From: Exiguobacterium acetylicum
GTDB taxonomy: Bacteria; Bacillota; Bacilli; Exiguobacteriales; Exiguobacteriaceae
Direction: 5' to 3'
Assembly: GCF_022170825.1 (NCBI RefSeq)
Contig: NZ_CP081878.1
Coordinates: 1,142,001-1,206,000, forward strand
DNA: 64,000 nt
Positions 1 to 64,000 of this stretch are shown here, in pieces (within the stretch, counting starts at the first letter, position 1; the number at the start of each line of letters is the position of its first letter). Under the pieces are notes generated by a model. That model did not search any database. It saw nothing but the letters and a program-made list of their open reading frames with translations, and had not been told where the DNA came from. Position numbers and translations under genes: made by a program.

Positions 1-200
1 GAAGCAGGACTATTCAACAGCAAGAGACTCGTGATGATGAATTGAGCAGCGCCAGCGTAAATGAAGATGGACATGAATCCGACTTCAAAGGGAGTTAAAC
101 CCGAAGCGCGACCGACGATGCCGGCTGAGAAGCCGATACCGATATAACCAAGGACGGTTGGGAGACAGGCACGAACACCTGCTTGGAAGGCTGATGACAT
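1..200 (-). CDS. azlC: AzlC family branched-chain amino acid exporter subunit (5' part only)
   Basis: The first 66 codons of a gene that leaves the window at its left edge. The ATG at 198-200 follows a strong AGAGGAGG site. The visible residues form the hydrophobic N-terminus of an AzlC-type permease (LGYIGIGFSAGIVG, then YAGAAQFI, a stretch well kept in AzlC). AzlC normally has about 230 residues and works in the cytoplasmic membrane with the small AzlD to export branched-chain amino acids or analogues. Family is seen in the sequence; substrate is inferred. It diverges from dhaK. Confidence 0.8.
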   Translation of the reverse strand, partial: MSSAFQAGVRACLPTVLGYIGIGFSAGIVGRASGLTPFEVGFMSIFIYAGAAQFIITSLLLLNSPA

Positions 201-355
201 TCGATTCCTCCTCTTTTTAAAAGAGCATAGCATTCATGCGGAATATCGTCACTAACTGGTCAATATTTTCATCGTTTTTTTCGACATATTCGACTTGATT
301 TAGTGGTAAAGAGTAAGTGGTACGGCAAAATCAGATTGGTAAAGGAGCGTTTTTC
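201..355. other. azlC-dhaK divergent intergenic region
   Basis: This 155-base spacer carries the two ribosome binding sites and must hold both promoters. It is T-rich (a run of seven T near 275-281), but I cannot pick a convincing -35/-10 pair or operator by eye. Confidence 0.4.
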
Positions 356-1324
356 ATGCACAAATTAATGAAAGATTCAAACCGGTTCGTTTCAGACATG
401 GTCGACGGACTCGTACTTGCTCACCCTGATTTGTATAAAAAGGTCGAAGGTGTCAACGTCGTGGCACGGAAAGTACCACTCGATGGAAAAGTTGGTCTTG
501 TCTCTGGTGGGGGAAGTGGTCACGAACCGGCCCATGCGGGATTCGTTGGGGATGGTATGCTTGCTGCAGCTGTATGTGGGGAAGTCTTCACGTCACCAAC
601 GCCTGATATGGTGCTCGAAGGAATTAAAGCTGCGCATGGAGGGAAAGGCGTATTGCTCGTCGTCAAGAATTACTCTGGTGACGTCATGAACTTTGATATG
701 GCGAAGGAACTTGCTGAACTTGAGGACATCGAAGTTGATACGGTCGTCGTCAACGATGACATTGCCATCAAAAAAGAAGAAGACCGTCGTGGAGTTGCAG
801 GGACTATCTTCGTTCATAAGATTGCCGGAGCTGCTGCGGCAGAAGGGAAATCACTGAGTGAAGTCAAAGCAGTCGCGGAAAAGGTCATTCATGGTGTCCG
901 GTCGATCGGAATGGCGCTCTCGCCATGTTACATGCCAGAGAGCGGGAAACCAGGGTTTGAACTGCATGACGACGAGATGGAGATTGGAATCGGGATTCAT
1001 GGGGAAAAAGGACTCGAACGAAAAGCAGTTGCTTCCGTTGATGCGATCGTCAAAGAGTTGCTCGATCGTCTAACGAAAGAAGTACCGGATAAAAAAGTCG
1101 CTGTCATGGTGAACGGAATGGGCGGAACGCCAGAATCCGAACTGTATATCACGTATAAATACGTCGCGGAAGAACTTCAGGCGCATGGTTACGAGATTGC
1201 CCGTTCGTTCGTCGGCAACTATATGACCTCACTCGAGATGCATGGTTTCTCGATCACGCTTCTACCAGTGGATGATGAACTGCTCGGTTATCTCGACGCA
1301 GAAACAAAAGCGATTGGATTCTAA
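356..1324 (+). CDS. dhaK: PTS-dependent dihydroxyacetone kinase, substrate-binding subunit DhaK
   Basis: DhaK (322 residues from this start) binds dihydroxyacetone covalently so that DhaL can phosphorylate it to DHA-phosphate in the cytosol. GGGSGHEP lies at residues 51-58, with the substrate-contacting His56; NYSGD gives Asp109, and GIGIHGE gives His215, the residue that forms the hemiaminal with the substrate. His56 and Asp109 match E. coli numbering. An in-frame GTG lies 39 bases upstream, but the ATG at 356 is preceded by AAAGGAG at the right distance and gives the usual family length. First gene of a dhaKLM operon; dhaL follows after 24 bases. The neighbouring glpFK genes suggest a shared role in glycerol/C3 use. 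Confidence 0.97.
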   Translation: MHKLMKDSNRFVSDMVDGLVLAHPDLYKKVEGVNVVARKVPLDGKVGLVSGGGSGHEPAHAGFVGDGMLAAAVCGEVFTSPTPDMVLEGIKAAHGGKGVLLVVKNYSGDVMNFDMAKELAELEDIEVDTVVVNDDIAIKKEEDRRGVAGTIFVHKIAGAAAAEGKSLSEVKAVAEKVIHGVRSIGMALSPCYMPESGKPGFELHDDEMEIGIGIHGEKGLERKAVASVDAIVKELLDRLTKEVPDKKVAVMVNGMGGTPESELYITYKYVAEELQAHGYEIARSFVGNYMTSLEMHGFSITLLPVDDELLGYLDAETKAIGF

Positions 1325-1348
1325 TTTAGATAAACGGGGTGTACTAAT

Positions 1349-1951
1349 ATGAAGTTGACGAAGGAACAGTTGCGAAGCGCACTTATTAAAGCAGCAGAAC
1401 AGATTGAACAGCATAAAGATGAATTGACGGATCTTGACCGAGAAATCGGCGATGGGGATCACGGGATCAATATGTCGCGGGGATTCCAAGCCGTTCAAAA
1501 GACGCTTGAGGAACACGGGGAATACGAAGATTTAGGCGCATTATCAAAAGAAGTCGGGATGACGCTGATTAAAACAGTCGGTGGAGCATCTGGTCCTCTG
1601 TACGGCACGGCATTCGTCAAGTTTGCCGGTGCGTTTAAAGGAAAAACCGAAGTCGAAGGTGCAGAGCTTGCCGATGCTTTCCACGAAGCGACAGAAGGCA
1701 TTAAGTTGCGTGGAAAATCGGAATTCGGTCAAAAGACGATGGTTGACATCTGGACGCCATTCCAAGAAGCACTTTCAAAAGAAAGTGATTTGAAAGCGGC
1801 AATCGATCAAGCGCTTGCTGATACAAAAGCACGTATCGCGACAAAAGGGCGCGCGTCGTACTTCGGTGAAGCAACTCAAGGTGTCCAGGATCCAGGTAGT
1901 CTATCGAGTGCCCTGTTACTTGGCGAAATCGCGGAGGTGCTCCATGGTTAA
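1349..1951 (+). CDS. dhaL: dihydroxyacetone kinase, ADP-binding subunit DhaL
   Basis: DhaL (200 residues) holds a tightly bound ADP/ATP and transfers phosphate to the substrate on DhaK; the nucleotide is recharged by DhaM. The motif DREIGDGDHG at residues 30-39 supplies Asp30, Asp35 and Asp37, the three magnesium-binding aspartates of the family. GGASGPLYGTAF, a loop typical of DhaL, follows near residues 76-87. The gene lies between dhaK and dhaM, and its stop codon overlaps the dhaM start by 8 bases, which points to coupled translation. Confidence 0.97.
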   Translation: MKLTKEQLRSALIKAAEQIEQHKDELTDLDREIGDGDHGINMSRGFQAVQKTLEEHGEYEDLGALSKEVGMTLIKTVGGASGPLYGTAFVKFAGAFKGKTEVEGAELADAFHEATEGIKLRGKSEFGQKTMVDIWTPFQEALSKESDLKAAIDQALADTKARIATKGRASYFGEATQGVQDPGSLSSALLLGEIAEVLHG

Positions 1952-2312
1952 TCTTGTACTCGTTTCCCATAGTGAGAAGCTTGCGACTGGACTAAAGGAA
2001 CTGTTGGCAGAGATGGCACCGGATACGCCAGTCTTAGTAGCAGCAGGACTTGGGGATGGTAGTATTGGAACGGACGCGACTCGTATCGAAGAAACGCTGA
2101 ATACGCTGGACGACGATGGAGTCGTCTTAACGGATATCGGTTCTGCGACGATGAACACAGAACTAGCACTTGAACTATACAGCGGCGAACGGACGGTACG
2201 GTTTATCGACGCACCACTCGTCGAAGGTGCGTTTTTAGCGGCAGTCCTAAGCGGACAGTCGAAATCCGTCGATGAGATTGAAGATGGGTTGAAAAAAGAA
2301 TTCGGTAAATAA
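1944..2312 (+). CDS. dhaM: dihydroxyacetone kinase phosphotransfer subunit DhaM (EIIA-Man-like)
   Basis: A 122-residue single-domain DhaM that passes phosphate from HPr of the PTS to the ADP on DhaL. His9 in LVSHS is the phosphorylated histidine. It is the short form, without the HPr and EI-like domains fused to DhaM in E. coli. The ATG at 1944 follows GGAGG and lies inside the end of dhaL; an open frame continues upstream, but those codons belong to dhaL read in another frame. The organism therefore uses phosphoenolpyruvate for this kinase, alongside the ATP-dependent glycerol kinase encoded nearby. Confidence 0.95.
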   Translation: MVNLVLVSHSEKLATGLKELLAEMAPDTPVLVAAGLGDGSIGTDATRIEETLNTLDDDGVVLTDIGSATMNTELALELYSGERTVRFIDAPLVEGAFLAAVLSGQSKSVDEIEDGLKKEFGK

Positions 2313-2317
2313 GTGTT

Positions 2318-2351
2318 AAATCCCCCTTTGCGAATAGGCGAAGGGGGATTT
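2318..2351 (+). terminator. terminator of dhaKLM
   Basis: AAATCCCCCTT pairs with AAGGGGGATTT around a short loop, directly after the dhaM stop codon. The following T-run is weak (TATTTC). Confidence 0.7.
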
Positions 2352-2400
2352 ATTTCAATTACTTTTATTCGTATTAAAATCTAGTATGGATTCACATGAA

Positions 2401-2721
2401 TCAAAACTTTCGGAGCCGCTCTTCTAACCACTCTCTCGGTAAGCGAACTGTAGCTAGATCAAGTGTTTGTAATGCATCCCAAGAATAACTGTTAAAAAGA
2501 TAGAGATCCAATTGTGTATCGATATCGTTTGCTACTTCAGTCGCTTGTTCACTTAACGGATAGCTCCCACGTCTTTCAGTTTCAAGATGATAGAAGTCAT
2601 TATGGTAGACGTCGATCATATACCGGTAACACCAATCTGCCAGTTCTTCATGCGTGATGGTGCCATCAAGCGCAAGCTGAATGTGTTCTTTTAGCTGTTG
2701 ATCCGAATAAGTAGAATTCAT
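2401..2721 (-). CDS. hypothetical protein (106 aa)
   Basis: A small soluble protein with no family I recognise. The ATG at 2719-2721 is preceded by AGAGGTG; an open frame runs about 50 codons further upstream, but it passes through the glpK terminator and has no ribosome site. The chain is acidic in its first half, rich in Tyr, Asp and Leu, with an Arg-rich end (LPREWLEERLRKF), and has no membrane segment or signal peptide. It lies between glpK and dhaM and is separated from glpK by a terminator, so it probably has its own promoter. Confidence 0.7.
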   Translation of the reverse strand: MNSTYSDQQLKEHIQLALDGTITHEELADWCYRYMIDVYHNDFYHLETERRGSYPLSEQATEVANDIDTQLDLYLFNSYSWDALQTLDLATVRLPREWLEERLRKF

Positions 2722-2754
2722 GATACACCTCTCGCTATATGTTCTATAAGATAT

Positions 2755-2787
2755 CAAAAACCCGGTCCCTCTGCAAAAGGGACCGGG
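2755..2787 (-). terminator. terminator of glpFK
   Basis: The stem CCCGGTCCC / GGGACCGGG at 2761-2787, read on the minus strand, ends in a T-run (TTTTTGAT) just after the glpK stop. Confidence 0.85.
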
Positions 2788-2803
2788 GTAACTAGTTCTG
2801 CTC

Positions 2804-4333
<1,530 letters not shown>

Positions 4334-4349
4334 TTAGTAAAGCAGAATC

Positions 4350-5051
4350 TTAGTAAATCAATTGATAGATGAGCACAGCGATTGCTCCACCGATGATTGG
4401 ACCGACGACTGGAATCCATGAATAACCCCAGTCAGATGAACCTTTGTTCGGAATCGGTAAGATGGCGTGCGCGATACGTGGCCCAAGGTCACGGGCCGGG
4501 TTGATAGCGTATCCTGTCGTACCACCGAGCGAGAGACCGATGACGACGACGAGTAAACCGACGATGAGTGGTTTTAAACCGTCACCGAATGTCGTTAAAC
4601 CGAGTGCCAAAATACCGAAGACGAGAACAAATGTCCCGATGATCTCAGAAATCAAGTTCGACGGCGTATGACGAATCGCTGGACCTGTTGCGAACACACC
4701 GAGTTTTGCAGCTTGATCATCAGTCGCTTCAAAATGTTTCATGTAATGAAGCCAAACGAGAATGGCGCCGATGAAAGCTCCGACAAGTTGTCCGGCAATG
4801 TAGATCGGAACGTCTGCCCACGGTAGGTCAGAGTTCAAAGCAAGTGCAATCGTTAATGCAGGGTTCAAGTGCGCACCACTCTCAGCAGCGACGAATGCTG
4901 CTGTCATGACGGCGAGACCCCAAGCGAACGTGATGACAATCCATCCACTGTTTTCCGATTTCGTCTTTTTCAAGACGACACCGGCGACGACACCATCCCC
5001 GAGCAGGATGAGGATCATCGTACCGATCATTTCTAGTACAAAGTTATTCAT
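4350..5051 (-). CDS. glpF: glycerol uptake facilitator (aquaglyceroporin)
   Basis: MIP-family channel (233 residues, six membrane segments expected) that lets glycerol diffuse across the cytoplasmic membrane. It carries both pore motifs: HLNPA (NPA at 63-65) and INPARD (NPA at 184-186). The Asp right after the second NPAR is typical of glycerol facilitators rather than of pure water channels. First gene of the glpFK operon; the promoter just upstream has a cre site over its -35 element. Confidence 0.96.
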
Positions 5052-5099
5052 GCAAAAACCCTCCCTTTGGATTAAAGCAGATAATGGCCTTTCTACTTT

Positions 5100-5128
5100 A
5101 AATTACTCCGAATTGAGAACGTTTTCAA
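5100..5128 (-). promoter_or_regulatory. glpF promoter overlapped by a CcpA (cre) site
   Basis: On the minus strand a -35 TTGAAA (5123-5128), a 17-base spacer and a -10 TAATTT (5100-5105) precede glpF. The palindrome TTGAGAACGTTTTCAA at 5113-5128 matches the cre consensus and covers the -35 hexamer, so CcpA binding should block RNA polymerase when preferred sugars are present. The elements are read from the sequence; the control is inferred. Confidence 0.8.
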
Positions 5129-5198
5129 TACAAATAATTGAAATATAGGAATGGAAATTTTTTATTTTGATGTTTAAAGATACGGAAAAATGGATAAG

Positions 5199-5241
5199 AA
5201 AACACCTCTTCCTACCCGTGTAAAGGTAATAAGAGGTGTTA
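5199..5241 (-). terminator. terminator of the DUF2227-like gene
   Basis: AACACCTCTT (5201-5210) pairs with AAGAGGTGTT (5231-5240) and is followed on the minus strand by T-rich sequence. The stem includes part of the stop codon of the gene. Confidence 0.75.
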
Positions 5242-5709
5242 ACGACGACGCTTCTTTCTTTTTTTAGGTCGAAACCAGCTACTGGAATAATCTAGTAGGA
5301 TATGAATCGTACTCGCTACCATGATGCCGATGATAAAAGCAGGCAGGGAAGCGAACCACGAATCAATCGTTGCCGAATCAAGAATCTGAAAGTACAAACT
5401 TAGAAACAGTAGTGGAATTAAAATAGCAGCACTATAAAGAAGTCGGATGATGTCTCCGATGATCAGTCCATGTGACCAAATCGAGCGGTGAGGCATGATT
5501 TTCACATAGGGCATCCATAGGACGCGAAACGGTCCGAAGCGATAATACGGTTCTGATTTTAAATCAAGGTCGGGCGACAGCCAAAGCGTACCGACAGCGA
5601 TACCAATGGCGGTCGGTAACCAATCGGTTTGTTGCGTTGCGACCGAATACGCAACGTAACCCGTCAGCGCGACGGTATTGACGGTGTCATGTACATTTCC
5701 TGAAGGCAT
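5239..5709 (-). CDS. metal-binding membrane protein, DUF2227-like
   Basis: A 156-residue integral membrane protein that begins MPSGNVHD, like the DUF2227 'putative metal-binding' family, whose early His and Asp residues are conserved. LSPDLDL near residue 45 and PHRSIWSHG near 73-81 add further Asp/His ligands, and two or three hydrophobic segments follow before a very basic tail (KKRKKRRR). A metal-dependent role is inferred from the family; the reaction is unknown. The start is fixed by the family N-terminus, yet the only good ribosome site (GGAGGG) lies 24 bases upstream, beyond a hairpin (see findings). Confidence 0.7.
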   Translation of the reverse strand: MPSGNVHDTVNTVALTGYVAYSVATQQTDWLPTAIGIAVGTLWLSPDLDLKSEPYYRFGPFRVLWMPYVKIMPHRSIWSHGLIIGDIIRLLYSAAILIPLLFLSLYFQILDSATIDSWFASLPAFIIGIMVASTIHILLDYSSSWFRPKKRKKRRR

Positions 5710-5710
5710 G

Positions 5711-5734
5711 AAAAAAGACCAGTCGTGACTGGTC
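5711..5734 (-). terminator. hairpin with U-tract between lexA and the DUF2227-like gene
   Basis: GACCAGT / ACTGGTC around a 4-base loop (5717-5734), followed on the minus strand by TTTTTT (5716-5711). It is a likely lexA terminator, but it also lies between a GGAGGG site and the ATG of the next gene. Confidence 0.75.
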
Positions 5735-5740
5735 CCTCCG

Positions 5741-6355
5741 TCAATGAATCGTCCGATACACGCCGATTACCTTACCAAGAATGGAGACATTATCGAAATA
5801 CATCGGATCCATCGAGTCATTTTCTGGTTGTAGACGTACCTGTTGATCTTCTAAGAAGAACCGTTTCACCGTCGCTTCGCTATCTTCGGTCATAGCTACG
5901 ACGATTTCTCCGTTTTCTGCTGTGTTTTGTTGGCGCACGATGACACGATCGCCGTCAAGAATACCTGCATTAATCATCGATTCACCGTCGATCGTTAACA
6001 TGAAGACTGTTTCGTTTCCTACATAATGTGCAGGGAGCGGGAACTGTTCTTCGATATTTTCAATCGCTGTAATCGGAAGACCAGCTGTGACTTTCCCGAT
6101 AACAGGGACATGAACGATAGCTTCCGTGATTTCTTCAGGCTTATCAAGCAATATCTCAATCGCACGTGGTTTCGTCGGGTCACGGCGAATCATTCCCCGT
6201 TTCTCGAGTCGATCCAAATGACCGTGTACCGTCGAGCTAGACGCGAGTCCGACTGCTTCCCCGATTTCGCGAACTGATGGTGGATACCCCTTCAGTTTCA
6301 CTTCAGAGACGATGTAGTCAAGAATCTCTTGTTGGCGCTTAGACATTTTCCGCAT
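5741..6355 (-). CDS. lexA: LexA, SOS repressor and self-cleaving protease
   Basis: LexA of 204 residues, repressor of the DNA-damage regulon, which cleaves itself when stimulated by RecA filaments. The N-terminal winged helix ([19 protein letters not shown]) is almost identical in pattern to B. subtilis LexA. The cleavage bond is Ala91-Gly92, and the catalytic pair is Ser126 (DGESM) and Lys164 (ATVKRF). The start at 6353-6355 follows AGAGGTGG; the open frame upstream runs through the promoter. It diverges from yneA, and the shared intergenic region holds three LexA boxes, so it is autoregulated. Confidence 0.98.
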
Positions 6356-6416
6356 ACGAATTGCCACCTCTTTCTGGATTGAAGTTTGAAATGTAAGAAT
6401 ATATGTTTCTAAATTC

Positions 6417-6456
6417 ACTATAACATAGAACAAATGAGCGTACAAACAATTGTTCG
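6417..6456 (-). promoter_or_regulatory. lexA promoter with LexA box
   Basis: Minus-strand -35 TTGTAC (6440-6445), 17-base spacer, -10 TATAGT (6417-6422). A LexA box, CAAACAATTGTTCG at 6443-6456, overlaps the -35 hexamer; it differs from the CGAAC-N4-GTTCG consensus by one base. Confidence 0.8.
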
Positions 6457-6466
6457 ACATTTTGTG

Positions 6467-6496
6467 TTGACCGAACACCGGTTCTGTGTTTATTAT
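6467..6496 (+). promoter_or_regulatory. yneA promoter with LexA box in the spacer
   Basis: -35 TTGACC (6467-6472) and -10 TATTAT (6491-6496) are separated by 18 bases. The LexA box CGAACACCGGTTCT (6472-6485) lies between them, so the repressor would occlude polymerase. Confidence 0.8.
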
Positions 6497-6504
6497 GAGT
6501 TATG

Positions 6505-6518
6505 CGAACAATTGTTCC
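6505..6518 (+). promoter_or_regulatory. second yneA LexA box
   Basis: CGAACAATTGTTCC is an almost perfect CGAAC-N4-GTTCG palindrome at about the yneA transcription start. It gives the divergent region its third box. Confidence 0.85.
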
Positions 6519-6564
6519 GCGAACATTTATTCTAATTCATTTCATCTTATATTTGGAGGGATTC

Positions 6565-6855
6565 ATGATGATTCATACGATTCGTACTCATGCTTTTTCT
6601 ATTCTCTTCTATGCTTTAAGTGTTGCTTTCGTAATCTTTTTACTCATACCACGTCCGGATGAAAAAGTGGCGCAACTGATGACGGCGTCCGTAACGGTCG
6701 ATGAGAACGCTACAGTCGAACAAATTGCTGAAGTCTATAACGACGGCTCAATGTCAGATGAAGAATATGTCAATTGGTTGATCAAAAATAATGATGTCGA
6801 AACAAAACACGTCATCTCAAAAAGCAAAATCGTTGTACCAATCGCACAACAATGA
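6565..6855 (+). CDS. yneA: SOS-induced cell division suppressor YneA-like
   Basis: A 96-residue protein with one N-terminal membrane segment (about residues 9-28) and an extracellular LysM-like module (EQIAEVYNDG, then KIVVP). In B. subtilis YneA is made during the SOS response, sits in the membrane with LysM outside, and delays division until DNA is repaired. The ATG at 6565 follows TTGGAGGG; an upstream in-frame ATG at 6502 lies at the promoter start point. Position beside lexA and before the resolvase gene matches B. subtilis. Sequence divergence is high, as usual for SOS division inhibitors. Confidence 0.85.
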   Translation: MMIHTIRTHAFSILFYALSVAFVIFLLIPRPDEKVAQLMTASVTVDENATVEQIAEVYNDGSMSDEEYVNWLIKNNDVETKHVISKSKIVVPIAQQ

Positions 6856-6894
6856 CAGAATAGAAAAGTTGTGAAAGAACGAACAGGGATGTGA

Positions 6895-7554
<660 letters not shown>

Positions 7555-7557
7555 GAA

Positions 7558-7599
7558 GCAAGTTACCCGCTGACTGACGCGGTTAACTTGCTTTTTTTT
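7558..7599 (+). terminator. terminator of yneA-yneB
   Basis: GCAAGTTACCCGC pairs with GCGGTTAACTTGC (one mismatch) and is followed by eight T. Confidence 0.9.
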
Positions 7600-7667
7600 G
7601 TAAGCTCTTTTACAGTAAGAATACAATTGAACTACTCAAGTTTGAGTCATAGAGAAAGAGGGATTCC

Positions 7668-7904
7668 ATGTTATCACAAGAACAATTAGATCGAATCAAT
7701 GCATTAGCGAATAAATCAAAAGTTGAGCCGTTATCAGAAGCCGAAACAGCGGAGCAAAAAGAGTTACGTGCAGCGTATCTCGCAGCATTCCGTGGATCGT
7801 TCAAAAACCAACTCATGGGCATGAAAATCGTCGATGAAGAGGGAACGGACGTAACACCTGAGAAATTAAAACAAGCACAAGAAGAAGAACGGAATAAACA
7901 ATAA
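7668..7904 (+). CDS. ynzC: DUF896 protein YnzC-like
   Basis: A 78-residue soluble, helical protein of the DUF896/UPF0291 family (LDRINALANKSK, then EQKELRAAYL and FRGSFKNQL). B. subtilis YnzC lies in the SOS yneA operon and has a short helical-hairpin structure; its function is not established. Here it has its own ribosome site (GAAAGAGGG) and is separated from the resolvase gene by a terminator, so it may be transcribed apart from the SOS genes. Confidence 0.9.
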   Translation: MLSQEQLDRINALANKSKVEPLSEAETAEQKELRAAYLAAFRGSFKNQLMGMKIVDEEGTDVTPEKLKQAQEEERNKQ

Positions 7905-7927
7905 TCGTTTGTTTCTTCTATAGAAGA

Positions 7928-7961
7928 AAGAGGTCTCGCTATAAGCGGACCTCTTTTTTGT
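7928..7961 (+). terminator. terminator of ynzC
   Basis: AAGAGGTC / GACCTCTT stem followed by six T. Confidence 0.85.
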
Positions 7962-8102
7962 TAGAGCGGTTAGATGAGGAAACATTGTACGATAGCAATA
8001 CATCTTAATAGAGGGCTTTCATCGATTCAGACATCCTGTATGAGTCGATAGAACGGCTATAGATAGCGCATTCATTTTAATGTGACATACTATTTAGAAA
8101 AG

Positions 8103-8131
8103 TTGTATCACATTTGAGAGTGTGCTAAAAT
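8103..8131 (+). promoter_or_regulatory. tkt promoter
   Basis: -35 TTGTAT, 17-base spacer, -10 TAAAAT, about 38 bases before the tkt start. Confidence 0.6.
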
Positions 8132-8168
8132 GAGTAGGAATTTGTGAAAAAGAGAGAGGATGATTGTT

Positions 8169-10148
8169 TTGACGAACATGACGACAGTAGAACAATTAGC
8201 AATTAATACGATTCGTACCTTATCGATTGATGCCGTACAAAAGGCGAACTCGGGTCACCCAGGTATGCCAATGGGAGCAGCGCCGATGGCATTCTCACTT
8301 TGGGCGGATCATATGAACCACAACCCTAAAAATCCAGAATGGTTTAACCGCGACCGTTTTGTACTTTCAGCCGGACACGGTTCGATGCTTCTCTACTCAC
8401 TCCTCCACCTATCGGGATATGATCTATCAATGGAAGATCTAAAATCATTCCGTCAATGGGGATCTAAAACACCAGGTCACCCGGAATACCGCCACACGGC
8501 TGGTGTAGATGCGACGACTGGTCCACTTGGTCAAGGGATTGCGATGGCAGTTGGTATGGCAATGGCAGAGCGTCATCTTGAAGCAAAATATAACCGTGAT
8601 GACCTTAACGTCGTTGATCACTTCACATACGGAATTTGTGGAGACGGAGACTTGATGGAAGGCGTTTCAGCTGAAGCCGCTTCACTCGCAGGTCACCTTG
8701 GTCTTGGGAAATTGGTCGTATTGTACGATTCAAACGATATCTCACTCGACGGAGATCTCGATAAATCGTTCTCTGAGAACGTCCAGAAGCGCTTCGAAGC
8801 GTATAACTGGCAAGTCATTCGCGTAGAAGACGGAACGGATATCGATTCGATTTCGAAAGCAATCGCGGCGGCACAAGCAGAGACGACAAAACCAACATTG
8901 ATCGAAGTCAAGACAGTCATCGGTTTCGGTTCACCGAACAAATCAGGGAAGTCCGCTTCTCACGGTGCTCCACTCGGTGAGGCAGAAATCAAGTTGACGA
9001 AAGCTAGCTACATTTGGGATCACGAAGAGTTCTACGTCCCTGAAGAAGTCAAATCATTGTTTGACGAGCGCATTGTTCAACGTGGTGCTTCTGCAGAAGA
9101 CGCATGGAATGAGACAATGAAACAATACGAAGCAGCGCACCCAGAATTGCATGCTGAACTCGTTCGCGCAATCGCAAACGAATTGCCAAGCAACTGGGAA
9201 GCAGACCTTCCGACATACGACTTGTCGTCGAAAAAAGCAACGCGTCAAACAAGCGGTGAAGTCTTGAATGGTCTCGCGAAGAACGTTCCGACTTTGTTCG
9301 GTGGTTCAGCTGACCTTGCAGGATCGAACAACACGATGCTTAAAGGCGAAGCAGACTTCGATATCGACCCAAGCGGTCGCAACATCTGGTTCGGGGTACG
9401 TGAATTCGCAATGGCAGCAGCTGTCAACGGTATGGCACTTCACGGTGGCGTCATTCCTTACGGTGCGACATTCTTCGTATTCTCGGATTACCTCCGTCCA
9501 GCGGTCCGTCTCGCTGCATTAATGGGTCTTCCATCAATCTTCGTTTTGACGCATGACTCAATCGCTGTCGGTGAAGATGGTCCAACACACGAGCCAGTCG
9601 AACACTTGATGAGCTTCCGTGCAATGCCGAACGTCACGATCTACCGCCCAGCAGACGGAAAAGAGACGATCGCAGCATGGAAAACAGCCGTTCAAGCAAA
9701 AGACAAACCGACACTTCTCGTCTTGACTCGTCAAGGTCTTCCTGAACTTGAAGGCACGACGACAGAGGGCGCTGAAAAAGGTGGTTATGTCATCGCTGGT
9801 GACGTCACGAAAGCCGATACACTCTTGCTCGGTACTGGTTCAGAAGTTCACCTTCTTGTAGAAGCACAAAAAGAACTTGGTGAATCAACAGCTGTCGTTT
9901 CGCTTCCATCATGGGAAGTATTCGAAGCACAATCAGCAGAGTACAAAGAATCGGTTCTTCCAAAACACATCACGAAACGTGTAGCAATCGAAGCAGGTGC
10001 TTCACTCGGCTGGTACAAGTATGTAGGAACAGAAGGACAAGTCATCGGAATCGATCGTTTCGGCGCATCTGCTCCTGGAGACTTCCTCTTGAAAGAATAC
10101 GGCATGTCTGTTGAGAACGTTTTAGCGACAGTCAAGCAACTCGGATAA
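8169..10148 (+). CDS. tkt: transketolase
   Basis: Thiamine diphosphate-dependent transketolase (659 residues), which moves two-carbon units between sugar phosphates in the pentose phosphate pathway. Visible motifs are [10 protein letters not shown] near the N-terminus, CGDGDLMEG for thiamine diphosphate and magnesium binding near residue 155, and the transketolase loop [18 protein letters not shown] near 460-480. Three in-frame starts lie close together: ATG 8160, TTG 8169 and ATG 8178. The ATG at 8160 is part of the ribosome site (GAGAGAGGA, 8152-8160), so the TTG, eight bases after it, is chosen. Downstream of the SOS genes, as in B. subtilis. Confidence 0.96.
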
Positions 10149-10157
10149 TCATTTCCG

Positions 10158-10196
10158 GAAAAACGGGTCCGATCTTAGTCGGACTCGTTTTTCATC
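10158..10196 (+). terminator. terminator of tkt
   Basis: An AAAACGGGTCCGA / TCGGACTCGTTTT stem (one G-T pair) followed by a T-run. Confidence 0.85.
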
Positions 10197-10270
10197 TATT
10201 ATCATCTATGCAAACAATTGGAATTATAGTATAGTAAAAAGCGACGTTTTAAGTTAGAGGAGGAAGCAAC

Positions 10271-10501
10271 TTGGCTACATGGATTTGGATTTTAATTGCC
10301 CTTCTTTGCTTGGTAGCAGGTGTCGCCCTTGGTTTCTATATCGCTCGTCGATACATGATGAACTACTTGGAGCAAAACCCACCAATCAACGAAGATATGA
10401 TTAAGACATTGATGATGCAAATGGGTCAAAAGCCATCACAAAAGAAAGTCAACCAAGTGATGCGTTCAATGAGTGGTTCAATGAAATCACCTAAAAAATA
10501 A
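10271..10501 (+). CDS. yneF: YneF family small membrane protein (UPF0154)
   Basis: A 76-residue protein with one N-terminal membrane helix ([20 protein letters not shown]) and a conserved cytosolic tail ([27 protein letters not shown]), the signature of UPF0154. It starts at TTG, preceded by GAGGAGG. Function is unknown. Its place after tkt is the same as in B. subtilis. Confidence 0.93.
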
Positions 10502-10511
10502 GCTATACGAA

Positions 10512-10538
10512 AGGGGACCAAATGGTCTCCTTTTTGTT
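10512..10538 (+). terminator. terminator of yneF
   Basis: GGGGACCA / TGGTCTCC hairpin followed by five T. Confidence 0.8.
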
Positions 10539-10622
10539 TGCTATTTTTTAGAAAGAGAACTAATCTAAAATGTGAGACTATTTCAAATAATCACAGGATT
10601 TTAAAAAGGGGGGGAGACTTGA

Positions 10623-12380
10623 ATGGGAGTCTTCAGGAAACTCAGTTGGTTTTTCCGACGAGAATGGAAAGCATATAGTCTTGGGGTCGTCTGCTTGATT
10701 TTTGTAGCGGGGTTAGAACTCATTCCACCGAAGATCATCGGAACGACAGTCAATGGTCTAAGTGAGGGGAGCTTGACGAAAAATGATTTGATTCGTCTAG
10801 CAGGTACATTGTTGCTCATCGGGGTCGCGACGTATTTCATTCGTTATTTTTGGCGTTTTCATATCTTTGGTGCATCGATTCGTCTCGGTCGATTGTTACG
10901 CAGTCAACTGTATGGTCATTTTTCAGATTTGGATCAATCGTTCTATAAGAAATACCGGAGCGGGGATTTGATGGCACATGCGACGAACGATGTACAAGCC
11001 GTCTCAATGACAGCGGGTGCCGGTATTCTTACACTCGTTGACTCGGTGACGATGGGGAGTTTCGTCATCATCACGATGGTCACGACGATCAGTTGGAAGT
11101 TGACGCTTGTGTCGCTCCTGCCGATGCCACTCATGGTCTATTTGACATCACGCTACGGTAAGATGCTACATTCGCGTTTTCATGACGCGCAGGAAGCCTT
11201 CTCCGATTTAAACGATAAGGTCGCGGAAAGTATCAGTGGTGTCCGTGTCTTAAAAGCGACAGGGGAAGTCGAGTCTGATGTACAGACATTTACGGATTTG
11301 TCCGATGACGTTGTTCAAAAAAACCGACGTGTGGCAAAAATCGATGCTCTGTTTGATCCGACGATTTTCGGATTAGTCGGTCTATCGTACATCATCGCAG
11401 TCGGCTACGGTGCCTACTTGTTGCAACAAGGCGAAATCCGGATTGGTGACATCGTCTCATTCACTACATATCTAGGTTTATTGACATGGCCAATGCTCGC
11501 CTTCGGTTGGTTGTTCAACATCGTCGAACGTGGTCGTGCTTCTTATGACCGAATCGAGCGGATGCTTGCGATCGAACCGGAAATTAAAGACGCGAAGGAA
11601 GCGGCAACGACTGTTTCGTCACCAGAACTCCATGTTGGAATTGAACGTTTCATCTATGACACACAACCGGTCTTACAAGATATCGATGTGACGTTGAAGC
11701 CTGGTAAGTCGCTTGGGATTGTCGGCAAGACGGGTGCCGGAAAATCAACGTTCGTTCGTTTGTTATCACGTGAATATGACGTGAAACAGGGAGCGATCAC
11801 GATTGGCGGACGAGACATCAAACAATTGACACGAGATACCGTTCGACGTCAAGTGGCGATCGTTCCACAGGATCATTTCCTGTTCTCCGCTTCAATTGCG
11901 GATAATATCGCCTTTGCGAAACCTGATGCGTCAATGGAAGACATCATGGAAGCAGCGCGTATCGCAGCGGTTCACGAGGATATCCTTGGCTTTAAAGAAG
12001 GGTACGCGACGATGGTTGGCGAGCGTGGCGTCACATTGTCTGGTGGTCAAAAGCAACGGATTTCAATTGCACGGGCGTTACTAGCGGACTGTCCGATTCT
12101 AGTGCTCGATGATGCCTTGTCTGCTGTCGATGCTAAGACAGAGGAAGCGATCATCCATCACTTCCGTACGGCTGATCACGATCAAGCACAAATCATCGTT
12201 GCCCATCGTCTGTCCGCTGTGTCGCATACCGATGAGATCATTGTCCTTGAAGACGGTCGGATCATCGAGCGGGGGACGCATGATCAGTTACTCGCGCACG
12301 ACGGTTGGTACAAAGAGACATATGACCGTCAGCAACTAGAATCACTCGTCGAACAAGGAGGGCGTTCTAATGAATCATGA
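10623..12380 (+). CDS. heterodimeric ABC exporter, subunit with degenerate ATPase site (BmrC/YheI-like)
   Basis: A 585-residue fused membrane-ATPase subunit: six membrane helices (about 1-310), then a nucleotide-binding domain. Walker A is GKTGAGKST, the signature TLSGGQKQR, and Walker B ends LVLDDALS, so the catalytic Glu is replaced by Asp. That is the mark of the non-catalytic partner in heterodimeric multidrug exporters such as B. subtilis BmrCD. The gene ends inside the next one (11-base overlap), which encodes the canonical partner. Substrates are unknown; drug or lipid-like compounds are likely by family. No bmrB-like leader peptide is seen upstream. Confidence 0.9.
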   Translation: MGVFRKLSWFFRREWKAYSLGVVCLIFVAGLELIPPKIIGTTVNGLSEGSLTKNDLIRLAGTLLLIGVATYFIRYFWRFHIFGASIRLGRLLRSQLYGHFSDLDQSFYKKYRSGDLMAHATNDVQAVSMTAGAGILTLVDSVTMGSFVIITMVTTISWKLTLVSLLPMPLMVYLTSRYGKMLHSRFHDAQEAFSDLNDKVAESISGVRVLKATGEVESDVQTFTDLSDDVVQKNRRVAKIDALFDPTIFGLVGLSYIIAVGYGAYLLQQGEIRIGDIVSFTTYLGLLTWPMLAFGWLFNIVERGRASYDRIERMLAIEPEIKDAKEAATTVSSPELHVGIERFIYDTQPVLQDIDVTLKPGKSLGIVGKTGAGKSTFVRLLSREYDVKQGAITIGGRDIKQLTRDTVRRQVAIVPQDHFLFSASIADNIAFAKPDASMEDIMEAARIAAVHEDILGFKEGYATMVGERGVTLSGGQKQRISIARALLADCPILVLDDALSAVDAKTEEAIIHHFRTADHDQAQIIVAHRLSAVSHTDEIIVLEDGRIIERGTHDQLLAHDGWYKETYDRQQLESLVEQGGRSNES

Positions 12381-14133
12381 TATCAATGAAAAAGCCGTCC
12401 TGAAACGATTGCTTGATTTCGTCAAACCGTTTAAGAAGCAAGTCAGTATCGCCTTCGTTCTCCTGTTCATCACGACAGCAGCAAAACTTGGAGGACCGTA
12501 TCTCGTCAAAATTTTCATCGATGAGTATGTTGCACCAGGGACGTATCCAGTTCAAGAAGTCGCACTCTTGTTTACAGCTTACTTGTTACTGCATACGACA
12601 GGGATCATCGTTGATTATTTGCAGGCATTCGAGTTCCAAAAGATTGCCTTACAAGTCATTCAGCGTTTACGCATCGATGTGTTCCGGCACGTCATGCATT
12701 TACGGCTCGCTTATTTCGACCGGACGCCTGCTGGGGTACTCGTTTCCCGGATCACGAACGATACGGAAGCAATCAAAGAACTCTATATCGGTGTTCTGTC
12801 GACTTTCGTTCAAAGTGGGGTTCAGTTGATTGGAACGTATATCTTCCTCTATCTACTAGAGCCGCGACTTGCAACGATTGCGTTACTGTTGTTACCGCTG
12901 TTTTATTTCATCATTTGGATTTACCGAAAGTACTCAACGAAATATTACGCGGAAGTCCGCGATTTACTGTCGAAAATCAATGCCCAACTGAACGAATCGA
13001 TCAACGGGATGGCGATCATCCAACAATTCCGCCAAGAAAAGCGCTTAATGGCAGAATTCGAAGAGACGAACGTCGCTCACCAGAACGGTCGCTATAAGAA
13101 CTTGAAGCTCGATAGTTGGTTACTACGACCAATCATTGAATTGTTACTAGCGATCTCGATTGCGACACTCGTGACGTATTTCGGTATCTTATCGTTCTCG
13201 CAAACAGTTCAAGTCGGTGTCGTCTATGCCTTCATCAGTTACATGGAACGGATCTTCCAACCGGTTCAGCAAATCATGCAACGGTTGTCCGAGTTCCAAC
13301 AAGCTGTCGTCTCAGCAGACCGAGTGTTCAAGGTACTTGATACGGATGAGCCAGAGCCGACGAAACAACTCGAAGGGGACGCACGTGTATCAGAAGGACA
13401 TATCGTCTTTGAAGACGTTCGTTTTAGTTATGACGGGGAAAAAGACGTCTTGAAAGGCATTTCGTTCGAGGCGAAAAAAGGACAGACGATAGCCCTTGTC
13501 GGTCATACCGGAAGCGGAAAGAGTTCGATCATCAATATCTTGATGCGCTTTTATGCCTATCAATCGGGTCGGATTTTAATCGATGGTCAACCGCTCGAAC
13601 AATTATCGGAAGAAGAGCTACGGCAGCATGTCGGGCTCGTGCTGCAAGATTCGTTCTTATTCACGGGTACAGTCGCTGACAATATTCGATTATTCGATAG
13701 CTCGATCTCCTTTGATCGTGTTGAGGCGGCAGCAAAATTCGTCCAAGCCGATGGGTTCATCAATCAACTCGATCAGCAATATGACAGTCCCGTTGCGGAG
13801 CGGGGTGCCACATTCTCAGCTGGGGAACGTCAGTTGATTTCCTTTGCACGCACGATGGCACGGGATCCGAAAATCCTGATTCTCGATGAAGCGACGAGTT
13901 CGATTGATACGGAGACAGAGGAGAAAGTGCAAGTGGCACTTGAACGGATGCGTCAAGGACGGACGACGATTGCTATTGCGCACCGTCTATCGACGATTCA
14001 AGATGCTGATTTGATCCTCGTATTACATCAAGGGGAAGTCATCGAACAAGGAAATCACCAAGAATTAATTGCGCAAGATGGTTTGTATAAGAAGATGTAT
14101 CAGTTACAATCCGGTCATGTCACCGTTTCTTAA
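12370..14133 (+). CDS. heterodimeric ABC exporter, catalytic subunit (BmrD/YheH-like)
   Basis: A 587-residue partner of the preceding subunit. The membrane domain spans about 1-320; the nucleotide-binding domain has Walker A GHTGSGKSS, signature FSAGERQ (an unusual form in place of LSGGQ) and Walker B LILDEATSS with the catalytic Glu intact. With the partner's normal signature and defective Walker B, the dimer should have one working and one silent ATP site. The protein is shorter than B. subtilis BmrD (about 673), lacking its extra segment. Translation is probably coupled through the 11-base overlap. Confidence 0.9.
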   Translation: MNHDINEKAVLKRLLDFVKPFKKQVSIAFVLLFITTAAKLGGPYLVKIFIDEYVAPGTYPVQEVALLFTAYLLLHTTGIIVDYLQAFEFQKIALQVIQRLRIDVFRHVMHLRLAYFDRTPAGVLVSRITNDTEAIKELYIGVLSTFVQSGVQLIGTYIFLYLLEPRLATIALLLLPLFYFIIWIYRKYSTKYYAEVRDLLSKINAQLNESINGMAIIQQFRQEKRLMAEFEETNVAHQNGRYKNLKLDSWLLRPIIELLLAISIATLVTYFGILSFSQTVQVGVVYAFISYMERIFQPVQQIMQRLSEFQQAVVSADRVFKVLDTDEPEPTKQLEGDARVSEGHIVFEDVRFSYDGEKDVLKGISFEAKKGQTIALVGHTGSGKSSIINILMRFYAYQSGRILIDGQPLEQLSEEELRQHVGLVLQDSFLFTGTVADNIRLFDSSISFDRVEAAAKFVQADGFINQLDQQYDSPVAERGATFSAGERQLISFARTMARDPKILILDEATSSIDTETEEKVQVALERMRQGRTTIAIAHRLSTIQDADLILVLHQGEVIEQGNHQELIAQDGLYKKMYQLQSGHVTVS

Positions 14134-14143
14134 AAAATAGGCA

Positions 14144-14182
14144 TAAAAAAAGCCTGCCAGGCGATCTCGCCCGGCAGGTTGT
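14144..14182. terminator. bidirectional terminator
   Basis: CCTGCC-A-GGCG / CGCC-C-GGCAGG hairpin, with a T-rich stretch to the right and, on the minus strand, seven T to the left. It serves both the ABC exporter genes and the converging 3D-domain gene. Confidence 0.85.
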
Positions 14183-14191
14183 TTGTTTTGA

Positions 14192-15094
14192 TTAGTAGAC
14201 TGTAACTGTGACGTTTTGGCGTCCCCAGTTGAGTGCTTCTTGTTGTGAACCAACGAGAAGGTCAAGTTTGTTACCTTGGATTGCGCCACCACGGTCAAGT
14301 ACGATTGCTTCACCAATGCCTTCGATGTGCATACGTGTACCGATTGGGTATTGTGAAGAAGCTGCTACGATACGCATACCATTGTACGTGATCGTATTCG
14401 TGACGTCATAACCGCTTGCTGTCAACGCGCGACCATTGTAGAGTTGGCTACCATTGTTAGATGGGTCGTTCGTGTAAGCACTGACGTTCATCGTCACTTT
14501 TGTACCTGATTTTGCAGGTGTTGATTGTTTTGTTGCAGTTGCTGGTTGAGCTGCTGCTTTTGGTGCTGGCTTCGCAGCCGGTTTAGCCGCTGGCTTCGCA
14601 GCTGGTTGTGCTGCTGGTGCTTTCGATACGCCAGCGAGTGAAGTATAGTCGCTGTGTACGTAGCGTGTTTTACCATCGATTGTTGTTTTGATCCATGCAC
14701 CGACCTTACCTTCTACGTTGACTTTTTCGCCTTTGTAGAGGTTACCGACATCTTTCGAGCTTGTCGTTGGTTGTGTGCGGACGTTTAGTACTGCCGTAGT
14801 AACTGTCGCTTGTTTAAAGTCGAATGAGCCTGCTGCAGACGTATACGCGCCATGGACATAACGTTTTTGACCGTTAATGTGTGTTTGGATCCATGCGCCA
14901 GAACGTCCTTCGACATTTAATGTTTGACCTTTATATACATTGCCTACGTCTGCTGATGCAGTTGTAGGTGCTGTGCGTACGTTGAGTACTGGTGTATTTA
15001 CTGTTACCGTTTCTGAGGCAGCCTCTGTCTCTTGGGCAAATCCTACTGATAGAGCTGTTGCTGCAAGACCGGCAGCGAAAACTGCTTTTTTCAT
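14192..15094 (-). CDS. secreted cell-wall protein with two SH3b domains and a 3D domain (YocH-like)
   Basis: A 300-residue exported protein. A signal peptide (MKKAVFAAGLAATALSVGF, cleavage near residue 26) is followed by two bacterial SH3 repeats (each with LNVRT and a YKG...VEGR/K pattern, about 30-92 and 95-160), a PAAKPAAK-rich linker (about 165-200), and a C-terminal 3D domain with the conserved aspartates (VLDRGGAIQGNKLDLLV). 3D domains resemble the catalytic core of lytic transglycosylases, so wall remodelling or autolysis is likely. The ATG at 15092-15094 follows AGGAGG. In B. subtilis yocH is controlled by WalRK; TGTAA-type half sites lie upstream here, but no perfect box. Confidence 0.9.
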   Translation of the reverse strand: MKKAVFAAGLAATALSVGFAQETEAASETVTVNTPVLNVRTAPTTASADVGNVYKGQTLNVEGRSGAWIQTHINGQKRYVHGAYTSAAGSFDFKQATVTTAVLNVRTQPTTSSKDVGNLYKGEKVNVEGKVGAWIKTTIDGKTRYVHSDYTSLAGVSKAPAAQPAAKPAAKPAAKPAPKAAAQPATATKQSTPAKSGTKVTMNVSAYTNDPSNNGSQLYNGRALTASGYDVTNTITYNGMRIVAASSQYPIGTRMHIEGIGEAIVLDRGGAIQGNKLDLLVGSQQEALNWGRQNVTVTVY

Positions 15095-15399
15095 TATTGA
15101 TGTCCTCCTGACATATGCTGTGTTTACTGTTCCTACTTTACACGGCAAATCTGACCTGTGCGTTTACAGGTCAATGTCATTCGAGTTACAAACCGGGCTT
15201 TTGTGACAACAAGATTGCAAAAGGACGGTTTTTGTCATCGATAGGACATACTGATTATGAAAAATGGACGTTTATAGGTCTTTTGACTTACTAAAGCTGA
15301 AAAATTCGCACAATTCAACAGAAAAAAAGTCTTAAAAATAGAAACTATGTCATTCTTCTATCGTATAGTGATAAAAAAGTGAAGCGGATGATATGCAGA
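15095..15399. promoter_or_regulatory. long upstream region of the 3D-domain gene with a perfect inverted repeat
   Basis: This 305-base region without a gene holds the perfect inverted repeat TGACCTGT-N6-ACAGGTCA at 15152-15173, 58 bases before the start of the 3D-domain gene. On the minus strand TGTAAC and two TGTAAA half sites occur within 60 bases (two of them 22 bases apart). The remainder is AT-rich; I see no further gene and no clear promoter pair. Confidence 0.55.
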
Positions 15400-15819
15400 T
15401 CAATACTTGACGATTGTCGTCACACCAAACGCTGTCAGATAGGAGCGATGAAACAGTTCCTGCATCCAATCGTTAGCGGAAAGCTGAAATGTGCCGTGAA
15501 TCGTTTGGTACGTTCGCTGTCGAATATTGATTTTAATCGGCTCTAGAAGCGGGACGGACGGTAGATGGTCATGCATGCTGTCATTTTGATTTTCAATATA
15601 AAGCAACTCGAGGATATCTCCTTCTTCCATATAACGATGTAAGTAAATCATGAAGTCCCACTGATCGGCACCTTCGATCGTGTACAGGTAAGGCATCGTG
15701 AATCTTCCTCGCTTTAATGATACGTATTCCATCGCTTCGACTTCATGTACGGATAATTGAGGGAGATCGTCAGGTATATAGAGGGGACGAGAACTAGCAA
15801 TGAATGTAAGATCGGACAT
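15400..15819 (-). CDS. hypothetical protein (139 aa)
   Basis: A soluble protein of unknown family. The ATG follows TGGAGGTG, so it is translated. It has an acidic middle (MEEGDILELLYIENQND) and many aromatic residues (DQWDFMIYLHRYM, NDWMQELFHRSY), and no signal or membrane segment. It may be co-transcribed with nothing: a terminator of the Spo0E-like gene lies just upstream. No function can be proposed. Confidence 0.7.
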   Translation of the reverse strand: MSDLTFIASSRPLYIPDDLPQLSVHEVEAMEYVSLKRGRFTMPYLYTIEGADQWDFMIYLHRYMEEGDILELLYIENQNDSMHDHLPSVPLLEPIKINIRQRTYQTIHGTFQLSANDWMQELFHRSYLTAFGVTTIVKY

Positions 15820-15850
15820 AAAGCACCTCCATCAGAAATAAGAAACCATA

Positions 15851-15881
15851 AAAAAGTCAGCATTCGCACTCGAATGCTGAC
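15851..15881 (-). terminator. terminator of the Spo0E-like gene
   Basis: A perfect 11-base-pair hairpin GTCAGCATTCG / CGAATGCTGAC (15856-15881) followed on the minus strand by six T. Confidence 0.9.
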
Positions 15882-15892
15882 CAGATCGTACA

Positions 15893-16087
15893 TTAAGATA
15901 AAAGCGGTTCATTCGAACCGTGAATGGTGTAGTTTTGGACGATGCGTGAATATTCTAAAAGCAGGACATCGAGTTCATGACTAAGTTGTAGAACACGCGG
16001 GGAGGTGAAGCTGGACTGGTCAGCTTGATGATATAGTTCGCTACGTTTGGCTTCGATCGCTAGCGTCAATAGTTGTTGTGTCGTCAT
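15893..16087 (-). CDS. Spo0E-like aspartyl-phosphate phosphatase
   Basis: A 64-residue helical-hairpin protein. The segment SPRVLQLSHELDVLLLEYSR matches the Spo0E family signature (SxELDxLI-x3-Y), whose members dephosphorylate a response regulator; the Asp of HELD is the key residue. The ATG at 16085-16087 follows AAGGGAG; the longer upstream frame has no ribosome site. In Bacillus the target is Spo0A, but the organism suggested here does not sporulate, so another response regulator may be the partner (inference). A WalR/PhoP-type double repeat lies between this gene and ccdA. Confidence 0.8.
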   Translation of the reverse strand: MTTQQLLTLAIEAKRSELYHQADQSSFTSPRVLQLSHELDVLLLEYSRIVQNYTIHGSNEPLLS

Positions 16088-16173
16088 AGCAGTCTCCCTT
16101 ACATTGGTGTCGTATCCATATTCTAGCAACTCTATTTACGAGGTGCAACGAGATTTCAGTAAAATCGACGAAA

Positions 16174-16190
16174 TGTAATTTTTTTGTAAT
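16174..16190 (+). promoter_or_regulatory. TGTAAT-N5-TGTAAT direct repeat (WalR-type box)
   Basis: Two exact TGTAAT hexamers separated by TTTTT, an 11-base period. This fits the WalR consensus TGTWAH-N5-TGTWAH on the plus strand. It lies between the Spo0E-like gene and ccdA and could act on either. Confidence 0.55.
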
Positions 16191-16306
16191 TTTGGCGGAC
16201 ACGAATCTTTTGCAACTTTCTGTGAGATAATAGGTGCTAAATGCAGAGGAGTTTGGCAAAATAGAGGAGGAACTTCTTCTATAGTAGTAAAGGAAAGGGG
16301 ATGCTC

Positions 16307-17008
16307 ATGATGGAGCTCTCGTTATGGTTAGCGTTTGGAGCAGGATTATTATCTTTCGTCTCTCCGTGTACGCTACCACTGTATCCTGTGTTTCTCTCAT
16401 ACATCACAGGCGTGTCGGTAACGGATTTAAAAGAACGGGGCGTACGAGAAAAGCGATCCTTGTTTCATACGTTAGCGTTCCTCGTTGGTTTTGCGATGGT
16501 ATTCGTTGTGCTCGGGTTATCGACATCGTTATTCGCAGATGTCTTTATCACATATCGGGATACGTTACGGATGATTGGGGCACTCGTCATCTTCGTATTT
16601 GGGATTGTTCTCGTCGGATTATGGCAACCAACATTCTTGATGCGTGAAAAGAAACTGAATCTCGGGGAACGAAAAGGGGGATACGTCGGGACGATACTCG
16701 TCGGAATCGGTTTTGCGGCCGGTTGGACACCTTGTACAGGTCCGATTCTCGCAGGAGTCATCGGATTAGCTGCGACCAATCCGAGTCAAGGCATGTTCTA
16801 CATGCTCGCGTATGTCCTTGGCTTCTCGATTCCGTTCTTATTGATGGCGTTCTTCGTCGGTCGTTCTCGTTTGTTCGTGCAGTATAGTCTGAAATTAACG
16901 AAATTCGGGGGAGCCTTGATGATGGTGTTCGGAGTCATGCTGTATTTTGATGGCTTGAGTAAATTCGCAGCATGGATGAGTGACATCGTCGGATTCACTG
17001 GATTTTAA
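16307..17008 (+). CDS. ccdA: cytochrome c biogenesis / thiol-disulfide transporter CcdA
   Basis: A 233-residue membrane protein of the CcdA/DsbD family that moves electrons from cytosolic thioredoxin across the membrane for haem-ligand cysteine reduction. Six membrane helices are expected. The redox cysteines lie in VSPCTLPLYP near the N-terminus and GWTPCTGP near residue 140. ATG triplets occur at 16301, 16307 and 16310; AAAGGGG ends right at 16300, so 16307 has the best spacing. ccdC follows 16 bases downstream; the response-regulator-like ccdB that lies between them in B. subtilis is absent here. Confidence 0.94.
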   Translation: MMELSLWLAFGAGLLSFVSPCTLPLYPVFLSYITGVSVTDLKERGVREKRSLFHTLAFLVGFAMVFVVLGLSTSLFADVFITYRDTLRMIGALVIFVFGIVLVGLWQPTFLMREKKLNLGERKGGYVGTILVGIGFAAGWTPCTGPILAGVIGLAATNPSQGMFYMLAYVLGFSIPFLLMAFFVGRSRLFVQYSLKLTKFGGALMMVFGVMLYFDGLSKFAAWMSDIVGFTGF

Positions 17009-17024
17009 TCAAGGAAGTGATCGG

Positions 17025-17501
17025 ATGATTTGGATATCAACTGGGGTAGCGCTCGTCATGGGATTGCTGATCAGCTTCATTCGTGTGAAGGCATCAGCAA
17101 AACCGACGAATGCTAAAAAAATCTTGATCCCGCCCTTTGCGATGTCGACGGGGATGCTACAGTTTTTATACCCAGCATCCCGTCTGACATGGACGGAAGT
17201 AGCAGAAGCCTTGCTCATTGGAGCTATCTTCAGCATCTTCTTGATCAAGACGTCCAATTTTTATGAAGCAGAAGGGCAGATTTATTTGCAACGTTCGAAA
17301 GCTTTTTTCATCGTCTTATTCGGTATCTTATTCATTCGGACGGTTGCGAAGTTCTTCATCGGCGGACAGATTGATATTTTCGAAACGGGCGGAATCTTTT
17401 ATCTCGTCGCCTTCGGAATGATCGTTCCGTGGCGCTTCGCGATGTATTTGAAATACAAACGCGTGAAGTCGGGAGCAGTACCGGTCGCGCATTTACCGTA
17501 A
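17025..17501 (+). CDS. ccdC: CcdC family membrane protein (DUF1453)
   Basis: A 158-residue membrane protein with four hydrophobic segments, related to B. subtilis CcdC (YneJ). KILIPPFAMSTGMLQFLYP, an early conserved stretch, and the loop NFYEAEGQIYLQRSKAF fit the family. CcdC is genetically linked to ccdA but not essential for cytochrome c assembly in B. subtilis; its role is unclear. The ATG at 17025 follows AAGGAAGTGA. The longer frame upstream overlaps ccdA and is not needed. Confidence 0.88.
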   Translation: MIWISTGVALVMGLLISFIRVKASAKPTNAKKILIPPFAMSTGMLQFLYPASRLTWTEVAEALLIGAIFSIFLIKTSNFYEAEGQIYLQRSKAFFIVLFGILFIRTVAKFFIGGQIDIFETGGIFYLVAFGMIVPWRFAMYLKYKRVKSGAVPVAHLP

Positions 17502-17503
17502 CA

Positions 17504-17538
17504 AAAAACCGCTGAAGGCGACTTCGGCGGTTTTTTTC
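17504..17538 (+). terminator. terminator of ccdAC
   Basis: AAAAAACCGC...GCGGTTTTTTT stem around an inner GAAG/CTTC pair. The A-run on the left may also let it stop the converging yneK transcript. Confidence 0.9.
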
Positions 17539-17547
17539 ATGCATTCT

Positions 17548-17973
17548 TCAATTTTGGAAGTATAATGCGTAGTCTCGCCAGTCGATGGCGTGCTCCGTCA
17601 GTGCTTTTTTCAAGAATTTATGATCGCGTTTCGGCGTAGCGGAAATGTACCCTTTGACGACCAGTTCAGATGTCATCTCTTTCGCTTGTTCCTCGAGTGC
17701 AAATTGCCCGATCCGTCCGGCAATCTTACGACGCGCGACATCGCGAAACGCTGACGGTACTGGCATGACGAGGGCGTTCAATAATTCCATCGTCTCATCC
17801 GTCCAAAGATGTCGTGTCTGGTCGATGTATTCATCTTCCCAGTCCATCATCGATTTACCGTCTTCTTTCGGTAACTTCTTGAGGAACTTCCGGAACATGA
17901 AAAACCCGCCAATCGCCATGAGTGTAATCATGATAAAGCCCCAGAGCAGAATCCCGTTCATGAACCATTCCAT
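17548..17973 (-). CDS. yneK: DUF2621 membrane-anchored protein YneK-like
   Basis: A 141-residue protein with one N-terminal membrane segment (about 5-27) and a soluble C-terminal part. The stretch MDWEDEYIDQTRHLW and the later DHKFLKKALTEHAIDWRDYALYF match the YneK/DUF2621 family. Its place after ccdC, on the opposite strand, is as in B. subtilis. Some family members resemble a small PCP-red-like helical domain; function is unknown. Confidence 0.88.
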   Translation of the reverse strand: MEWFMNGILLWGFIMITLMAIGGFFMFRKFLKKLPKEDGKSMMDWEDEYIDQTRHLWTDETMELLNALVMPVPSAFRDVARRKIAGRIGQFALEEQAKEMTSELVVKGYISATPKRDHKFLKKALTEHAIDWRDYALYFQN

Positions 17974-18064
17974 GCGCGACTCATCCCCCTTTCACATCAA
18001 ATATAGATTAGCATAAATCAGGTGGACGTGCTATGATGAATGACGGAGAAAGTGAGGCGAAAGA

Positions 18065-18388
18065 ATGCTGCAACCATACGTACAATTGGACGAGACCGGA
18101 CAGCCCCGTAAAGGTGTCTTACCTGAAACAGCGGACGGTCGGATCGTTGAATTCTATTATGATACGAAGGGTAAGGAGATCACGGTCATCTTCGTCACCG
18201 TTCCGGCAGAAGATGCAAGCCGGAAGCGTGCGTTTACGGTCGGGAAAACGTTCAAGACGGTCTCGACACTTGAAGACTTCACGTTACTTCACTATGAATG
18301 GGCAAATGACCAGATTTTCGCGACACTCGAGATGTTCGCGGATGGGTCGAAACGTCAAATCGACGCTTCGAGATTGCTCGACTATTAA
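18065..18388 (+). CDS. hypothetical protein (107 aa)
   Basis: A small soluble, beta-rich, mildly acidic protein (LQPYVQLDETG, FYYDTKGKEITVIFVTVPA, ATLEMFADGSKRQID). I do not recognise the family. GTGAGGCGAAAGA precedes the ATG, and a strong terminator follows at once, so it is a single-gene transcript. No membrane segment, metal motif or helix-turn-helix is visible. Confidence 0.75.
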   Translation: MLQPYVQLDETGQPRKGVLPETADGRIVEFYYDTKGKEITVIFVTVPAEDASRKRAFTVGKTFKTVSTLEDFTLLHYEWANDQIFATLEMFADGSKRQIDASRLLDY

Positions 18389-18390
18389 AA

Positions 18391-18427
18391 AAAGAAGGAG
18401 ATGCGGATTGCCGCGTCTCCTTCTTTT
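18391..18427. terminator. bidirectional terminator
   Basis: A 16-base-pair stem AAAGAAGGAGATGCGG / CCGCGTCTCCTTCTTT with loop ATTG, between converging genes. A/T runs on both sides let it work for both strands. Confidence 0.9.
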
Positions 18428-18432
18428 GATAT

Positions 18433-19737
18433 TCAGGAAATATGAAGTCGAATGATCTCGTCATGCAGTTCAACCTGTCCACCGATTGGGAATGTGAACA
18501 GGGGACTCGTATGTCCGAAATCAACATTTGCAAGGACTGGTACGTGCTCTAGGAATGGATAGAGCGAGATCAGATAACGCAGATGCTCTTCCGTCATTTT
18601 CGTTGCGAGCTGGAACCGTCCGAAGACGATACCACGAATTGTTTCGGCACCCGGTTGTGCCATCAACGAGGCAAAATCACGGGCGAACGTCGCTGGGTGG
18701 ACTTCGTAATCGTCTTCAAGGAATAAAATTGTATCCCGTAAATCAGGGAAGTGCTTCGTGCCTTGTAGGAGATTCAATGTACAAAGGTTCCCGCCAAGTA
18801 GCCGACCGCTTGCTTGCCCAGAGGATAAAAGAATCGGACCTTTGTTCGGTAATGTGATGACATGTCCACGATCGGTATCACGCCAATGGACCGAAGGCTT
18901 GATTGTAACGGGATCCGTTCCAAACAACACTTGTTTGAAGTAATCGATCGTATAGGCATCACGATCACGGAAAGCCCGTAACATGGGTCCGGAGTACGTC
19001 ACTAATCCGGTATTCGTCAGAATAGCATGACTGAGCGCTGTGATATCGGAGAAGCCACAAAGAATCTTCGGATGTGTCCGAATTAGTTCGTAGTCGAGTA
19101 GATCGACAAGTTCATTCGTACTGAACCCACCACGAACGCACAGGATCGCATCAACATTCGGATCAGCGAACGCGGCATGAAGATCTGCAACCCGTAACTC
19201 AGGATCACTTGAACCGAACGGATTGGCAGCACGTGCATGTTGGCTGATCGAGACGCGTAAGCCGAACGATTCGAGCGTCTGAATTGCACCGTCAATGATC
19301 TTCATCTCGACCGTCGAGAGGCTCGAAGCAGGTGCGACTAGGCGGATATGCGAACCATCCGTCAATTTGTTCGGTGTTAACGTCGGCAATTGAGCGGCAA
19401 TGATTTCTAAACGGTTACCGAACGGATCGGCGGTGAAGAAACGACGACGCGGCGCAAGGCGGGCGTCGTGTTCGACTGGATATCCGGCTGCTTGGAGCCG
19501 ATCACTTAACGCTTCAAATGCAGCGACGGTTAATCCGGGATGCGCTTTTTTAGCAGGAGAGAACGGGTCCTCAATACCAAGGTGAATCGCTGCACTGTGA
19601 TCTTCGAACCAGACACCCCCACTTGCTTGAACACCAGTAGGCTTTTCGACTTCCTTCATATGTAAAAGCCCGGCATAAAATGCACGGGCGCGATCTTCTT
19701 CGTTTTTCGGCATAGCGAGCTGGACATGATCTAACAT
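18433..19737 (-). CDS. fusion of a VOC/glyoxalase domain with an S66 LD-carboxypeptidase (LdcA/MccF-like)
   Basis: A 434-residue protein with two domains. Residues 1-117 form a VOC (glyoxalase-fold) module: LDHVQLAMPK at the start, AIHLGIE with His52, and DPFGNRLEII with Glu111, which are possible metal ligands. Residues about 128-434 form an S66 serine peptidase: GFSD with Ser230, RLLGGNL (oxyanion region), FLEDDYE with Glu341 and FGHTSP with His409 keep the Ser-Glu-His triad. S66 enzymes cut LD bonds in wall peptides, or inactivate microcin C-like peptidyl nucleotides. The ATG at 19735-19737 follows AAAGGAAGTG. One uninterrupted frame, so this is a true fusion rather than an overlap. Confidence 0.88.
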   Translation of the reverse strand: MLDHVQLAMPKNEEDRARAFYAGLLHMKEVEKPTGVQASGGVWFEDHSAAIHLGIEDPFSPAKKAHPGLTVAAFEALSDRLQAAGYPVEHDARLAPRRRFFTADPFGNRLEIIAAQLPTLTPNKLTDGSHIRLVAPASSLSTVEMKIIDGAIQTLESFGLRVSISQHARAANPFGSSDPELRVADLHAAFADPNVDAILCVRGGFSTNELVDLLDYELIRTHPKILCGFSDITALSHAILTNTGLVTYSGPMLRAFRDRDAYTIDYFKQVLFGTDPVTIKPSVHWRDTDRGHVITLPNKGPILLSSGQASGRLLGGNLCTLNLLQGTKHFPDLRDTILFLEDDYEVHPATFARDFASLMAQPGAETIRGIVFGRFQLATKMTEEHLRYLISLYPFLEHVPVLANVDFGHTSPLFTFPIGGQVELHDEIIRLHIS

Positions 19738-19763
19738 GAAGACACTTCCTTTACGAATTAGAT

Positions 19764-20777
19764 TCAAGCAACGAATTGTGTGATGCGTTTCAGTTCACGC
19801 TCGACGAGGTTCAAATAGAAGACACCTTCGATTCGACGATCGAGTGACTGCGCGATCTCATATAAGTTCGTTCGGAGCGCTGCAAGATACGACGCTTCCT
19901 CACCCAGGGATTGCCGATGAGCGAATGCATAGTGAGCGAGTAGAAACTGGAGATACCCACGGTCGGTCAAGAATGGAATCAACTGTTTTTTCTCTTCCAT
20001 CGACCACGTGTAGTTCGTATCGTAGTACATCTTCGCGTATAGATGATAGGGCTCGTCGCCACCTGTAAAGAGCGATTCACCACGTTTGACTTCTTCAATC
20101 AAACGTTCACTCCAGTCAAAGCGTTCTTTTTTCCGACTAAGAAATAGCGGAAGGATATATGGATGTGCCTGATCGGGCATCCGTGAACAACCGCGTTCAT
20201 GACGAAGTGCTGCATACAGAAGCAGGGCACGATCTTCGAATCCGCGCTCGATGGCATAGGTCATGCGACTGAAGGCTTCGCAAGATGGGCAGTCACTGAG
20301 TTCGTCGCTTGGCGCATCGACCCATTCCGATAGATAGTGATCGGCCTGTTCCTCGTCACCGAGTTTGCTATAGACCATGAAGCTAATATAGTCGCGCGTC
20401 CGAATAAAGCCGTGCGCGTCACAGAAGTCGATGAAACGATCGAGATCTTCTTCGAGGAGCGAAACCGTCACATCTTCTTGTTCTGCCATATAGATCAAAT
20501 AGGACTTATAGTTCCAGTACAAATCAAGTTCTTGTTTTGGAGTCAGTGTCATCTCGTCTTTACGAATCCATTCCATCAAAAGCGTAAAGGACACGAGAAA
20601 CGACCGGAAGTGTCCTAAATCAAATTGATTTTGTGAAAACGTCCATAAGGAGAGGAAGCGGAGTGAATCATCAGCTGTTTCCTCAAAGACGGCCCATAAG
20701 GCCTCACCGCGTGCAACGGAGGGTTCTTCTTCCTTTAAGCGAAGATATAAGAGATGGAGTTCTTCTTGAGGGTTCAT
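19764..20777 (-). CDS. hypothetical helical-repeat protein (337 aa)
   Basis: A cytosolic, strongly helical protein with no family I can name. Acidic and aromatic-rich helices repeat along its length (LWTFSQNQFDLGHFRSFL, DLYWNYKSYLIYMAEQED, LLLYAALRHERGC), reminiscent of TPR-type solenoids but without a DNA-binding domain. The ATG at 20775-20777 follows AAGGAGGGG; the frame upstream crosses the terminator of the next gene. The VOC-S66 fusion starts 26 bases after its stop, so the two very probably form an operon and may act together. Confidence 0.75.
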   Translation of the reverse strand: MNPQEELHLLYLRLKEEEPSVARGEALWAVFEETADDSLRFLSLWTFSQNQFDLGHFRSFLVSFTLLMEWIRKDEMTLTPKQELDLYWNYKSYLIYMAEQEDVTVSLLEEDLDRFIDFCDAHGFIRTRDYISFMVYSKLGDEEQADHYLSEWVDAPSDELSDCPSCEAFSRMTYAIERGFEDRALLLYAALRHERGCSRMPDQAHPYILPLFLSRKKERFDWSERLIEEVKRGESLFTGGDEPYHLYAKMYYDTNYTWSMEEKKQLIPFLTDRGYLQFLLAHYAFAHRQSLGEEASYLAALRTNLYEIAQSLDRRIEGVFYLNLVERELKRITQFVA

Positions 20778-20848
20778 CTGTACCCCTCCTTTCTTATATA
20801 AGTATACCACGAGCGTTTTGAGAAATCGCAATTGAGCAAGGACGGAAT

Positions 20849-20888
20849 AAAAAAAGATTCCGAACCCGCTCAATCGCGGTTCGGAATC
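20849..20888 (-). terminator. terminator overlapping the end of the Rrf2-like gene
   Basis: GATTCCGAACC (856-866) pairs perfectly with GGTTCGGAATC (878-888), followed on the minus strand by seven T. The stem includes the last codons and stop of the regulator gene. Confidence 0.9.
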
Positions 20889-21310
20889 ATTTCAAGTATT
20901 TGTGGATGAGTGTCAGCTGTCGGATGTAGCAAATCATGTACTGTGTAACTATTGAGTACTTGATGGAACGCCGCAATGGCATCATCGAAAGCATCACGTG
21001 CCGGATTGAGCGAAGGGACCTCGTGAATGCCTTCTTGCGGATCGAGAAAATGAACGGTTGGTTCAAACAGTTGTACGACGTCACCGATATGAATTGCATC
21101 TGGAGGACCAGCTAATCGGAATCCACCTCCACGACCACGAACAGAATCAATCAAACCACTCTGTCCTAAACGATAGACTACTTTCATCAAATGATTTTTA
21201 GAAATGTCGTAACAATCCGCTACTTCCTGGATTCGGACTAAACGATCGGGATGGGCTGCTGCGAAGAGCAGAGACCGGATCGCATAATCCGTATAACGTG
21301 TCATGCGCAT
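20870..21310 (-). CDS. Rrf2 family regulator, NsrR-like but lacking the cluster cysteines
   Basis: A 146-residue winged-helix regulator that follows B. subtilis NsrR closely: MRMTRYTDYA at the start (with Asp8, a cluster ligand in NsrR), SKNHLMKVVYRLGQ as recognition helix, RGRGGGFRLA as wing. NsrR senses nitric oxide with a 4Fe-4S cluster held by three cysteines. At the matching places this protein has Phe88, His96 and Asn102, and its only Cys (Cys33) is in the DNA-binding part. It therefore should not bind the usual cluster. It diverges from a flavohaemoglobin-like gene, the classic NsrR target. Several start codons are clustered; 21310 matches the family N-terminus. Confidence 0.9.
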   Translation of the reverse strand: MRMTRYTDYAIRSLLFAAAHPDRLVRIQEVADCYDISKNHLMKVVYRLGQSGLIDSVRGRGGGFRLAGPPDAIHIGDVVQLFEPTVHFLDPQEGIHEVPSLNPARDAFDDAIAAFHQVLNSYTVHDLLHPTADTHPQILEMIPNRD

Positions 21311-21360
21311 TTTCATCACCTACTTAACACACATACTAGGGGGGGACGCAAGCTTTTACA

Positions 21361-21426
21361 AATCTCAATGTGCAAAAAATAAGATGCATTTTACAGATTG
21401 TTTTTAAGAAGGAATTATCGGATAAT
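21361..21426 (+). promoter_or_regulatory. promoter and dyad operator upstream of the flavohaemoglobin-like gene
   Basis: -35 TTGTTT (21398-21403), 17-base spacer, -10 GATAAT (21421-21426). An imperfect dyad, AATCTCAATGTGCA at 21361-21374 and TGCATTTTACAGATT at 21385-21399, reaches into the -35. It contains AAGATGCATTT (21381-21391), which equals the NsrR half-site consensus known from enterobacteria. Elements are seen; use by the neighbouring regulator is inference. Confidence 0.6.
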
Positions 21427-21450
21427 GAACGGTGAAAGGTAGGTTAAATT

Positions 21451-22248
21451 ATGCATTTCGATCAGGCATTACACCTTTTGCAACAGCTCGGTCCTTCGAT
21501 GGAGCAAAAGGGATTGCGGATCGCGACGCGCTTCTATGACTCGCTTGAGGCGACGTATGAAGAAGAACTGCGCGCGCTTCGGGAAGCGGGGGCTCAGGAC
21601 GGGACTCGTGCCTTACGGATTTTGCGCCTGAGCCAATTACTGAACCAGATTACCAATCAGCACGAATCGAGCGAACTGTTTAAATTGATTTTGATAAACG
21701 AAATCGATCAGACGAAATCGTTTCTGTTGACGTATCCGGACATTATCAGCTATGAGATTCTAAAAGCCATCCAGATCGAATATGCACTCGCAGACGATGC
21801 ACCGCTTCTACAAGCTTGGCGCATCGTCCATCACCAACTCGTCGATACGTGTCGACACTTCTGTAAGTATCGTCAGGTCGGAAACTGGCGACAGCAGGAT
21901 ATCTTGTTGATTGCAGAAGACCATCATATTGGTGCCGTCATTGATGAAGCACGCCATGCACTTCTTAGTGGTCGAAAGACGACGTTACTTCACGTCTCAG
22001 CTGAAACACTAGCAGAGCAGATGCTAGCGAATGTCGTATCCTTGACGACGAAAGGAATGGTTCTTCATCAAATCCAACAAACTGGCTGGGAGCTACAGAT
22101 GCACGAGTTCCTGACGATGATTACAGCAAATGATCCGATCGTCTTCGTCAGTGGATCGACGAATTTCATTGCAGAAATTCAGCAACGACTCGATCCGTTA
22201 CCAGTCTTGTTCGGTCCGTTCGTAGCGGCAAATCAATTACCATCTTAA
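21451..22248 (+). CDS. flavohaemoglobin-like protein without haem ligands and without an FAD domain
   Basis: A 265-residue protein whose first ~135 residues align by eye with the globin domain of Hmp: GPSMEQKGLRIATRFYDSL matches the Hmp helix with Tyr29 (TyrB10) kept. But the near-invariant PheCD1 falls on Arg44, and the proximal haem His (E. coli His85) falls on Thr88. The ~105-residue FAD-binding barrel of Hmp is missing. The last ~120 residues look like the Hmp NAD domain (ILLIAEDHHIGAVIDEA in place of the GVGxTP loop, IVFVSGS, final LFGPF). Hmp detoxifies nitric oxide and has about 400 residues; this protein cannot do that chemistry as read. The frame is intact with AAAGGTAGG before the ATG, so it is expressed rather than a pseudogene. 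Hand alignment; homology is inferred. Confidence 0.7.
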   Translation: MHFDQALHLLQQLGPSMEQKGLRIATRFYDSLEATYEEELRALREAGAQDGTRALRILRLSQLLNQITNQHESSELFKLILINEIDQTKSFLLTYPDIISYEILKAIQIEYALADDAPLLQAWRIVHHQLVDTCRHFCKYRQVGNWRQQDILLIAEDHHIGAVIDEARHALLSGRKTTLLHVSAETLAEQMLANVVSLTTKGMVLHQIQQTGWELQMHEFLTMITANDPIVFVSGSTNFIAEIQQRLDPLPVLFGPFVAANQLPS

Positions 22249-22253
22249 CGAGA

Positions 22254-22310
22254 AAAGCGACGTGTAACGCTCTGACTGAAGTCGGGGCGCTACACATCGC
22301 TTTTTTTAGC
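22254..22310 (+). terminator. terminator of the flavohaemoglobin-like gene
   Basis: A long hairpin, AGCGACGTGTAACGC... pairing with ...GCGCTACACATCGCT (some mismatches), followed by seven T. It can also serve the converging MFS gene. Confidence 0.8.
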
Positions 22311-22311
22311 T

Positions 22312-23556
22312 TTAAGCAGATTTCGTTAATCGTTTCGCACGCTGAATCGATCGGTCGAGTGCGAGATAGACACCACCCGAAACGCAGCAGAGCAATCCGA
22401 TGAACGCTAGGGCGAAATCACCTTTCCCAGTGTCAAGGAACAAGGATCCGAGAAGCGGGGCGGTGACACCACCGATCAACCACTGAAGACTCGCAGCACC
22501 ATTGTACGTTCCGCGAAGATGTTCCGGTGCAATCAAGGCGATGAACGTCATCTGGACAGGTGACATGATCATTTCGCCAAGTGTATAAAAAGCATAGATC
22601 GCAAGTAAGATTGTCACGAGGACGACATAATCCGTTCCGAGTGAGAACAAGTAAGACGGCACGAACGCGAGGAAAATCATCCCGATTCCAAAGATCGAAG
22701 CGCCAAGCAACATGACTTTTCCGAATGCCTTCCCTGACAAGCGAGCTGCGATCGGGAACTGGAACAAGACGACCATGATCCCGTTCAGTGCCATCAAGTA
22801 AGGGAACGGATTTTGTTTCGTTGGTAACCCCGGTAGTGCTTCTTTCAAAAAGACTGGCAACATGCTCTCGACGAGGGCAAAGCCCATCGAAATGAAGACA
22901 CCAGCCCCGATGAAGATCAAAAAGACATGGTCCTTTCGCAAGACGGTCAGTGGTGAGACTTTGACTTCGTCTGTCTTTTCGATATAGTCCGGTTTTGTCT
23001 CTTCAATGAAGAAGTAGAGAACGAGTCCGTATAGGAAAAAGACGAAAGCAGCCGAGTAGAAGATGAGCGAACGATCGACGAACAGGACGGCGCTTCCGAG
23101 CAGCGGACCGAACGCTGCCCCAACGTTATGCCCCATCCGGAGCAATCCGAACGATTCGTTCAATCGTTCTGGCGGTGTGACGTCAGCAACCATGGCGCTT
23201 GCTGCCGGGTGGAACAGCGAACTCGATAAACCGAGCAGCGCGTTCAAAGCGAGCAACGGTCCGAATGAATCGGCGAACGAGAAACCGATTAAGGCGATGA
23301 CGTCACCGATGATCGAGAGGACCATCAGTGGTTTTCGACCGAACTTATCGGCGAAGTGACCACCTAGGACGGCGCCGACGAGTGACATGATCGGTCCGGT
23401 CGCCATGATGACACCGACGAGGAAGTAGGAATCGAGTCGATCCGCGTAATAAAGAACTAAAAATGGTGCAATCATGAACATCATGATTCCCGTGATCGTT
23501 TCCCCGACGAACCGGATCCAGATGTTGCGATCGAGCTGTTTGAGTGCGTTAAACAT
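22312..23556 (-). CDS. MFS drug-type exporter under leader control
   Basis: A 414-residue major facilitator (12 membrane helices expected). Motif A is GGHFADKFGRKPLM at about 65-78, and GPLLGS near residue 152-157 is the start of the antiporter motif C region. Overall it resembles the DHA1 drug:H+ antiporters, so export of an antibiotic or similar compound is likely. The start follows TAAGGGG. Upstream lies a ~240-base leader with a short peptide gene, a terminator hairpin and a helix that hides this ribosome site, so expression probably responds to a translation inhibitor (inference). Confidence 0.88.
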   Translation of the reverse strand: MFNALKQLDRNIWIRFVGETITGIMMFMIAPFLVLYYADRLDSYFLVGVIMATGPIMSLVGAVLGGHFADKFGRKPLMVLSIIGDVIALIGFSFADSFGPLLALNALLGLSSSLFHPAASAMVADVTPPERLNESFGLLRMGHNVGAAFGPLLGSAVLFVDRSLIFYSAAFVFFLYGLVLYFFIEETKPDYIEKTDEVKVSPLTVLRKDHVFLIFIGAGVFISMGFALVESMLPVFLKEALPGLPTKQNPFPYLMALNGIMVVLFQFPIAARLSGKAFGKVMLLGASIFGIGMIFLAFVPSYLFSLGTDYVVLVTILLAIYAFYTLGEMIMSPVQMTFIALIAPEHLRGTYNGAASLQWLIGGVTAPLLGSLFLDTGKGDFALAFIGLLCCVSGGVYLALDRSIQRAKRLTKSA

Positions 23557-23564
23557 AGTGAAAA

Positions 23565-23641
23565 CCCCTTATATTCCGTTTTTAGACAATAGAAAAGACG
23601 GATACGCACAAATATGGGCATACCCGTCCTAATATAAGAGG
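23565..23641 (-). promoter_or_regulatory. Shine-Dalgarno-sequestering helix of the MFS leader
   Basis: In the minus-strand RNA CCUCUUAUAUU (23641-23631) can pair over 11 bases with AAUAUAAGGGG (23575-23565), the segment holding the ribosome site of the MFS gene. The terminator hairpin sits inside the loop of this helix. Pairing is read directly; function is inferred. Confidence 0.65.
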
Positions 23642-23662
23642 GCAGCATGTACGTATACGCAT
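23582..23662 (-). CDS. possible second leader peptide (26 aa)
   Basis: ATG at 23660-23662, with a weak AGGGTG five bases before it, opens a 26-codon frame rich in Cys, Val and Leu (MRIRTCCPLILG...) that runs through the terminator hairpin. Translating it would melt the hairpin. It could be fortuitous, because the same bases form RNA stems. Confidence 0.3.
   Translation of the reverse strand: MRIRTCCPLILGRVCPYLCVSVFSIV
23589..23628 (-). terminator. attenuator terminator in the MFS leader
   Basis: GACGGGTATG pairs with CGTATCCGTC (10 pairs, two G-U) at 23597-23628, followed on the minus strand by TTTTCTATT. It lies after the leader peptide and before the MFS gene. Confidence 0.7.
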
Positions 23663-23686
23663 ACGCACACCCTGCTTAATTAAAAA

Positions 23687-23764
23687 TTAAACGATTGGGT
23701 GACGTACAGTTGTAGCCGATACAAAGACAGTGTGGACAGATGTCCGGGCTTGATGGAATACCAT
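23687..23764 (-). CDS. leader peptide of the MFS exporter (25 aa)
   Basis: A 25-codon frame, too short for usual gene finders. ATG at 23762-23764 is preceded by the near-perfect site AAGGAGGAG at good spacing, and it ends with TAA in an AT-rich gap. The central TVFVSATTVRHP recalls the stalling part of the ErmC leader (IFVISTVHYQP), where a macrolide-bound ribosome stops. Its place between a good promoter and an attenuator hairpin supports a sensor role. Translation is strongly supported; drug-dependent stalling is inferred. Confidence 0.75.
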   Translation of the reverse strand: MVFHQARTSVHTVFVSATTVRHPIV

Positions 23765-23803
23765 TGTACGTCTCCTCCTTCTGTAATAGTGAACTTCCTA
23801 GTC

Positions 23804-23833
23804 ATCGTAATGAAGAAAGTGTTGAATTGTCAA
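23804..23833 (-). promoter_or_regulatory. promoter of the MFS leader transcript
   Basis: Minus-strand -35 TTGACA (23828-23833, perfect), 18-base spacer, -10 TACGAT (23804-23809). Transcription would start near 23797, giving a leader of about 240 bases. Confidence 0.8.
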
Positions 23834-23867
23834 CTTTTATTCTGAAAATTAAGTCAATGAAGTGAAA

Positions 23868-23896
23868 TGGACGAGACCTTGAAAATTCGGTATGAT
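23868..23896 (+). promoter_or_regulatory. prfC promoter
   Basis: -35 TGGACG, 17-base spacer, -10 TATGAT; divergent from the MFS leader promoter. Confidence 0.55.
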
Positions 23897-23958
23897 AGAC
23901 TAGTTGCGAAAAAGATTGATCGGACATTTGAATATATCGGTGAAAGGAACTACCATAC

Positions 23959-25539
23959 ATGACAAACATTTTACAAACGGAAGTCGAAAAGCGTCGGATT
24001 TTCGGCATCATTTCCCACCCGGATGCGGGTAAGACGACATTAACTGAAAAATTCCTCCTGCACGGAGGCGCAATCCGTGAGGCAGGTTCTGTCAAAGCGC
24101 GGAAAAACTCGAAATTCGCGAAATCCGACTGGATGGAAATCGAAAAACAACGCGGAATCTCTGTAACATCTTCGGTCATGCAATTCGAATACGATAAAAA
24201 AATCGTTTCGATCATGGATACACCAGGTCACTCAGACTTCGGTGAAGATACGTACCGGATCCTGACAGCTGTTGACTCGGCAATCATGGTCATCGATGCG
24301 GCGAAAGGGATTGAGTCGCAAACGAAGAAACTGTTCCAAGTTTGTCGGATGCGCGGTATTCCAATCTTTACGTTCATCAACAAGATGGACCGTCAAGCAC
24401 GTGACCCACTCGAATTGATGGAAGAACTTGAAGAAGTGCTTGGCATCCCGTCGGTTGCTGTGACGTGGCCAGCTGGGTCAGGACAGCAGTTCGAAGGTGT
24501 TTACGACCGTGTCAAAGGACAATTCCATTGCTTCAAGAACGATCGGAAGACGATCGAACTTGGTGAGGAAGGTCTTGCGAACGAAGAACTCGCAACGACG
24601 ATCAACTCGGAAATGTACGAGACGTTAATGGACGAAGTCGACTTACTCGACGGTGCAGGTAACGAGTACAATGAAGAATTGATTGCGAAAGGCGAATTGA
24701 CTCCGGTCTTCTTCGGATCAGCCCTTGTTGATTTCGGTGTCACACCGCTTCTCGAGCATTACTTGAATCTGTCTCCTTCACCGACACCACGTGAGTCGAA
24801 TAAAGGAAAGGTCGAACCTGCTCAAGAATTCTTCAGTGGTTTCGTCTTCAAAATTCAAGCGAACATGAACCCGAACCACCGCGACCGGATTGCGTTCGTT
24901 CGGATTTGTACTGGTAAGTTCGATCGTGGGATGGACGTCGTCTTGACACGGACAGGTAAGAAAATGAAACTGTCACAGTCAACTCAATTTATGGCGGATG
25001 AGCGTGAAACGGTCAACGAAGCGTTTGCAGGAGATGTCATCGGATTATACGATTCAGGCAACTATCAAATCGGTGATACGATTACGAACGGTGATCCTTC
25101 ACTGCAATACGAAGCACTCCCAACGTTCGCGCCGGAACTCTTCTTGAAGGTCTATACGAAAAACGCCTTGAAGTCGAAACAGTTCCAAAAAGGTGTCGAG
25201 CAGCTCGCACAAGAAGGAGCGATCCAGGTCTACAAAACGGAATACAACGAAATTATCCTCGGAGCGATCGGACAACTCCAATTCGAAGTCTTCGAGCACC
25301 GGCTCAAAGGTGAGTATGGCGTTGATATCTTGAAGGATGCTGCGAACTTCCAAGTTGCGAAGTGGATCAAGCCGGCAGAAGTCGCTGCTGTCAAACAATT
25401 GACGGATTCACGGACGGTTCTTGTGTATGACCGCTGGGAAAACGCCGTTCTGTTATTCGCGAACGATTTCGTCTACGAGCGATTCGTTCAGAAAAACGAA
25501 GGAACGATCACTTTGGTCGATTCACCGCAACAACTTTAA
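23959..25539 (+). CDS. prfC: peptide chain release factor 3
   Basis: RF3 (526 residues), the GTPase that recycles RF1/RF2 from the ribosome after termination. The G motifs are all present: SHPDAGKTT (G1, about 20-28), GISVTSS (switch I/G2), DTPGH (G3) and NKMD (G4). The extended EF-G-like N-terminal domain and RF3 C-terminal part (WENAVLLFANDF near the end) confirm RF3 rather than EF-G or BipA. Single-gene transcript with its own terminator. Spacing from the divergent leader-controlled MFS gene is about 400 bases. Confidence 0.97.
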   Translation: MTNILQTEVEKRRIFGIISHPDAGKTTLTEKFLLHGGAIREAGSVKARKNSKFAKSDWMEIEKQRGISVTSSVMQFEYDKKIVSIMDTPGHSDFGEDTYRILTAVDSAIMVIDAAKGIESQTKKLFQVCRMRGIPIFTFINKMDRQARDPLELMEELEEVLGIPSVAVTWPAGSGQQFEGVYDRVKGQFHCFKNDRKTIELGEEGLANEELATTINSEMYETLMDEVDLLDGAGNEYNEELIAKGELTPVFFGSALVDFGVTPLLEHYLNLSPSPTPRESNKGKVEPAQEFFSGFVFKIQANMNPNHRDRIAFVRICTGKFDRGMDVVLTRTGKKMKLSQSTQFMADERETVNEAFAGDVIGLYDSGNYQIGDTITNGDPSLQYEALPTFAPELFLKVYTKNALKSKQFQKGVEQLAQEGAIQVYKTEYNEIILGAIGQLQFEVFEHRLKGEYGVDILKDAANFQVAKWIKPAEVAAVKQLTDSRTVLVYDRWENAVLLFANDFVYERFVQKNEGTITLVDSPQQL

Positions 25540-25547
25540 TTTTTTCA

Positions 25548-25578
25548 CGGACTACTTTTCGAAGTGGTCCGTTTTTTC
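25548..25578 (+). terminator. terminator of prfC
   Basis: CGGACTACTT-TTCG-AAGTGGTCCG, 10 pairs, followed by six T. Confidence 0.92.
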
Positions 25579-25664
25579 GTTCTTGAAATCTCGTTTGATG
25601 ACAATCGAACAAGGGTAAAAATAGAGCGTGTTTGAATTCATATGAAAAAGGAAGGTGTCATGTG

Positions 25665-26144
25665 ATGGCGAAACGTTTTGTTGGAATCTATCAAGATCAA
25701 TCGAGTCTAGAACGAAAAATTGAGGATTTGAAACAACAGGGGCATCATGAATCGGACTTTTCTGTAGTGGGTCGAGATGACGCAGCAGACGAAGCATCAG
25801 GTGCAAGCTGGATCGATCAAGTCAAATCAAAGTTCTCTAAAGAACCACCGCTTCGTGAGACGTTAAAACGTGTCGGGCACTCAGATGATGAGGCAGAACG
25901 GCATTACGCGGAAGTTGAACGCGGCGGTCTTGCATTGTTCGTCAAGGATCGAGATCACGACCATGATCACGATCACGATCACCATCATGACCATGAGCAT
26001 CATCATAACCATAACCACGACCATGATCACCGACATGATGACAATAAAGTCGAAAATCCAGGGAACAACGCCTATGAAACCAATCATCGTGAGGACGCTG
26101 AGAAGAGCGACCGGGCGAAATGGAAAGCCGACGATATCGATTAA
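25665..26144 (+). CDS. YflT-type general stress domain protein with a His/Asp-rich tail
   Basis: A 159-residue protein. The first ~90 residues match the YflT/heat-induced stress domain (KRFVGIYQDQSSLERKIEDLKQQG, ... ERGGLALFVK). From about residue 95 to 125 the chain is almost only His and Asp with a few Asn, Glu and Arg (DHDHDHDHDHHHDHEHHH pattern), about 18 His in 32 residues, followed by a charged, disordered tail. The tail should bind zinc, nickel, copper or similar ions; a role in metal buffering during stress is inferred. The ATG at 25665 follows AAGGAAGGTG at longer spacing. Confidence 0.8.
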   Translation: MAKRFVGIYQDQSSLERKIEDLKQQGHHESDFSVVGRDDAADEASGASWIDQVKSKFSKEPPLRETLKRVGHSDDEAERHYAEVERGGLALFVKDRDHDHDHDHDHHHDHEHHHNHNHDHDHRHDDNKVENPGNNAYETNHREDAEKSDRAKWKADDID

Positions 26145-26151
26145 TACCTAG

Positions 26152-26190
26152 AAGTGAAGACACCGCTTTCGGTGAACTTCACTTTTTTTC
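26152..26190 (+). terminator. terminator of the His-rich stress protein gene
   Basis: AAGTGAAG-A-CACCG / CGGTG-AA-CTTCACTT hairpin followed by seven T. Confidence 0.88.
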
Positions 26191-26264
26191 GCACCTGGAG
26201 TCGTAGGGCGAGATGTGTGAGGAATCGAGGTGCTATACTGAGAGCATCGAAGAGGTGATAAGAC

Positions 26265-27353
26265 ATGAAAAAAGTAGTGACAGCTTTAGCAGGAATCGGT
26301 CTTGCAAGTGCGTGGTTCATCAACCGATATCCTGTGTTCGGGAAACGACCAAGCCGAGCGGATCGACGCAGTTTTGAACGGTCAGATCGTTTTATCGATG
26401 GGAAATTCAAAAATGAGACGGATTTCCAGTTGAAAATGGAATGGGAATCAATGAAAAGTATTTTAAAGGACTACGGACGAAACATTCCGAATCTACGTCC
26501 TGTCAAAGCATTGCCGACGCTTCCGTATCAACGACGAGAAGACGATAGCGAAGCACCGCGTGTCACGTGGTTTGGACATTCGGCGTTTTTACTCGAAATT
26601 GACGGGCAGACGATTTTCTTTGACCCGATGCTCGGTCGCGCCCCGTCACCGTTCCCGAAACTAGGAGGAGGACGTTTTCAAACGACGCAGAAAGTCGATC
26701 TCGAGCGACTTCCATTGATTGATGTCGTCGTCTATTCACATGATCATTATGATCATCTCGACTATCCATCGGTTCTCGCTTTGAAAAATCGAGTCGGTCG
26801 CTTCATCGTGCCGCTCGGTGTCGGTAGTCGTCTGCGTGGATGGGGCGTAGCAGCAGATCGGATCACGGAACTCGACTGGCATGAATCGACGCAAGTCGGC
26901 GGTATTAAATTGACGGCAGCTCCATCACGCCATTATTCCGGTCGAAATGGTCTTGATCAGTTTTCAACGCTTTGGGCGTCATGGGTCATCGAAGGCTCAC
27001 AAAAAGTCTTCTTTAGTGGAGATAGCGGATACGGTCCGCACTTCAAGGCGATCGGTGAACAATATGGTCCGTTTGATCTGACGATGATGGAATGTGGGCA
27101 GTATGATGTCCGGTGGTCGAATTCGCATATGTTACCGGAACAGACGGTTCAAGCGCACCGTGACGTTAAAGGACGGGTCTTGATGCCGATTCACTGGTCC
27201 GCCTTCATCCTCGCGTTTCATGCGTGGTTCGAACCGGTCGAACGGTTATTAAAAGAAGCAAAACGCGATGAAATTCCTGTTCTGACACCGATGATTGGGG
27301 AGAGTGTGACACCAGAGAGCACGACACGGAAATGGTGGCGCGAAGTGCGTTGA
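26265..27353 (+). CDS. membrane-anchored MBL-fold hydrolase (NAPE-PLD/RomA-like)
   Basis: A 362-residue metallo-beta-lactamase-fold protein with an uncleaved or signal-like hydrophobic N-terminus (residues 4-22). The zinc motif SHDHYDHLD is near residues 160-168, and GDSGYG and PIHWSAF near 250 and 305 supply further ligands. VTWFGHSAFLLEIDGQTIFFDPM is typical of the NAPE-phospholipase D/UlaG-like branch. Family members cut phosphodiester or lactone-type bonds; the substrate here is unknown. Preceded by GAAGAGGTGA; own terminator. Confidence 0.88.
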   Translation: MKKVVTALAGIGLASAWFINRYPVFGKRPSRADRRSFERSDRFIDGKFKNETDFQLKMEWESMKSILKDYGRNIPNLRPVKALPTLPYQRREDDSEAPRVTWFGHSAFLLEIDGQTIFFDPMLGRAPSPFPKLGGGRFQTTQKVDLERLPLIDVVVYSHDHYDHLDYPSVLALKNRVGRFIVPLGVGSRLRGWGVAADRITELDWHESTQVGGIKLTAAPSRHYSGRNGLDQFSTLWASWVIEGSQKVFFSGDSGYGPHFKAIGEQYGPFDLTMMECGQYDVRWSNSHMLPEQTVQAHRDVKGRVLMPIHWSAFILAFHAWFEPVERLLKEAKRDEIPVLTPMIGESVTPESTTRKWWREVR

Positions 27354-27392
27354 GTGAAGTAGCTTTTTGTTTTTAATTGAATACGAAGATGT

Positions 27393-27434
27393 AAAAATAG
27401 CCTTTCCGACACCCTCCGGAAAGGCTATTTTTTA
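27393..27434. terminator. bidirectional terminator
   Basis: AAAAATAGCCTTTCCG / CGGAAAGGCTATTTTT, 16 pairs around a short loop, between converging genes. Confidence 0.92.
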
Positions 27435-27458
27435 TTAGTTCAATTTAATTCAAATGAT

Positions 27459-28697
27459 TCAGCTCGCTAGTCGATCCGCTTGTTTCGCGCGACGTGAGCG
27501 AACTTTTTCGATGATTTCGAAACCGAGCACGAGCATTGTTCCAACAAGCAATCCATTGCTGAGGAATGGACGCAGCGTCAACGGTAGGACTTCAGCGATG
27601 ACGGTCGATTGCAACAAGATACTGATACCGATGACGGCACTGATCGCAAACGCATGACGGCGTCGACTGTTTTCCATGTTACTTTCTGCTGACTGCCAGG
27701 CAATCAGGAACATGTGCGGCAATGTCGCAAGCAATGCGGCACTCGCAACGCTACGTGGTAATGTCGCAATGATGCCGATCAAGCTTGGGAAGAAACCAAT
27801 CAGTGCGATGACAAGTGAGGCAATCAAGAACGGACGGCGTTTCCGGCTACCTGTTTGCGCGATGAAGCCACTCGTGATCGGTAAAGGAACCGGTACAAGC
27901 GTCGAGAACGTAGCAGCGAGCAAGTGAATGACACCTTCGATCGATAACCCTTGGTGCAAGCGTCCTTGTTTTTGAAGCGTCGCTTCGACGGCGCTTAAGG
28001 CAGCAATCAAGTTGACGACGAGTAAGATTGCGAATGGAATCGCGACAAGAAATGCACTGCCGTCAAACTGCGGCCACCCGAAGGGTAACGCTTGTGGTGG
28101 TGCAAACAAACTAGACGACGTAGGAAGCGACGGACGGCTGACGAGCCAACCGACGATGATTCCGATCATCAAGGCAAACGGACGTAAGCGGCTCGGACCG
28201 AATTGACTGAGTCCGAGGACGAGTAAGAACGTGATGATACCGGCAACGCGAGTCGCTTCAACGGCGAGGACGGCACCGAGCATGACACCTGTTAATTGAA
28301 TACATAATAAGAGCAAAAACGTTCCGCTGACGAGCGGTGTGAAGACAGGTAATAAGTATTTCGTCCATCCTGTTAAACCAAGGATGATGAGAACAACACC
28401 AGCAATGACAACAGCTGCCATCGCAATCGTAAAGGCTGTTTTTGAATCGACCGGTAAGGCGGCGATGACGACGAAGATGCTGACCCATGATCCGGCAGGG
28501 CCCGATACGATCGGAAGCCGGTGGCCGAAAGCGCCATGTAGGAAACAGGCAATCCCGCCTACAAAGAACGACCGTTGGACAAGGGCAGCTGTTTCGACTG
28601 AGGAGAGGTCGAACAGACTGGCGACGACGATTGGTAAGGCAATCGTGTTCGCGAGTAAAAAGACGATCCACTGGAAGGTAGAAGTCGTTTGTTTCAT
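27459..28697 (-). CDS. NCS2 family purine/pyrimidine permease
   Basis: A 412-residue nucleobase:cation symporter of the NCS2 family with 12-14 hydrophobic segments. FGHRLPIVSGPAGSWVSIF near residues 57-75 is the early conserved region of the family (the family's QH-type motif is not clear), and NLIAALSAVEATLQKQG lies where the substrate motif NxGxxxxT-like region is expected. It resembles B. subtilis YwdJ more than the uracil permease PyrP. Exact base is unknown. The start follows AAAGGAG. A LysR-type regulator diverges with a perfect operator palindrome between the starts. Confidence 0.85.
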   Translation of the reverse strand: MKQTTSTFQWIVFLLANTIALPIVVASLFDLSSVETAALVQRSFFVGGIACFLHGAFGHRLPIVSGPAGSWVSIFVVIAALPVDSKTAFTIAMAAVVIAGVVLIILGLTGWTKYLLPVFTPLVSGTFLLLLCIQLTGVMLGAVLAVEATRVAGIITFLLVLGLSQFGPSRLRPFALMIGIIVGWLVSRPSLPTSSSLFAPPQALPFGWPQFDGSAFLVAIPFAILLVVNLIAALSAVEATLQKQGRLHQGLSIEGVIHLLAATFSTLVPVPLPITSGFIAQTGSRKRRPFLIASLVIALIGFFPSLIGIIATLPRSVASAALLATLPHMFLIAWQSAESNMENSRRRHAFAISAVIGISILLQSTVIAEVLPLTLRPFLSNGLLVGTMLVLGFEIIEKVRSRRAKQADRLAS

Positions 28698-28759
28698 GAA
28701 AAAGCTCCTTTCTTTAACTTCAGATATTCCTGCATCATAGCATATGATTGATGTTATGA

Positions 28760-28781
28760 TTCATATATCTTTATATATGAA
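28760..28781. promoter_or_regulatory. operator palindrome between permease and LysR genes
   Basis: TTCATATAT-CTTT-ATATATGAA is a perfect 9-base inverted repeat in the 107-base gap between the two divergent starts. Its form (T-rich arm, short AT gap) suits a LysR-type binding site. Confidence 0.7.
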
Positions 28782-28804
28782 AACATATGAAAGAGATGAT
28801 GAAT

Positions 28805-29626
28805 ATGGATTTACGGCAGTACCGCTATTTTTGTGCGGTCTTTGAGGAACAATCCGTTACGCGAGCAGCGGAGCGCTTACGGATGGCACAACCTGCCTTA
28901 ACCCAGCAAATCCGGCGAATGGAAGAAGAGCTCGGTGTTCGTCTGATTGAGCGGGCAGGACGCGGGATCCGAATTACGCCAAGTGGCAATCGCTTATATG
29001 AACGAGCGGTCTCTTTACTACAGTTCGAGCAGGAGACACGGATGGAAGTGAGCGATATCGAAGCCGGTCGTACGGGGATTTTGCGGATTGGTGTCAACAC
29101 GTTATCAGCCAGCCGTTTAGTCGACTGGATTGAACAGATGAAGCGGCGACATCCTGGCATCATCTTACAAGTCCACCAAGGAGAATCGAGTGCGCTCATC
29201 GAACGGTTGAAAGAGCGATCGCTTGATGCAGCGTTCGTTCGTCTCCCAATTGATGCGCAAGGTGTCTCAATCGAATGGATGGAGGAAGAACCCTTTCATC
29301 AAGTCTGGCACCCCGATCATCCGACCGCAGATCTGATCATTCCAAGTCAAGAAGGACTCGGTGTCTTTCAGACGTTAAGTCAACGACTCGGTGTCGTATC
29401 GCAAGAGACGTGTTCCGATGTCTTGACGCTGATCGGACTCGTCCGCAGCGGACAAGCCGTAACCGTCTTACCGAAAAGTACATTGCGGGAACTAGATATG
29501 ACAGGACTGCACCAGACATACCTGTCAGGTGCATCAAGTACAACAGCTTTCGTCTGGTTAACAGAGACAGGACCGACGACACTGACGAAACAGTTCATTG
29601 AAATCATGCAAGAAATAGCAGACTAA
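28805..29626 (+). CDS. LysR family transcriptional regulator
   Basis: A 273-residue LysR regulator: winged helix at the N-terminus (LRQYRYFCAVFEEQSVTRAAERLRMAQPALTQQ pattern, split here as YRYFCAVFEEQSVTRAAERL and AQPALTQQIRRMEEELG), then a co-inducer-binding domain. ATG codons at 28787, 28796, 28799 and 28805 are in frame; 28805 gives the usual family N-terminus and follows AAAGAG by nine bases. It probably controls the divergent purine/pyrimidine permease through the palindrome between them. The effector is unknown. Confidence 0.88.
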   Translation: MDLRQYRYFCAVFEEQSVTRAAERLRMAQPALTQQIRRMEEELGVRLIERAGRGIRITPSGNRLYERAVSLLQFEQETRMEVSDIEAGRTGILRIGVNTLSASRLVDWIEQMKRRHPGIILQVHQGESSALIERLKERSLDAAFVRLPIDAQGVSIEWMEEEPFHQVWHPDHPTADLIIPSQEGLGVFQTLSQRLGVVSQETCSDVLTLIGLVRSGQAVTVLPKSTLRELDMTGLHQTYLSGASSTTAFVWLTETGPTTLTKQFIEIMQEIAD

Positions 29627-29657
29627 TTAAATCGATCGGAAAGAAAGGATAGATTGT

Positions 29658-30842
29658 ATGAAAACAATTCAAGGTACGTACGGGGAAGCAAAAATTTTCA
29701 CGGATAACGTGGACGACCTGACGATTCAACAGGTCTCCGCCATGTTAAACGAACAATTTGCGACAGACAGTCGCGTCCGGATTATGCCAGACTGTCATGC
29801 TGGAAAAGGCTCCGTCATCGGAACGACGATGCATGTGACCGACGAAGTCGTACCAAATCTCGTTGGGGTCGACATTGGTTGTGGCATGTTATGCACGCGA
29901 CTCGTTGAACAGGGACCGATTGACTATGCGAAATTGGATGCAACGATTCAGCGTCTTGTTCCTAGTGGTATGTCGGTACGGCAGCAAGCCCATCCATTGT
30001 CTGAACAGATACCATTTGATCAAGTACTTGCTCCGTTTAACGAGACCCGCGCACGATTATCGATTGGTACGCTCGGTGGAGGAAATCACTTCATTGAACT
30101 GAATCAGGATGCAGCAGGACAATTATATCTCGTGATTCATTCTGGTAGCCGCAATCTTGGGAAGACAATCGCTGAACATTATCAAGCAGAAGCGGAAACA
30201 ACGCGATTCCAGTTTGATGCGGACCTAGTGATCGCAGAATTAAAGCAACAAGTGCGTCAGTCAGATATTCAGGAGACTTTACAACAACTGAAGGAACAAC
30301 GATCTTCATTTAACAAAGACTTAGCATCTGTTTCCGGCGAAGCGATGGAGCGCTACCTGCATGATCTTAAGATCGCGCAACGTTACGCAGCACTAAATCG
30401 ACAAGCGATGACCGAGGTCATTTTCGAAGCGATGGGATGGACGGTAGCGGATCAGTTCGATACGATTCACAACTATATTGATCTCGAGGCAATGATTCTA
30501 CGAAAAGGTGCCATCTCTGCGAAAGAAGGCGAACGGGCAATCATTCCGATGAACATGCGCGATGGCTCCTTGATCGTCGTCGGAAAAGGAAATCCCGATT
30601 GGAACTATTCTGCGCCACACGGAGCAGGGCGTATTATGTCGCGGTCAAAAGCATTCAAAACGGTTGAACTAGATGCGTTTGAAAAGACCATGACTGATGT
30701 CTGGTCGAGTTCTGTCGTCGCATCGACACGTGACGAATCACCGTTCGTCTACAAACCGACGGACGAAATCATCCGTAACACGAAAGAAACGGTCGATGTC
30801 ATCGAAATCATTAAACCGCTATACAATTTTAAGGCGAAGTGA
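29658..30842 (+). CDS. rtcB: RtcB family RNA ligase
   Basis: A 394-residue RtcB, which joins RNA ends carrying 2',3'-cyclic phosphate or 3'-phosphate to 5'-OH using GTP and manganese. All catalytic residues are present: Asp72 and Cys75 (GVDIGCGM), His145 (GGNHF), His162 (HSGSRN), His272 and the guanylated His322 (PHGAGR). It is of the shorter bacterial type, below the ~480 residues of archaeal/E. coli RtcB. No archease, RtcA or RtcR gene lies beside it. It begins 31 bases after the LysR gene, so read-through is possible. The biological RNA target is unknown. Confidence 0.93.
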   Translation: MKTIQGTYGEAKIFTDNVDDLTIQQVSAMLNEQFATDSRVRIMPDCHAGKGSVIGTTMHVTDEVVPNLVGVDIGCGMLCTRLVEQGPIDYAKLDATIQRLVPSGMSVRQQAHPLSEQIPFDQVLAPFNETRARLSIGTLGGGNHFIELNQDAAGQLYLVIHSGSRNLGKTIAEHYQAEAETTRFQFDADLVIAELKQQVRQSDIQETLQQLKEQRSSFNKDLASVSGEAMERYLHDLKIAQRYAALNRQAMTEVIFEAMGWTVADQFDTIHNYIDLEAMILRKGAISAKEGERAIIPMNMRDGSLIVVGKGNPDWNYSAPHGAGRIMSRSKAFKTVELDAFEKTMTDVWSSSVVASTRDESPFVYKPTDEIIRNTKETVDVIEIIKPLYNFKAK

Positions 30843-30868
30843 AGTAGTTCGTTATAGGAGGGTGTGTC

Positions 30869-31447
30869 GTGAAACATAGAGGGAGAATGCTAATCCTGAT
30901 TTCAAGTATATTTTTAATCGCTGGGTGTACAGATGAGGCAGCCACGACGAAGCCGAAAGCAGAGGTCAAAACAGCTGCTCATACGGATCAAAAGATAAAC
31001 GAAAAGCAACATCAAGTGTTGACACATGAGCAGTATGAAAAATTATTCGAAAACATGGATCAGCATGTAAAGATAGATCAATTCCAGTTGAAGGCAAGCA
31101 CGCTAGGAGACGATTTCACGGTTGTAGATCGAGCATTAAGTTTCGGTAAGCGACGATGGTTGACTGTTGATGGAACAATCGACAGTGGATCAACACAAGA
31201 GTCACTTTATTTTGAGAATAAAAAGCAAGATACGCAGTTAGCAATCCATTTTGCATATACGGACCGATACATAGGCAATGATATGGTTCAGTATCAATCA
31301 AACGGTGGTTACGGCGAGCTCATTATCATTAGCTACAAAAACATCCTCATATCCGTACAACAAAATTCATTAAACAAAGTAGATCCTGACACGACACAGG
31401 AAGCAGCAAAACAGGTGATCAACGAATTAAAAAACGTCCCCGTTTAA
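30869..31447 (+). CDS. putative lipoprotein (192 aa)
   Basis: A GTG start preceded by AGGAGGG opens a typical lipoprotein: charged start, hydrophobic stretch and lipobox LIAGC (Cys near 20), then a Lys/Thr-rich spacer and a ~130-residue outer domain of unknown fold (YFENKKQDTQLAIHFAYTDRYIGNDMVQY). Likely anchored on the outer face of the membrane. It follows rtcB by 26 bases and could be co-transcribed. No homologous family recognised. Confidence 0.8.
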   Translation: MKHRGRMLILISSIFLIAGCTDEAATTKPKAEVKTAAHTDQKINEKQHQVLTHEQYEKLFENMDQHVKIDQFQLKASTLGDDFTVVDRALSFGKRRWLTVDGTIDSGSTQESLYFENKKQDTQLAIHFAYTDRYIGNDMVQYQSNGGYGELIIISYKNILISVQQNSLNKVDPDTTQEAAKQVINELKNVPV

Positions 31448-31480
31448 AACGAGAACGTAAAGGTGACAACTCTGATTTGA

Positions 31481-31975
31481 TTAGACCGTACCATCCGGTA
31501 ACGTCTCACCTGTGCGTCGAATCGTCGCTCCGAGTTCAGCGGCGATCGCATTGACGGCTTCTGAATCTTCGTTGACCTCACTGATGAGGATGACACCGTA
31601 ATGGTTGGGATTGATCTGATTCAGCGTCCGGTTGAATAAATCAAATGATTCCCGCTCGTTCTTCTCATCCCGATTTGCACCGATCAAGTAGCCAGCGACG
31701 GAACCGACGAGCATACCGAACGGACCACCGACGACACCAATCGCCATACCGATAAGGGAACCTTTAAACGATTGATCTTGTTGCGTGAAGTCGATTGCAT
31801 CGATGAAAGAGAAGCCTTCCGCTTCGTCACGTTTCGCGAGAACCATCTGATCCATCTCGATTTCCTTGATTGCTTCGAGATCTTTAATCATCGCAAAGCC
31901 TGTTTTTGCTTGTTCTAAATCGCTGAATATGATTGTCGTAATGACGTGCGTTGCTTCGCTTTTATATTTCGCCAT
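31481..31975 (-). CDS. DUF1269-like protein with a glycine-rich hydrophobic centre
   Basis: A 164-residue protein with the layout of DUF1269: an N-terminal ferredoxin-like half (ATHVITTIIFSDLEQAKTGFAMIKDLEA), a central Gly-rich hydrophobic hairpin (IGMAIGVVGGPFGMLVGSVAGYLIG), and a C-terminal half (VILISEVNEDSEAVNAIAAELGA). Such proteins are often stress-induced and membrane-associated; function is unknown. The ATG at 31973-31975 follows GGAGGCG; a TTG further up overlaps the ribosome site. Confidence 0.75.
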   Translation of the reverse strand: MAKYKSEATHVITTIIFSDLEQAKTGFAMIKDLEAIKEIEMDQMVLAKRDEAEGFSFIDAIDFTQQDQSFKGSLIGMAIGVVGGPFGMLVGSVAGYLIGANRDEKNERESFDLFNRTLNQINPNHYGVILISEVNEDSEAVNAIAAELGATIRRTGETLPDGTV

Positions 31976-32140
31976 AATAAACGCCTCCACAAGAATCGGA
32001 TATCGTACTACACTTTTTAAGTACCCTGAACATTCTAAATGGAAACGCCTGACGGTAAATATGAGAAAAACAAGACAACAGAATAATTTTCTAATATTGG
32101 CAATAAGTAAAACTTATCGAAAGTCTTTTGTTCTTTCAAA

Positions 32141-32169
32141 TTGTAACGGAATCCATATTATACTATGAT
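32141..32169 (+). promoter_or_regulatory. acnA promoter
   Basis: -35 TTGTAA, 17-base spacer, -10 TATGAT, about 64 bases before the acnA start. Confidence 0.6.
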
Positions 32170-32232
32170 AGAACTGTACAAGTAAGCGGTATCAGGGGCT
32201 TGATGTCGTGAACACTTAAAGGGGGAATCACC

Positions 32233-34959
32233 ATGAAGCAAACAGATGTGTCGCAAGATGTCTTTGGCGCACGCCGTTCGTTTGAAGCAAACGGTAAGAA
32301 TTATCAGTACTACAGTCTTGAAAAATTGGAAGAACTCGGATTGACGGAAGTCAAACGCCTTCCATATTCGATTCGTGTCCTACTCGAGTCAGTACTTCGT
32401 CAACAAGATGGTCGTTCGATCACACGTGAACACGTCGAGAACTTGGCGAAATGGGGAACAGCTCAAGTTTCGAACGATGTCGATGTTCCGTTCAAACCGT
32501 CACGCGTTATCCTGCAAGACTTCACAGGTGTTCCAACGGTCGTAGACCTCGCGTCACTTCGTAAAGCGATGCAAGATCTCGGTGGAGACCCATCGGTCAT
32601 CAACCCAGAAGTACCAGTTGACCTCGTCGTTGACCACTCGGTTCAAGTCGATGCATACGGTTTTGCTGGTGCACTTGCAGAAAACATGGATCTCGAATTC
32701 GAGCGTAACGAAGAACGTTACAAATTACTTCGCTGGGCGACATCGGCATTCGATAACTACCGTGCCGTACCACCAGCAACAGGGATCGTCCACCAAGTCA
32801 ACCTCGAGTACTTGGCATCTGTCGTCCTTGAAAAGGAAACAGCGGACGGTACAGTTGATGTGTACCCAGATACACTCGTCGGAACGGATTCACACACGAC
32901 GATGATCAACGGTCTCGGCGTCCTCGGTTGGGGTGTCGGTGGGATCGAAGCGGAAGCGGGCATGCTCGGGCAGCCATCGTTCTTCCCAGTACCAGAAGTC
33001 ATCGGTGTACGCATCACAGGTGAGATGCACCCAGGAACGACAGCAACAGACGTTGCCCTTCGCGTAACGGAAATGCTCCGTCAAGAGAACGTCGTCGGTA
33101 AATTCGTCGAGTTCTTCGGTCCATCACTCCACTTGATGTCACTTTCTGACCGGGCGACAATCGCAAACATGGCGCCAGAATACGGTGCAACATGTGGATT
33201 CTTCCCAGTTGATACAGAAACACTGACGTACCTTCGTTTGACAGGGCGCGATGAAGAATTGATCGAAAAAGTCGAGAACTACTCGAAAGCAAACGGTTTG
33301 TTCTACACGCCACAAAACGAGGATCCAACATTCACGAAAACAGTCGAACTCGATCTTTCAACGATTGTTCCTGCTCTTGCTGGACCAAAACGTCCACAAG
33401 ACCGGATTGATTTGACAGATGTGCATACATCATTCAAAAAAGCGTTGACGGCTCCACAAGGAAACGCTGGATTTGGTCTTGCAGAAGAAGAAGCAAACAA
33501 AGTCGCAGTCATTCAGTTCGAAGACGAAGCGGTTGAGATGCGTACAGGGGACGTGGCAATCGCTGCGATCACGAGTTGTACGAACACATCAAACCCATAC
33601 GTCATGATCGGTGCGGGACTCGTCGCGAAAAAAGCGATTGAACTCGGTCTTTCGGTTCCGAAATACGTTAAGACTTCCCTTGCGCCAGGATCGAAGGTCG
33701 TTACGGATTACCTCGAGAAATCAGGACTCCAAACGTATCTTGACGAACTCGGCTTCAACACGGTCGGTTACGGCTGTACGACATGTATCGGTAACTCCGG
33801 TCCACTCGACCGTGCTGTTGAAGATGCAATCCTTGGTTCAGACTTGCTCGTTTCGTCTGTCCTCTCAGGAAACCGTAACTTCGAAGGTCGTGTCCACCCG
33901 CTCGTCAAAGCGAACTACTTGGCTTCACCGCCACTCGTCGTCGCTTATGCACTTGCAGGAACGGTCGACGTCGATATCATGAACGCGTCACTCGGAACAG
34001 GCAAAGACGGACAAGAAGTCTTCTTCGCTGACATCTGGCCTTCGCGTGATGAGATCCAAACGATCATCAACACGGTCGTCACACCAGAAAGCTTCCGTGC
34101 AGAATACGATTCAGTCTTCACAGGAAACGAACGCTGGAACAACCTTGACGTGCCAACAGGAGATCAGTATGACTTCGACGGTGAGTCGACATACATCCAA
34201 AACCCACCGTTCTTCGAGAACCTTGCGAAGGAAGCTGGTCAAGTCGAAGCCCTCAACGGACTCCGTGTCTTCGGTAAGTTCGCTGATTCGGTCACGACGG
34301 ACCACATCTCACCAGCTGGTTCATTCTCGAAAACGACACCAGCCGGTCAATACCTCGTCAACAAAGGGGTTGCACCAAAAGACTTCAACTCATACGGTTC
34401 ACGTCGTGGTAACCACGAAATCATGATGCGCGGAACGTTCGCGAACATCCGGATCCGTAACCAAGTCGCTCCAGGTACTGAAGGTGGCTTCACGACGTAC
34501 TGGCCAACAGGCGAAACGATGGCAATGTACGATGCTGCGATGAAGTACAAAGAAGATGGCACAGGTCTCGTCATCCTCGCTGGTAAAGATTACGGAATGG
34601 GTTCTTCCCGTGACTGGGCAGCAAAAGGAACGAACTTGCTCGGCGTCAAAGCCGTCATCGCGGAGAGCTTCGAGCGGATTCACCGTTCAAACCTCGTCAT
34701 GATGGGTGTTCTGCCGCTTCAATATGTGGCAGGCACGACAGCGGAAACACTTGGTCTAACAGGTGAAGAAGCAATCAGTATCGCAATCGATGAGTCTGTT
34801 CGTCCACGTGACATCGTCAAAGTCACAGCAACAGCGGCAGATGGAAAAGTCACTGAATTCGAAGCAATTGCTCGTTTTGATTCAGAAGTCGACATCGATT
34901 ACTACCGTCACGGCGGGATCTTACCAATGGTCCTTCGTGAACGTCTCCAACAAGCATAA
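32233..34959 (+). CDS. acnA: aconitate hydratase A
   Basis: Aconitase (908 residues) that interconverts citrate and isocitrate in the TCA cycle. The three 4Fe-4S cysteines are in SCTNTSNP (near 450) and [12 protein letters not shown] (near 515-520); [12 protein letters not shown] near the C-terminus carries the substrate-binding Ser and Arg residues. Length and motifs fit AcnA/IRP1-type aconitase, which also binds RNA in B. subtilis (CitB). AAAGGGGG precedes the ATG. Codon use is clearly biased to favoured codons, consistent with high expression. A perfect terminator follows. Confidence 0.98.
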
Positions 34960-34970
34960 ATTGTCTAATC

Positions 34971-34998
34971 AAAGGTGGGGGAAACCCCACCTTTTTTT
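34971..34998 (+). terminator. terminator of acnA
   Basis: AAAGGTGGGG-GAAA-CCCCACCTTT, 10 pairs with a GNRA-type loop, then T-run. Confidence 0.95.
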
Positions 34999-35016
34999 GA
35001 CGAGAGGGGGAATCCG

Positions 35017-35487
35017 ATGAACCGATTCAAGAAGTGGTTTCAACCGAAGGAAGGTCAGCCATTGCCGATGCGTGATGTGACGCTTGAAGAAGTCAAACAA
35101 GCGACGCATGCCTTTGAATCCGAACTACCGAAAGGGACGAATCGGACGGTACTTCTGGATGATGAGCAGCGCATCGACTTAAAGCAGCTGGAGCCGTATT
35201 TAAAGGTCCGTTCGACACAAGTGTTTTACATGTCGCGCGAGACATTCGCCATCATGGAAGCAAAAGACCGGGAACTCGTCTATGAGATGGATCATGTTCA
35301 AGTTGCCGTTGATCGTTACTTTGACCGGGTGAAGAAGCTCCCTTTGAAAGCGTATAGTAAAACGTTCCAAGTCGACTGTGCGATGTTGTATCAGGATGGC
35401 TATTTACGCGAAATGCCGCATCATAGCTATTACCTCGTCGATGAGTCGATGATTGTCTCGTTAACACCAAAAGAACAACAGTCTTGA
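35017..35487 (+). CDS. hypothetical protein, possibly DUF3939-like (156 aa)
   Basis: A soluble 156-residue protein. RDVTLEEVKQATHAFESELP near the N-terminus and VDCAMLYQDGYLREMPHHSYYLVDE near the C-terminus recall the DUF3939 family of Bacillales, but I am not certain. The ATG at 35017 follows AGAGGGGG; an upstream in-frame ATG lies inside the acnA terminator and is rejected. Single-gene unit with its own terminator. Function unknown. Confidence 0.7.
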   Translation: MNRFKKWFQPKEGQPLPMRDVTLEEVKQATHAFESELPKGTNRTVLLDDEQRIDLKQLEPYLKVRSTQVFYMSRETFAIMEAKDRELVYEMDHVQVAVDRYFDRVKKLPLKAYSKTFQVDCAMLYQDGYLREMPHHSYYLVDESMIVSLTPKEQQS

Positions 35488-35493
35488 TGCCTA

Positions 35494-35527
35494 GACGAGC
35501 CGAAATGATTCGGTTCGTCTTTTTTTG
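35494..35527 (+). terminator. terminator
   Basis: GACGAGCCGAA-ATGA-TTCGGTTCGTC, 11 pairs, followed by eight T. Confidence 0.93.
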
Positions 35528-35603
35528 TCGTCTAGACCGTTTTCAGATTTGTTCAAAAGTCTGACGAATTTAGTTAGAAATCGTGAAATCTCGGACAAAC
35601 CCT

Positions 35604-35632
35604 TTGTATTCTCCCCTTAAAACCGATACGAT
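35604..35632 (+). promoter_or_regulatory. promoter of the 35673 gene
   Basis: -35 TTGTAT, 17-base spacer, -10 TACGAT. Confidence 0.55.
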
Positions 35633-35672
35633 GATAAGGAATAGAGACTTGAGCTAGGAAGGTGTACATGGC

Positions 35673-36380
35673 ATGACGAAACGAACGAGCACGTGGATTG
35701 CAGTAGCAATCGTGGCAATGGCGATCCTCCTTGCCTACAATTTTTATCTCTTGAACAAGACGCAGACCGCAAGCGATGAAAAAGCTGCGACGGTCAAACC
35801 GTTCTATACGATGACACGCATTCAATATGTTGAGAAAAAGCTCGCGACGAAAAAGGATGAACTTGAATCACGCACGTATGAAGTCGTCTTTAATGACAAA
35901 GGACACTTCCGGACAGAAGTCGTAGACGGTCCGTCTAAAGGGTCGCTTGCGATCTGGAACGGTACGATGTTCCGTGAGTATGATGCGACAGGCAAATTAG
36001 TCAATGAGACGAAAGCTGGCAAGAGCGTCAGTGCGCCGCGCCCATTCCTCTCACGTGGGTTCAACGAACAGATCCTCGCCTTCATCAACAAAGGTGACTT
36101 TGGACAAGTCGAAGGGGAAGCGGACATTGCCGGAATGGCAGCAGACGTGTATGTGAAAAAAGAACCGTCGAGTACGGTACCAGAGGACTGGATCAAACAA
36201 TATCCATCGATCTTCGATAAAGAAAATAACCAAGAACAAGCGACGTATTACGTAGCATCTGACCGTTCGAAAGTACTTGGTGCGGAATCGCGTAATAACG
36301 GTAAACTGTTCTACTCCGTCAAGATGAAGAGTTTTGAAACGATCGATACGTTCGATCCTGATTGGTTAAAAGCAAAATAA
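35673..36380 (+). CDS. membrane-anchored extracytoplasmic protein of unknown function (235 aa)
   Basis: One N-terminal membrane segment (about 7-27: WIAVAIVAMAILLAYNFYLL) and a ~200-residue outer domain. The beta-rich pattern (FNDKGHFRTEVVDGPSKG, LAIWNGTMFREYDATGK, AADVYVKKE) resembles LolA/YdhK-like sheets that bind lipids or sense the envelope, but this is only a fold-level impression. AAGGTG lies upstream of the ATG. It has a promoter and terminator of its own. Confidence 0.75.
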   Translation: MTKRTSTWIAVAIVAMAILLAYNFYLLNKTQTASDEKAATVKPFYTMTRIQYVEKKLATKKDELESRTYEVVFNDKGHFRTEVVDGPSKGSLAIWNGTMFREYDATGKLVNETKAGKSVSAPRPFLSRGFNEQILAFINKGDFGQVEGEADIAGMAADVYVKKEPSSTVPEDWIKQYPSIFDKENNQEQATYYVASDRSKVLGAESRNNGKLFYSVKMKSFETIDTFDPDWLKAK

Positions 36381-36390
36381 TCAAGAAACG

Positions 36391-36437
36391 ACCGGCGATG
36401 ACGCTACGAAACGGTAGCGGACAAAGTCGGTTTTTTC
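36391..36437 (+). terminator. terminator of the 35673 gene
   Basis: Outer stem ACCGGC / GTCGGT and inner stem CGCTAC / GTAGCG, followed by six T. Confidence 0.75.
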
Positions 36438-36456
36438 GAGACGCAGGAGGTTCAAC

Positions 36457-38700
36457 ATGGAAGCATTCTCGAAAGAGGAGATGTTCAATCAAATCAAGGC
36501 GTGGGAAGAGGGCGCAAAAGTCGAGGAGGTGCTAGCGTTACGATATGCCCAAAGTAGTCGGTTACTTGGCGAAACGGAAGCACTCGTCCGGATATTAGCG
36601 TTACTCGTCGAGCATCGCTATATTATGACAGGACGACTCGATGCGCTTGCTGAGAGCTGGATGCAAGAGATTCGTCAGCACGATCGCTTGCCGGCACGTC
36701 TCGAACAGTTATTAACGGAACAACAATTACAAAGTACGTATCAACGTCTCGTCGCGCATACGTTCCCGACGATTCGCGAAACAGATAATGCGAACGCCAA
36801 ACGATCGGCGACGAAGGAACTGATCCTCCAAGCGAGCCAAATCGTCGAGGAAACGGATCAAATCGTCGAACTGACGGAACGGTTGCGCCGCTTGGATGCT
36901 GAACGCTGGACGGAGCTGTTTGACGCTGGAACAGCATTACTTCGATCGAGTGCCACGCTTGAACAGACCGCGCAGACGTTCGTCGATAGCCTACAAGAGC
37001 GCTTCTATTCCCGAGAAGCGTTCCGCGAGATGACGGAACTGAAGGCGACGACGATTCAAGACCTCAAACGTGTCGTTGCTTTGCTCCCCGTTGAAAGCAA
37101 ACAAGTCGAGCGATCGGCACTCGAGGAACTCGACGCGATGATTGGTTTAGAAGACATCAAACAACGGGTTCACCATATGTATCGGTTCTTGAAGTATCAA
37201 CAAAAACGATCGGAAGATGGCTATCGTTCAAGCGATCAACCATCGCTACACATGATCTTCATGGGGAATCCGGGTACCGGGAAGACGACACTTGCTCGCT
37301 TGATGGCGAAGATTTACCACGAGCTCGGACTCCTCGAACGACCAGAAGTCGTCGAGACGGATCGTTCATCGCTCGTCGGCGCATTCGTTGGTCAGACGGA
37401 AGAACAAGTCATGAGCAAGGTCCGCGAAGCCGTCGGTGGTGTGCTCTTCATCGATGAGGCCTACGCTTTAAAACGTGCCGGACAAAGTGGCAACGACTAT
37501 GGACAAGCAGCGATTGACACGCTTGTCGCCGCGATGACGAGTGGCGAGTATGCGGGGCGGTTTGCGGTCGTCCTTGCTGGTTATCCGGAAGAGATGCGCG
37601 ATTTCCTGAAGGCGAATCCGGGACTCCGGAGTCGTTTCCCGGAATCGAATCATTATCTGCTTGCTGACTATACAGATCAGGAGTTACTCGCCATCGGACG
37701 ATCGATTGCAACAGCAAATGATTACGTCTTGACGGAACAAGCAGAACGAGCACTGCTCGGTCGCTTGGAGCGGGAACGTGTCGACGCAAGCTTCGGAAAC
37801 GGTCGGGCCGTCCGCAACATCGTGCTCGATGCGATCTTCAAAAAAGGGGCGAGTCTCGGGGAAAGTGCGAGTCACGAGGACTTCGCCTTACTCGAACAAG
37901 AAGATTTCGAGATGGTGCAGGAACCGGACGCTACTGTCGAGGAACGGATTGCCTCACTCGTCGGACTGTCTGATCTTAAAGATGAACTGAAGCAGATCGA
38001 AGCGTTATTATCGATGCAAAAACGTCGTCGGGAAGCGGGCTATAAAGTCTTGCCAGTCGAATTGCACGCGGTCTTTAGCGGCAATAGTGGAACCGGGAAG
38101 ACGACCGTCGCTCAGCTCTATGCTGATGTCTTACGACAATGCGGTTATTTGAAACGCGGACATTTGAAAGTCGTCAGTCGGGCGGATCTCGTCTCTGGTT
38201 ACGTCGGACAAACGGCGCAAAAAACACGTGACGCGATCCGCGACGCGCTAGGTGGTGTCTTATTCATCGATGAGGCATATGCGTTGAACGGCGGAGCGAA
38301 CGACTTCGGGAAGGAAGCGATCGATACGCTCGTTGACGAGATGACGAAACATCAAGATAATCTCGTCGTTGTCCTTGCCGGTTACGAGCAACAGATGAAT
38401 GCCTTACTTGCTAGTAATCCAGGGTTAAAATCACGCTTTAAACGATCATTCCACTTCCCAAATTACTCGCCAGACGAGTTGATTGAAATCATTGAGGGCT
38501 ACGCAGCACGATTTGGGTACGAGCTGACGGAGGATGCACGACAAACGCTGACAGAGAAGATTGACGTCGTTCCGAACGGAAACGCCCGGGCGGCGATTAC
38601 GATCGTTGAACAAGCTATCGCGAAGCAGTCGATGCGATTAATTGACAAAGTTAGCTTATCCGGTTCAGAATGGTCCTATCTTGAAAAAGAGGATTTTTAA
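36457..38700 (+). CDS. tandem AAA+ ATPase, SpoVK/CbbX-like
   Basis: A 747-residue cytosolic protein: a ~225-residue helical N-terminal region with a coiled-coil-like stretch, then two CbbX/SpoVK-type AAA+ modules. Module 1 (about 228-480) has Walker A GNPGTGKTT at 270 and Walker B GGVLFIDEAYAL; module 2 (about 500-745) has GNSGTGKTT at 542 and the same Walker B. AGYPEEM and AGYEQQM are the sensor-1 regions. Both sites look intact. SpoVK is a single-module sporulation protein and CbbX a Rubisco remodeler; neither role is expected here, so a protein-remodelling job is inferred. GCAGGAGG precedes the ATG; the thioesterase gene follows after 12 bases. Confidence 0.88.
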   Translation: MEAFSKEEMFNQIKAWEEGAKVEEVLALRYAQSSRLLGETEALVRILALLVEHRYIMTGRLDALAESWMQEIRQHDRLPARLEQLLTEQQLQSTYQRLVAHTFPTIRETDNANAKRSATKELILQASQIVEETDQIVELTERLRRLDAERWTELFDAGTALLRSSATLEQTAQTFVDSLQERFYSREAFREMTELKATTIQDLKRVVALLPVESKQVERSALEELDAMIGLEDIKQRVHHMYRFLKYQQKRSEDGYRSSDQPSLHMIFMGNPGTGKTTLARLMAKIYHELGLLERPEVVETDRSSLVGAFVGQTEEQVMSKVREAVGGVLFIDEAYALKRAGQSGNDYGQAAIDTLVAAMTSGEYAGRFAVVLAGYPEEMRDFLKANPGLRSRFPESNHYLLADYTDQELLAIGRSIATANDYVLTEQAERALLGRLERERVDASFGNGRAVRNIVLDAIFKKGASLGESASHEDFALLEQEDFEMVQEPDATVEERIASLVGLSDLKDELKQIEALLSMQKRRREAGYKVLPVELHAVFSGNSGTGKTTVAQLYADVLRQCGYLKRGHLKVVSRADLVSGYVGQTAQKTRDAIRDALGGVLFIDEAYALNGGANDFGKEAIDTLVDEMTKHQDNLVVVLAGYEQQMNALLASNPGLKSRFKRSFHFPNYSPDELIEIIEGYAARFGYELTEDARQTLTEKIDVVPNGNARAAITIVEQAIAKQSMRLIDKVSLSGSEWSYLEKEDF

Positions 38701-38712
38701 GGGGGAAGCTAC

Positions 38713-39150
38713 ATGCACACGATTGAAATACCTGTCCGGTACGCCGAGACGGACATGATGGGCATCGTCTATCATTCAAACTATCTCGTCTATTTGGAAC
38801 TGGCACGGACAGAATTGATCCAGTCCTTGGGCCTTGATTACAAGGAAATGGAAGATGCGGGATACGTCTCTCCGGTCACGAATGTCAATCTCGATTACAA
38901 ACGTTCGTTGACGTACGGTGATACGGCAGTCGTCACAGTCTGGATTGATCATTACGATGGATTACGGACGATTTACGGCTATACGGTCAAGCATCCGGAC
39001 GGAAAACTGGCGGTATCTGCGAAGACGACCCATGTCGTCGTCAAAAAAGAAAACTTCCGACCGATTCGTTTGCCAAAAGTGTTCCCGAACTGGCACGATA
39101 TCTATGAAAAGATGAGCGAGACAGACGCAGCACTCTTAACGGAAGCGTGA
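38713..39150 (+). CDS. yneP: acyl-CoA thioesterase, 4HBT/YbgC type (YneP-like)
   Basis: A 145-residue hot-dog-fold thioesterase. RYAETDMMGIVYHSNYLVYLE holds the catalytic Asp (ETDMMG) and the Tyr-His pair of the YbgC/FadM group. It hydrolyses acyl-CoA or a related thioester in the cytosol. B. subtilis yneP also lies between citB and plsY, which supports the name. It follows the tandem AAA+ gene by 12 bases with AAGGGGG at the junction, so both are in one transcript. Confidence 0.9.
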   Translation: MHTIEIPVRYAETDMMGIVYHSNYLVYLELARTELIQSLGLDYKEMEDAGYVSPVTNVNLDYKRSLTYGDTAVVTVWIDHYDGLRTIYGYTVKHPDGKLAVSAKTTHVVVKKENFRPIRLPKVFPNWHDIYEKMSETDAALLTEA

Positions 39151-39163
39151 AGAGATACATCAA

Positions 39164-39198
39164 CAGCGGGATCGATTTAAATCGGTCTCGCTTTTTTT
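39164..39198 (+). terminator. terminator of AAA+/yneP
   Basis: AGCGGGATCGATTT / AAATCGGTCTCGCT stem followed by seven T. Confidence 0.9.
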
Positions 39199-39292
39199 AT
39201 TTTTAGCCTGAACAGTAAAATTTAGCACTTGGTACTAACGACCGATGACAAAGTCAGGATCATTTGCGAAAATAAAGAAGCTGAAGTAAGGT

Positions 39293-39383
39293 AGGGTCTT
39301 ACTCCATCTGTTGGAAGTAGACTCGACGGATGGAACGATTAGCGGTAACATAGAGAAGCATAAAAAGAAGAGGGGTCTTACTC
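39293..39383 (+). promoter_or_regulatory. structured 5' leader of the VanY-type lipoprotein gene
   Basis: GGGTCTTACTC occurs twice: at 39293-39303 and directly before the ATG at 39373-39383, where its first part is the ribosome site. Right after the first copy, CCATCTGT (39304-39311) can pair with ACGGATGG (39326-39333). A cis-regulatory role is possible but unproven. Confidence 0.35.
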
Positions 39384-40418
39384 ATGAAAAAAATCGTAAC
39401 CGTTAGTACGTTAGCGCTTCTCCTTGCAGGATGTAATCCTGGGGATCAACAAGCGGACGATACGACGAAAACTGAACAGAAATCAGATGAGACAACACAA
39501 TCAAACGACGAAACGAAAAAAGAAGACACAGCAAAAGATACGAACAAAGAAGAATCAAACAAAACAGACGAAACAACAAAAGACGATGCGTCAGAAGATG
39601 CAAAACAAGAAGACAACTCGTCTGATGAGGCAACACAAGAAGATCAAGGTTCTTCGGATGAAGCAACGAAGGATGAAACAGAGCAAAAAGAAGATACACC
39701 TGCAGCAGAGAACAAAACAGAAGACAAAAAGGACGAATCGACGGATAAACCGGACAGTTCGTCTCAGGATCCAGAGCAAGAAAAACCATCGAAACCAGAA
39801 GATGAGACGCCAGACGTCGATAAATCAGCAGATGCCAAAGCAGACCTATCACTTGGTAATCTCGTCGTCGTCAACAAGAAGTACAGCTTACCGATTGACT
39901 ACAAACCATCGGATCTCGTCGTACCGAATGTCAGCTTCTCTTACTCAGGCGTTCTCGAACAGAGCTACATGCGGGCGCCAGCTGCGAAGCAGATGGAAAA
40001 GATGTTCGCCGCTGCTAAAAAAGAAGGCGTGACATTGAACGCTGTCAGCGGATTCCGTTCAGGCGAACGTCAAAAAGTATTGTATAATAATTATGTCGCA
40101 CGTGACGGCAAGGCAGCTGCTGATCAATATTCAGCACGCCCTGGTCATAGTGAACACCAGACTGGTCTCACTTTCGATATTTCGGCACCAAGCGTTGGTA
40201 ATGGCTTAACAGCTGCTCTTGGTGATACGAAAGAAGGAAAATGGATTGCGAACAACGCAGCAAAATATGGTTTCATCGTCCGCTACGATCGTGGTTTCCA
40301 ATCCCGGACAGGGTACACGTATGAGCCATGGCACATTCGTTATGTCGGTGTCGATGTTGCGACACAAATTAAAAATAACGGACAGACTCTTGAGGAATAT
40401 ATGAAAGTCGGTCACTAA
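39384..40418 (+). CDS. lipoprotein D-alanyl-D-alanine carboxypeptidase, VanY family
   Basis: A 344-residue lipoprotein with lipobox LLLAGC (Cys17), a ~140-residue Asp/Glu/Lys/Thr/Gln-rich disordered linker (18-160), and a VanY/M15B peptidase domain (about 165-340). Zinc ligands lie in SARPGHSEHQTGLTFDIS (His and Asp) and EPWHIRYVG (His); SGFRSGERQ is also conserved. The enzyme trims the last D-Ala from wall peptides outside the membrane; the long linker may let it reach through the wall. Similar to B. subtilis YodJ/LdcB types; exact bond is not settled by sequence. plsY starts 17 bases downstream. Confidence 0.92.
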   Translation: MKKIVTVSTLALLLAGCNPGDQQADDTTKTEQKSDETTQSNDETKKEDTAKDTNKEESNKTDETTKDDASEDAKQEDNSSDEATQEDQGSSDEATKDETEQKEDTPAAENKTEDKKDESTDKPDSSSQDPEQEKPSKPEDETPDVDKSADAKADLSLGNLVVVNKKYSLPIDYKPSDLVVPNVSFSYSGVLEQSYMRAPAAKQMEKMFAAAKKEGVTLNAVSGFRSGERQKVLYNNYVARDGKAAADQYSARPGHSEHQTGLTFDISAPSVGNGLTAALGDTKEGKWIANNAAKYGFIVRYDRGFQSRTGYTYEPWHIRYVGVDVATQIKNNGQTLEEYMKVGH

Positions 40419-40435
40419 GAGGTTGGAGGTTAACT

Positions 40436-41050
40436 ATGATTGAAATCATAGGGATTTTGGTTCTTGGCTATCTGCTTGGTTCGATTCCGTTCGCACTACT
40501 TGTTGGGAAGTGGGGACATGGGATTGATATCCGTCAACACGGTAGCGGGAATCTCGGAACGACGAATACGTTCCGTGTCTTGGGGAAAAAGGCGGGGATC
40601 ATCGTCTTGATCGGTGATCTCGGAAAAGGAGCTGTCGCGAGTCTCGTTCCGATTTTAATGGGAGCAGATGTACATCCTTTGTTTGCTGGACTAGCAGCCG
40701 TCGTCGGTCATATTTATCCGATCTTCGCTAAGTTCAAAGGTGGTAAAGCTGTCGCAACGTCCGGTGGGATGTTGCTCGTGACGAGCCCGATCCTATTCCT
40801 CTTTCTGCTCGTCTCCTTTTTGACGACGCTTCGTCTGAGCCGGATGGTTTCGCTCAGTTCGATCGTCGCAGCAAGTATCGGAATCGTCGTGTCGATCACG
40901 ATTGGTGTCTTGACGAATGACTGGATCGTTCCGACGTTCTTTACAGTCCTAGCATTGTTCGTTATCTTCAAGCACCGCGATAACATCCAACGGATTCGCC
41001 AAGGAACAGAGTCTAAGATTCCACTCTTTGCAAAGAAACCGTCTGAATGA
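40436..41050 (+). CDS. plsY: glycerol-3-phosphate acyltransferase PlsY
   Basis: A 204-residue membrane enzyme that moves an acyl group from acyl-phosphate to glycerol-3-phosphate, the first step of phospholipid synthesis. GSIPFALLVGK, then HGSGNLGTTNTFR (phosphate/glycerol-3-phosphate binding) and FKGGKAVATSGG are the three family motifs, with seven membrane segments expected. TTGGAGG precedes the start. B. subtilis plsY (yneS) sits in the same chromosomal context. Co-transcription with the VanY-type gene is likely. Confidence 0.96.
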   Translation: MIEIIGILVLGYLLGSIPFALLVGKWGHGIDIRQHGSGNLGTTNTFRVLGKKAGIIVLIGDLGKGAVASLVPILMGADVHPLFAGLAAVVGHIYPIFAKFKGGKAVATSGGMLLVTSPILFLFLLVSFLTTLRLSRMVSLSSIVAASIGIVVSITIGVLTNDWIVPTFFTVLALFVIFKHRDNIQRIRQGTESKIPLFAKKPSE

Positions 41051-41058
41051 ACGTTTTT

Positions 41059-41099
41059 GGCGCTCTAGCATCTAAATTGAGATGTTAGGGCGTCTTTTT
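41059..41099 (+). terminator. terminator of plsY
   Basis: GGCGCTCTAGCATCT / AGATGTTAGGGCGTC stem (several G-U pairs) followed by five T. Confidence 0.8.
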
Positions 41100-41160
41100 G
41101 TACAGAAAAAAGTCGGATAACGGACGAATTCAACGACATTTCATAGGAACTACACGTTTA

Positions 41161-41203
41161 TTTACACCTGATTTACAAGACCTTTACAGACATTCGATAC
41201 ACT
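41161..41203 (+). promoter_or_regulatory. triple TTTACA repeat and -10 upstream of the DeoR-type gene
   Basis: TTTACA occurs at 41161-41166, 41172-41177 and 41183-41188, each pair separated by exactly five bases (11-base period). A -10 TACACT at 41198-41203 follows, while the -35 position (ACAAGA) is poor. This is the architecture of a PhoP box on this strand, or of a WalR box (TGTAAA-N5-TGTAAA) on the other. Confidence 0.65.
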
Positions 41204-41238
41204 AGAACTAGAACTTGTCTGTAAAGGGGGAAGCGCAC

Positions 41239-42003
41239 GTGTCGTTGTTAGGAGAAGAGCGGAAATCACGCATCATGGAATGGCTCGAAGAGGAAGGGAA
41301 AGTCATGACGAAGGATTTGATCGAACGTCTCGATGTCTCGGGAGAAACGGTACGACGCTACTTAGAGGAGCTAGAACGGGAACGTCAGCTAAAACGTGTG
41401 TATGGGGGAGCGATTTATCAAGGTGGAAAACGAGAGACACCAATTTCTCGCCGGACGGATCAGCTGTCTCGCCGCTTAGCGCGTTATGCGAAAGGCTGGC
41501 TCAGCGATTATTCCTGTATCTTTTTGGGGCGAGGCGAGCCTGTCGAGCATCTCTTACCTTATCTAACGGGAAACGCGACGATTGTTACGAATTCACTAGT
41601 AGTCGCCAGTCACTTGGAGCAGTGCCGCAAGACGGGACCGTTCAAAGGAGAGATTCGATTACTCGGCGGGACGGTCGATGCCTATGGGCAGACGGTCGGA
41701 GTCGAAGTTTTGCAAGCATTGGATGCTTACGCTTTTGATGCCTGTTTTCTATCGTTTGACGGTGCTGAGATTGAGCGAGGCTTCGTCAGTGATGATATCG
41801 AATCGTCACTTATCCAAAAAGCAGTCATTAGTTGCACGAAAGATGTCTATGCCTTCTTAGCGAATGACGAATTCCAAGGAAATCGAAAGTACAAGGTGGC
41901 GGAGTTCCGTCGCGCAAAAATCGTCCTCAGTCCAGCGTCTTATCCACCATCTTGGGAGATGAAACTGTTCAACGAACGCGTGAACTGGATGGTCGTCTCA
42001 TGA
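41239..42003 (+). CDS. DeoR/GlpR family transcriptional regulator
   Basis: A 254-residue DeoR-type repressor: N-terminal helix-turn-helix (ERKSRIMEWLEEEGKVMTKDL, GETVRRYLEELE) and a C-terminal sugar-phosphate-sensing domain with the family's GGTVD and FDACFLSFDGAE segments, though the usual D-G-T-T loop is poorly kept. The GTG at 41239 follows AAAGGGGG with eight-base spacing; a TTG further up lies at the probable transcript start. cutC begins 25 bases after its stop, so they form an operon. The sugar or sugar-phosphate effector is unknown. Confidence 0.85.
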   Translation: MSLLGEERKSRIMEWLEEEGKVMTKDLIERLDVSGETVRRYLEELERERQLKRVYGGAIYQGGKRETPISRRTDQLSRRLARYAKGWLSDYSCIFLGRGEPVEHLLPYLTGNATIVTNSLVVASHLEQCRKTGPFKGEIRLLGGTVDAYGQTVGVEVLQALDAYAFDACFLSFDGAEIERGFVSDDIESSLIQKAVISCTKDVYAFLANDEFQGNRKYKVAEFRRAKIVLSPASYPPSWEMKLFNERVNWMVVS

Positions 42004-42028
42004 TACACTGATGCGGGAGGGATGTATC

Positions 42029-42691
42029 ATGTTAGAAATCATCGCATCGACCGTAGAAGAAGCGGTCGCAGCAGAACAAGCCGGAGCGGACCGGATCGAG
42101 CTCGTTTCCGCATTATCCGAAGGGGGATTGACGCCGAGTTATGGTTTGATCCGTCAAGTTGTCTCAACGGTTGAGATTCCAGTTCACGTCCTCGTTCGAC
42201 CACATAGTAAGTCGTTCGTCTATTCGAAAGCGGACGAAGAGACGATTATCACTGATATTGACTTGATTCGAGAACTCGGCGCTGCCGGGATCGTCGTCGG
42301 TTCCTTGACGGCTGACGGACGAGTCGATGAAGGATTCCTTGGTCGGATCATCAAACATAAAGGGGAGCTATCGTTGACGTTCCACCGGGCAATCGATAGT
42401 AGCCGTGATATTCTCGAAGCGGCAGAAGTGCTCGCTGATTTTCCGGAAGTTGACCGAATTTTGACGTCAGGTGGTCAAGCGACGGCACTTGAGGGTAAGA
42501 AGACGATTGCACGATTGATCGAGGATTATCCGGATTTGATCATCTTACCGGGATCCGGGATTACGCTTGAGAATGCAGAAACTCTTCTTGAGGCAACGAA
42601 AGCATCTGAACTACACGTGGGTTCAGCTGTCTTGCAAGACGGTGTCATCCAGAAAGAGCGTGTCGAGGCATTAACACGTCTGCTTGGTTGA
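42029..42691 (+). CDS. cutC: CutC family protein
   Basis: A 220-residue TIM-barrel protein of the CutC family: GADRIELVSALSEGGLTPSYGLI at the start, VLVRPHSKSFVYS, TFHRAIDSS and ILTSGG are well conserved. CutC was linked to copper homeostasis in E. coli but its reaction is unclear. The ATG at 42029 follows GGAGGGATG. Its pairing with a DeoR-type regulator hints at a carbohydrate-related rather than copper-related function (inference). Confidence 0.92.
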   Translation: MLEIIASTVEEAVAAEQAGADRIELVSALSEGGLTPSYGLIRQVVSTVEIPVHVLVRPHSKSFVYSKADEETIITDIDLIRELGAAGIVVGSLTADGRVDEGFLGRIIKHKGELSLTFHRAIDSSRDILEAAEVLADFPEVDRILTSGGQATALEGKKTIARLIEDYPDLIILPGSGITLENAETLLEATKASELHVGSAVLQDGVIQKERVEALTRLLG

Positions 42692-42707
42692 TCGTGTCAT
42701 GAACCAG

Positions 42708-42751
42708 TCCATTTTTCTTGTCTTACGAGATAAGAAAAATGGATTTTTTTG
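42708..42751 (+). terminator. terminator of the deoR-type gene and cutC
   Basis: TCCATTTTTCTT / AAGAAAAATGGA stem with inner TCTT/AAGA-type pairing, followed by T-run. Confidence 0.85.
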
Positions 42752-42878
42752 TAAATGTTCGTGACGGATTTTCGACGATTCACTTGAGTCGCGTGAAAAG
42801 CAGAGTGGGATAACTAGGTTTTTCAACGAGACTACGCTAAAATCAAAGATGGAAATAGTGGAAATGAAGGGGTATGAC

Positions 42879-43514
42879 ATGAACTCTAAACAATTGAAAC
42901 AAGCCGCTCTCGGCTCATTAAAGGGACGTTGGTTGGTCGGATTAAGCATTTCGATCATCTACTTTCTGATTTTCGCCCTCGCTGCGAGTCGGATGTCATT
43001 TGATCAAGATGACATCGACAGCATGGTACGTTTCATCGGGCTGAACATGGTCGTCACGATCGTCCTGGCTCCAGTGACAGTTAGTCGAACGATTGCTTAC
43101 TTACGCTTCACCCGCGGGGAGTCTGCAGGAATCGGAACACTGTTTGAAGGATTCTCTTCGTTTCGACGTGCCTTCCGAACGATTGCTGCGTATGCAATCG
43201 TAACGATATTAGTCTATGTCGGGTCATTCTTGATTTTACCGGCACTTTACTTTTACTTATCGTATCGCCTCGTACCGTATATTTTGGTCGACCGACCTGA
43301 ATTGTCGTTTTGGCAAGTCCTCGGCGAGAGCCGCCGGATGATGAAAGGGCATAAGCGTGAATTGATTATGCTTTACTTGAGTTTCATCGGCTGGGGTATC
43401 CTCGCGCTGCTCAGTACGGTTGGTGTCATCTTCTTGACGCCGTACTTCGATACGACGATGGCACACTTCTATGAACGCTTGAAACCAACACGTCAATCAT
43501 CTGTTGAAGGATGA
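42879..43514 (+). CDS. DUF975 family membrane protein
   Basis: A 211-residue membrane protein with four to five hydrophobic segments and a short N-terminal amphipathic start (LKQAALGSLKGRWLVGL). FYLSYRLVPYILVDRPELSFWQVLGESRRMMKGHK contains the DUF975 hallmark (ALxxSxxMMKGxK, here LGESRRMMKGHK). Function unknown. The ATG at 42879 follows GAAGGGG; an upstream ATG at 42849 has no ribosome site. Confidence 0.8.
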   Translation: MNSKQLKQAALGSLKGRWLVGLSISIIYFLIFALAASRMSFDQDDIDSMVRFIGLNMVVTIVLAPVTVSRTIAYLRFTRGESAGIGTLFEGFSSFRRAFRTIAAYAIVTILVYVGSFLILPALYFYLSYRLVPYILVDRPELSFWQVLGESRRMMKGHKRELIMLYLSFIGWGILALLSTVGVIFLTPYFDTTMAHFYERLKPTRQSSVEG

Positions 43515-43519
43515 ACGAA

Positions 43520-43554
43520 AAAAGCCTGTACATGACGTCATGTACAGGCTTTTG
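43520..43554. terminator. bidirectional terminator
   Basis: AAAAGCCTGTACATGA / TCATGTACAGGCTTTT, a perfect 16-base palindromic stem between converging genes. Confidence 0.95.
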
Positions 43555-43555
43555 T

Positions 43556-44437
43556 TCATTCTACCGAAGCACGTGAGCGTTCGGCAAGTAAGAGATAGAG
43601 CGCTTGTGTTCCAGAATCAGCGTGTCCCATCTCAGCAAGCTCTTCATATAAATCTTTGACTAGTGCGAGACCAGGTGTCGCGATGCCCATCTCGGCTCCG
43701 CGTTCGAGTGCAAGGCGCATATCCTTGATGAAATGTTTAACGAAGAAACCAGGTGAGTAGTTTTCAGCGATGACACGTGGAATCAAGTTTTCGAGACTCC
43801 AGCTACCAGCAGATCCAGACTTGATCGTCTCGATGAACTGCGTCGGATCGATGCCGGATCGCGTGACGAACAACAGCATCTCCGCTGTTCCGATCATCGA
43901 GCCAGCGATTGCGATTTGGTTCGCGAGTTTTGCCGATTGTCCTTTACCAGGACCACCGAAGAGCGAAATCGATTTGCCCATCGCTTCAAACAAGGGCTTC
44001 GCTTTCGTAAAAGCGTCGTCTTCACCACCGACGAGAATCGCAAGTGTTCCGTTCTTCGCACCGAGGTCACCACCTGTGACGGGTGCGTCAAGTGCCTGTA
44101 ACCCACGCGTCGTTGCTTCCTTCGCAATCCGTTCAGCAAGTGCAGGACTTGATGTTGTCATATCAATCAGGATCGTTCCAGGTGCAGCATGATCGAGAAT
44201 CCCATTCTCTAAGTAGATCTGTTCGACGTCTTGCGGATAGCCGACGATCGAGATGACGACGTCGACATCCGTGACGACATCTTGAATCGTATCGACGATC
44301 TCGACACCATCCGCCTCAAGGACAAGTCCTTTCTCTTTCGTACGATTGTAGCCTTTGACTGCAAAACCTGCTTTGCGCAGATTGCGAACCATTCCTTGCC
44401 CCATGACACCTAATCCGATAAAACCGACTGTCTTCAT
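43556..44437 (-). CDS. NAD(P)-dependent beta-hydroxyacid dehydrogenase (YkwC-like)
   Basis: A 293-residue member of the 3-hydroxyisobutyrate/beta-hydroxyacid dehydrogenase family. GFIGLGVMGQGM (NAD(P)-binding loop, residues 5-16), DAPVTGGDLGAKNGTL (substrate loop) and GKGQSAKLANQ with the catalytic Lys are all present. It oxidises a small hydroxyacid in the cytosol; the exact substrate cannot be read. Its start overlaps the end of the ABC exporter gene by four bases (ATGA), so the two are translationally coupled, an odd pairing for a metabolic enzyme. Confidence 0.9.
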   Translation of the reverse strand: MKTVGFIGLGVMGQGMVRNLRKAGFAVKGYNRTKEKGLVLEADGVEIVDTIQDVVTDVDVVISIVGYPQDVEQIYLENGILDHAAPGTILIDMTTSSPALAERIAKEATTRGLQALDAPVTGGDLGAKNGTLAILVGGEDDAFTKAKPLFEAMGKSISLFGGPGKGQSAKLANQIAIAGSMIGTAEMLLFVTRSGIDPTQFIETIKSGSAGSWSLENLIPRVIAENYSPGFFVKHFIKDMRLALERGAEMGIATPGLALVKDLYEELAEMGHADSGTQALYLLLAERSRASVE

Positions 44438-46179
44438 ACGTGATTCCCCCTTGCACGTTCCGTGCCGATGAATTGTTGCGTTACGAGCTTATTATACAAT
44501 GGATTGTCGACGACTAGACTTTCATGTGTTCCAATCCCAGAAATTCGACCCTTTTCAAGGACGATGATTTGATCGGCATGGCGGACCGTCGCAAGACGAT
44601 GGGCGATGACGAACGTCGTCCGTCCGACCATCAAGCGCTCCAGTGCTTCTTGAACGACACGTTCCGATTCTGAATCGAGACTAGACGTTGCTTCGTCCAG
44701 TAATAGTATTTCTGGATTGCGCAAGAGTGCACGTGCAATGGCAATCCGTTGGCGTTGACCACCGGACAACTTGACGCCTCGTTCGCCAATCTCCGTTTCA
44801 TATCCTTCGGAAAATTCTTCGATGAACGTATCGGCATTCGCCATCCGTGCGGCATCACGAATCCGTTCTTCACTGACGTCTTCCGCAAGACCGTAGACGA
44901 GATTATCGCGAATCGTCCCGGATAAGACGGGAGAGTCCTGCGCGACGTAACCAATCGCCTGGCGCCAAGATGACAACGTCAAATCAGAAATTGGGTGGTG
45001 ACCCAGTCGGATTTGTCCGGACGTCGGTTGATAAAAGCGTTCGAGCAAAGCGAACAACGTTGTTTTACCGGAACCACTCGGACCAACGATGGCGGTCGTT
45101 TTACCGCGTGGTAACGTAAAGCTGACGTCTTGTAAGATAGGTGTCTCATTGTAACCGAACGATAACCGTTCGACGGTGACGTCTGTGAAGGGACGTGGCG
45201 CGTCAAGCTTGCCGGGAGACTCCGGTGTCTCATCGAGGAGCTCGATGATCCGTTCCGTTGCCCCACGAGCCTTCTGTAATTTCGTGATGAATTCGGTCAT
45301 CGTCACGAGCGGCGTCATGATTTGGAACAAATAGAGCGAAAAGGCGACGAGTTCGCCTGCGGTGATTTGGTTCGTCGCGACCCGGTACGCACCGAAACCG
45401 ATGATTAAAATGAGCATCGTCGTCAAGGTGACGTTAAAGATCGGTAACAGAAGGGCTTGGATTCGTCCTTCCTTGACGCCGTATCCGTACAAATTCTCAA
45501 TTCGTGTCTGACCGCGTCCGAGTTCGTGTTCTTCAGTCGCTTGTGATTTGACAAGGCGGACCTCACCAAGCATTTCAGCAAAAAAGCCAGATAATCCAGC
45601 AAGTTCTTTTTGCGTCTCACGAGAAATCTTATGCAACTTTCGGACGAGCGGAATGATGATCAATAGCGTCACGGGCACAGCGATGACCATGACAAGTGTC
45701 ATCTGCCAGTCGAGGAAGAATAAGATCGTGATTGCACCGATGATCGAAACGAGTGACGTCAGCAGGCGAACGAGCTGTTCCGACAGCAATTGTTGGAGCG
45801 TCGTCGCGTCACTATTAAGTCGCGAGACAAGCTCACCGGACTTCGTCTCATCGTAGAATGGGATCGATAACGTCAAGAGGTGCTTCCATAGAAGCGTCCG
45901 TAAATTAGCGACAATCCGTTGACCGACGATCTGCAACCAATAAATCGACAGAGCGTTCGCGACGACTTGGACGACGAAGACGATTACGAATAGACTGATC
46001 AATTGTGGCGTCAATCGGTCGACCGTAAAACCGTCGATTAATGTTTTTAAGAACCAAGGAATCGCGAGTGCTGCCAGCGCTTGGATGACGGAGACAGAAA
46101 CAGCGGCGGATAATAAACCGACCGGGGGTTTCGTTTTTTTCAATAACAGGTAAAAAGACTGGAACGTCGCAGCGTTCAT
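44434..46179 (-). CDS. bmrA: homodimeric ABC multidrug exporter, BmrA/LmrA-like
   Basis: A 581-residue fused exporter: six membrane helices (about 20-320) and one nucleotide-binding domain with Walker A GPSGSGKTT, signature LSGGQRQR, Walker B LLLDEATSSLD and intact H-loop (IAHRLATVRHAD). Stretches such as ISRETQ, YLFQIMTP and the linker region follow B. subtilis BmrA closely. Both ATP sites of the homodimer should work. It probably expels hydrophobic drugs. The ATG at 46177-46179 follows AGAGAGGATG; the open frame upstream has no ribosome site. Confidence 0.9.
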   Translation of the reverse strand: MNAATFQSFYLLLKKTKPPVGLLSAAVSVSVIQALAALAIPWFLKTLIDGFTVDRLTPQLISLFVIVFVVQVVANALSIYWLQIVGQRIVANLRTLLWKHLLTLSIPFYDETKSGELVSRLNSDATTLQQLLSEQLVRLLTSLVSIIGAITILFFLDWQMTLVMVIAVPVTLLIIIPLVRKLHKISRETQKELAGLSGFFAEMLGEVRLVKSQATEEHELGRGQTRIENLYGYGVKEGRIQALLLPIFNVTLTTMLILIIGFGAYRVATNQITAGELVAFSLYLFQIMTPLVTMTEFITKLQKARGATERIIELLDETPESPGKLDAPRPFTDVTVERLSFGYNETPILQDVSFTLPRGKTTAIVGPSGSGKTTLFALLERFYQPTSGQIRLGHHPISDLTLSSWRQAIGYVAQDSPVLSGTIRDNLVYGLAEDVSEERIRDAARMANADTFIEEFSEGYETEIGERGVKLSGGQRQRIAIARALLRNPEILLLDEATSSLDSESERVVQEALERLMVGRTTFVIAHRLATVRHADQIIVLEKGRISGIGTHESLVVDNPLYNKLVTQQFIGTERARGNHV

Positions 46180-46303
46180 TTCAACACATCCTCTCTCTTT
46201 CATTGTCCGAAAGAACGAAGGAAGGGTCAAATGGGAAGCGCGACTTGACAAGAAATCTTTCTGTTTGTGACACTGATAGTGGAAACAATAAGGGAGGATT
46301 CAG

Positions 46304-46735
46304 ATGTCTATTTTCGTAGATGCGGACGGATGTCCCGTTGTCGATCTCGTCATTCGACACCGACAGGGACATGACGTCTTTTTAGTGTGTGATACAGCGC
46401 ATCAGATGATGCGCGATGGAGCGGCGACGATTACGGTCGGACAAGGACCGGATGCCGTCGATTATGCGATCGTCAATCGGATGGAGCGTGGTGATCTCGT
46501 CGTCACCCAGGATTATGGATTAGCAGCGCTTGTCTTAGCGCGTGGAGGGCTCGCAATCGATCAAAACGGTCGTCAATTTACGAACGATAATATTGATCTA
46601 TTGCTTCACACGCGTCATGTCGGACAACAAATCCGGCGAGCGGGTGGACGGACGAAGGGACCGAAAAAGCGGACACGTGACGCTGACCGAGCGTTTGAAG
46701 AGGCATTTTGTACATTAGTGCAAACAAGCATGTGA
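46304..46735 (+). CDS. UPF0178 (YaiI/YqxD) family protein
   Basis: A 143-residue soluble protein. IFVDADGCPV at the N-terminus, DLVVTQDYGLAALVLARG in the middle and RRAGGRTKGPKKRTRDADRAFEEAF at the end (arms of the UPF0178 signature) identify the family. The acidic residues and fold resemble PIN-type nucleases, so a nucleic-acid role is possible but unproven. Preceded by GGGAGGA. Confidence 0.92.
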   Translation: MSIFVDADGCPVVDLVIRHRQGHDVFLVCDTAHQMMRDGAATITVGQGPDAVDYAIVNRMERGDLVVTQDYGLAALVLARGGLAIDQNGRQFTNDNIDLLLHTRHVGQQIRRAGGRTKGPKKRTRDADRAFEEAFCTLVQTSM

Positions 46736-46753
46736 GTGACGCAGTACTCGAAC

Positions 46754-46782
46754 TGTCGATTGAATAGGGACCATGCTATAAT
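46754..46782 (+). promoter_or_regulatory. promoter of the histidine kinase operon
   Basis: Extended -10 TGCTATAAT (TATAAT at 46777-46782) with a poor -35 (TGTCGA) 17 bases upstream. Confidence 0.6.
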
Positions 46783-46818
46783 TTGAAACAGGAATGAATT
46801 CAGGAAGGAGGATACACG

Positions 46819-48453
46819 TTGAAACGAATTTTACGCGACCATTCGAAGGATCGTCCATACCGATTACGTCAAGGGACGCTTCCGGCAGCAACTGAAGCAC
46901 CGCCCACGACACTCGATCAACGTGAAATCGACCGCTTGCAACAGAATTTGCGGGAAGTCGAATTAAAATTGAAGCAACGTAATGAAATCATGGAAGCGTT
47001 AGCGACACAAAATGTCGAAGCAGCCTGTGAAACGGTTTTGACGATTTTGTTGCAACTGCTTGGGATCGAAGAGGGAGCCATCCTTCTGTATCGTCGCGAA
47101 CAGTTGAATCATTTCGTTGCGCAAGGCATCGATGAGATGGAACTAATTGAAAAGGATCTTGATCAATATTCTGTCTTACGTCGTGCGTTCGTCATGCGTA
47201 AATCCGTCCAGTTACCGCTTGATGATCAGTTTGAGTCCGCGATACCAGTCCAGTCACCAAGTAATGGACAAGTCGTCGGGTTGCTCTACATCCGTCATGC
47301 TTTTCCACAGTTCAATCTAGAACAGGTCGGGGATTTACTGGATCTATCACGAAAACTTGGGATGACGCTTGAACGTCATCTGTTGTTCCATCAAATGGAG
47401 CATGAAAAAATCAAGACGTACCAGCTCCTCGACTCGATTCGGGAAGCGGTCCTCTACATCGAGAGCAGTGGGGAACAAATCTATGCAAACCAAGCATTGT
47501 TGAACATGTTTCCTCCAAAACTCGTCAATCAAGCGCAAGGATTCCGCCATGCGTATGAACGAGCGACGTCGCTGTTTGAACACGTCGATCAGCCGGACGC
47601 ACTTCATGACTATATCGGGCAACTGATGAACGGGGATATACCGGGAGAGACGATCGAACTTTCAGCATTTCGGGGGAACTTATTGCTGAGTGCCTATGCT
47701 GAGCGGATTGCGATTGCAAACGTCGAGTGGGGAATGATGCTCGTCTTACGTGACGTGACGAAGGATAAAGAACTCGACTTGAAGCAAGCAGAGTTCGTTT
47801 CGATCGTATCACATGAGTTGCGGACGCCGCTCTCTTCCATCATGGGCTTTACAGAACTGTTGATGAAACGAGAAGTGGATCCGAAGCGTCAGCGACGTTA
47901 TCTCCAGACGATTCATTCGGAGACGGTCCGGTTAGCGGAATTGATCAATGACATCTTAGAAATTCAAAAAGGCGAGGACTCGACGCATGGAACACAAAAA
48001 GAGCCGCTTGATCTGAAGCAGCTGATGTTCGAGATGAAGCCGATGTTTGATCTCGCAAGTCGGGCGCATCGGATCAGCGTCCAGTTCGAGCCTGGTTCTT
48101 ATACGATTCCTGCAAGCAATGAAAAGATGAAGCAACTGTTTACCAACTTAATCATGAACGCGATTAAATACTCACCTGAGGGCGGTGCGATTCGAATCAA
48201 AGGTATGATTCAGTCTGACATGCTACGGATTGAAATTTCCGATGAAGGACTGGGGATACCAGAAAAAGCACTGCCGTATATCTTTGATAAGTTTTACCGA
48301 GCCGACAATTCGGATACACGCAAAATCGGTGGAACCGGCTTAGGACTCGCGATTTGTCGAATGATTGTTTTAGACCACGGAGGGGCGATCTCCGTCCAAT
48401 CGACGGAAGGGGAAGGCAGTACCTTCATCATTCAGCTGCCAATCGACGCATGA
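46819..48453 (+). CDS. cytosolic sensor histidine kinase (GAF-PAS-HisKA-HATPase)
   Basis: A 544-residue kinase without a membrane segment. A basic start and a coiled coil (about 35-60) lead to a GAF-like domain (65-190), a PAS-like domain (about 205-315), HisKA with the phosphorylated His in FVSIVSHELRTPL, and HATPase with N box (LIMNAIKYSPEG), DEGLGIP and GGTGLGLAI. It starts at TTG after AAGGAGG. No response-regulator gene is adjacent; instead a GAF-GGDEF-EAL protein follows 32 bases downstream. The signal is therefore cytosolic and unknown. Confidence 0.9.
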   Translation: MKRILRDHSKDRPYRLRQGTLPAATEAPPTTLDQREIDRLQQNLREVELKLKQRNEIMEALATQNVEAACETVLTILLQLLGIEEGAILLYRREQLNHFVAQGIDEMELIEKDLDQYSVLRRAFVMRKSVQLPLDDQFESAIPVQSPSNGQVVGLLYIRHAFPQFNLEQVGDLLDLSRKLGMTLERHLLFHQMEHEKIKTYQLLDSIREAVLYIESSGEQIYANQALLNMFPPKLVNQAQGFRHAYERATSLFEHVDQPDALHDYIGQLMNGDIPGETIELSAFRGNLLLSAYAERIAIANVEWGMMLVLRDVTKDKELDLKQAEFVSIVSHELRTPLSSIMGFTELLMKREVDPKRQRRYLQTIHSETVRLAELINDILEIQKGEDSTHGTQKEPLDLKQLMFEMKPMFDLASRAHRISVQFEPGSYTIPASNEKMKQLFTNLIMNAIKYSPEGGAIRIKGMIQSDMLRIEISDEGLGIPEKALPYIFDKFYRADNSDTRKIGGTGLGLAICRMIVLDHGGAISVQSTEGEGSTFIIQLPIDA

Positions 48454-48485
48454 CGAACGGCGGACAACGAGAGGAGGAAGACACG

Positions 48486-50243
48486 GTGAACAATAACGCA
48501 CACATTCGCTATGAGGCGCTCCATCCGCTCGTCGAAGAGATTTTGGAAAAACTCAGTGAACGGATTGGCGTCAACACGTTGTTTTTTGCATTAAATGATT
48601 CCTATAGCAACTTTGTCGTCAAGGCGATCAATCAAGAGCGACAGTTGATCGAAGAAGGATCGACCCATGTCTTCCAACATGTCCTCTGTAAGCTGGTCGT
48701 CGACGAAACGGATGGGAAGGTGTCAATCAGTGAATTGCTCAATGACCCGTTGACGGTTAATCATCCGGTTACAAAAGCACTGGGGAACGGGAGTTTCATG
48801 GGAGTGGCAATCAAGAACGCTGAGAATGAAAAAATCGGGACGTTATGTGCCTTCGACGACCAGCCATTTGACTTCAAGGAGCAGGATATTGCACTTGTGG
48901 AACGGTATGCGGACATCATTAGTAAATCAATCAACGTTGAAACGTATGTCATCAAAGATGCTTTGACGGATGTCTATAACGAACGCTATATGAATCGTTT
49001 GATTTCGAGTGTGACGATTCATCCAGCTTTCTTGATGGTCTTGAACCTCGACCGTTTTCATGCGATTAATGCTACGCACGGTTACCGGATAGGGAATGAA
49101 GTGTTACGTGAAATCGCAAGTCGCTTGAAGTATGTACCGTTACCGAATCATGTCGTCGGACGGATGGATGGTAATGAGTTCGTCGTATTGGCAGAACTTG
49201 AGAAGGAAGACGAATTCGAACAGCATGCAATAGACTATGCCCGTATGATTACGGAAGCGATCGAGAAACCAATCGTTGGTGTCGCGGACGAACCGATTCA
49301 TGTGACAGCATCGTCTGGTGTCAGTCTCTTGACCGGTGACATGACGAGTCGTCAGACGCAGATTTATGCGGCGGAAGCCTTGATGCAACAAGTCAAACAT
49401 GACGGAAAACATCGGACGTCGTTCGTTAATCCGGATCGAAGCGCGGAACAACATCCCTTTGCAGCGGTTCTCGAGACTGAATTATCCCATGCTCTTGAAC
49501 GCGGGCAGTTCGAACTTTACTACCAGTGGATCGTGGATGCGAAACAAGAACGTTTTGTTGCCGTTGAAGCACTACTACGTTGGAATCACCCAGTACTTGG
49601 TTTCGTTAGTCCAACGGATTTCATTCCGATTGCCGAGAAGATGGATATTTTCCCTGACATCGGTCGCTTTACGATTTGTCAGGCCATCCTGGATCAACGT
49701 CGGCTAGAGGAGACGTTCGGTCGGAAGATTTCAGTCGCCGTCAATCTATCTGCGAGTCAGTTCGAGTCAGATCAACTATTCGCAGAGCTTCTTCGATTAA
49801 CGGAAGAATCCTATTTTCCAGAAGAACGACTCATTCTTGAAATCCGGGAAGAAGTGTTGCAAACACGTCGTCGTTTTGCCATCAAACGCTTAGAACAATT
49901 ACGTCAAGCGGGCTATCGTCTGACTGTTGATCATTTCGGCAGCCATTACGCGTCGCTCAACTCGTTATTACGCTTACCTGTCCAAGCGGTCAAACTCGAT
50001 CCAATCTTTACACGTCGTCTCGTTCAGAATCAATTGGAGCGTTCGATGATTCGGTCAGTTCAATCTTTAACGTCTGCTCTAAACATCGCGTTAGTCATTC
50101 AAGAAGTCGAAACACCGTCTCAACTGCAACATATTCAATCACTCGATGAATTATTATATGTGCAAGGGTACGAGGTCCATCATCCGCAACCGGTTGAATC
50201 CTTGCTCGTCGAAGACATCGCGCGGGGACGAACAGAGGTTTAA
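48486..50243 (+). CDS. GAF-GGDEF-EAL protein with degenerate catalytic motifs
   Basis: A 585-residue cytosolic protein: GAF (about 10-150), GGDEF (about 155-320) and EAL (about 325-580). The GGDEF motif reads MDGNEF, so cyclase activity should be lost. In the EAL domain VEALLRW, VNLSASQF and LEIREE are kept, but the metal-binding DDFG is DHFG and the loop AEGVET is IQEVET (Glu to Gln), so phosphodiesterase activity is doubtful. Binding without catalysis is likely. The GTG at 48486 follows AGAGGAGG; the long frame upstream overlaps the kinase gene. Operon with the histidine kinase. Confidence 0.88.
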   Translation: MNNNAHIRYEALHPLVEEILEKLSERIGVNTLFFALNDSYSNFVVKAINQERQLIEEGSTHVFQHVLCKLVVDETDGKVSISELLNDPLTVNHPVTKALGNGSFMGVAIKNAENEKIGTLCAFDDQPFDFKEQDIALVERYADIISKSINVETYVIKDALTDVYNERYMNRLISSVTIHPAFLMVLNLDRFHAINATHGYRIGNEVLREIASRLKYVPLPNHVVGRMDGNEFVVLAELEKEDEFEQHAIDYARMITEAIEKPIVGVADEPIHVTASSGVSLLTGDMTSRQTQIYAAEALMQQVKHDGKHRTSFVNPDRSAEQHPFAAVLETELSHALERGQFELYYQWIVDAKQERFVAVEALLRWNHPVLGFVSPTDFIPIAEKMDIFPDIGRFTICQAILDQRRLEETFGRKISVAVNLSASQFESDQLFAELLRLTEESYFPEERLILEIREEVLQTRRRFAIKRLEQLRQAGYRLTVDHFGSHYASLNSLLRLPVQAVKLDPIFTRRLVQNQLERSMIRSVQSLTSALNIALVIQEVETPSQLQHIQSLDELLYVQGYEVHHPQPVESLLVEDIARGRTEV

Positions 50244-50304
50244 CGGGACGACAGTCGGGAATACCTTAAAATGTGGAACAAGTACATTTTAAGGGGGATG
50301 CCAA

Positions 50305-50577
50305 ATGGCTGATCAACACGAAAAAGAAACGGATCCGATTACTTCTGGGAATCGTATGACGAAGGATGAGATTGCTGGACGTGATCCGCAGAACCATACG
50401 GATGTACCGGAGAAATCGAAGGATGAAACAGACTCGAAGCATCAAGACCACGATGCTGAGAAAACAGAACAACCAGATCGTAAAGCTTCAAGTGAAGAAG
50501 CGCCCGATTTATCGCATGCTTCAGATGAAGACGGCGATGTCGAGCCATCTGAAGAGAATCAGCAAGATAAGGAATGA
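50305..50577 (+). CDS. small acidic, disordered hydrophilic protein (90 aa)
   Basis: A 90-residue chain made almost wholly of Asp, Glu, Lys, Gln, Ser, His and Pro (TKDEIAGRDPQNHTDVPEK, PSEENQQDKE). No hydrophobic core is possible. It has a good ribosome site (TAAGGGGG) and a strong terminator, so it is a real gene. Such proteins in Bacillales are often stress- or desiccation-related hydrophilins; that is inference. Confidence 0.75.
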   Translation: MADQHEKETDPITSGNRMTKDEIAGRDPQNHTDVPEKSKDETDSKHQDHDAEKTEQPDRKASSEEAPDLSHASDEDGDVEPSEENQQDKE

Positions 50578-50584
50578 CCAATAC

Positions 50585-50636
50585 AAAGAGCACTCGCGAT
50601 TCGGTAGAAATACCAAACCGCGAGTGCTCTTTTTGA
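50585..50636. terminator. bidirectional terminator
   Basis: AAAGAGCACTCGCG (50585-50598) pairs perfectly with CGCGAGTGCTCTTT (50619-50632), followed by T on both strands. Confidence 0.93.
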
Positions 50637-50654
50637 TGTGGTGTTCTTGAAAAC

Positions 50655-51623
50655 TTATTCGCCACCACCGCTACCGCCATCTCCTCCGCCATCAAATCCA
50701 CTGTCGATCCCACCATCCGTTGCATGAGATGTATCGGTTAAATCAACTGGGAAAAGTAAGAAGGGAATCGTGTCGGCTCCATCCGGCGGTAGGATAGAAG
50801 ACGGAAAGAGCTGCTGAAGAATCGTTTGTTGACTCAAGTACAACCGGATGGCTGTCAAATAGATTAAATCTTTCCGATATTTAAAGTGCAAATCGGACCG
50901 TAACGTCTCTACCATTTGTTCGAGTGATGAAGCGTGATCGCTCGGGTCACCTAGTAAAGCAAGCATGCCATGAAACGATAAGGGAACGTGATGTTTGCGA
51001 TGCAGTTTTTTAGACGACTCTAGCTGAGCGATATAGCGATCCCAATCGTCCTCTGGTAGTAAAGCAAATAATAAGGCGACGACGTACGTCTGTTGCGCAC
51101 GACCAAACCGTCGTTTCAGTCGTTGGTAGACCGTTTCGATACGTGTGGCGAGTTCATCTAAATCACCGCGTGTCGTAGCATGAAAGTAAACGAAAGAGGT
51201 AAGTAAAGGCGTCACGATAAAACGATGCTGTTTCTTAAGAAGTGCATATAGTTGAACCGTCCGTTCGAGTACCGTGTCCTGCGGTGAGAGGCGGCTAATG
51301 AACAGGGCGGTGGAGTAAGCGTTCAAGGGATGTGATAGACGGTGAGATTTAAAATAGCCGTGAATTGACATCATCTCAGCGATGCGGCTCGGTGCATGGA
51401 CGTCAAACGCATGGATTTTCGAAGCGAGTAGCAGTGCCTGAGTGGTTTGTGTGCGCAGTCGTGCCGTTAAATCGTCGGCTGTCTCAAGTAGCACACTTGC
51501 AGGGACCTGCTCTGTTCCAATCGTCCGGTCGAATGCCAGTTCAATCAGAATACCATCTTGGTACGTTCTCAGTTCTGGTCCGATGTCATCCAAGTGTCGC
51601 AAGAAATTCGTCGCTAATTCCAT
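50655..51623 (-). CDS. DUF4003-like protein with a Gly/Asp-rich tail
   Basis: A 322-residue, mostly helical soluble protein resembling DUF4003 (LLLASKIHAFDVHAPSRI, SHPLNAYSTALFISRL, GMLALLGD). The C-terminus ends in a low-complexity run (DGGIDSGFDGGGDGGSGGGE). Function unknown; tails of this kind occur in several Bacillales proteins of the same family. TGAGGAGGA precedes the ATG. A DUF1836 gene lies 54 bases upstream on the same strand. Confidence 0.75.
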   Translation of the reverse strand: MELATNFLRHLDDIGPELRTYQDGILIELAFDRTIGTEQVPASVLLETADDLTARLRTQTTQALLLASKIHAFDVHAPSRIAEMMSIHGYFKSHRLSHPLNAYSTALFISRLSPQDTVLERTVQLYALLKKQHRFIVTPLLTSFVYFHATTRGDLDELATRIETVYQRLKRRFGRAQQTYVVALLFALLPEDDWDRYIAQLESSKKLHRKHHVPLSFHGMLALLGDPSDHASSLEQMVETLRSDLHFKYRKDLIYLTAIRLYLSQQTILQQLFPSSILPPDGADTIPFLLFPVDLTDTSHATDGGIDSGFDGGGDGGSGGGE

Positions 51624-51677
51624 GACCGTTCCTCCTCAGCCTTTTCTTCTAGTGTACCACGCAGTGAAACCGTTCTT

Positions 51678-52193
51678 TTATTTTTTCAGTTGTGTATCGA
51701 TCAACTGTTCCGCCGCGCGTCGGTATAGATTACTCATATGAGCCATAGCGAGAATCTGCTCTAATGGATCGGTCGTCGAAGCCGTCAAAGCCTCTCGTTC
51801 CGTTTCGAAGCGGGCTGTATTTTGTTCTGTCAGCTCAAGGTAATTTCGGTAAAAGTCTGCTAGATCGAGTTTGTTCTGTTCGATCCCTTCGTTTAAGGGC
51901 GCAAGAATCGTCTTGATATCATTGATTGAAAATGAACTTTTCAGCTGATAAATCAAACTGATCAGAATCAAGTGTTCTTTCGTATACTTTTTATTCGTCA
52001 CCGGAAAGAATAATTTCTTTTTGGCGTAGTTATTGATCATCGTCTTCGTCAAAATCGTCTCGTCCGCATTGCGTGTCGTTTCCTCGAATGTCCGCTCGAA
52101 CAGTTGGATGACTTGATCCATATAGAGATCGATGTTCGGGATATCTTCGAGCTGTAATTGACGATCGTATCTCGTGTCGTCAGAACGTGTCAT
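51678..52193 (-). CDS. DUF1836 family protein, probable DNA-binding regulator
   Basis: A 171-residue protein with the DUF1836 core: LTKTMINNYAKKKLFFPVTNKKYTKEHLILISLIYQLK, a MerR-like helix-turn-helix with basic wing, then FSINDIKTILAPL. A C-terminal helical half follows. Likely a transcription factor; its targets are unknown. TTGGAGG precedes the ATG. It may be co-transcribed with the DUF4003-like gene, and it diverges from the HlyIII-like gene. Confidence 0.82.
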   Translation of the reverse strand: MTRSDDTRYDRQLQLEDIPNIDLYMDQVIQLFERTFEETTRNADETILTKTMINNYAKKKLFFPVTNKKYTKEHLILISLIYQLKSSFSINDIKTILAPLNEGIEQNKLDLADFYRNYLELTEQNTARFETEREALTASTTDPLEQILAMAHMSNLYRRAAEQLIDTQLKK

Positions 52194-52305
52194 AAAAAAA
52201 CCTCCAAAATCGTTAAAATAGGACTTTCTACTTCTCCATCATATGATAGAATATGTATATAACGCCATGTAGTATTTGAAACTACATATCAGAGGAGGAA
52301 CAACA

Positions 52306-52953
52306 GTGAAAGCTTATATGAGAGAACCAATCAATGGACTAACGCATCTTGGAGGGGCAGTCTTCGCTTTTGTCGGGTTACTCGCACTCGTCATCAAAGC
52401 ATCGTTAGAACGAGGGGCGTCGCTCGCAATCGTCGCAGCGATTATTTTTGGGGTCAGTATGATGGCGCTCTATGCCGTCTCAGCAACATATCATATGGTG
52501 CTTGCCAGTGACCGGGCGATTGCCATCTGGCGTCGGTTGGATCACTCGATGATTTATCTATTGATTGCCGGATCGTATGCTCCGTTTTGTCTCGTCAGTC
52601 TGAATGGTCCGACCGGTTGGGTCTTATTTAGCATCGTCATGTTGATTGCCGTCTCCGGAATCACGTTTAAGTTGGTCTGGTTCAACAGTCCACGCTGGTT
52701 ATCGACGACGCTCTATATCGGAATGGGCTGGATCATGGTATTTGCGATTACACCGCTTGCACAAGTCCTTTCGCCACTCGGTATCGGTTTATTATTCCTT
52801 GGTGGTATCTTCTATACGATTGGTGGCATCATCTATGGTCTGAAGCCGCGTGTTCTATCATTCAAATATCTCGGGTTCCATGAGATTTTCCATATATTCG
52901 TCCTTCTCGGAAGTCTAGCACACTTCCTCTGTGTCTACTTTTTCGTTTTATGA
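52306..52953 (+). CDS. HlyIII/PAQR-like membrane protein (YplQ-like)
   Basis: A 215-residue protein with seven membrane helices. NGLTHLGGAVFAFVGL at the start, SATYHM (Ser, His), LDHSMIYLLIAGSYAP (Asp, His) and HEIFHIFVLLGSLAHF (two His) give the zinc-binding residues of the HlyIII/PAQR family. Some family members affect membrane lipids or are called haemolysin III; the true activity may be ceramidase- or hydrolase-like. The GTG at 52306 follows GAGGAGGA. Confidence 0.9.
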   Translation: MKAYMREPINGLTHLGGAVFAFVGLLALVIKASLERGASLAIVAAIIFGVSMMALYAVSATYHMVLASDRAIAIWRRLDHSMIYLLIAGSYAPFCLVSLNGPTGWVLFSIVMLIAVSGITFKLVWFNSPRWLSTTLYIGMGWIMVFAITPLAQVLSPLGIGLLFLGGIFYTIGGIIYGLKPRVLSFKYLGFHEIFHIFVLLGSLAHFLCVYFFVL

Positions 52954-52962
52954 TGACAATGT

Positions 52963-52996
52963 CCTCCTTTAGTTAATGACTGAAGGAGGTTTTTTT
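52963..52996 (+). terminator. terminator of the HlyIII-like gene
   Basis: CCTCCTTTAGT-TAATG-ACTGAAGGAGG stem followed by seven T. Confidence 0.88.
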
Positions 52997-53077
52997 ATGA
53001 TGAATGGAAAAAACAGGAGAAGCGAAGCATTCTCTCGAATGAAAGAACGAATAGATCACACATAGGGGGGAAATAGA

Positions 53078-54802
53078 ATGCAACAGACACGATGGCAACT
53101 AGAAAAACTGTATACAATTGATGACGTCAAAGCGGGAATCGCCTCGATACAAGCGGCGTTGATAAAACGTCCAACTACATTAACGAAACAAGTCGAACTC
53201 TACCAGCGAGTCGCGCGAGACGTCGAGGAATGGAGTGACTTCATTTATTGTTTATACGCCGAGGATGTTACGCGTTCAGAAGTCCATCCACTGCTCGAAG
53301 AGATCGAAATCGTTCAAGCAACGGTGCGTAGTCTGGCAGCAGCGCTTGATACGCAGATTGCAGCGGTATCAACAGAAGATTGGGAAGCGTTTGTTGCCGG
53401 TTCACCGTATGCCTTTTTCTTGAATGAACGCCGTGACATCCAGTCGCGTCGTGCACCGCTTGTTCAGGAACAATTGTTACAAGATCTGGGTGTGGACGGA
53501 TTCCAGGGCTGGGGGCAACTCTACAAACAGCGCTTTATGGCATTACGTGTTGACTTAGACGGGAAGCAGGTCACAATCGGTCAGGGACTACACGAAGCAA
53601 TGTTTGCGCCTGACCGCTTAGCGCGTCAAGCGGCAGCGAAAGCGATTGACGCTACGTGTGCAGAAGAAGCTGACTTGTTTGCGACAATTCTGAACCGGAT
53701 TGCTGGCTTCAGACTGCAATCCTACAAGATGCGGAACTGGGAGCAACCATTAACTGAGCTGCTCGAGCAGAACCGAATCACGGAAGCGAGCCTACAAGCG
53801 ATGATGGACGCACTCGAACATCACCGGGAACTTTTCCAAGCCTATTACGCTCGCAAGATTGCTCAGGCGGAGCGGGTAACGGGAGAATGGCATGATTTTG
53901 AGACGAACACCTATCGCTCCGCGCGTCACGTTCCGTTTAAGACAGCACAGACAATCGTCACGACACAATTCAAACGATTGAATCCGCAGCTCGGCGCCTT
54001 CGCGGAAAAAGTGTTTAGTAAAGGCTGGGTCGATGCAGAGAATCGTCCTGGAAAAGCGGAGGGCGGATTTTGTGCTGCCTTTCCAATTGCCAAAGAGAGT
54101 CGAATCTTTATGACGTACCGCGACAGTTATCCGGACGTCGCGACGCTCGCTCATGAATTCGGTCATGCCTATCATAATTATTTACTGCAAGACGAACCGT
54201 ATTTAAATCAAGTCAAAGGAACGAGCATCGCGGAGACGGCTTCGACGTTCATGGAAAATCTTGTCCTCGATGCTGCGATCAAAGAGACGACGGAACGGGA
54301 TGAAGTGCTTGCTTTGCTTGAAGTCAAGATTCGGGAAGGGCTGAAATATGCCAGCATCGTTCCTGGGATGTTCCGATTCGAGCAACGTTTTTATGCGGAA
54401 CGTCAGCAAGGTACGGTCAGTGCCGATCGGTTAAGTGAACTCCTGCAAGACGAAGAACGCTTAGCCTACGGTCCGGTGTTACCTGAGCCGGCGCGCTACA
54501 AATGGATGTATATCAGTCACTTGTTCAATCCGAATCTCGCGTTCTATAACATTCCCTACACGATCGGTTATTTGCTGAGTAATAGTCTGTACCGGACGGT
54601 TCAAGCTGATCCTCTTCAATTTTCGACAGTCTTTGAAGCGGTCATGCATGATTCGGGACAAGCGACGATCGATGAAATCGTTAAACGTCATCTAAACGCC
54701 GATCCGACCTCTGTTGCCTTTTGGGTCGAAGCACAAGAACCACTCGTAGAGGCGATTGAGCAGTACCTTACCTTGACGGAATCATCTCTCCCAGTCGATT
54801 GA
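53078..54802 (+). CDS. pepF: oligoendopeptidase F-like M3 metallopeptidase
   Basis: A 574-residue zinc peptidase of family M3B. HEFGH at residues 359-363 (LAHEFGHAYHNYLL) is the zinc motif, and the third ligand Glu lies in GTSIAETASTFMENL about 25 residues later. The helical N-terminal lid and catalytic core match oligoendopeptidase F (usually about 565-600 residues). It cuts short peptides in the cytosol. AGGGGGG precedes the ATG. rpiA follows 37 bases downstream. Confidence 0.92.
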   Translation: MQQTRWQLEKLYTIDDVKAGIASIQAALIKRPTTLTKQVELYQRVARDVEEWSDFIYCLYAEDVTRSEVHPLLEEIEIVQATVRSLAAALDTQIAAVSTEDWEAFVAGSPYAFFLNERRDIQSRRAPLVQEQLLQDLGVDGFQGWGQLYKQRFMALRVDLDGKQVTIGQGLHEAMFAPDRLARQAAAKAIDATCAEEADLFATILNRIAGFRLQSYKMRNWEQPLTELLEQNRITEASLQAMMDALEHHRELFQAYYARKIAQAERVTGEWHDFETNTYRSARHVPFKTAQTIVTTQFKRLNPQLGAFAEKVFSKGWVDAENRPGKAEGGFCAAFPIAKESRIFMTYRDSYPDVATLAHEFGHAYHNYLLQDEPYLNQVKGTSIAETASTFMENLVLDAAIKETTERDEVLALLEVKIREGLKYASIVPGMFRFEQRFYAERQQGTVSADRLSELLQDEERLAYGPVLPEPARYKWMYISHLFNPNLAFYNIPYTIGYLLSNSLYRTVQADPLQFSTVFEAVMHDSGQATIDEIVKRHLNADPTSVAFWVEAQEPLVEAIEQYLTLTESSLPVD

Positions 54803-54845
54803 AGACGAATCGAAACGGGAAAAGGCTAAGTGAGGAGGGATGCGG

Positions 54846-55544
54846 ATGTATGAACAGGAGAAACAATTAGTCGCCGAAGCGGCACTAGCTTATGTGAAGG
54901 ATGGAATGGTAGTTGGGCTTGGGACCGGTTCGACGACCGAACGATTCATTGAAGCGCTCGGTCCACTCGTACATGCGGGGCTACAGATTCAAGGCGTAGC
55001 GACGTCACTTGCGACGGTAGAGCTTGCTGAACGTTTACAGATTCCATTGATCGATCTGGAAGAGGGAATGGAAATCGATGTGACGATCGACGGGATCGAC
55101 CAAATCGACGGTCAGTTTCAAACGATCAAAGGTGGTGGCGGTGCGCTATTTCGCGAAAAAATCGTCGCACTGATGAGTCGTGAATTGCTCTATCTGACCG
55201 ATTCTTCAAAGTTCGTTCATCATTTAAGTGGACCGTTACCGGTTGAACTCGATCCGTTTGCCTTACCGTATGTGCTCGAGCGGTTGCGTGATAAACATGT
55301 CTCCGGAACACTACGCGTGAAAGATGATCGTCCCTTCGTTACAGATGGAGGTCACATGATTCTGGATGTTGATTTATCAGCCATCTCGGACGTTCGGTTG
55401 TTCGCAAAAGAAGTCAAGAGCTGGTCTGGGGTGCTTGAGACCGGTTACTTCGAGCGACAACCCGATCATGTCCTGACGGTTGAAGAGGGAAGAGTCAAAC
55501 GCATCGCGCATCCTCGACTGCGTGACGGCGGTGGGTTGGTTTAA
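54846..55544 (+). CDS. rpiA: ribose-5-phosphate isomerase A
   Basis: RpiA (232 residues) interconverts ribose-5-phosphate and ribulose-5-phosphate. [15 protein letters not shown] binds phosphate, and [15 protein letters not shown] holds the catalytic Glu and Lys. The DGADE motif of most RpiA proteins reads DGIDQ here: both aspartates are kept but the Glu is Gln, so this is a divergent member. GAGGAGGG runs right up to an ATG at 54840, so the ATG at 54846, six bases further, is the better start. Together with tkt it gives the non-oxidative pentose phosphate branch. Confidence 0.9.
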
Positions 55545-55565
55545 GGAAAGAAAGAAGGAAACCAT

Positions 55566-55826
55566 ATGGGCTTGAAAAAACGGTATTTGTTCGGTGCCGG
55601 CATCATTGCTGGGACAAGTCTACTCCTGTTAAGGAAACGGGAACAGGGAACACAGACGGATGCGTTACGTGACTATTTAGCGCATCTCGATCAGGATCCG
55701 AGCCCGGATGCTTCGAAGGATCCGGATGAAATCGGATTGACGAAACTCGATTCCATCTATCGAGCCGAGTGGCAAGCGAACGGGTTCCCACGTTCGCGGA
55801 CGGAACTGGAGGAGCTTGAAAAATAA
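55566..55826 (+). CDS. small membrane-anchored hypothetical protein (86 aa)
   Basis: A hydrophobic N-terminal anchor (about 7-23: LFGAGIIAGTSLLLL), a basic stop (RKRE), and an acidic cytosolic or extracellular tail (HLDQDPSPDASKDPDE). No family recognised. It starts 21 bases after rpiA with AAGAAGGAAA upstream, so it is probably the last gene of the pepF-rpiA transcript. Confidence 0.7.
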   Translation: MGLKKRYLFGAGIIAGTSLLLLRKREQGTQTDALRDYLAHLDQDPSPDASKDPDEIGLTKLDSIYRAEWQANGFPRSRTELEELEK

Positions 55827-55849
55827 CCGAAATCAGCTACGAATTGCTT

Positions 55850-55892
55850 AAACGGCTTGAGTCCAATTAGTGAACGGACTTCAGCCGTTTAG
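55850..55892 (+). terminator. terminator of pepF-rpiA unit
   Basis: AAACGGCTTGAGTCC / GGACTTCAGCCGTTT stem, 15 positions with one mismatch, followed by AGTTTTAG. Confidence 0.8.
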
Positions 55893-56031
55893 TTTTAGTG
55901 TATGAAATATCGCTTATTGTCAAATATGCAATTGAAGTATTAGACAGAATTGAACTGATTCGAAGCGACCAGCGATTAGGAATGAATACTGTAGAAAATA
56001 ATCCATGGAACAAACAGTAGGAGGCACATGT

Positions 56032-56778
56032 ATGTATTGGTGGTTAAGAAAAATGAGGCGTATGTGGTTGAAGTTTGGTTGGATCGTGATCATCGCTTGT
56101 TTTATTGTTATCGTTGGTTCATTTATTTTAATCATGAATGGAAATCCAATCAAAGAAAAAGAAATCGGAAAACGATTGGAAGTAGATTTAGAGCGAGAAT
56201 ACAAAACGAAATTTGACCTAGAGTACACTCGTTACGACGCGACTAGAAGTGAGTATGGGGCGATTTTTAATACGGACGAACCGGATAAGGAGGATAATGT
56301 TTCGTTCTACGCTACGTACCATAATGATAACGAATTGTACGATACATATCGGGAAGAAATTTGGTCACGTGATATTCGTAAGGCAATTACGAACCAAGCA
56401 AAAGAGGTGTATGGAAACAACTTTATTAGGATTGAGGTGAACTCTCCACCAGAATTATTCATAGATGATGTAAAACTGAATAATTTAATGAGATATACAG
56501 AATTGAGCGAAGAGTCGATGCAGCATGTTGAAATCATGGTGAACGTACATAAGAAAGCGCAATACACGGTGAAAAAAGACTTGGCAAAGCTAGTCGATAA
56601 AATGAAAGACGGATCGATGAAGGCTGGAAAAGTGATTGTGATGGGAGCGGATGACGAGAAGGCTACAGCTTTTCGTTCATGGGTATGGATCGATCTAACG
56701 AATCTTCCAAAGGATTTTAAGATATCTGAGTTCGATAAGTTATTGGAATGGGATAAGACTTTTACAACTATTAAATAA
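56032..56778 (+). CDS. membrane-anchored hypothetical protein in AT-rich DNA (248 aa)
   Basis: One N-terminal membrane segment (about 14-38) and a charged outer domain (LEVDLEREYKTKFDLEYTRYD, YDTYREEIWSRDIRKAITNQAKEVYGNNF). No family recognised. The ATG at 56032 follows AGGAGG. The gene uses many AT-ending codons (AAA, GAA, ATA, TTA), unlike its neighbours, and the surrounding 0.9 kb is visibly AT-richer, which suggests recent acquisition. Own terminator. Confidence 0.75.
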   Translation: MYWWLRKMRRMWLKFGWIVIIACFIVIVGSFILIMNGNPIKEKEIGKRLEVDLEREYKTKFDLEYTRYDATRSEYGAIFNTDEPDKEDNVSFYATYHNDNELYDTYREEIWSRDIRKAITNQAKEVYGNNFIRIEVNSPPELFIDDVKLNNLMRYTELSEESMQHVEIMVNVHKKAQYTVKKDLAKLVDKMKDGSMKAGKVIVMGADDEKATAFRSWVWIDLTNLPKDFKISEFDKLLEWDKTFTTIK

Positions 56779-56800
56779 GCGTATAGAAATAGGGTTGGAT

Positions 56801-56856
56801 CAAAAAAGACACCCATGAAAGAAGACAATTTTCTTCTCTCATGGGTGTTTTTTTAA
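56801..56856. terminator. bidirectional terminator
   Basis: ACACCCATGA (56809-56818) pairs with TCATGGGTGT (56839-56848), with an inner GAAGA/TCTTC pairing and A/T runs on both sides. Confidence 0.9.
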
Positions 56857-56873
56857 TGAAACACGATCTGTTT

Positions 56874-57278
56874 TTAATATGTAAGCGATCCTGCGATGAT
56901 CAAACCGATCGAAATCGATAAGAAGAGGAGCAATAAACCAACTGCTTCGTTGTTCGCATCAATCTCTTTCGTCATGCTCAAACGAGGAATCAACAAATCC
57001 GCGAGATAGAACAAGACGATTTGTAAAACAATCGCGAGCGCGCCCCATAACACCATATCGAGAATACTGACAGAGTTTGAGATACTCGAATAGAGGACGA
57101 TGGCGAGACCAAGAATACGTCCACCGAATGCGTATACGGCAGCTTTCTTACCGTTACGGATAAGTTCGAGCTCCTTTGATTTCGTCGTCACTTCGAACAG
57201 GACGACACCAATCGCAAGGAGTACGGTTGCGACACCGATATACGAGAGGGTCGAAAGGAATAGATCACTGAATGTCAT
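56874..57278 (-). CDS. DUF350 family membrane protein
   Basis: A 134-residue protein with four membrane segments; AAVYAFGGRILGLAIVLYSSI and ADLLIPRLSMTKEIDANNEAVGLLL match the DUF350 core (GRxLGLAxVL, NxAxGLLL). Function unknown. The ATG at 57276-57278 follows TGGAGGTA. It begins 13 bases after the stop of a 55-residue membrane protein gene, so the two form an operon. Confidence 0.82.
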   Translation of the reverse strand: MTFSDLFLSTLSYIGVATVLLAIGVVLFEVTTKSKELELIRNGKKAAVYAFGGRILGLAIVLYSSISNSVSILDMVLWGALAIVLQIVLFYLADLLIPRLSMTKEIDANNEAVGLLLLFLSISIGLIIAGSLTY

Positions 57279-57291
57279 GCTGGTACCTCCA

Positions 57292-57459
57292 TCATGATTT
57301 TTTGTTTTTCTTGCGTTGTTCGTATGCAACATATAACTCGAGCAGAGCTCCGACAAGAATACCTGCTGATACATACAAATAGAAGTTGTCACCAATGAAT
57401 CCGAACAAGAGACCTAAAATGAGGCCGATCAGGATATAGGGACCTTTTGCTAACTTCAT
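57292..57459 (-). CDS. very small membrane protein (55 aa)
   Basis: A gene too short for most predictors: ATG at 57457-57459 preceded by AGGTGATT, 55 codons, stop at 57292. It encodes two hydrophobic segments (YILIGLILGLLFGFI and LYVSAGILVGALLELYVAY) and a basic end (RKKNKKS). Its tight spacing to the DUF350 gene suggests that both products act together in the membrane. No family recognised. Confidence 0.75.
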   Translation of the reverse strand: MKLAKGPYILIGLILGLLFGFIGDNFYLYVSAGILVGALLELYVAYEQRKKNKKS

Positions 57460-57514
57460 GCCAATCACCTACCTCTTCTTTAAAGGTAGCGGATTTCCGT
57501 GGTGACGTCCATCG

Positions 57515-58630
57515 TTATTCTTGAAAGCTGACGGCAGATTCCGCGTTAGTAGAAAACAAGACGACTTGATTCCGTCCTTGCTGTTTCGCCTGATAGAGTG
57601 CTGCGTCGGCATCCAGCAGGAGGTGTTCGATCTGGTATGTCGTCTCATCGTAGGCGGCTAAACCAAACGATGCTGTGAGCGATAGTTCTGTCGTCGCTAG
57701 TCGGAACGGACTAGAAGCAATCCGTTCACGTAATTGCTCTGCTAAAGGCAGGACTTCAGTAAGCGGAACAGCCTCAAACAGGACAGAAAATTCCTCGCCG
57801 CCGTTACGTGATAAGTAACCACTCTCGGCGACACCGTCTCGCAGTCGCGAAGCAAACTGTCGCAACACCTCGTCGCCTGATTCATGTCCATACGTGTCGT
57901 TGACCTGTTTAAAATGATCGATATCGATCGTCAATAATACAACTGATTGTTTGTTTAGAATCAACCGTTGTTTGACATCCGTAAAGTATTCGTTGAAGGC
58001 ACGTGAATTATTCAGACCCGTCAGAAAGTCGAGTTGGGCTTTTTGATGGAGCATCCGTAATGATTGTTTCGTTAACCGAATATCACGGATGATCAGTAGG
58101 GCGAGCCAACTACTGACGAACGATGCAGGAATGACGACTGCCATCACTTCGAGTAAAAGAATCTGTTTCGGTAAGACGATCCATAAGACCAGAGCGTGCA
58201 AAGCAGTCGCGTAAATCGTGACGAGTGTAAACGTCCGTTTCGCGTAAGGCGGCATCTCGCGCACAATCAAACTCGTCCCGAGCGCAACGGCAACGATGAA
58301 ACCAAAGGCAGTAAAAGCAGCTAAGTTCGTTCCTAAACTAAATCGATAGATGATGATCGCGATTGTCACGATTGTCGTCGGGATAGCACCACCGAAGTAG
58401 GCAGCGACGATGACTGGAATATGGCGTAAATCGACCATGACACCGGGAGCCGCTTCGATCGTCATCTGCATGAGTAGTAATGAGATGACACTTAAGGCAA
58501 GACCATAATACACGCGGGTCATACGCGGAGATTCTCGGGTGATCGGAAGTGGAGATAATTTCCCAAGTAAATAGAAACCAGCCATTAATAGCGTCACGTT
58601 ATGCAAGACGTCAAAAAGGATGCTTTTCAT
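57515..58630 (-). CDS. membrane-bound diguanylate cyclase (DgcK/YhcK-like)
   Basis: A 371-residue protein with a 5TM-LYT sensor (five to six membrane helices, about 1-190; DLRHIPVIVAAYFGG is typical) and a C-terminal GGDEF domain. RNGGEEF is an active form of the motif, and DIDHFKQVNDTYGHESGDEVLR carries the metal Asp. The inhibitory RxxD site is absent (AESG at that position), so product feedback is not expected. It should make c-di-GMP. The ATG lies 242 bases from the divergent ketone-body operon. Confidence 0.9.
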   Translation of the reverse strand: MKSILFDVLHNVTLLMAGFYLLGKLSPLPITRESPRMTRVYYGLALSVISLLLMQMTIEAAPGVMVDLRHIPVIVAAYFGGAIPTTIVTIAIIIYRFSLGTNLAAFTAFGFIVAVALGTSLIVREMPPYAKRTFTLVTIYATALHALVLWIVLPKQILLLEVMAVVIPASFVSSWLALLIIRDIRLTKQSLRMLHQKAQLDFLTGLNNSRAFNEYFTDVKQRLILNKQSVVLLTIDIDHFKQVNDTYGHESGDEVLRQFASRLRDGVAESGYLSRNGGEEFSVLFEAVPLTEVLPLAEQLRERIASSPFRLATTELSLTASFGLAAYDETTYQIEHLLLDADAALYQAKQQGRNQVVLFSTNAESAVSFQE

Positions 58631-58756
58631 AAATCGTCCATCCTTTCAAAAAATAAGCGTTATTTAAAATAGATACGCCACAAAAGGAAAATCTCCTGTT
58701 TTCTAAAAAAATATTCTATAGGTATGAAATGTGTCTATAATGTGAAATTATGCGTT

Positions 58757-58775
58757 CTATAAGTTGTACTTATAG
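58757..58775. promoter_or_regulatory. inverted repeat upstream of the ketone-body operon
   Basis: CTATAAGT-TGT-ACTTATAG is a perfect 8-base inverted repeat, 16 bases before the -35 of the operon promoter. A regulator site is likely; the regulator is not in the window. Confidence 0.6.
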
Positions 58776-58790
58776 ATATTGCGATTTTAA

Positions 58791-58820
58791 TTGACCTTAC
58801 TAGACACGACATTGTTAAAT
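58791..58820 (+). promoter_or_regulatory. ketone-body operon promoter
   Basis: -35 TTGACC, 18-base spacer, -10 TTAAAT. Confidence 0.6.
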
Positions 58821-58836
58821 GAGGAAGAAGCGATAA

Positions 58837-58850
58837 TGAAAGCGCTTACT
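58837..58850 (+). promoter_or_regulatory. cre site of the ketone-body operon
   Basis: TGAAAGCGCTTACT fits the CcpA consensus TGWAANCGNTNWCA in all but the last base. It lies about 10-25 bases after the predicted transcription start, where CcpA would block elongation or initiation. Confidence 0.75.
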
Positions 58851-58872
58851 AAAAATTGAAGGAGATCTATTT

Positions 58873-60312
58873 ATGGAACTAGTCATCATTCTTCTTGCCT
58901 TATCCTTATTGATGTTCGTTGCCTATCGTGGTTTTTCGGTCATCCTCTTTGCACCGATCTGTGCCTTGTTCGCCGTCTTACTAACGAACCCGGATTGGGT
59001 GTTACCCTTCTTCTCGAATATCTTCATGGAAAAGATGGTCGGGTTCATTAAAGCTTACTTCCCGGTCTTCCTTCTCGGAGCAATTTTCGGGAAAGTCGTC
59101 GAGATGTCCGGTATCGCGGAATCAATCGCGAAAACGATCATCCGGATGATTGGTGCAAAACGCGCCATCCTCGCTATCGTCTTGCTTGGCGCCATTCTTA
59201 CATATAGCGGTGTCAGCCTGTTCGTTGTCGTCTTCGCTGTTTATCCATTCGCAGCAAACCTGTTCCGCGAAGCGAATATCCCAAAACGCCTCATTCCGGG
59301 AACGATTGCCCTTGGTGCATTTACGTTCACGATGGACGCGTTGCCAGGAACACCGCAGATTCAAAACGTCATTCCAACGACGTTCTTCAAAACAGATATC
59401 TACGCTGCACCGATCATGGGGACGGTCGGCGGCTTGTTCATCTTAGTCGTCGGGATGTGGTATCTCGAGTCACGCAAGAAAAAAGCCCATCAAGAGGGTG
59501 AAGGATACGCTGGATTCGAAGCGACAGCTGCGAGTGCCGCACCACAGATGGAATTGAAAAATGAACCAGAAATGACACTTGAGACGGATCGTCAACCGGT
59601 CTATCGTCAAGTCCTTGCTTTCGTCCCACTCGTACTCGTTGCCGTCATGAACAAAGTTTTCACCTTGTCGATTCCGAAATGGTATCCAGAAGGGTTCGAC
59701 TTTTCAGCGATTGGATTAGAAGCATTCGGAAAGATTGAGACACCAGCTGTTCTTGCGATCTGGTCCGTCCAAATGGCGCTATTGATTGGAATTCTCGCAG
59801 CGATGCTATATGACTTCCCGAAAATCAAGACGAACTTCCAAGCGGGTCTAAACGTCAGTATCGGCGGCGCACTCTTAGCCGTCATGAATACCGGTGCTGA
59901 GTATGGCTTCGGTGGTGTCATCGCTGCACTTCCGGGATTCAAGTCCGTCTCAAGCGGGATCTCGGAAACATTTACGAATCCGCTCGTCAACGGAGCAGTC
60001 ACGACGACGACGCTTGCCGGTGTCACTGGTTCCGCATCTGGTGGGATGGGGATTGCGTTAAGTGCGATGTCTGATAAATATACGCAAGCGATCACGTCAG
60101 GCGGTGTACCGCCAGAAGTCATGCACCGCGTCATCTCGATGGCGTCCGGTGGGATGGATACGTTACCGCATAACGGTGCCGTCATCACGTTGCTAGCGGT
60201 CACAGGACTCACACACCGTCAGTCCTATAAGGATATCTTCATGATTACGATCCTCAAGACAGTAACCGTCTTCTTGATGATCGGATTGTATAGCTTAACT
60301 GGTTTGTATTAA
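58873..60312 (+). CDS. GntP-family permease for hydroxybutyrate/acetoacetate-type acids (YxjC-like)
   Basis: A 479-residue secondary transporter of the GntP/gluconate:H+ family with 12 or more membrane segments (AYFPVFLLGAIFGKVVEMSG, MDALPGTPQIQNVIPT, GGMDTLPHNGAV). The ALPGTPQIQN segment is typical of the branch. It is first in an operon with scoA, scoB, a hydroxybutyrate dehydrogenase and a thiolase, the same start order as yxjC-scoA-scoB-yxjF of B. subtilis, so import of 3-hydroxybutyrate or acetoacetate is the likely role. GAAGGAG precedes the ATG. Confidence 0.88.
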   Translation: MELVIILLALSLLMFVAYRGFSVILFAPICALFAVLLTNPDWVLPFFSNIFMEKMVGFIKAYFPVFLLGAIFGKVVEMSGIAESIAKTIIRMIGAKRAILAIVLLGAILTYSGVSLFVVVFAVYPFAANLFREANIPKRLIPGTIALGAFTFTMDALPGTPQIQNVIPTTFFKTDIYAAPIMGTVGGLFILVVGMWYLESRKKKAHQEGEGYAGFEATAASAAPQMELKNEPEMTLETDRQPVYRQVLAFVPLVLVAVMNKVFTLSIPKWYPEGFDFSAIGLEAFGKIETPAVLAIWSVQMALLIGILAAMLYDFPKIKTNFQAGLNVSIGGALLAVMNTGAEYGFGGVIAALPGFKSVSSGISETFTNPLVNGAVTTTTLAGVTGSASGGMGIALSAMSDKYTQAITSGGVPPEVMHRVISMASGGMDTLPHNGAVITLLAVTGLTHRQSYKDIFMITILKTVTVFLMIGLYSLTGLY

Positions 60313-60336
60313 AGACTTCAAAGGGGGCATCATCAG

Positions 60337-61038
60337 ATGAAACAGGGGAAAGTATACGCATCATTCGCGGAAGCGACAGCAGACATCTTTGACGGGGCGA
60401 CGCTAGTCGTAGGGGGCTTCGGACTCTGCGGAATCCCGGAAAAATCAATCACGGCGTTACAAGAGAAGGGCGTCAAAGATTTGACGGTCGTCAGTAACAA
60501 CTGTGGCGTCGATGATTTTGGACTCGGTCTGCTCTTGCAAACGCGACAAATCAAGAAGATGATCTCGTCGTACGTCGGAGAAAACAAAACGTTTGAACAA
60601 CAGTACCTCAGTGGCGAGATTGAAGTCGATCTCGTCCCACAAGGTACGCTTGCGGAACGAATTCGGGCTGGTGGTGCTGGCATTCCTGGTTTCTACACAC
60701 CGACTGGCGTTGGGACACCGATTGCCGAAGGAAAAGAACAAAAAGAGTTCGACGGAAAAACATATCTGCTTGAAGAAGGAATCGTTGGTGATTTTGCGAT
60801 CGTCAAAGCCTGGAAGGCGGATCGTCTCGGGAATCTCGTCTTCCGAAAGACGTCACGCAACTTTAACCCGATTGTCGCGACAGCCGGAAAAGTAACGATC
60901 GTCGAAGTCGAAGAACTGGTTGAAGTCGGCGAACTTGATCCAAACGAAATTCATACACCTGCCGTCTACGTCCAGCGCATCGTCGTCGGGACGGATTATG
61001 AAAAACGCATCGAACGCCGGACTGTCCGGGAAGCTTGA
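60337..61038 (+). CDS. scoA: succinyl-CoA:3-ketoacid CoA-transferase subunit A
   Basis: Alpha subunit (233 residues) of the CoA-transferase that activates acetoacetate with CoA from succinyl-Co[12 protein letters not shown] (29-39) is the CoA-transferase family-I signature, and [16 protein letters not shown] is the glycine-rich loop of the A subunit. AAAGGGGG precedes the ATG. scoB follows after 13 bases, so a heterodimer or heterotetramer is made from one transcript. Confidence 0.96.
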
Positions 61039-61051
61039 GGAGGAGATTGAC

Positions 61052-61714
61052 ATGAAAACGACACGAGAGATCATCATTGAACGCGCACTTCAGGAAATTG
61101 AAGATGGGATGTACGTCAATCTCGGAATCGGGATTCCGACATTGATTGCCAATGCGATTCCGGACGATATGCATGTGATGCTGCAATCCGAAAATGGTCT
61201 GCTTGGGATCGGACCTTATCCACTCGATCATGAGGTTGATGCGGACGAGATCAATGCTGGAAAAGAGACAGTTACGGCTCAATCAGGAGCTTCTTACTTC
61301 GATAGTGCTGAGTCGTTCGCGATGATTCGCGGCGGGCATATCGATCTCGCAATCCTAGGTGGGATGGAAGTCGATCAGAACGGTGATCTCGCGAACTGGA
61401 TGATTCCGGGTAAGATGGTCAAAGGAATGGGCGGGGCGATGGATCTCGTCAATGGAGCAAAACGCGTCGTCATCATCATGGAACATGTCAACAAACACGG
61501 TGAATCGAAAGTCAAACAGGCGTGCACTTTGCCGTTGACAGGACGCGCCGTCGTCAACCGCCTCATCACGGACCGAGCCGTCTTTGATTTTACACCGGAC
61601 GGGATGGTCTTGATCGAGACGCTGAATGGTCATACGGTCGAGGACGTCAAACAAGTCACGGAAGCGCGGTTCACGGTCAGTCCGGAACTCGAGCGCGTGA
61701 CGGTAGGGGAGTGA
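61052..61714 (+). CDS. scoB: succinyl-CoA:3-ketoacid CoA-transferase subunit B
   Basis: Beta subunit (220 residues). The catalytic Glu is in [14 protein letters not shown], near residue 47, and [15 protein letters not shown] follows. The ATG at 61052 has GAGGAGGA upstream; the longer open frame overlaps scoA and is not used. Together with scoA it converts acetoacetate to acetoacetyl-CoA for the thiolase encoded two genes later. Confidence 0.96.
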
Positions 61715-61719
61715 AGCTG

Positions 61720-62496
61720 ATGGTACAAGGAGATATCGTACTTGTTACAGGTGCAGGGAGTGGGATTGGACTTGAAATCTCGAAGGCGTTCGCAGCAGCT
61801 GGCGCAAAAGTCGTCGTCACGGATGTTCGTGCGGAAGCAGCAGAGGAAGCAGCGGCATCGATTCGCACGGCCGGTCATGAAGCAGTCGGGATGACGTTAA
61901 ACGTCACCGATGAAGCACAAGTCGAAGCCGTCTTGAAGCAAACGGTCGAACAGTTCGGTCGACTCGACGTCCTGATCAACAACGCCGGTCTCCAGCACGT
62001 CTCACCGATTGAGGAGTTTCCGACGGAGAAGTTCGAATTGATGATTAAAATCATGTTGACGGCACCGTTCATCGCCATCAAACATGCCTTTCCGATCATG
62101 AAGGATCAAGGCTACGGACGCATTCTCAACATGTCATCAATCAACGGTTTGATCGGCTTTGCCGGTAAAGTAGCATATAACTCAGCGAAACATGGGTTGC
62201 TCGGTCTAACGAAGGTCGCAGCCCTTGAAGGAGCAGAGCACGGAATCACCGTCAACGCGATTTGTCCGGGTTACGTTGATACACCACTCGTCCGTAATCA
62301 AATGGAAGACTTAGCGAAAACGCGACACGTCGAGCTTGAGAAGGTACTTGAAGAAGTTATCTATCCGCTCGTTCCGCAAAAACGCTTGCTTGCTGTCGAA
62401 GAAATCGCGGATTACGCGTTGTTCCTTGCGAGCCGCAAAGCAAAAGGCATCACGGGACAAGCGAACGTCCTTGATGGTGGATATACGATTCAATAA
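61720..62496 (+). CDS. bdhA: 3-hydroxybutyrate dehydrogenase (SDR family)
   Basis: A short-chain dehydrogenase of 258 residues that oxidises 3-hydroxybutyrate to acetoacetate with NAD+. TGAGSGIG binds NAD, NNAG follows, and the catalytic residues are Ser (MSSINGL), Tyr and Lys (VAYNSAKHG). [15 protein letters not shown] is typical of hydroxybutyrate dehydrogenases. A GTG at 61711 abuts the ribosome site (TAGGGGAG), so the ATG at 61720 is preferred. It corresponds to YxjF of B. subtilis by position and family. Confidence 0.9.
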
Positions 62497-62509
62497 GGAG
62501 ATGGAGCAG

Positions 62510-63700
62510 ATGAGTGAAACAGTCGTCATCGTCAGTGCGACGCGCACGGCGATCGGGAATTTCAATGGAAGTTTGAAGGACGTCAAAGCAACGGAACTCG
62601 GAGCGACGGTCATCCGCGCGGCACTCGAGAAAGCTGGTGTCGCAGGAAGTCACGTCGATGAAGTCTTTTTCGGAAACGTCCTCTCAGCAGGACTTGGTCA
62701 AAATCCAGCACGACAGGCGGCACTTGCTGCCGGATTACCGGAGACGTGCCCAGCGATGACCGTCAACAAAGTCTGCGGATCTGGTCTATCTGCCGTCCAT
62801 CTCGCGTATCAGGCGATTAAATCAGGCGAAGCCGACGTCATCGTTGCCGGTGGGATGGAGAACATGAGCCAAGCACCTTACGTTCTCGCGGGTGCACGCT
62901 CTGGACTGAAGATGGGAGACCAACCGCTCGTCGATACGATCATCCAGGACGGGCTCGAATGTGCCTTTAATGACTACCATATGGGTATTACGGCAGAGAA
63001 TTTAGCCGATGCGTATGAACTATCGCGCGAAGCGCAGGATCAGTTCGCCGCGACGAGTCAGCAAAAAGCGCAGACGGCATTAGCGGAAGAACGGTTCGTC
63101 TCGGAAATCACGCCAGTATTGATTCCACAACGAAAAGGCGATCCGATTCGTTTTGATCAAGATGAGTTTCCACGCGCCGGAACGTCTGTCGAAAAACTCA
63201 GTCGCTTGCGTCCGGCGTTCAAGAAGGACGGAACGGTCACGGCAGGCAATGCGTCAGGCATTAACGACGGTGCTGCCGCACTCGTCATCATGTCAGAGGC
63301 GAAGGCGAAAGAACTCGGCGTGACACCACTCGTTGAGATCGTTGCGAATGGAACGTCCGGTGTTGATCCGAGCATCATGGGAATCGGTCCCGTCCAAGCG
63401 GTCCAAAAGGCACTCGATAAAGCGGGACTGACGCTTGACGAGATCGATGTCATCGAATCGAACGAAGCGTTCGCGGCACAATCTCTCGCGGTCGATGCGG
63501 AGCTACAGTTCCCGCACGAAAAACTTAACCGGAACGGGGGAGCAATCGCTCTCGGTCATCCAATCGGTGCAAGTGGTGCGCGAATTCTCGTCACGTTGAT
63601 TCATGAGCTCGAGCGGACGGGTGAAACGCATGGTCTTGCGACGTTATGTGTCGGTGGCGGGCAAGGGGTTGCGACGATCGTAAGGTCTGTAAGAGGATGA
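62510..63700 (+). CDS. atoB: acetyl-CoA acetyltransferase (thiolase)
   Basis: A 396-residue thiolase that splits acetoacetyl-CoA into two acetyl-CoA. The nucleophile Cys lies in [12 protein letters not shown] (near 88), the His in [10 protein letters not shown] and the second Cys in TLCVGGGQG near the end. ATG 62501 touches AAGGAG, so ATG 62510 with nine-base spacing is taken. It completes the path 3-hydroxybutyrate to acetyl-CoA and is absent from the B. subtilis yxj set, so this operon is self-sufficient. Confidence 0.94.
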
Positions 63701-63730
63701 TTGAATTAGGAATAATAAAAAGAAATGAAA

Positions 63731-63764
63731 ACACTCCCTCAGTTCAAATAATTTAAGGGAGTGT
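63731..63764 (+). terminator. hairpin after the thiolase gene
   Basis: ACACTCCCT / AGGGAGTGT, nine pairs around a 16-base loop; no T-run follows, so it may protect the transcript end or add to the next hairpin. Confidence 0.5.
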
Positions 63765-63773
63765 GTGAGATTT

Positions 63774-63808
63774 AAGCCGTCTTCGTTTGCTGAGAAGACG
63801 GCTTTTTC
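63774..63808 (+). terminator. terminator of the ketone-body operon
   Basis: AAGCCGTCTTC / GAAGACGGCTT, 11 perfect pairs, followed by TTTCG. Confidence 0.88.
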
Positions 63809-63828
63809 GTTTGCCAATATATATAGAA

Positions 63829-64000
63829 TTACTGTTCACTACTTTTCTTTGAAACTGCGACCCATACTTCACTATAAACCTGTTCAGGGTCGTCACCGTG
63901 AATCGTAAAGGAGATGGCAGGCAAGTCAATCAATTCATAACCAGAGGAAGGTAACCATTCAGAATATGATCGAGCCATCGTATCTTGTAAAGTTGCTGGG
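63829..64000 (-). CDS. GyrI-like effector-binding domain protein (3' part only)
   Basis: The last 57 codons of a gene that enters from the right edge; TAA at 63829-63831. The visible end (ARSYSEWLPSSGYELIDLPAI, then PEQVYSEVWVAV) matches the C-terminus of GyrI-like/AraC effector-binding domains, which end in a ...E(V/I)(W/Y)(I/V)PV strand. It could be a stand-alone GyrI-like protein or the ligand domain of an AraC or MerR activator; the window does not show which. Confidence 0.65.
   Translation of the reverse strand, partial: PATLQDTMARSYSEWLPSSGYELIDLPAISFTIHGDDPEQVYSEVWVAVSKKSSEQ

Follow-up and report, generated by a model that had tools for sequence, protein, structure and literature searches.

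Results

A regulator facing a flavohaemoglobin-like protein

In the 64,000-nucleotide stretch of Exiguobacterium acetylicum DNA that we analysed (contig NZ_CP081878.1, 1,142,001 to 1,206,000, hereafter the window), a gene for a regulator of the Rrf2 family stands back to back with a gene for a protein related to flavohaemoglobin (Hmp). The features of the locus, in window positions, are as follows.

20848..20888, minus strand: terminator-like hairpin with a T run where the regulator gene ends (folding, -22.5 kcal/mol for a 66-base stretch)
20870..21310, minus strand: regulator gene, Rrf2 family, NsrR lineage; ATG start, 146 aa
21379..21405, plus strand: candidate operator of NsrR/hmp type, ATAAGATGCATTTTACAGATTGTTTTT (matrix from hmp regions; score 10.3)
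21398..21426, plus strand: predicted target promoter TTGTTT-17-GATAAT, read in the sequence; the operator overlaps its -35 hexamer
21433..21443, plus strand: ribosome-binding site region of the target, TGAAAGGTAGG, read in the sequence
21451..22248, plus strand: target gene; 265-aa pseudo-flavohaemoglobin with a globin domain and a degenerate NAD domain, the FAD domain being absent
21451..21873, plus strand: residues 1-141, a globin-like domain that has lost the haem ligand; Tyr29 and Trp123 kept, His127 and Cys134 invariant
21895..22227, plus strand: residues 149-259, an NAD-domain fold in degenerate form, with ExHHxG in place of GGxGxTP and SG(S/T) in place of CGP
22254..22307, no strand assigned: terminator-like hairpin 3' of the target that would work from both sides (folding, -34.8 and -31.9 kcal/mol)

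Both frames are uninterrupted, as a first-pass annotation of the window had claimed; a GTG further upstream, at 21319, is an alternative start for the regulator that would give 149 aa. The two genes are divergent in all 19 Exiguobacterium genomes, and the ribosome site is conserved at the pair. The first-pass annotation had also credited the genes with a promoter and terminators. Folding does give stable, long hairpins 3' of both genes, their energies being computed without a shuffle control, but a simple scan missed the promoter that we favour and found no more matches (one promoter, two terminators) than shuffled sequence, which gives means of 2.8 and 1.5. Because each gene ends in a stable terminator-like hairpin, the pair looks like a self-contained unit.

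The regulator is an NsrR relative without cluster cysteines

Profile searches confirmed the regulator as an Rrf2 protein, with matches to PF02082 in Pfam (E 2.9e-29; 102.3 bits, cut-off 30) and to TIGR00738 in NCBIfam (104.6, cut-off 73.3). The best named subfamily is NsrR (NF008240), at 95.3 bits against a cut-off of 182, a score obtained without a control NsrR from Bacilli; being under the cut-off, the regulator is similar to NsrR yet not called NsrR. Passages on Streptomyces coelicolor NsrR name Cys93, Cys99 and Cys105 as the cluster ligands and describe Asp8 and Arg12 as connecting the cluster with the DNA-reading helix (PMC5411485). In our alignment, 18 of 19 pair regulators have no cysteine at the cluster positions, and that of E. 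flavidum has a single one nearby, at EGCEE; Asp8 and Arg12 are present in all 19. The earlier reading of a regulator that lost three cluster cysteines and retained Asp8 thus agrees with the alignment. Streptomyces apo-NsrR, according to the same passages, does not bind DNA (PMC5411485), and a cluster-free pair repressor must therefore have changed.

The closest relatives of the regulator are cysteine-free paralogues, at 53–57% identity. In a tree of 54 rows, which has no outgroup because CymR dropped out, the pair regulators cluster with the paralogues (100/100), apart from every cysteine-bearing NsrR, and the paralogues fall within the pair regulators (an open fork, 91/77). The regulator thus suggests that the NsrR lineage has a branch without the cluster. 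Since the paralogues have no pseudo-flavohaemoglobin as a neighbour, this type of regulator needs no such partner. Cysteine-free, NsrR-like paralogues of this kind in Exiguobacterium lie at L113:9538-9948 (minus strand) and at L114:5432-5923 and 13384-13785 (plus strand); in the window's genome the paralogue stands opposite a gene for a 770-aa histidine kinase (HisKA, HATPase_c) and is flanked on its other side by a gene for a 142-aa protein that has no Pfam match.

The target retains the globin and NAD domains of Hmp

The N-terminal half of the target matches only the globin domain of Hmp (hhalign, 97.3%) and the C-terminal half only its NAD domain (96.7%), whole-profile shuffled controls reaching at most 1.5%, and a chance resemblance to globins is rejected by this comparison. 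Neither half matches the FAD-binding barrel, and at 265 aa the chain falls 114 aa short of the 379-aa Hmp encoded in this genome, so that the barrel is missing as first proposed. An AlphaFold model agrees with the globin and NAD domains of Hmp, the globin part keeping the general Hmp shape. A sequence search of the PDB brought up Vitreoscilla haemoglobin (E 0.012, residues 4-132); searches of Pfam and NCBIfam gave zero matches up to E 10, and Foldseek alone (without VIA-align) gave nothing at E 1e-3 or better, with unrelated eIF2B rows ranking alongside flavohaemoglobin 6o0a in its list. By profile comparison and predicted fold, then, the target is an Hmp that lost its FAD domain and now consists of a globin domain followed by a degenerate NAD domain, and it represents a protein family covered by no Pfam or NCBIfam model. 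Five of 16 related database proteins bear a source's name, and all five are called 'hypothetical protein'. In a globin tree of 11 of the 32 family members and 29 of 46 Hmps, the family sits on a branch so long (3.14 and 3.24 changes per column on either side of the midpoint root) that the tree does not tell which Hmp was its source.

We compared 32 target-family sequences with the 46 Hmps in a MAFFT alignment, assuming for positions B10, CD1, E7, F8 and H23 their usual roles in Hmp. Four residues that are invariant in 46/46 Hmps are replaced in 32/32 family members: Gln E7 (by R or A), Lys84 (by Q), the haem ligand His F8, and Glu H23 (by C, Y or S). At CD1, 28 of 32 have a residue other than Phe (L 15, I 7, M 6) and four keep it; this position corresponds to Leu43 and not, as the first-pass annotation had it, to Arg44. 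The same annotation placed the haem histidine at Thr88, and this holds in the MAFFT register (T 28, N 3, S 1); the alignment is uncertain midway through the globin domain, and an ungapped reading of residues 21-96 puts the invariant Ile85 there instead, but neither register has a histidine. Gly21 is retained in the target, and Tyr29 (as had been claimed) and Trp123 are retained in 32/32. The NAD loop is altered, as had likewise been suggested: the first and third glycines of GGxGxTP are lost in every family member, the second persisting in 8/32, and the loop reads ExHHxG in 29/32 and ExEN in three E. flavidum-like sequences. The CGP motif of Hmp has become SG(S/T). In all 32 sequences, His127 and Cys134 stand for Tyr126 and Phe133 of Hmp (46/46 each), two residues that presumably line or face the haem pocket; because of this placement, the pocket may hold new content.

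The operator is of the NsrR/hmp type

By eye, hmp promoters of the sister genus have the same operator and promoter layout as the pair. We built an operator matrix from 25 hmp regions, leaving the pair regions out; its seed was a sister-genus site picked by eye after the pair region had been seen, and 23 of the 25 regions align at scores of at least 23 while two (L135, L144) do not. The best matrix site lies at the corresponding place in all 19 pair regions, at a distance of 59-60 bases from the start of the regulator (for E. flavidum, 78), and CATAAT or GATAAT follows 3' of it in 18/19. These sites score 9.6-22.3, whereas the means for shuffled sequence lie between -3.0 and -5.4, and each score was reached by at most one of 200 shuffles. 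The window's own site is near the low end of the 19. Its right half is weak, so that the NsrR-like half site of the first-pass annotation stands but its 'dyad' was generous. Of the regions beside the three cysteine-free paralogues (first 150 bases), two score in the shuffled range and the third 7.0 (reached by 4/200 shuffles). With up to three mismatches allowed, the genome has a single copy of the pair's own form of the operator, against three matches to a reversed control pattern, and for this reason a dedicated local repressor is likely.

The pair was found in Exiguobacterium only and is under purifying selection

When the pair was looked for in related genomes, as the earlier annotation had proposed, it was present in 19/19 genomes of the genus, in none of 18 sister-genus genomes and in none of 24 further genomes; the named relatives are all Exiguobacterium, ten loci including E. 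indicum, E. sibiricum, E. antarcticum, E. undae and E. flavidum. In the sister genus, the nearest relative of the regulator (48–50% identity) is divergent from hmp in 18/18 genomes. Those regulators have all three cysteines in the 11/11 read, and the Hmps keep the cofactor residues in the 11/11 read; both partners were read for seven genomes. At 17 further loci of the class, all 17 regulators have the three cysteines (three of them are the true NsrR of Exiguobacterium itself), and hmp lies within the fetched stretch in 11. Rodionov et al. report that nsrR lies in a cluster with hmp in most Bacillus and Streptomyces and that candidate sites occur before hmp only (PMC1274295). We also considered a positional descent from the sister genus and rejected it, a shared ancestral position not being seen: the MFS transporter that neighbours the pair was found in 3/3 sister-genus genomes searched, and in the two such regions that were read the pair was not beside it.

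Both genes are under purifying selection. Simple Nei-Gojobori counts for 12 chosen genome pairs out of 171 (E. flavidum in none; dS up to 1.4 in one pair; medians as midpoints of the two middle values) gave dN/dS of 0.037-0.112 for the target (median 0.068) and 0-0.287 for the regulator (median 0.10), the true Hmp of the same genomes giving 0.060-0.120 (median 0.081). Pseudogenes were accordingly rejected. Decay of the pair into relics without function would first do just what is seen, the loss of all cofactor residues at once, but it is extremely improbable given these medians, frames that are open in all 19 genomes at identities down to 40% with no frameshifts seen, and a conserved operator and ribosome site.

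The genus also has NO-defence genes elsewhere

A full-length Hmp is also present in 19/19 Exiguobacterium genomes, and in each of 14 genomes drawn there is, besides the pair regulator, an NsrR-type match at 47–51% to the sister-genus protein, its cysteines having been read in G000, G006, G010 and G007. The window's genome does have the normal hmp that the first-pass annotation had told its readers to look for, with a true Hmp (379 aa) and a cysteine-bearing NsrR. NO defence is thus covered elsewhere. In that genome the true Hmp gene (L112:9601-10740, minus strand) and the NsrR gene (L115:9845-10312, minus strand) are far apart. The mnh/odh region of the window's genome keeps nsrR without hmp, and in the same region of E. 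flavidum (G007, L108) the true nsrR and hmp are still divergent, so that hmp seems to have moved.

Discussion

The nsrR-hmp pair is a widely conserved NO-defence unit, and the locus described here is in all likelihood such a divergon in origin, as judged from the sequences of both partners. The divergons of the sister genus, the shared operator and promoter layout, the domain homology, the ligand losses and the purifying selection all bear out the first-pass proposal of an old NO-response module that lost cofactor residues in both proteins. The function suggested in that annotation, a haem-free globin that might bind a ligand, paired with a metal-independent repressor, is a hypothesis. We consider it probable, by a modest measure, that the divergon was repurposed, the two genes being kept together with their operator while the cofactor ligands, the FAD domain and the NAD loop were lost. 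Sequence comparison establishes the elements of this reading: homology of the parts, ligand losses in all members read, co-conservation, conservation of the operator, purifying selection, and the presence of a true NO module at another place in the genome. Because a true Hmp and a cysteine-bearing NsrR exist in the same genome, it follows reasonably that the pair has been turned to a new signal and very probably has another job. It also seems fairly safe to suppose that the regulator represses the target by binding the predicted operator (21379-21405), which overlaps the -35 hexamer, and that the target no longer carries out NO dioxygenase chemistry.

How such a module might work can be sketched by analogy. 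The gene for an ancestral NsrR and the hmp gene divergent from it would have been retained together with their operator; NsrR would have shed the residues that hold its Fe-S cluster, and the flavohaemoglobin its haem ligand, its entire FAD domain and its NAD loop. The repressor would then no longer sense NO through a cluster, and the target, without catalysis, might bind a small ligand in its vacated pockets and act back on its own repressor. In PMC9239247, the Rrf2 repressor CymR, which has no cofactor, is described as having CysK for its sensor partner. In the likeliest reading of the circuit, though still a tentative one, the target may likewise be a non-catalytic ligand sensor that feeds back on its repressor, in which case a protein would have replaced the Fe-S cluster as the signal input. 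The shared mode would be a cluster-free Rrf2 repressor under the control of a protein partner; unlike the target, CysK is an active enzyme, and to our knowledge cysK is not encoded divergently from cymR. Slightly more speculative is the full version of this idea, that the circuit swapped its cofactor for its former target, with a dead enzyme sensing a ligand and controlling the repressor, and that the divergon was exapted as one unit.

A thiol switch is a competing possibility of about the same speculative standing as that full version. Here the repressor would sense oxidants or electrophiles through Cys33, and the target would act simply as an effector whose former haem pocket has acquired a thiol or metal site. 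Cys33, near the helix-turn-helix, is invariant in the 19 pair regulators, the position being Gln in the 11 sister-genus NsrRs read, and the invariant His127 and Cys134 of the target would suit such a site. HypR, another Rrf2 repressor, senses HOCl by a Cys33-Cys99' disulfide, as an excerpt of PMC10715087 states, a likeness that we draw by residue number; however, the second cysteine for an intersubunit disulfide is absent in 18/19 pair regulators.

It is unlikely that the target serves the cell's true flavohaemoglobin as a regulatory subunit or a decoy, with the repressor setting only the level of the target. The presence of a full-length Hmp throughout the genus and the general Hmp shape of the globin part are compatible with this, but the pair and hmp are at different places in both genomes read for their surroundings (G000, G007). 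We find it a little less plausible still that the globin part binds haem, ligated from helix H through His127 or Cys134 rather than from helix F: the two residues are invariant and lie at helix H positions, but the replacement of Gln E7, Lys84, His F8 and Glu H23 in every family member, and of Phe CD1 in most, speaks against a haem site.

Set beside known systems, the repurposed divergon combines familiar parts. The regulator resembles NsrR in its identity to the sister-genus proteins, in Asp8 and Arg12, in facing an hmp-derived gene and in an hmp-type operator at the -35 hexamer; it differs in lacking the three cluster cysteines, in its new invariant Cys33 and in grouping with cysteine-free paralogues. 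Like Hmp, the target has globin and NAD domains in that order and keeps Gly21, Tyr29 and Trp123, whereas the FAD domain, the haem histidine, Gln E7 and Glu H23 are gone, Phe CD1 is mostly lost and the GGxGxTP and CGP motifs are broken. RsrR of Streptomyces venezuelae is presented as an NsrR homologue outside the NO response with a redox-active [2Fe-2S] cluster (PMC5015018); the pair regulator would be another NsrR homologue that left the NO response, but RsrR keeps its [2Fe-2S] cluster, whereas the pair regulator has no cysteine at the NsrR ligand positions. Non-haem globin sensors are exemplified, in the part of PMC11617747 that treats them, by RsbR, B. anthracis pXO1-118 and the N-domain of MabR. 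These share with the target, as judged from its fold and residues, a globin fold without a haem ligand, and their role is in signalling; unlike them, the target has a pseudo NAD domain after the globin and an NsrR-type repressor facing it. RsbR, pXO1-118 and the MabR N-domain are not known to be flavohaemoglobin derivatives. Among the matches listed and in the open-licence literature, we found no report of a flavohaemoglobin that lacks both the FAD domain and the haem ligand, or of such a pair. The folds of the pair and the module itself are already known, and they would be reused here as one unit that has shed the original chemistry; a copy that is genus-wide, cofactor-less, still linked, equipped with the ancestral type of operator and under selection offers a clean natural test of the regulatory reuse of a whole module.

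The surroundings of the pair add some minor observations. On the minus strand of the window, 18433-19767 encodes a VOC/glyoxalase domain fused to an LD-carboxypeptidase (Peptidase_S66), and 19764-20777 a 337-aa protein that has no Pfam match and is conserved beside the regulator in G000, G007 and G009. In E. sibiricum (G009), a transposase-like ORF, named from its first residues only, lies between the pair and the MFS gene (L109:11737-12918, plus strand).
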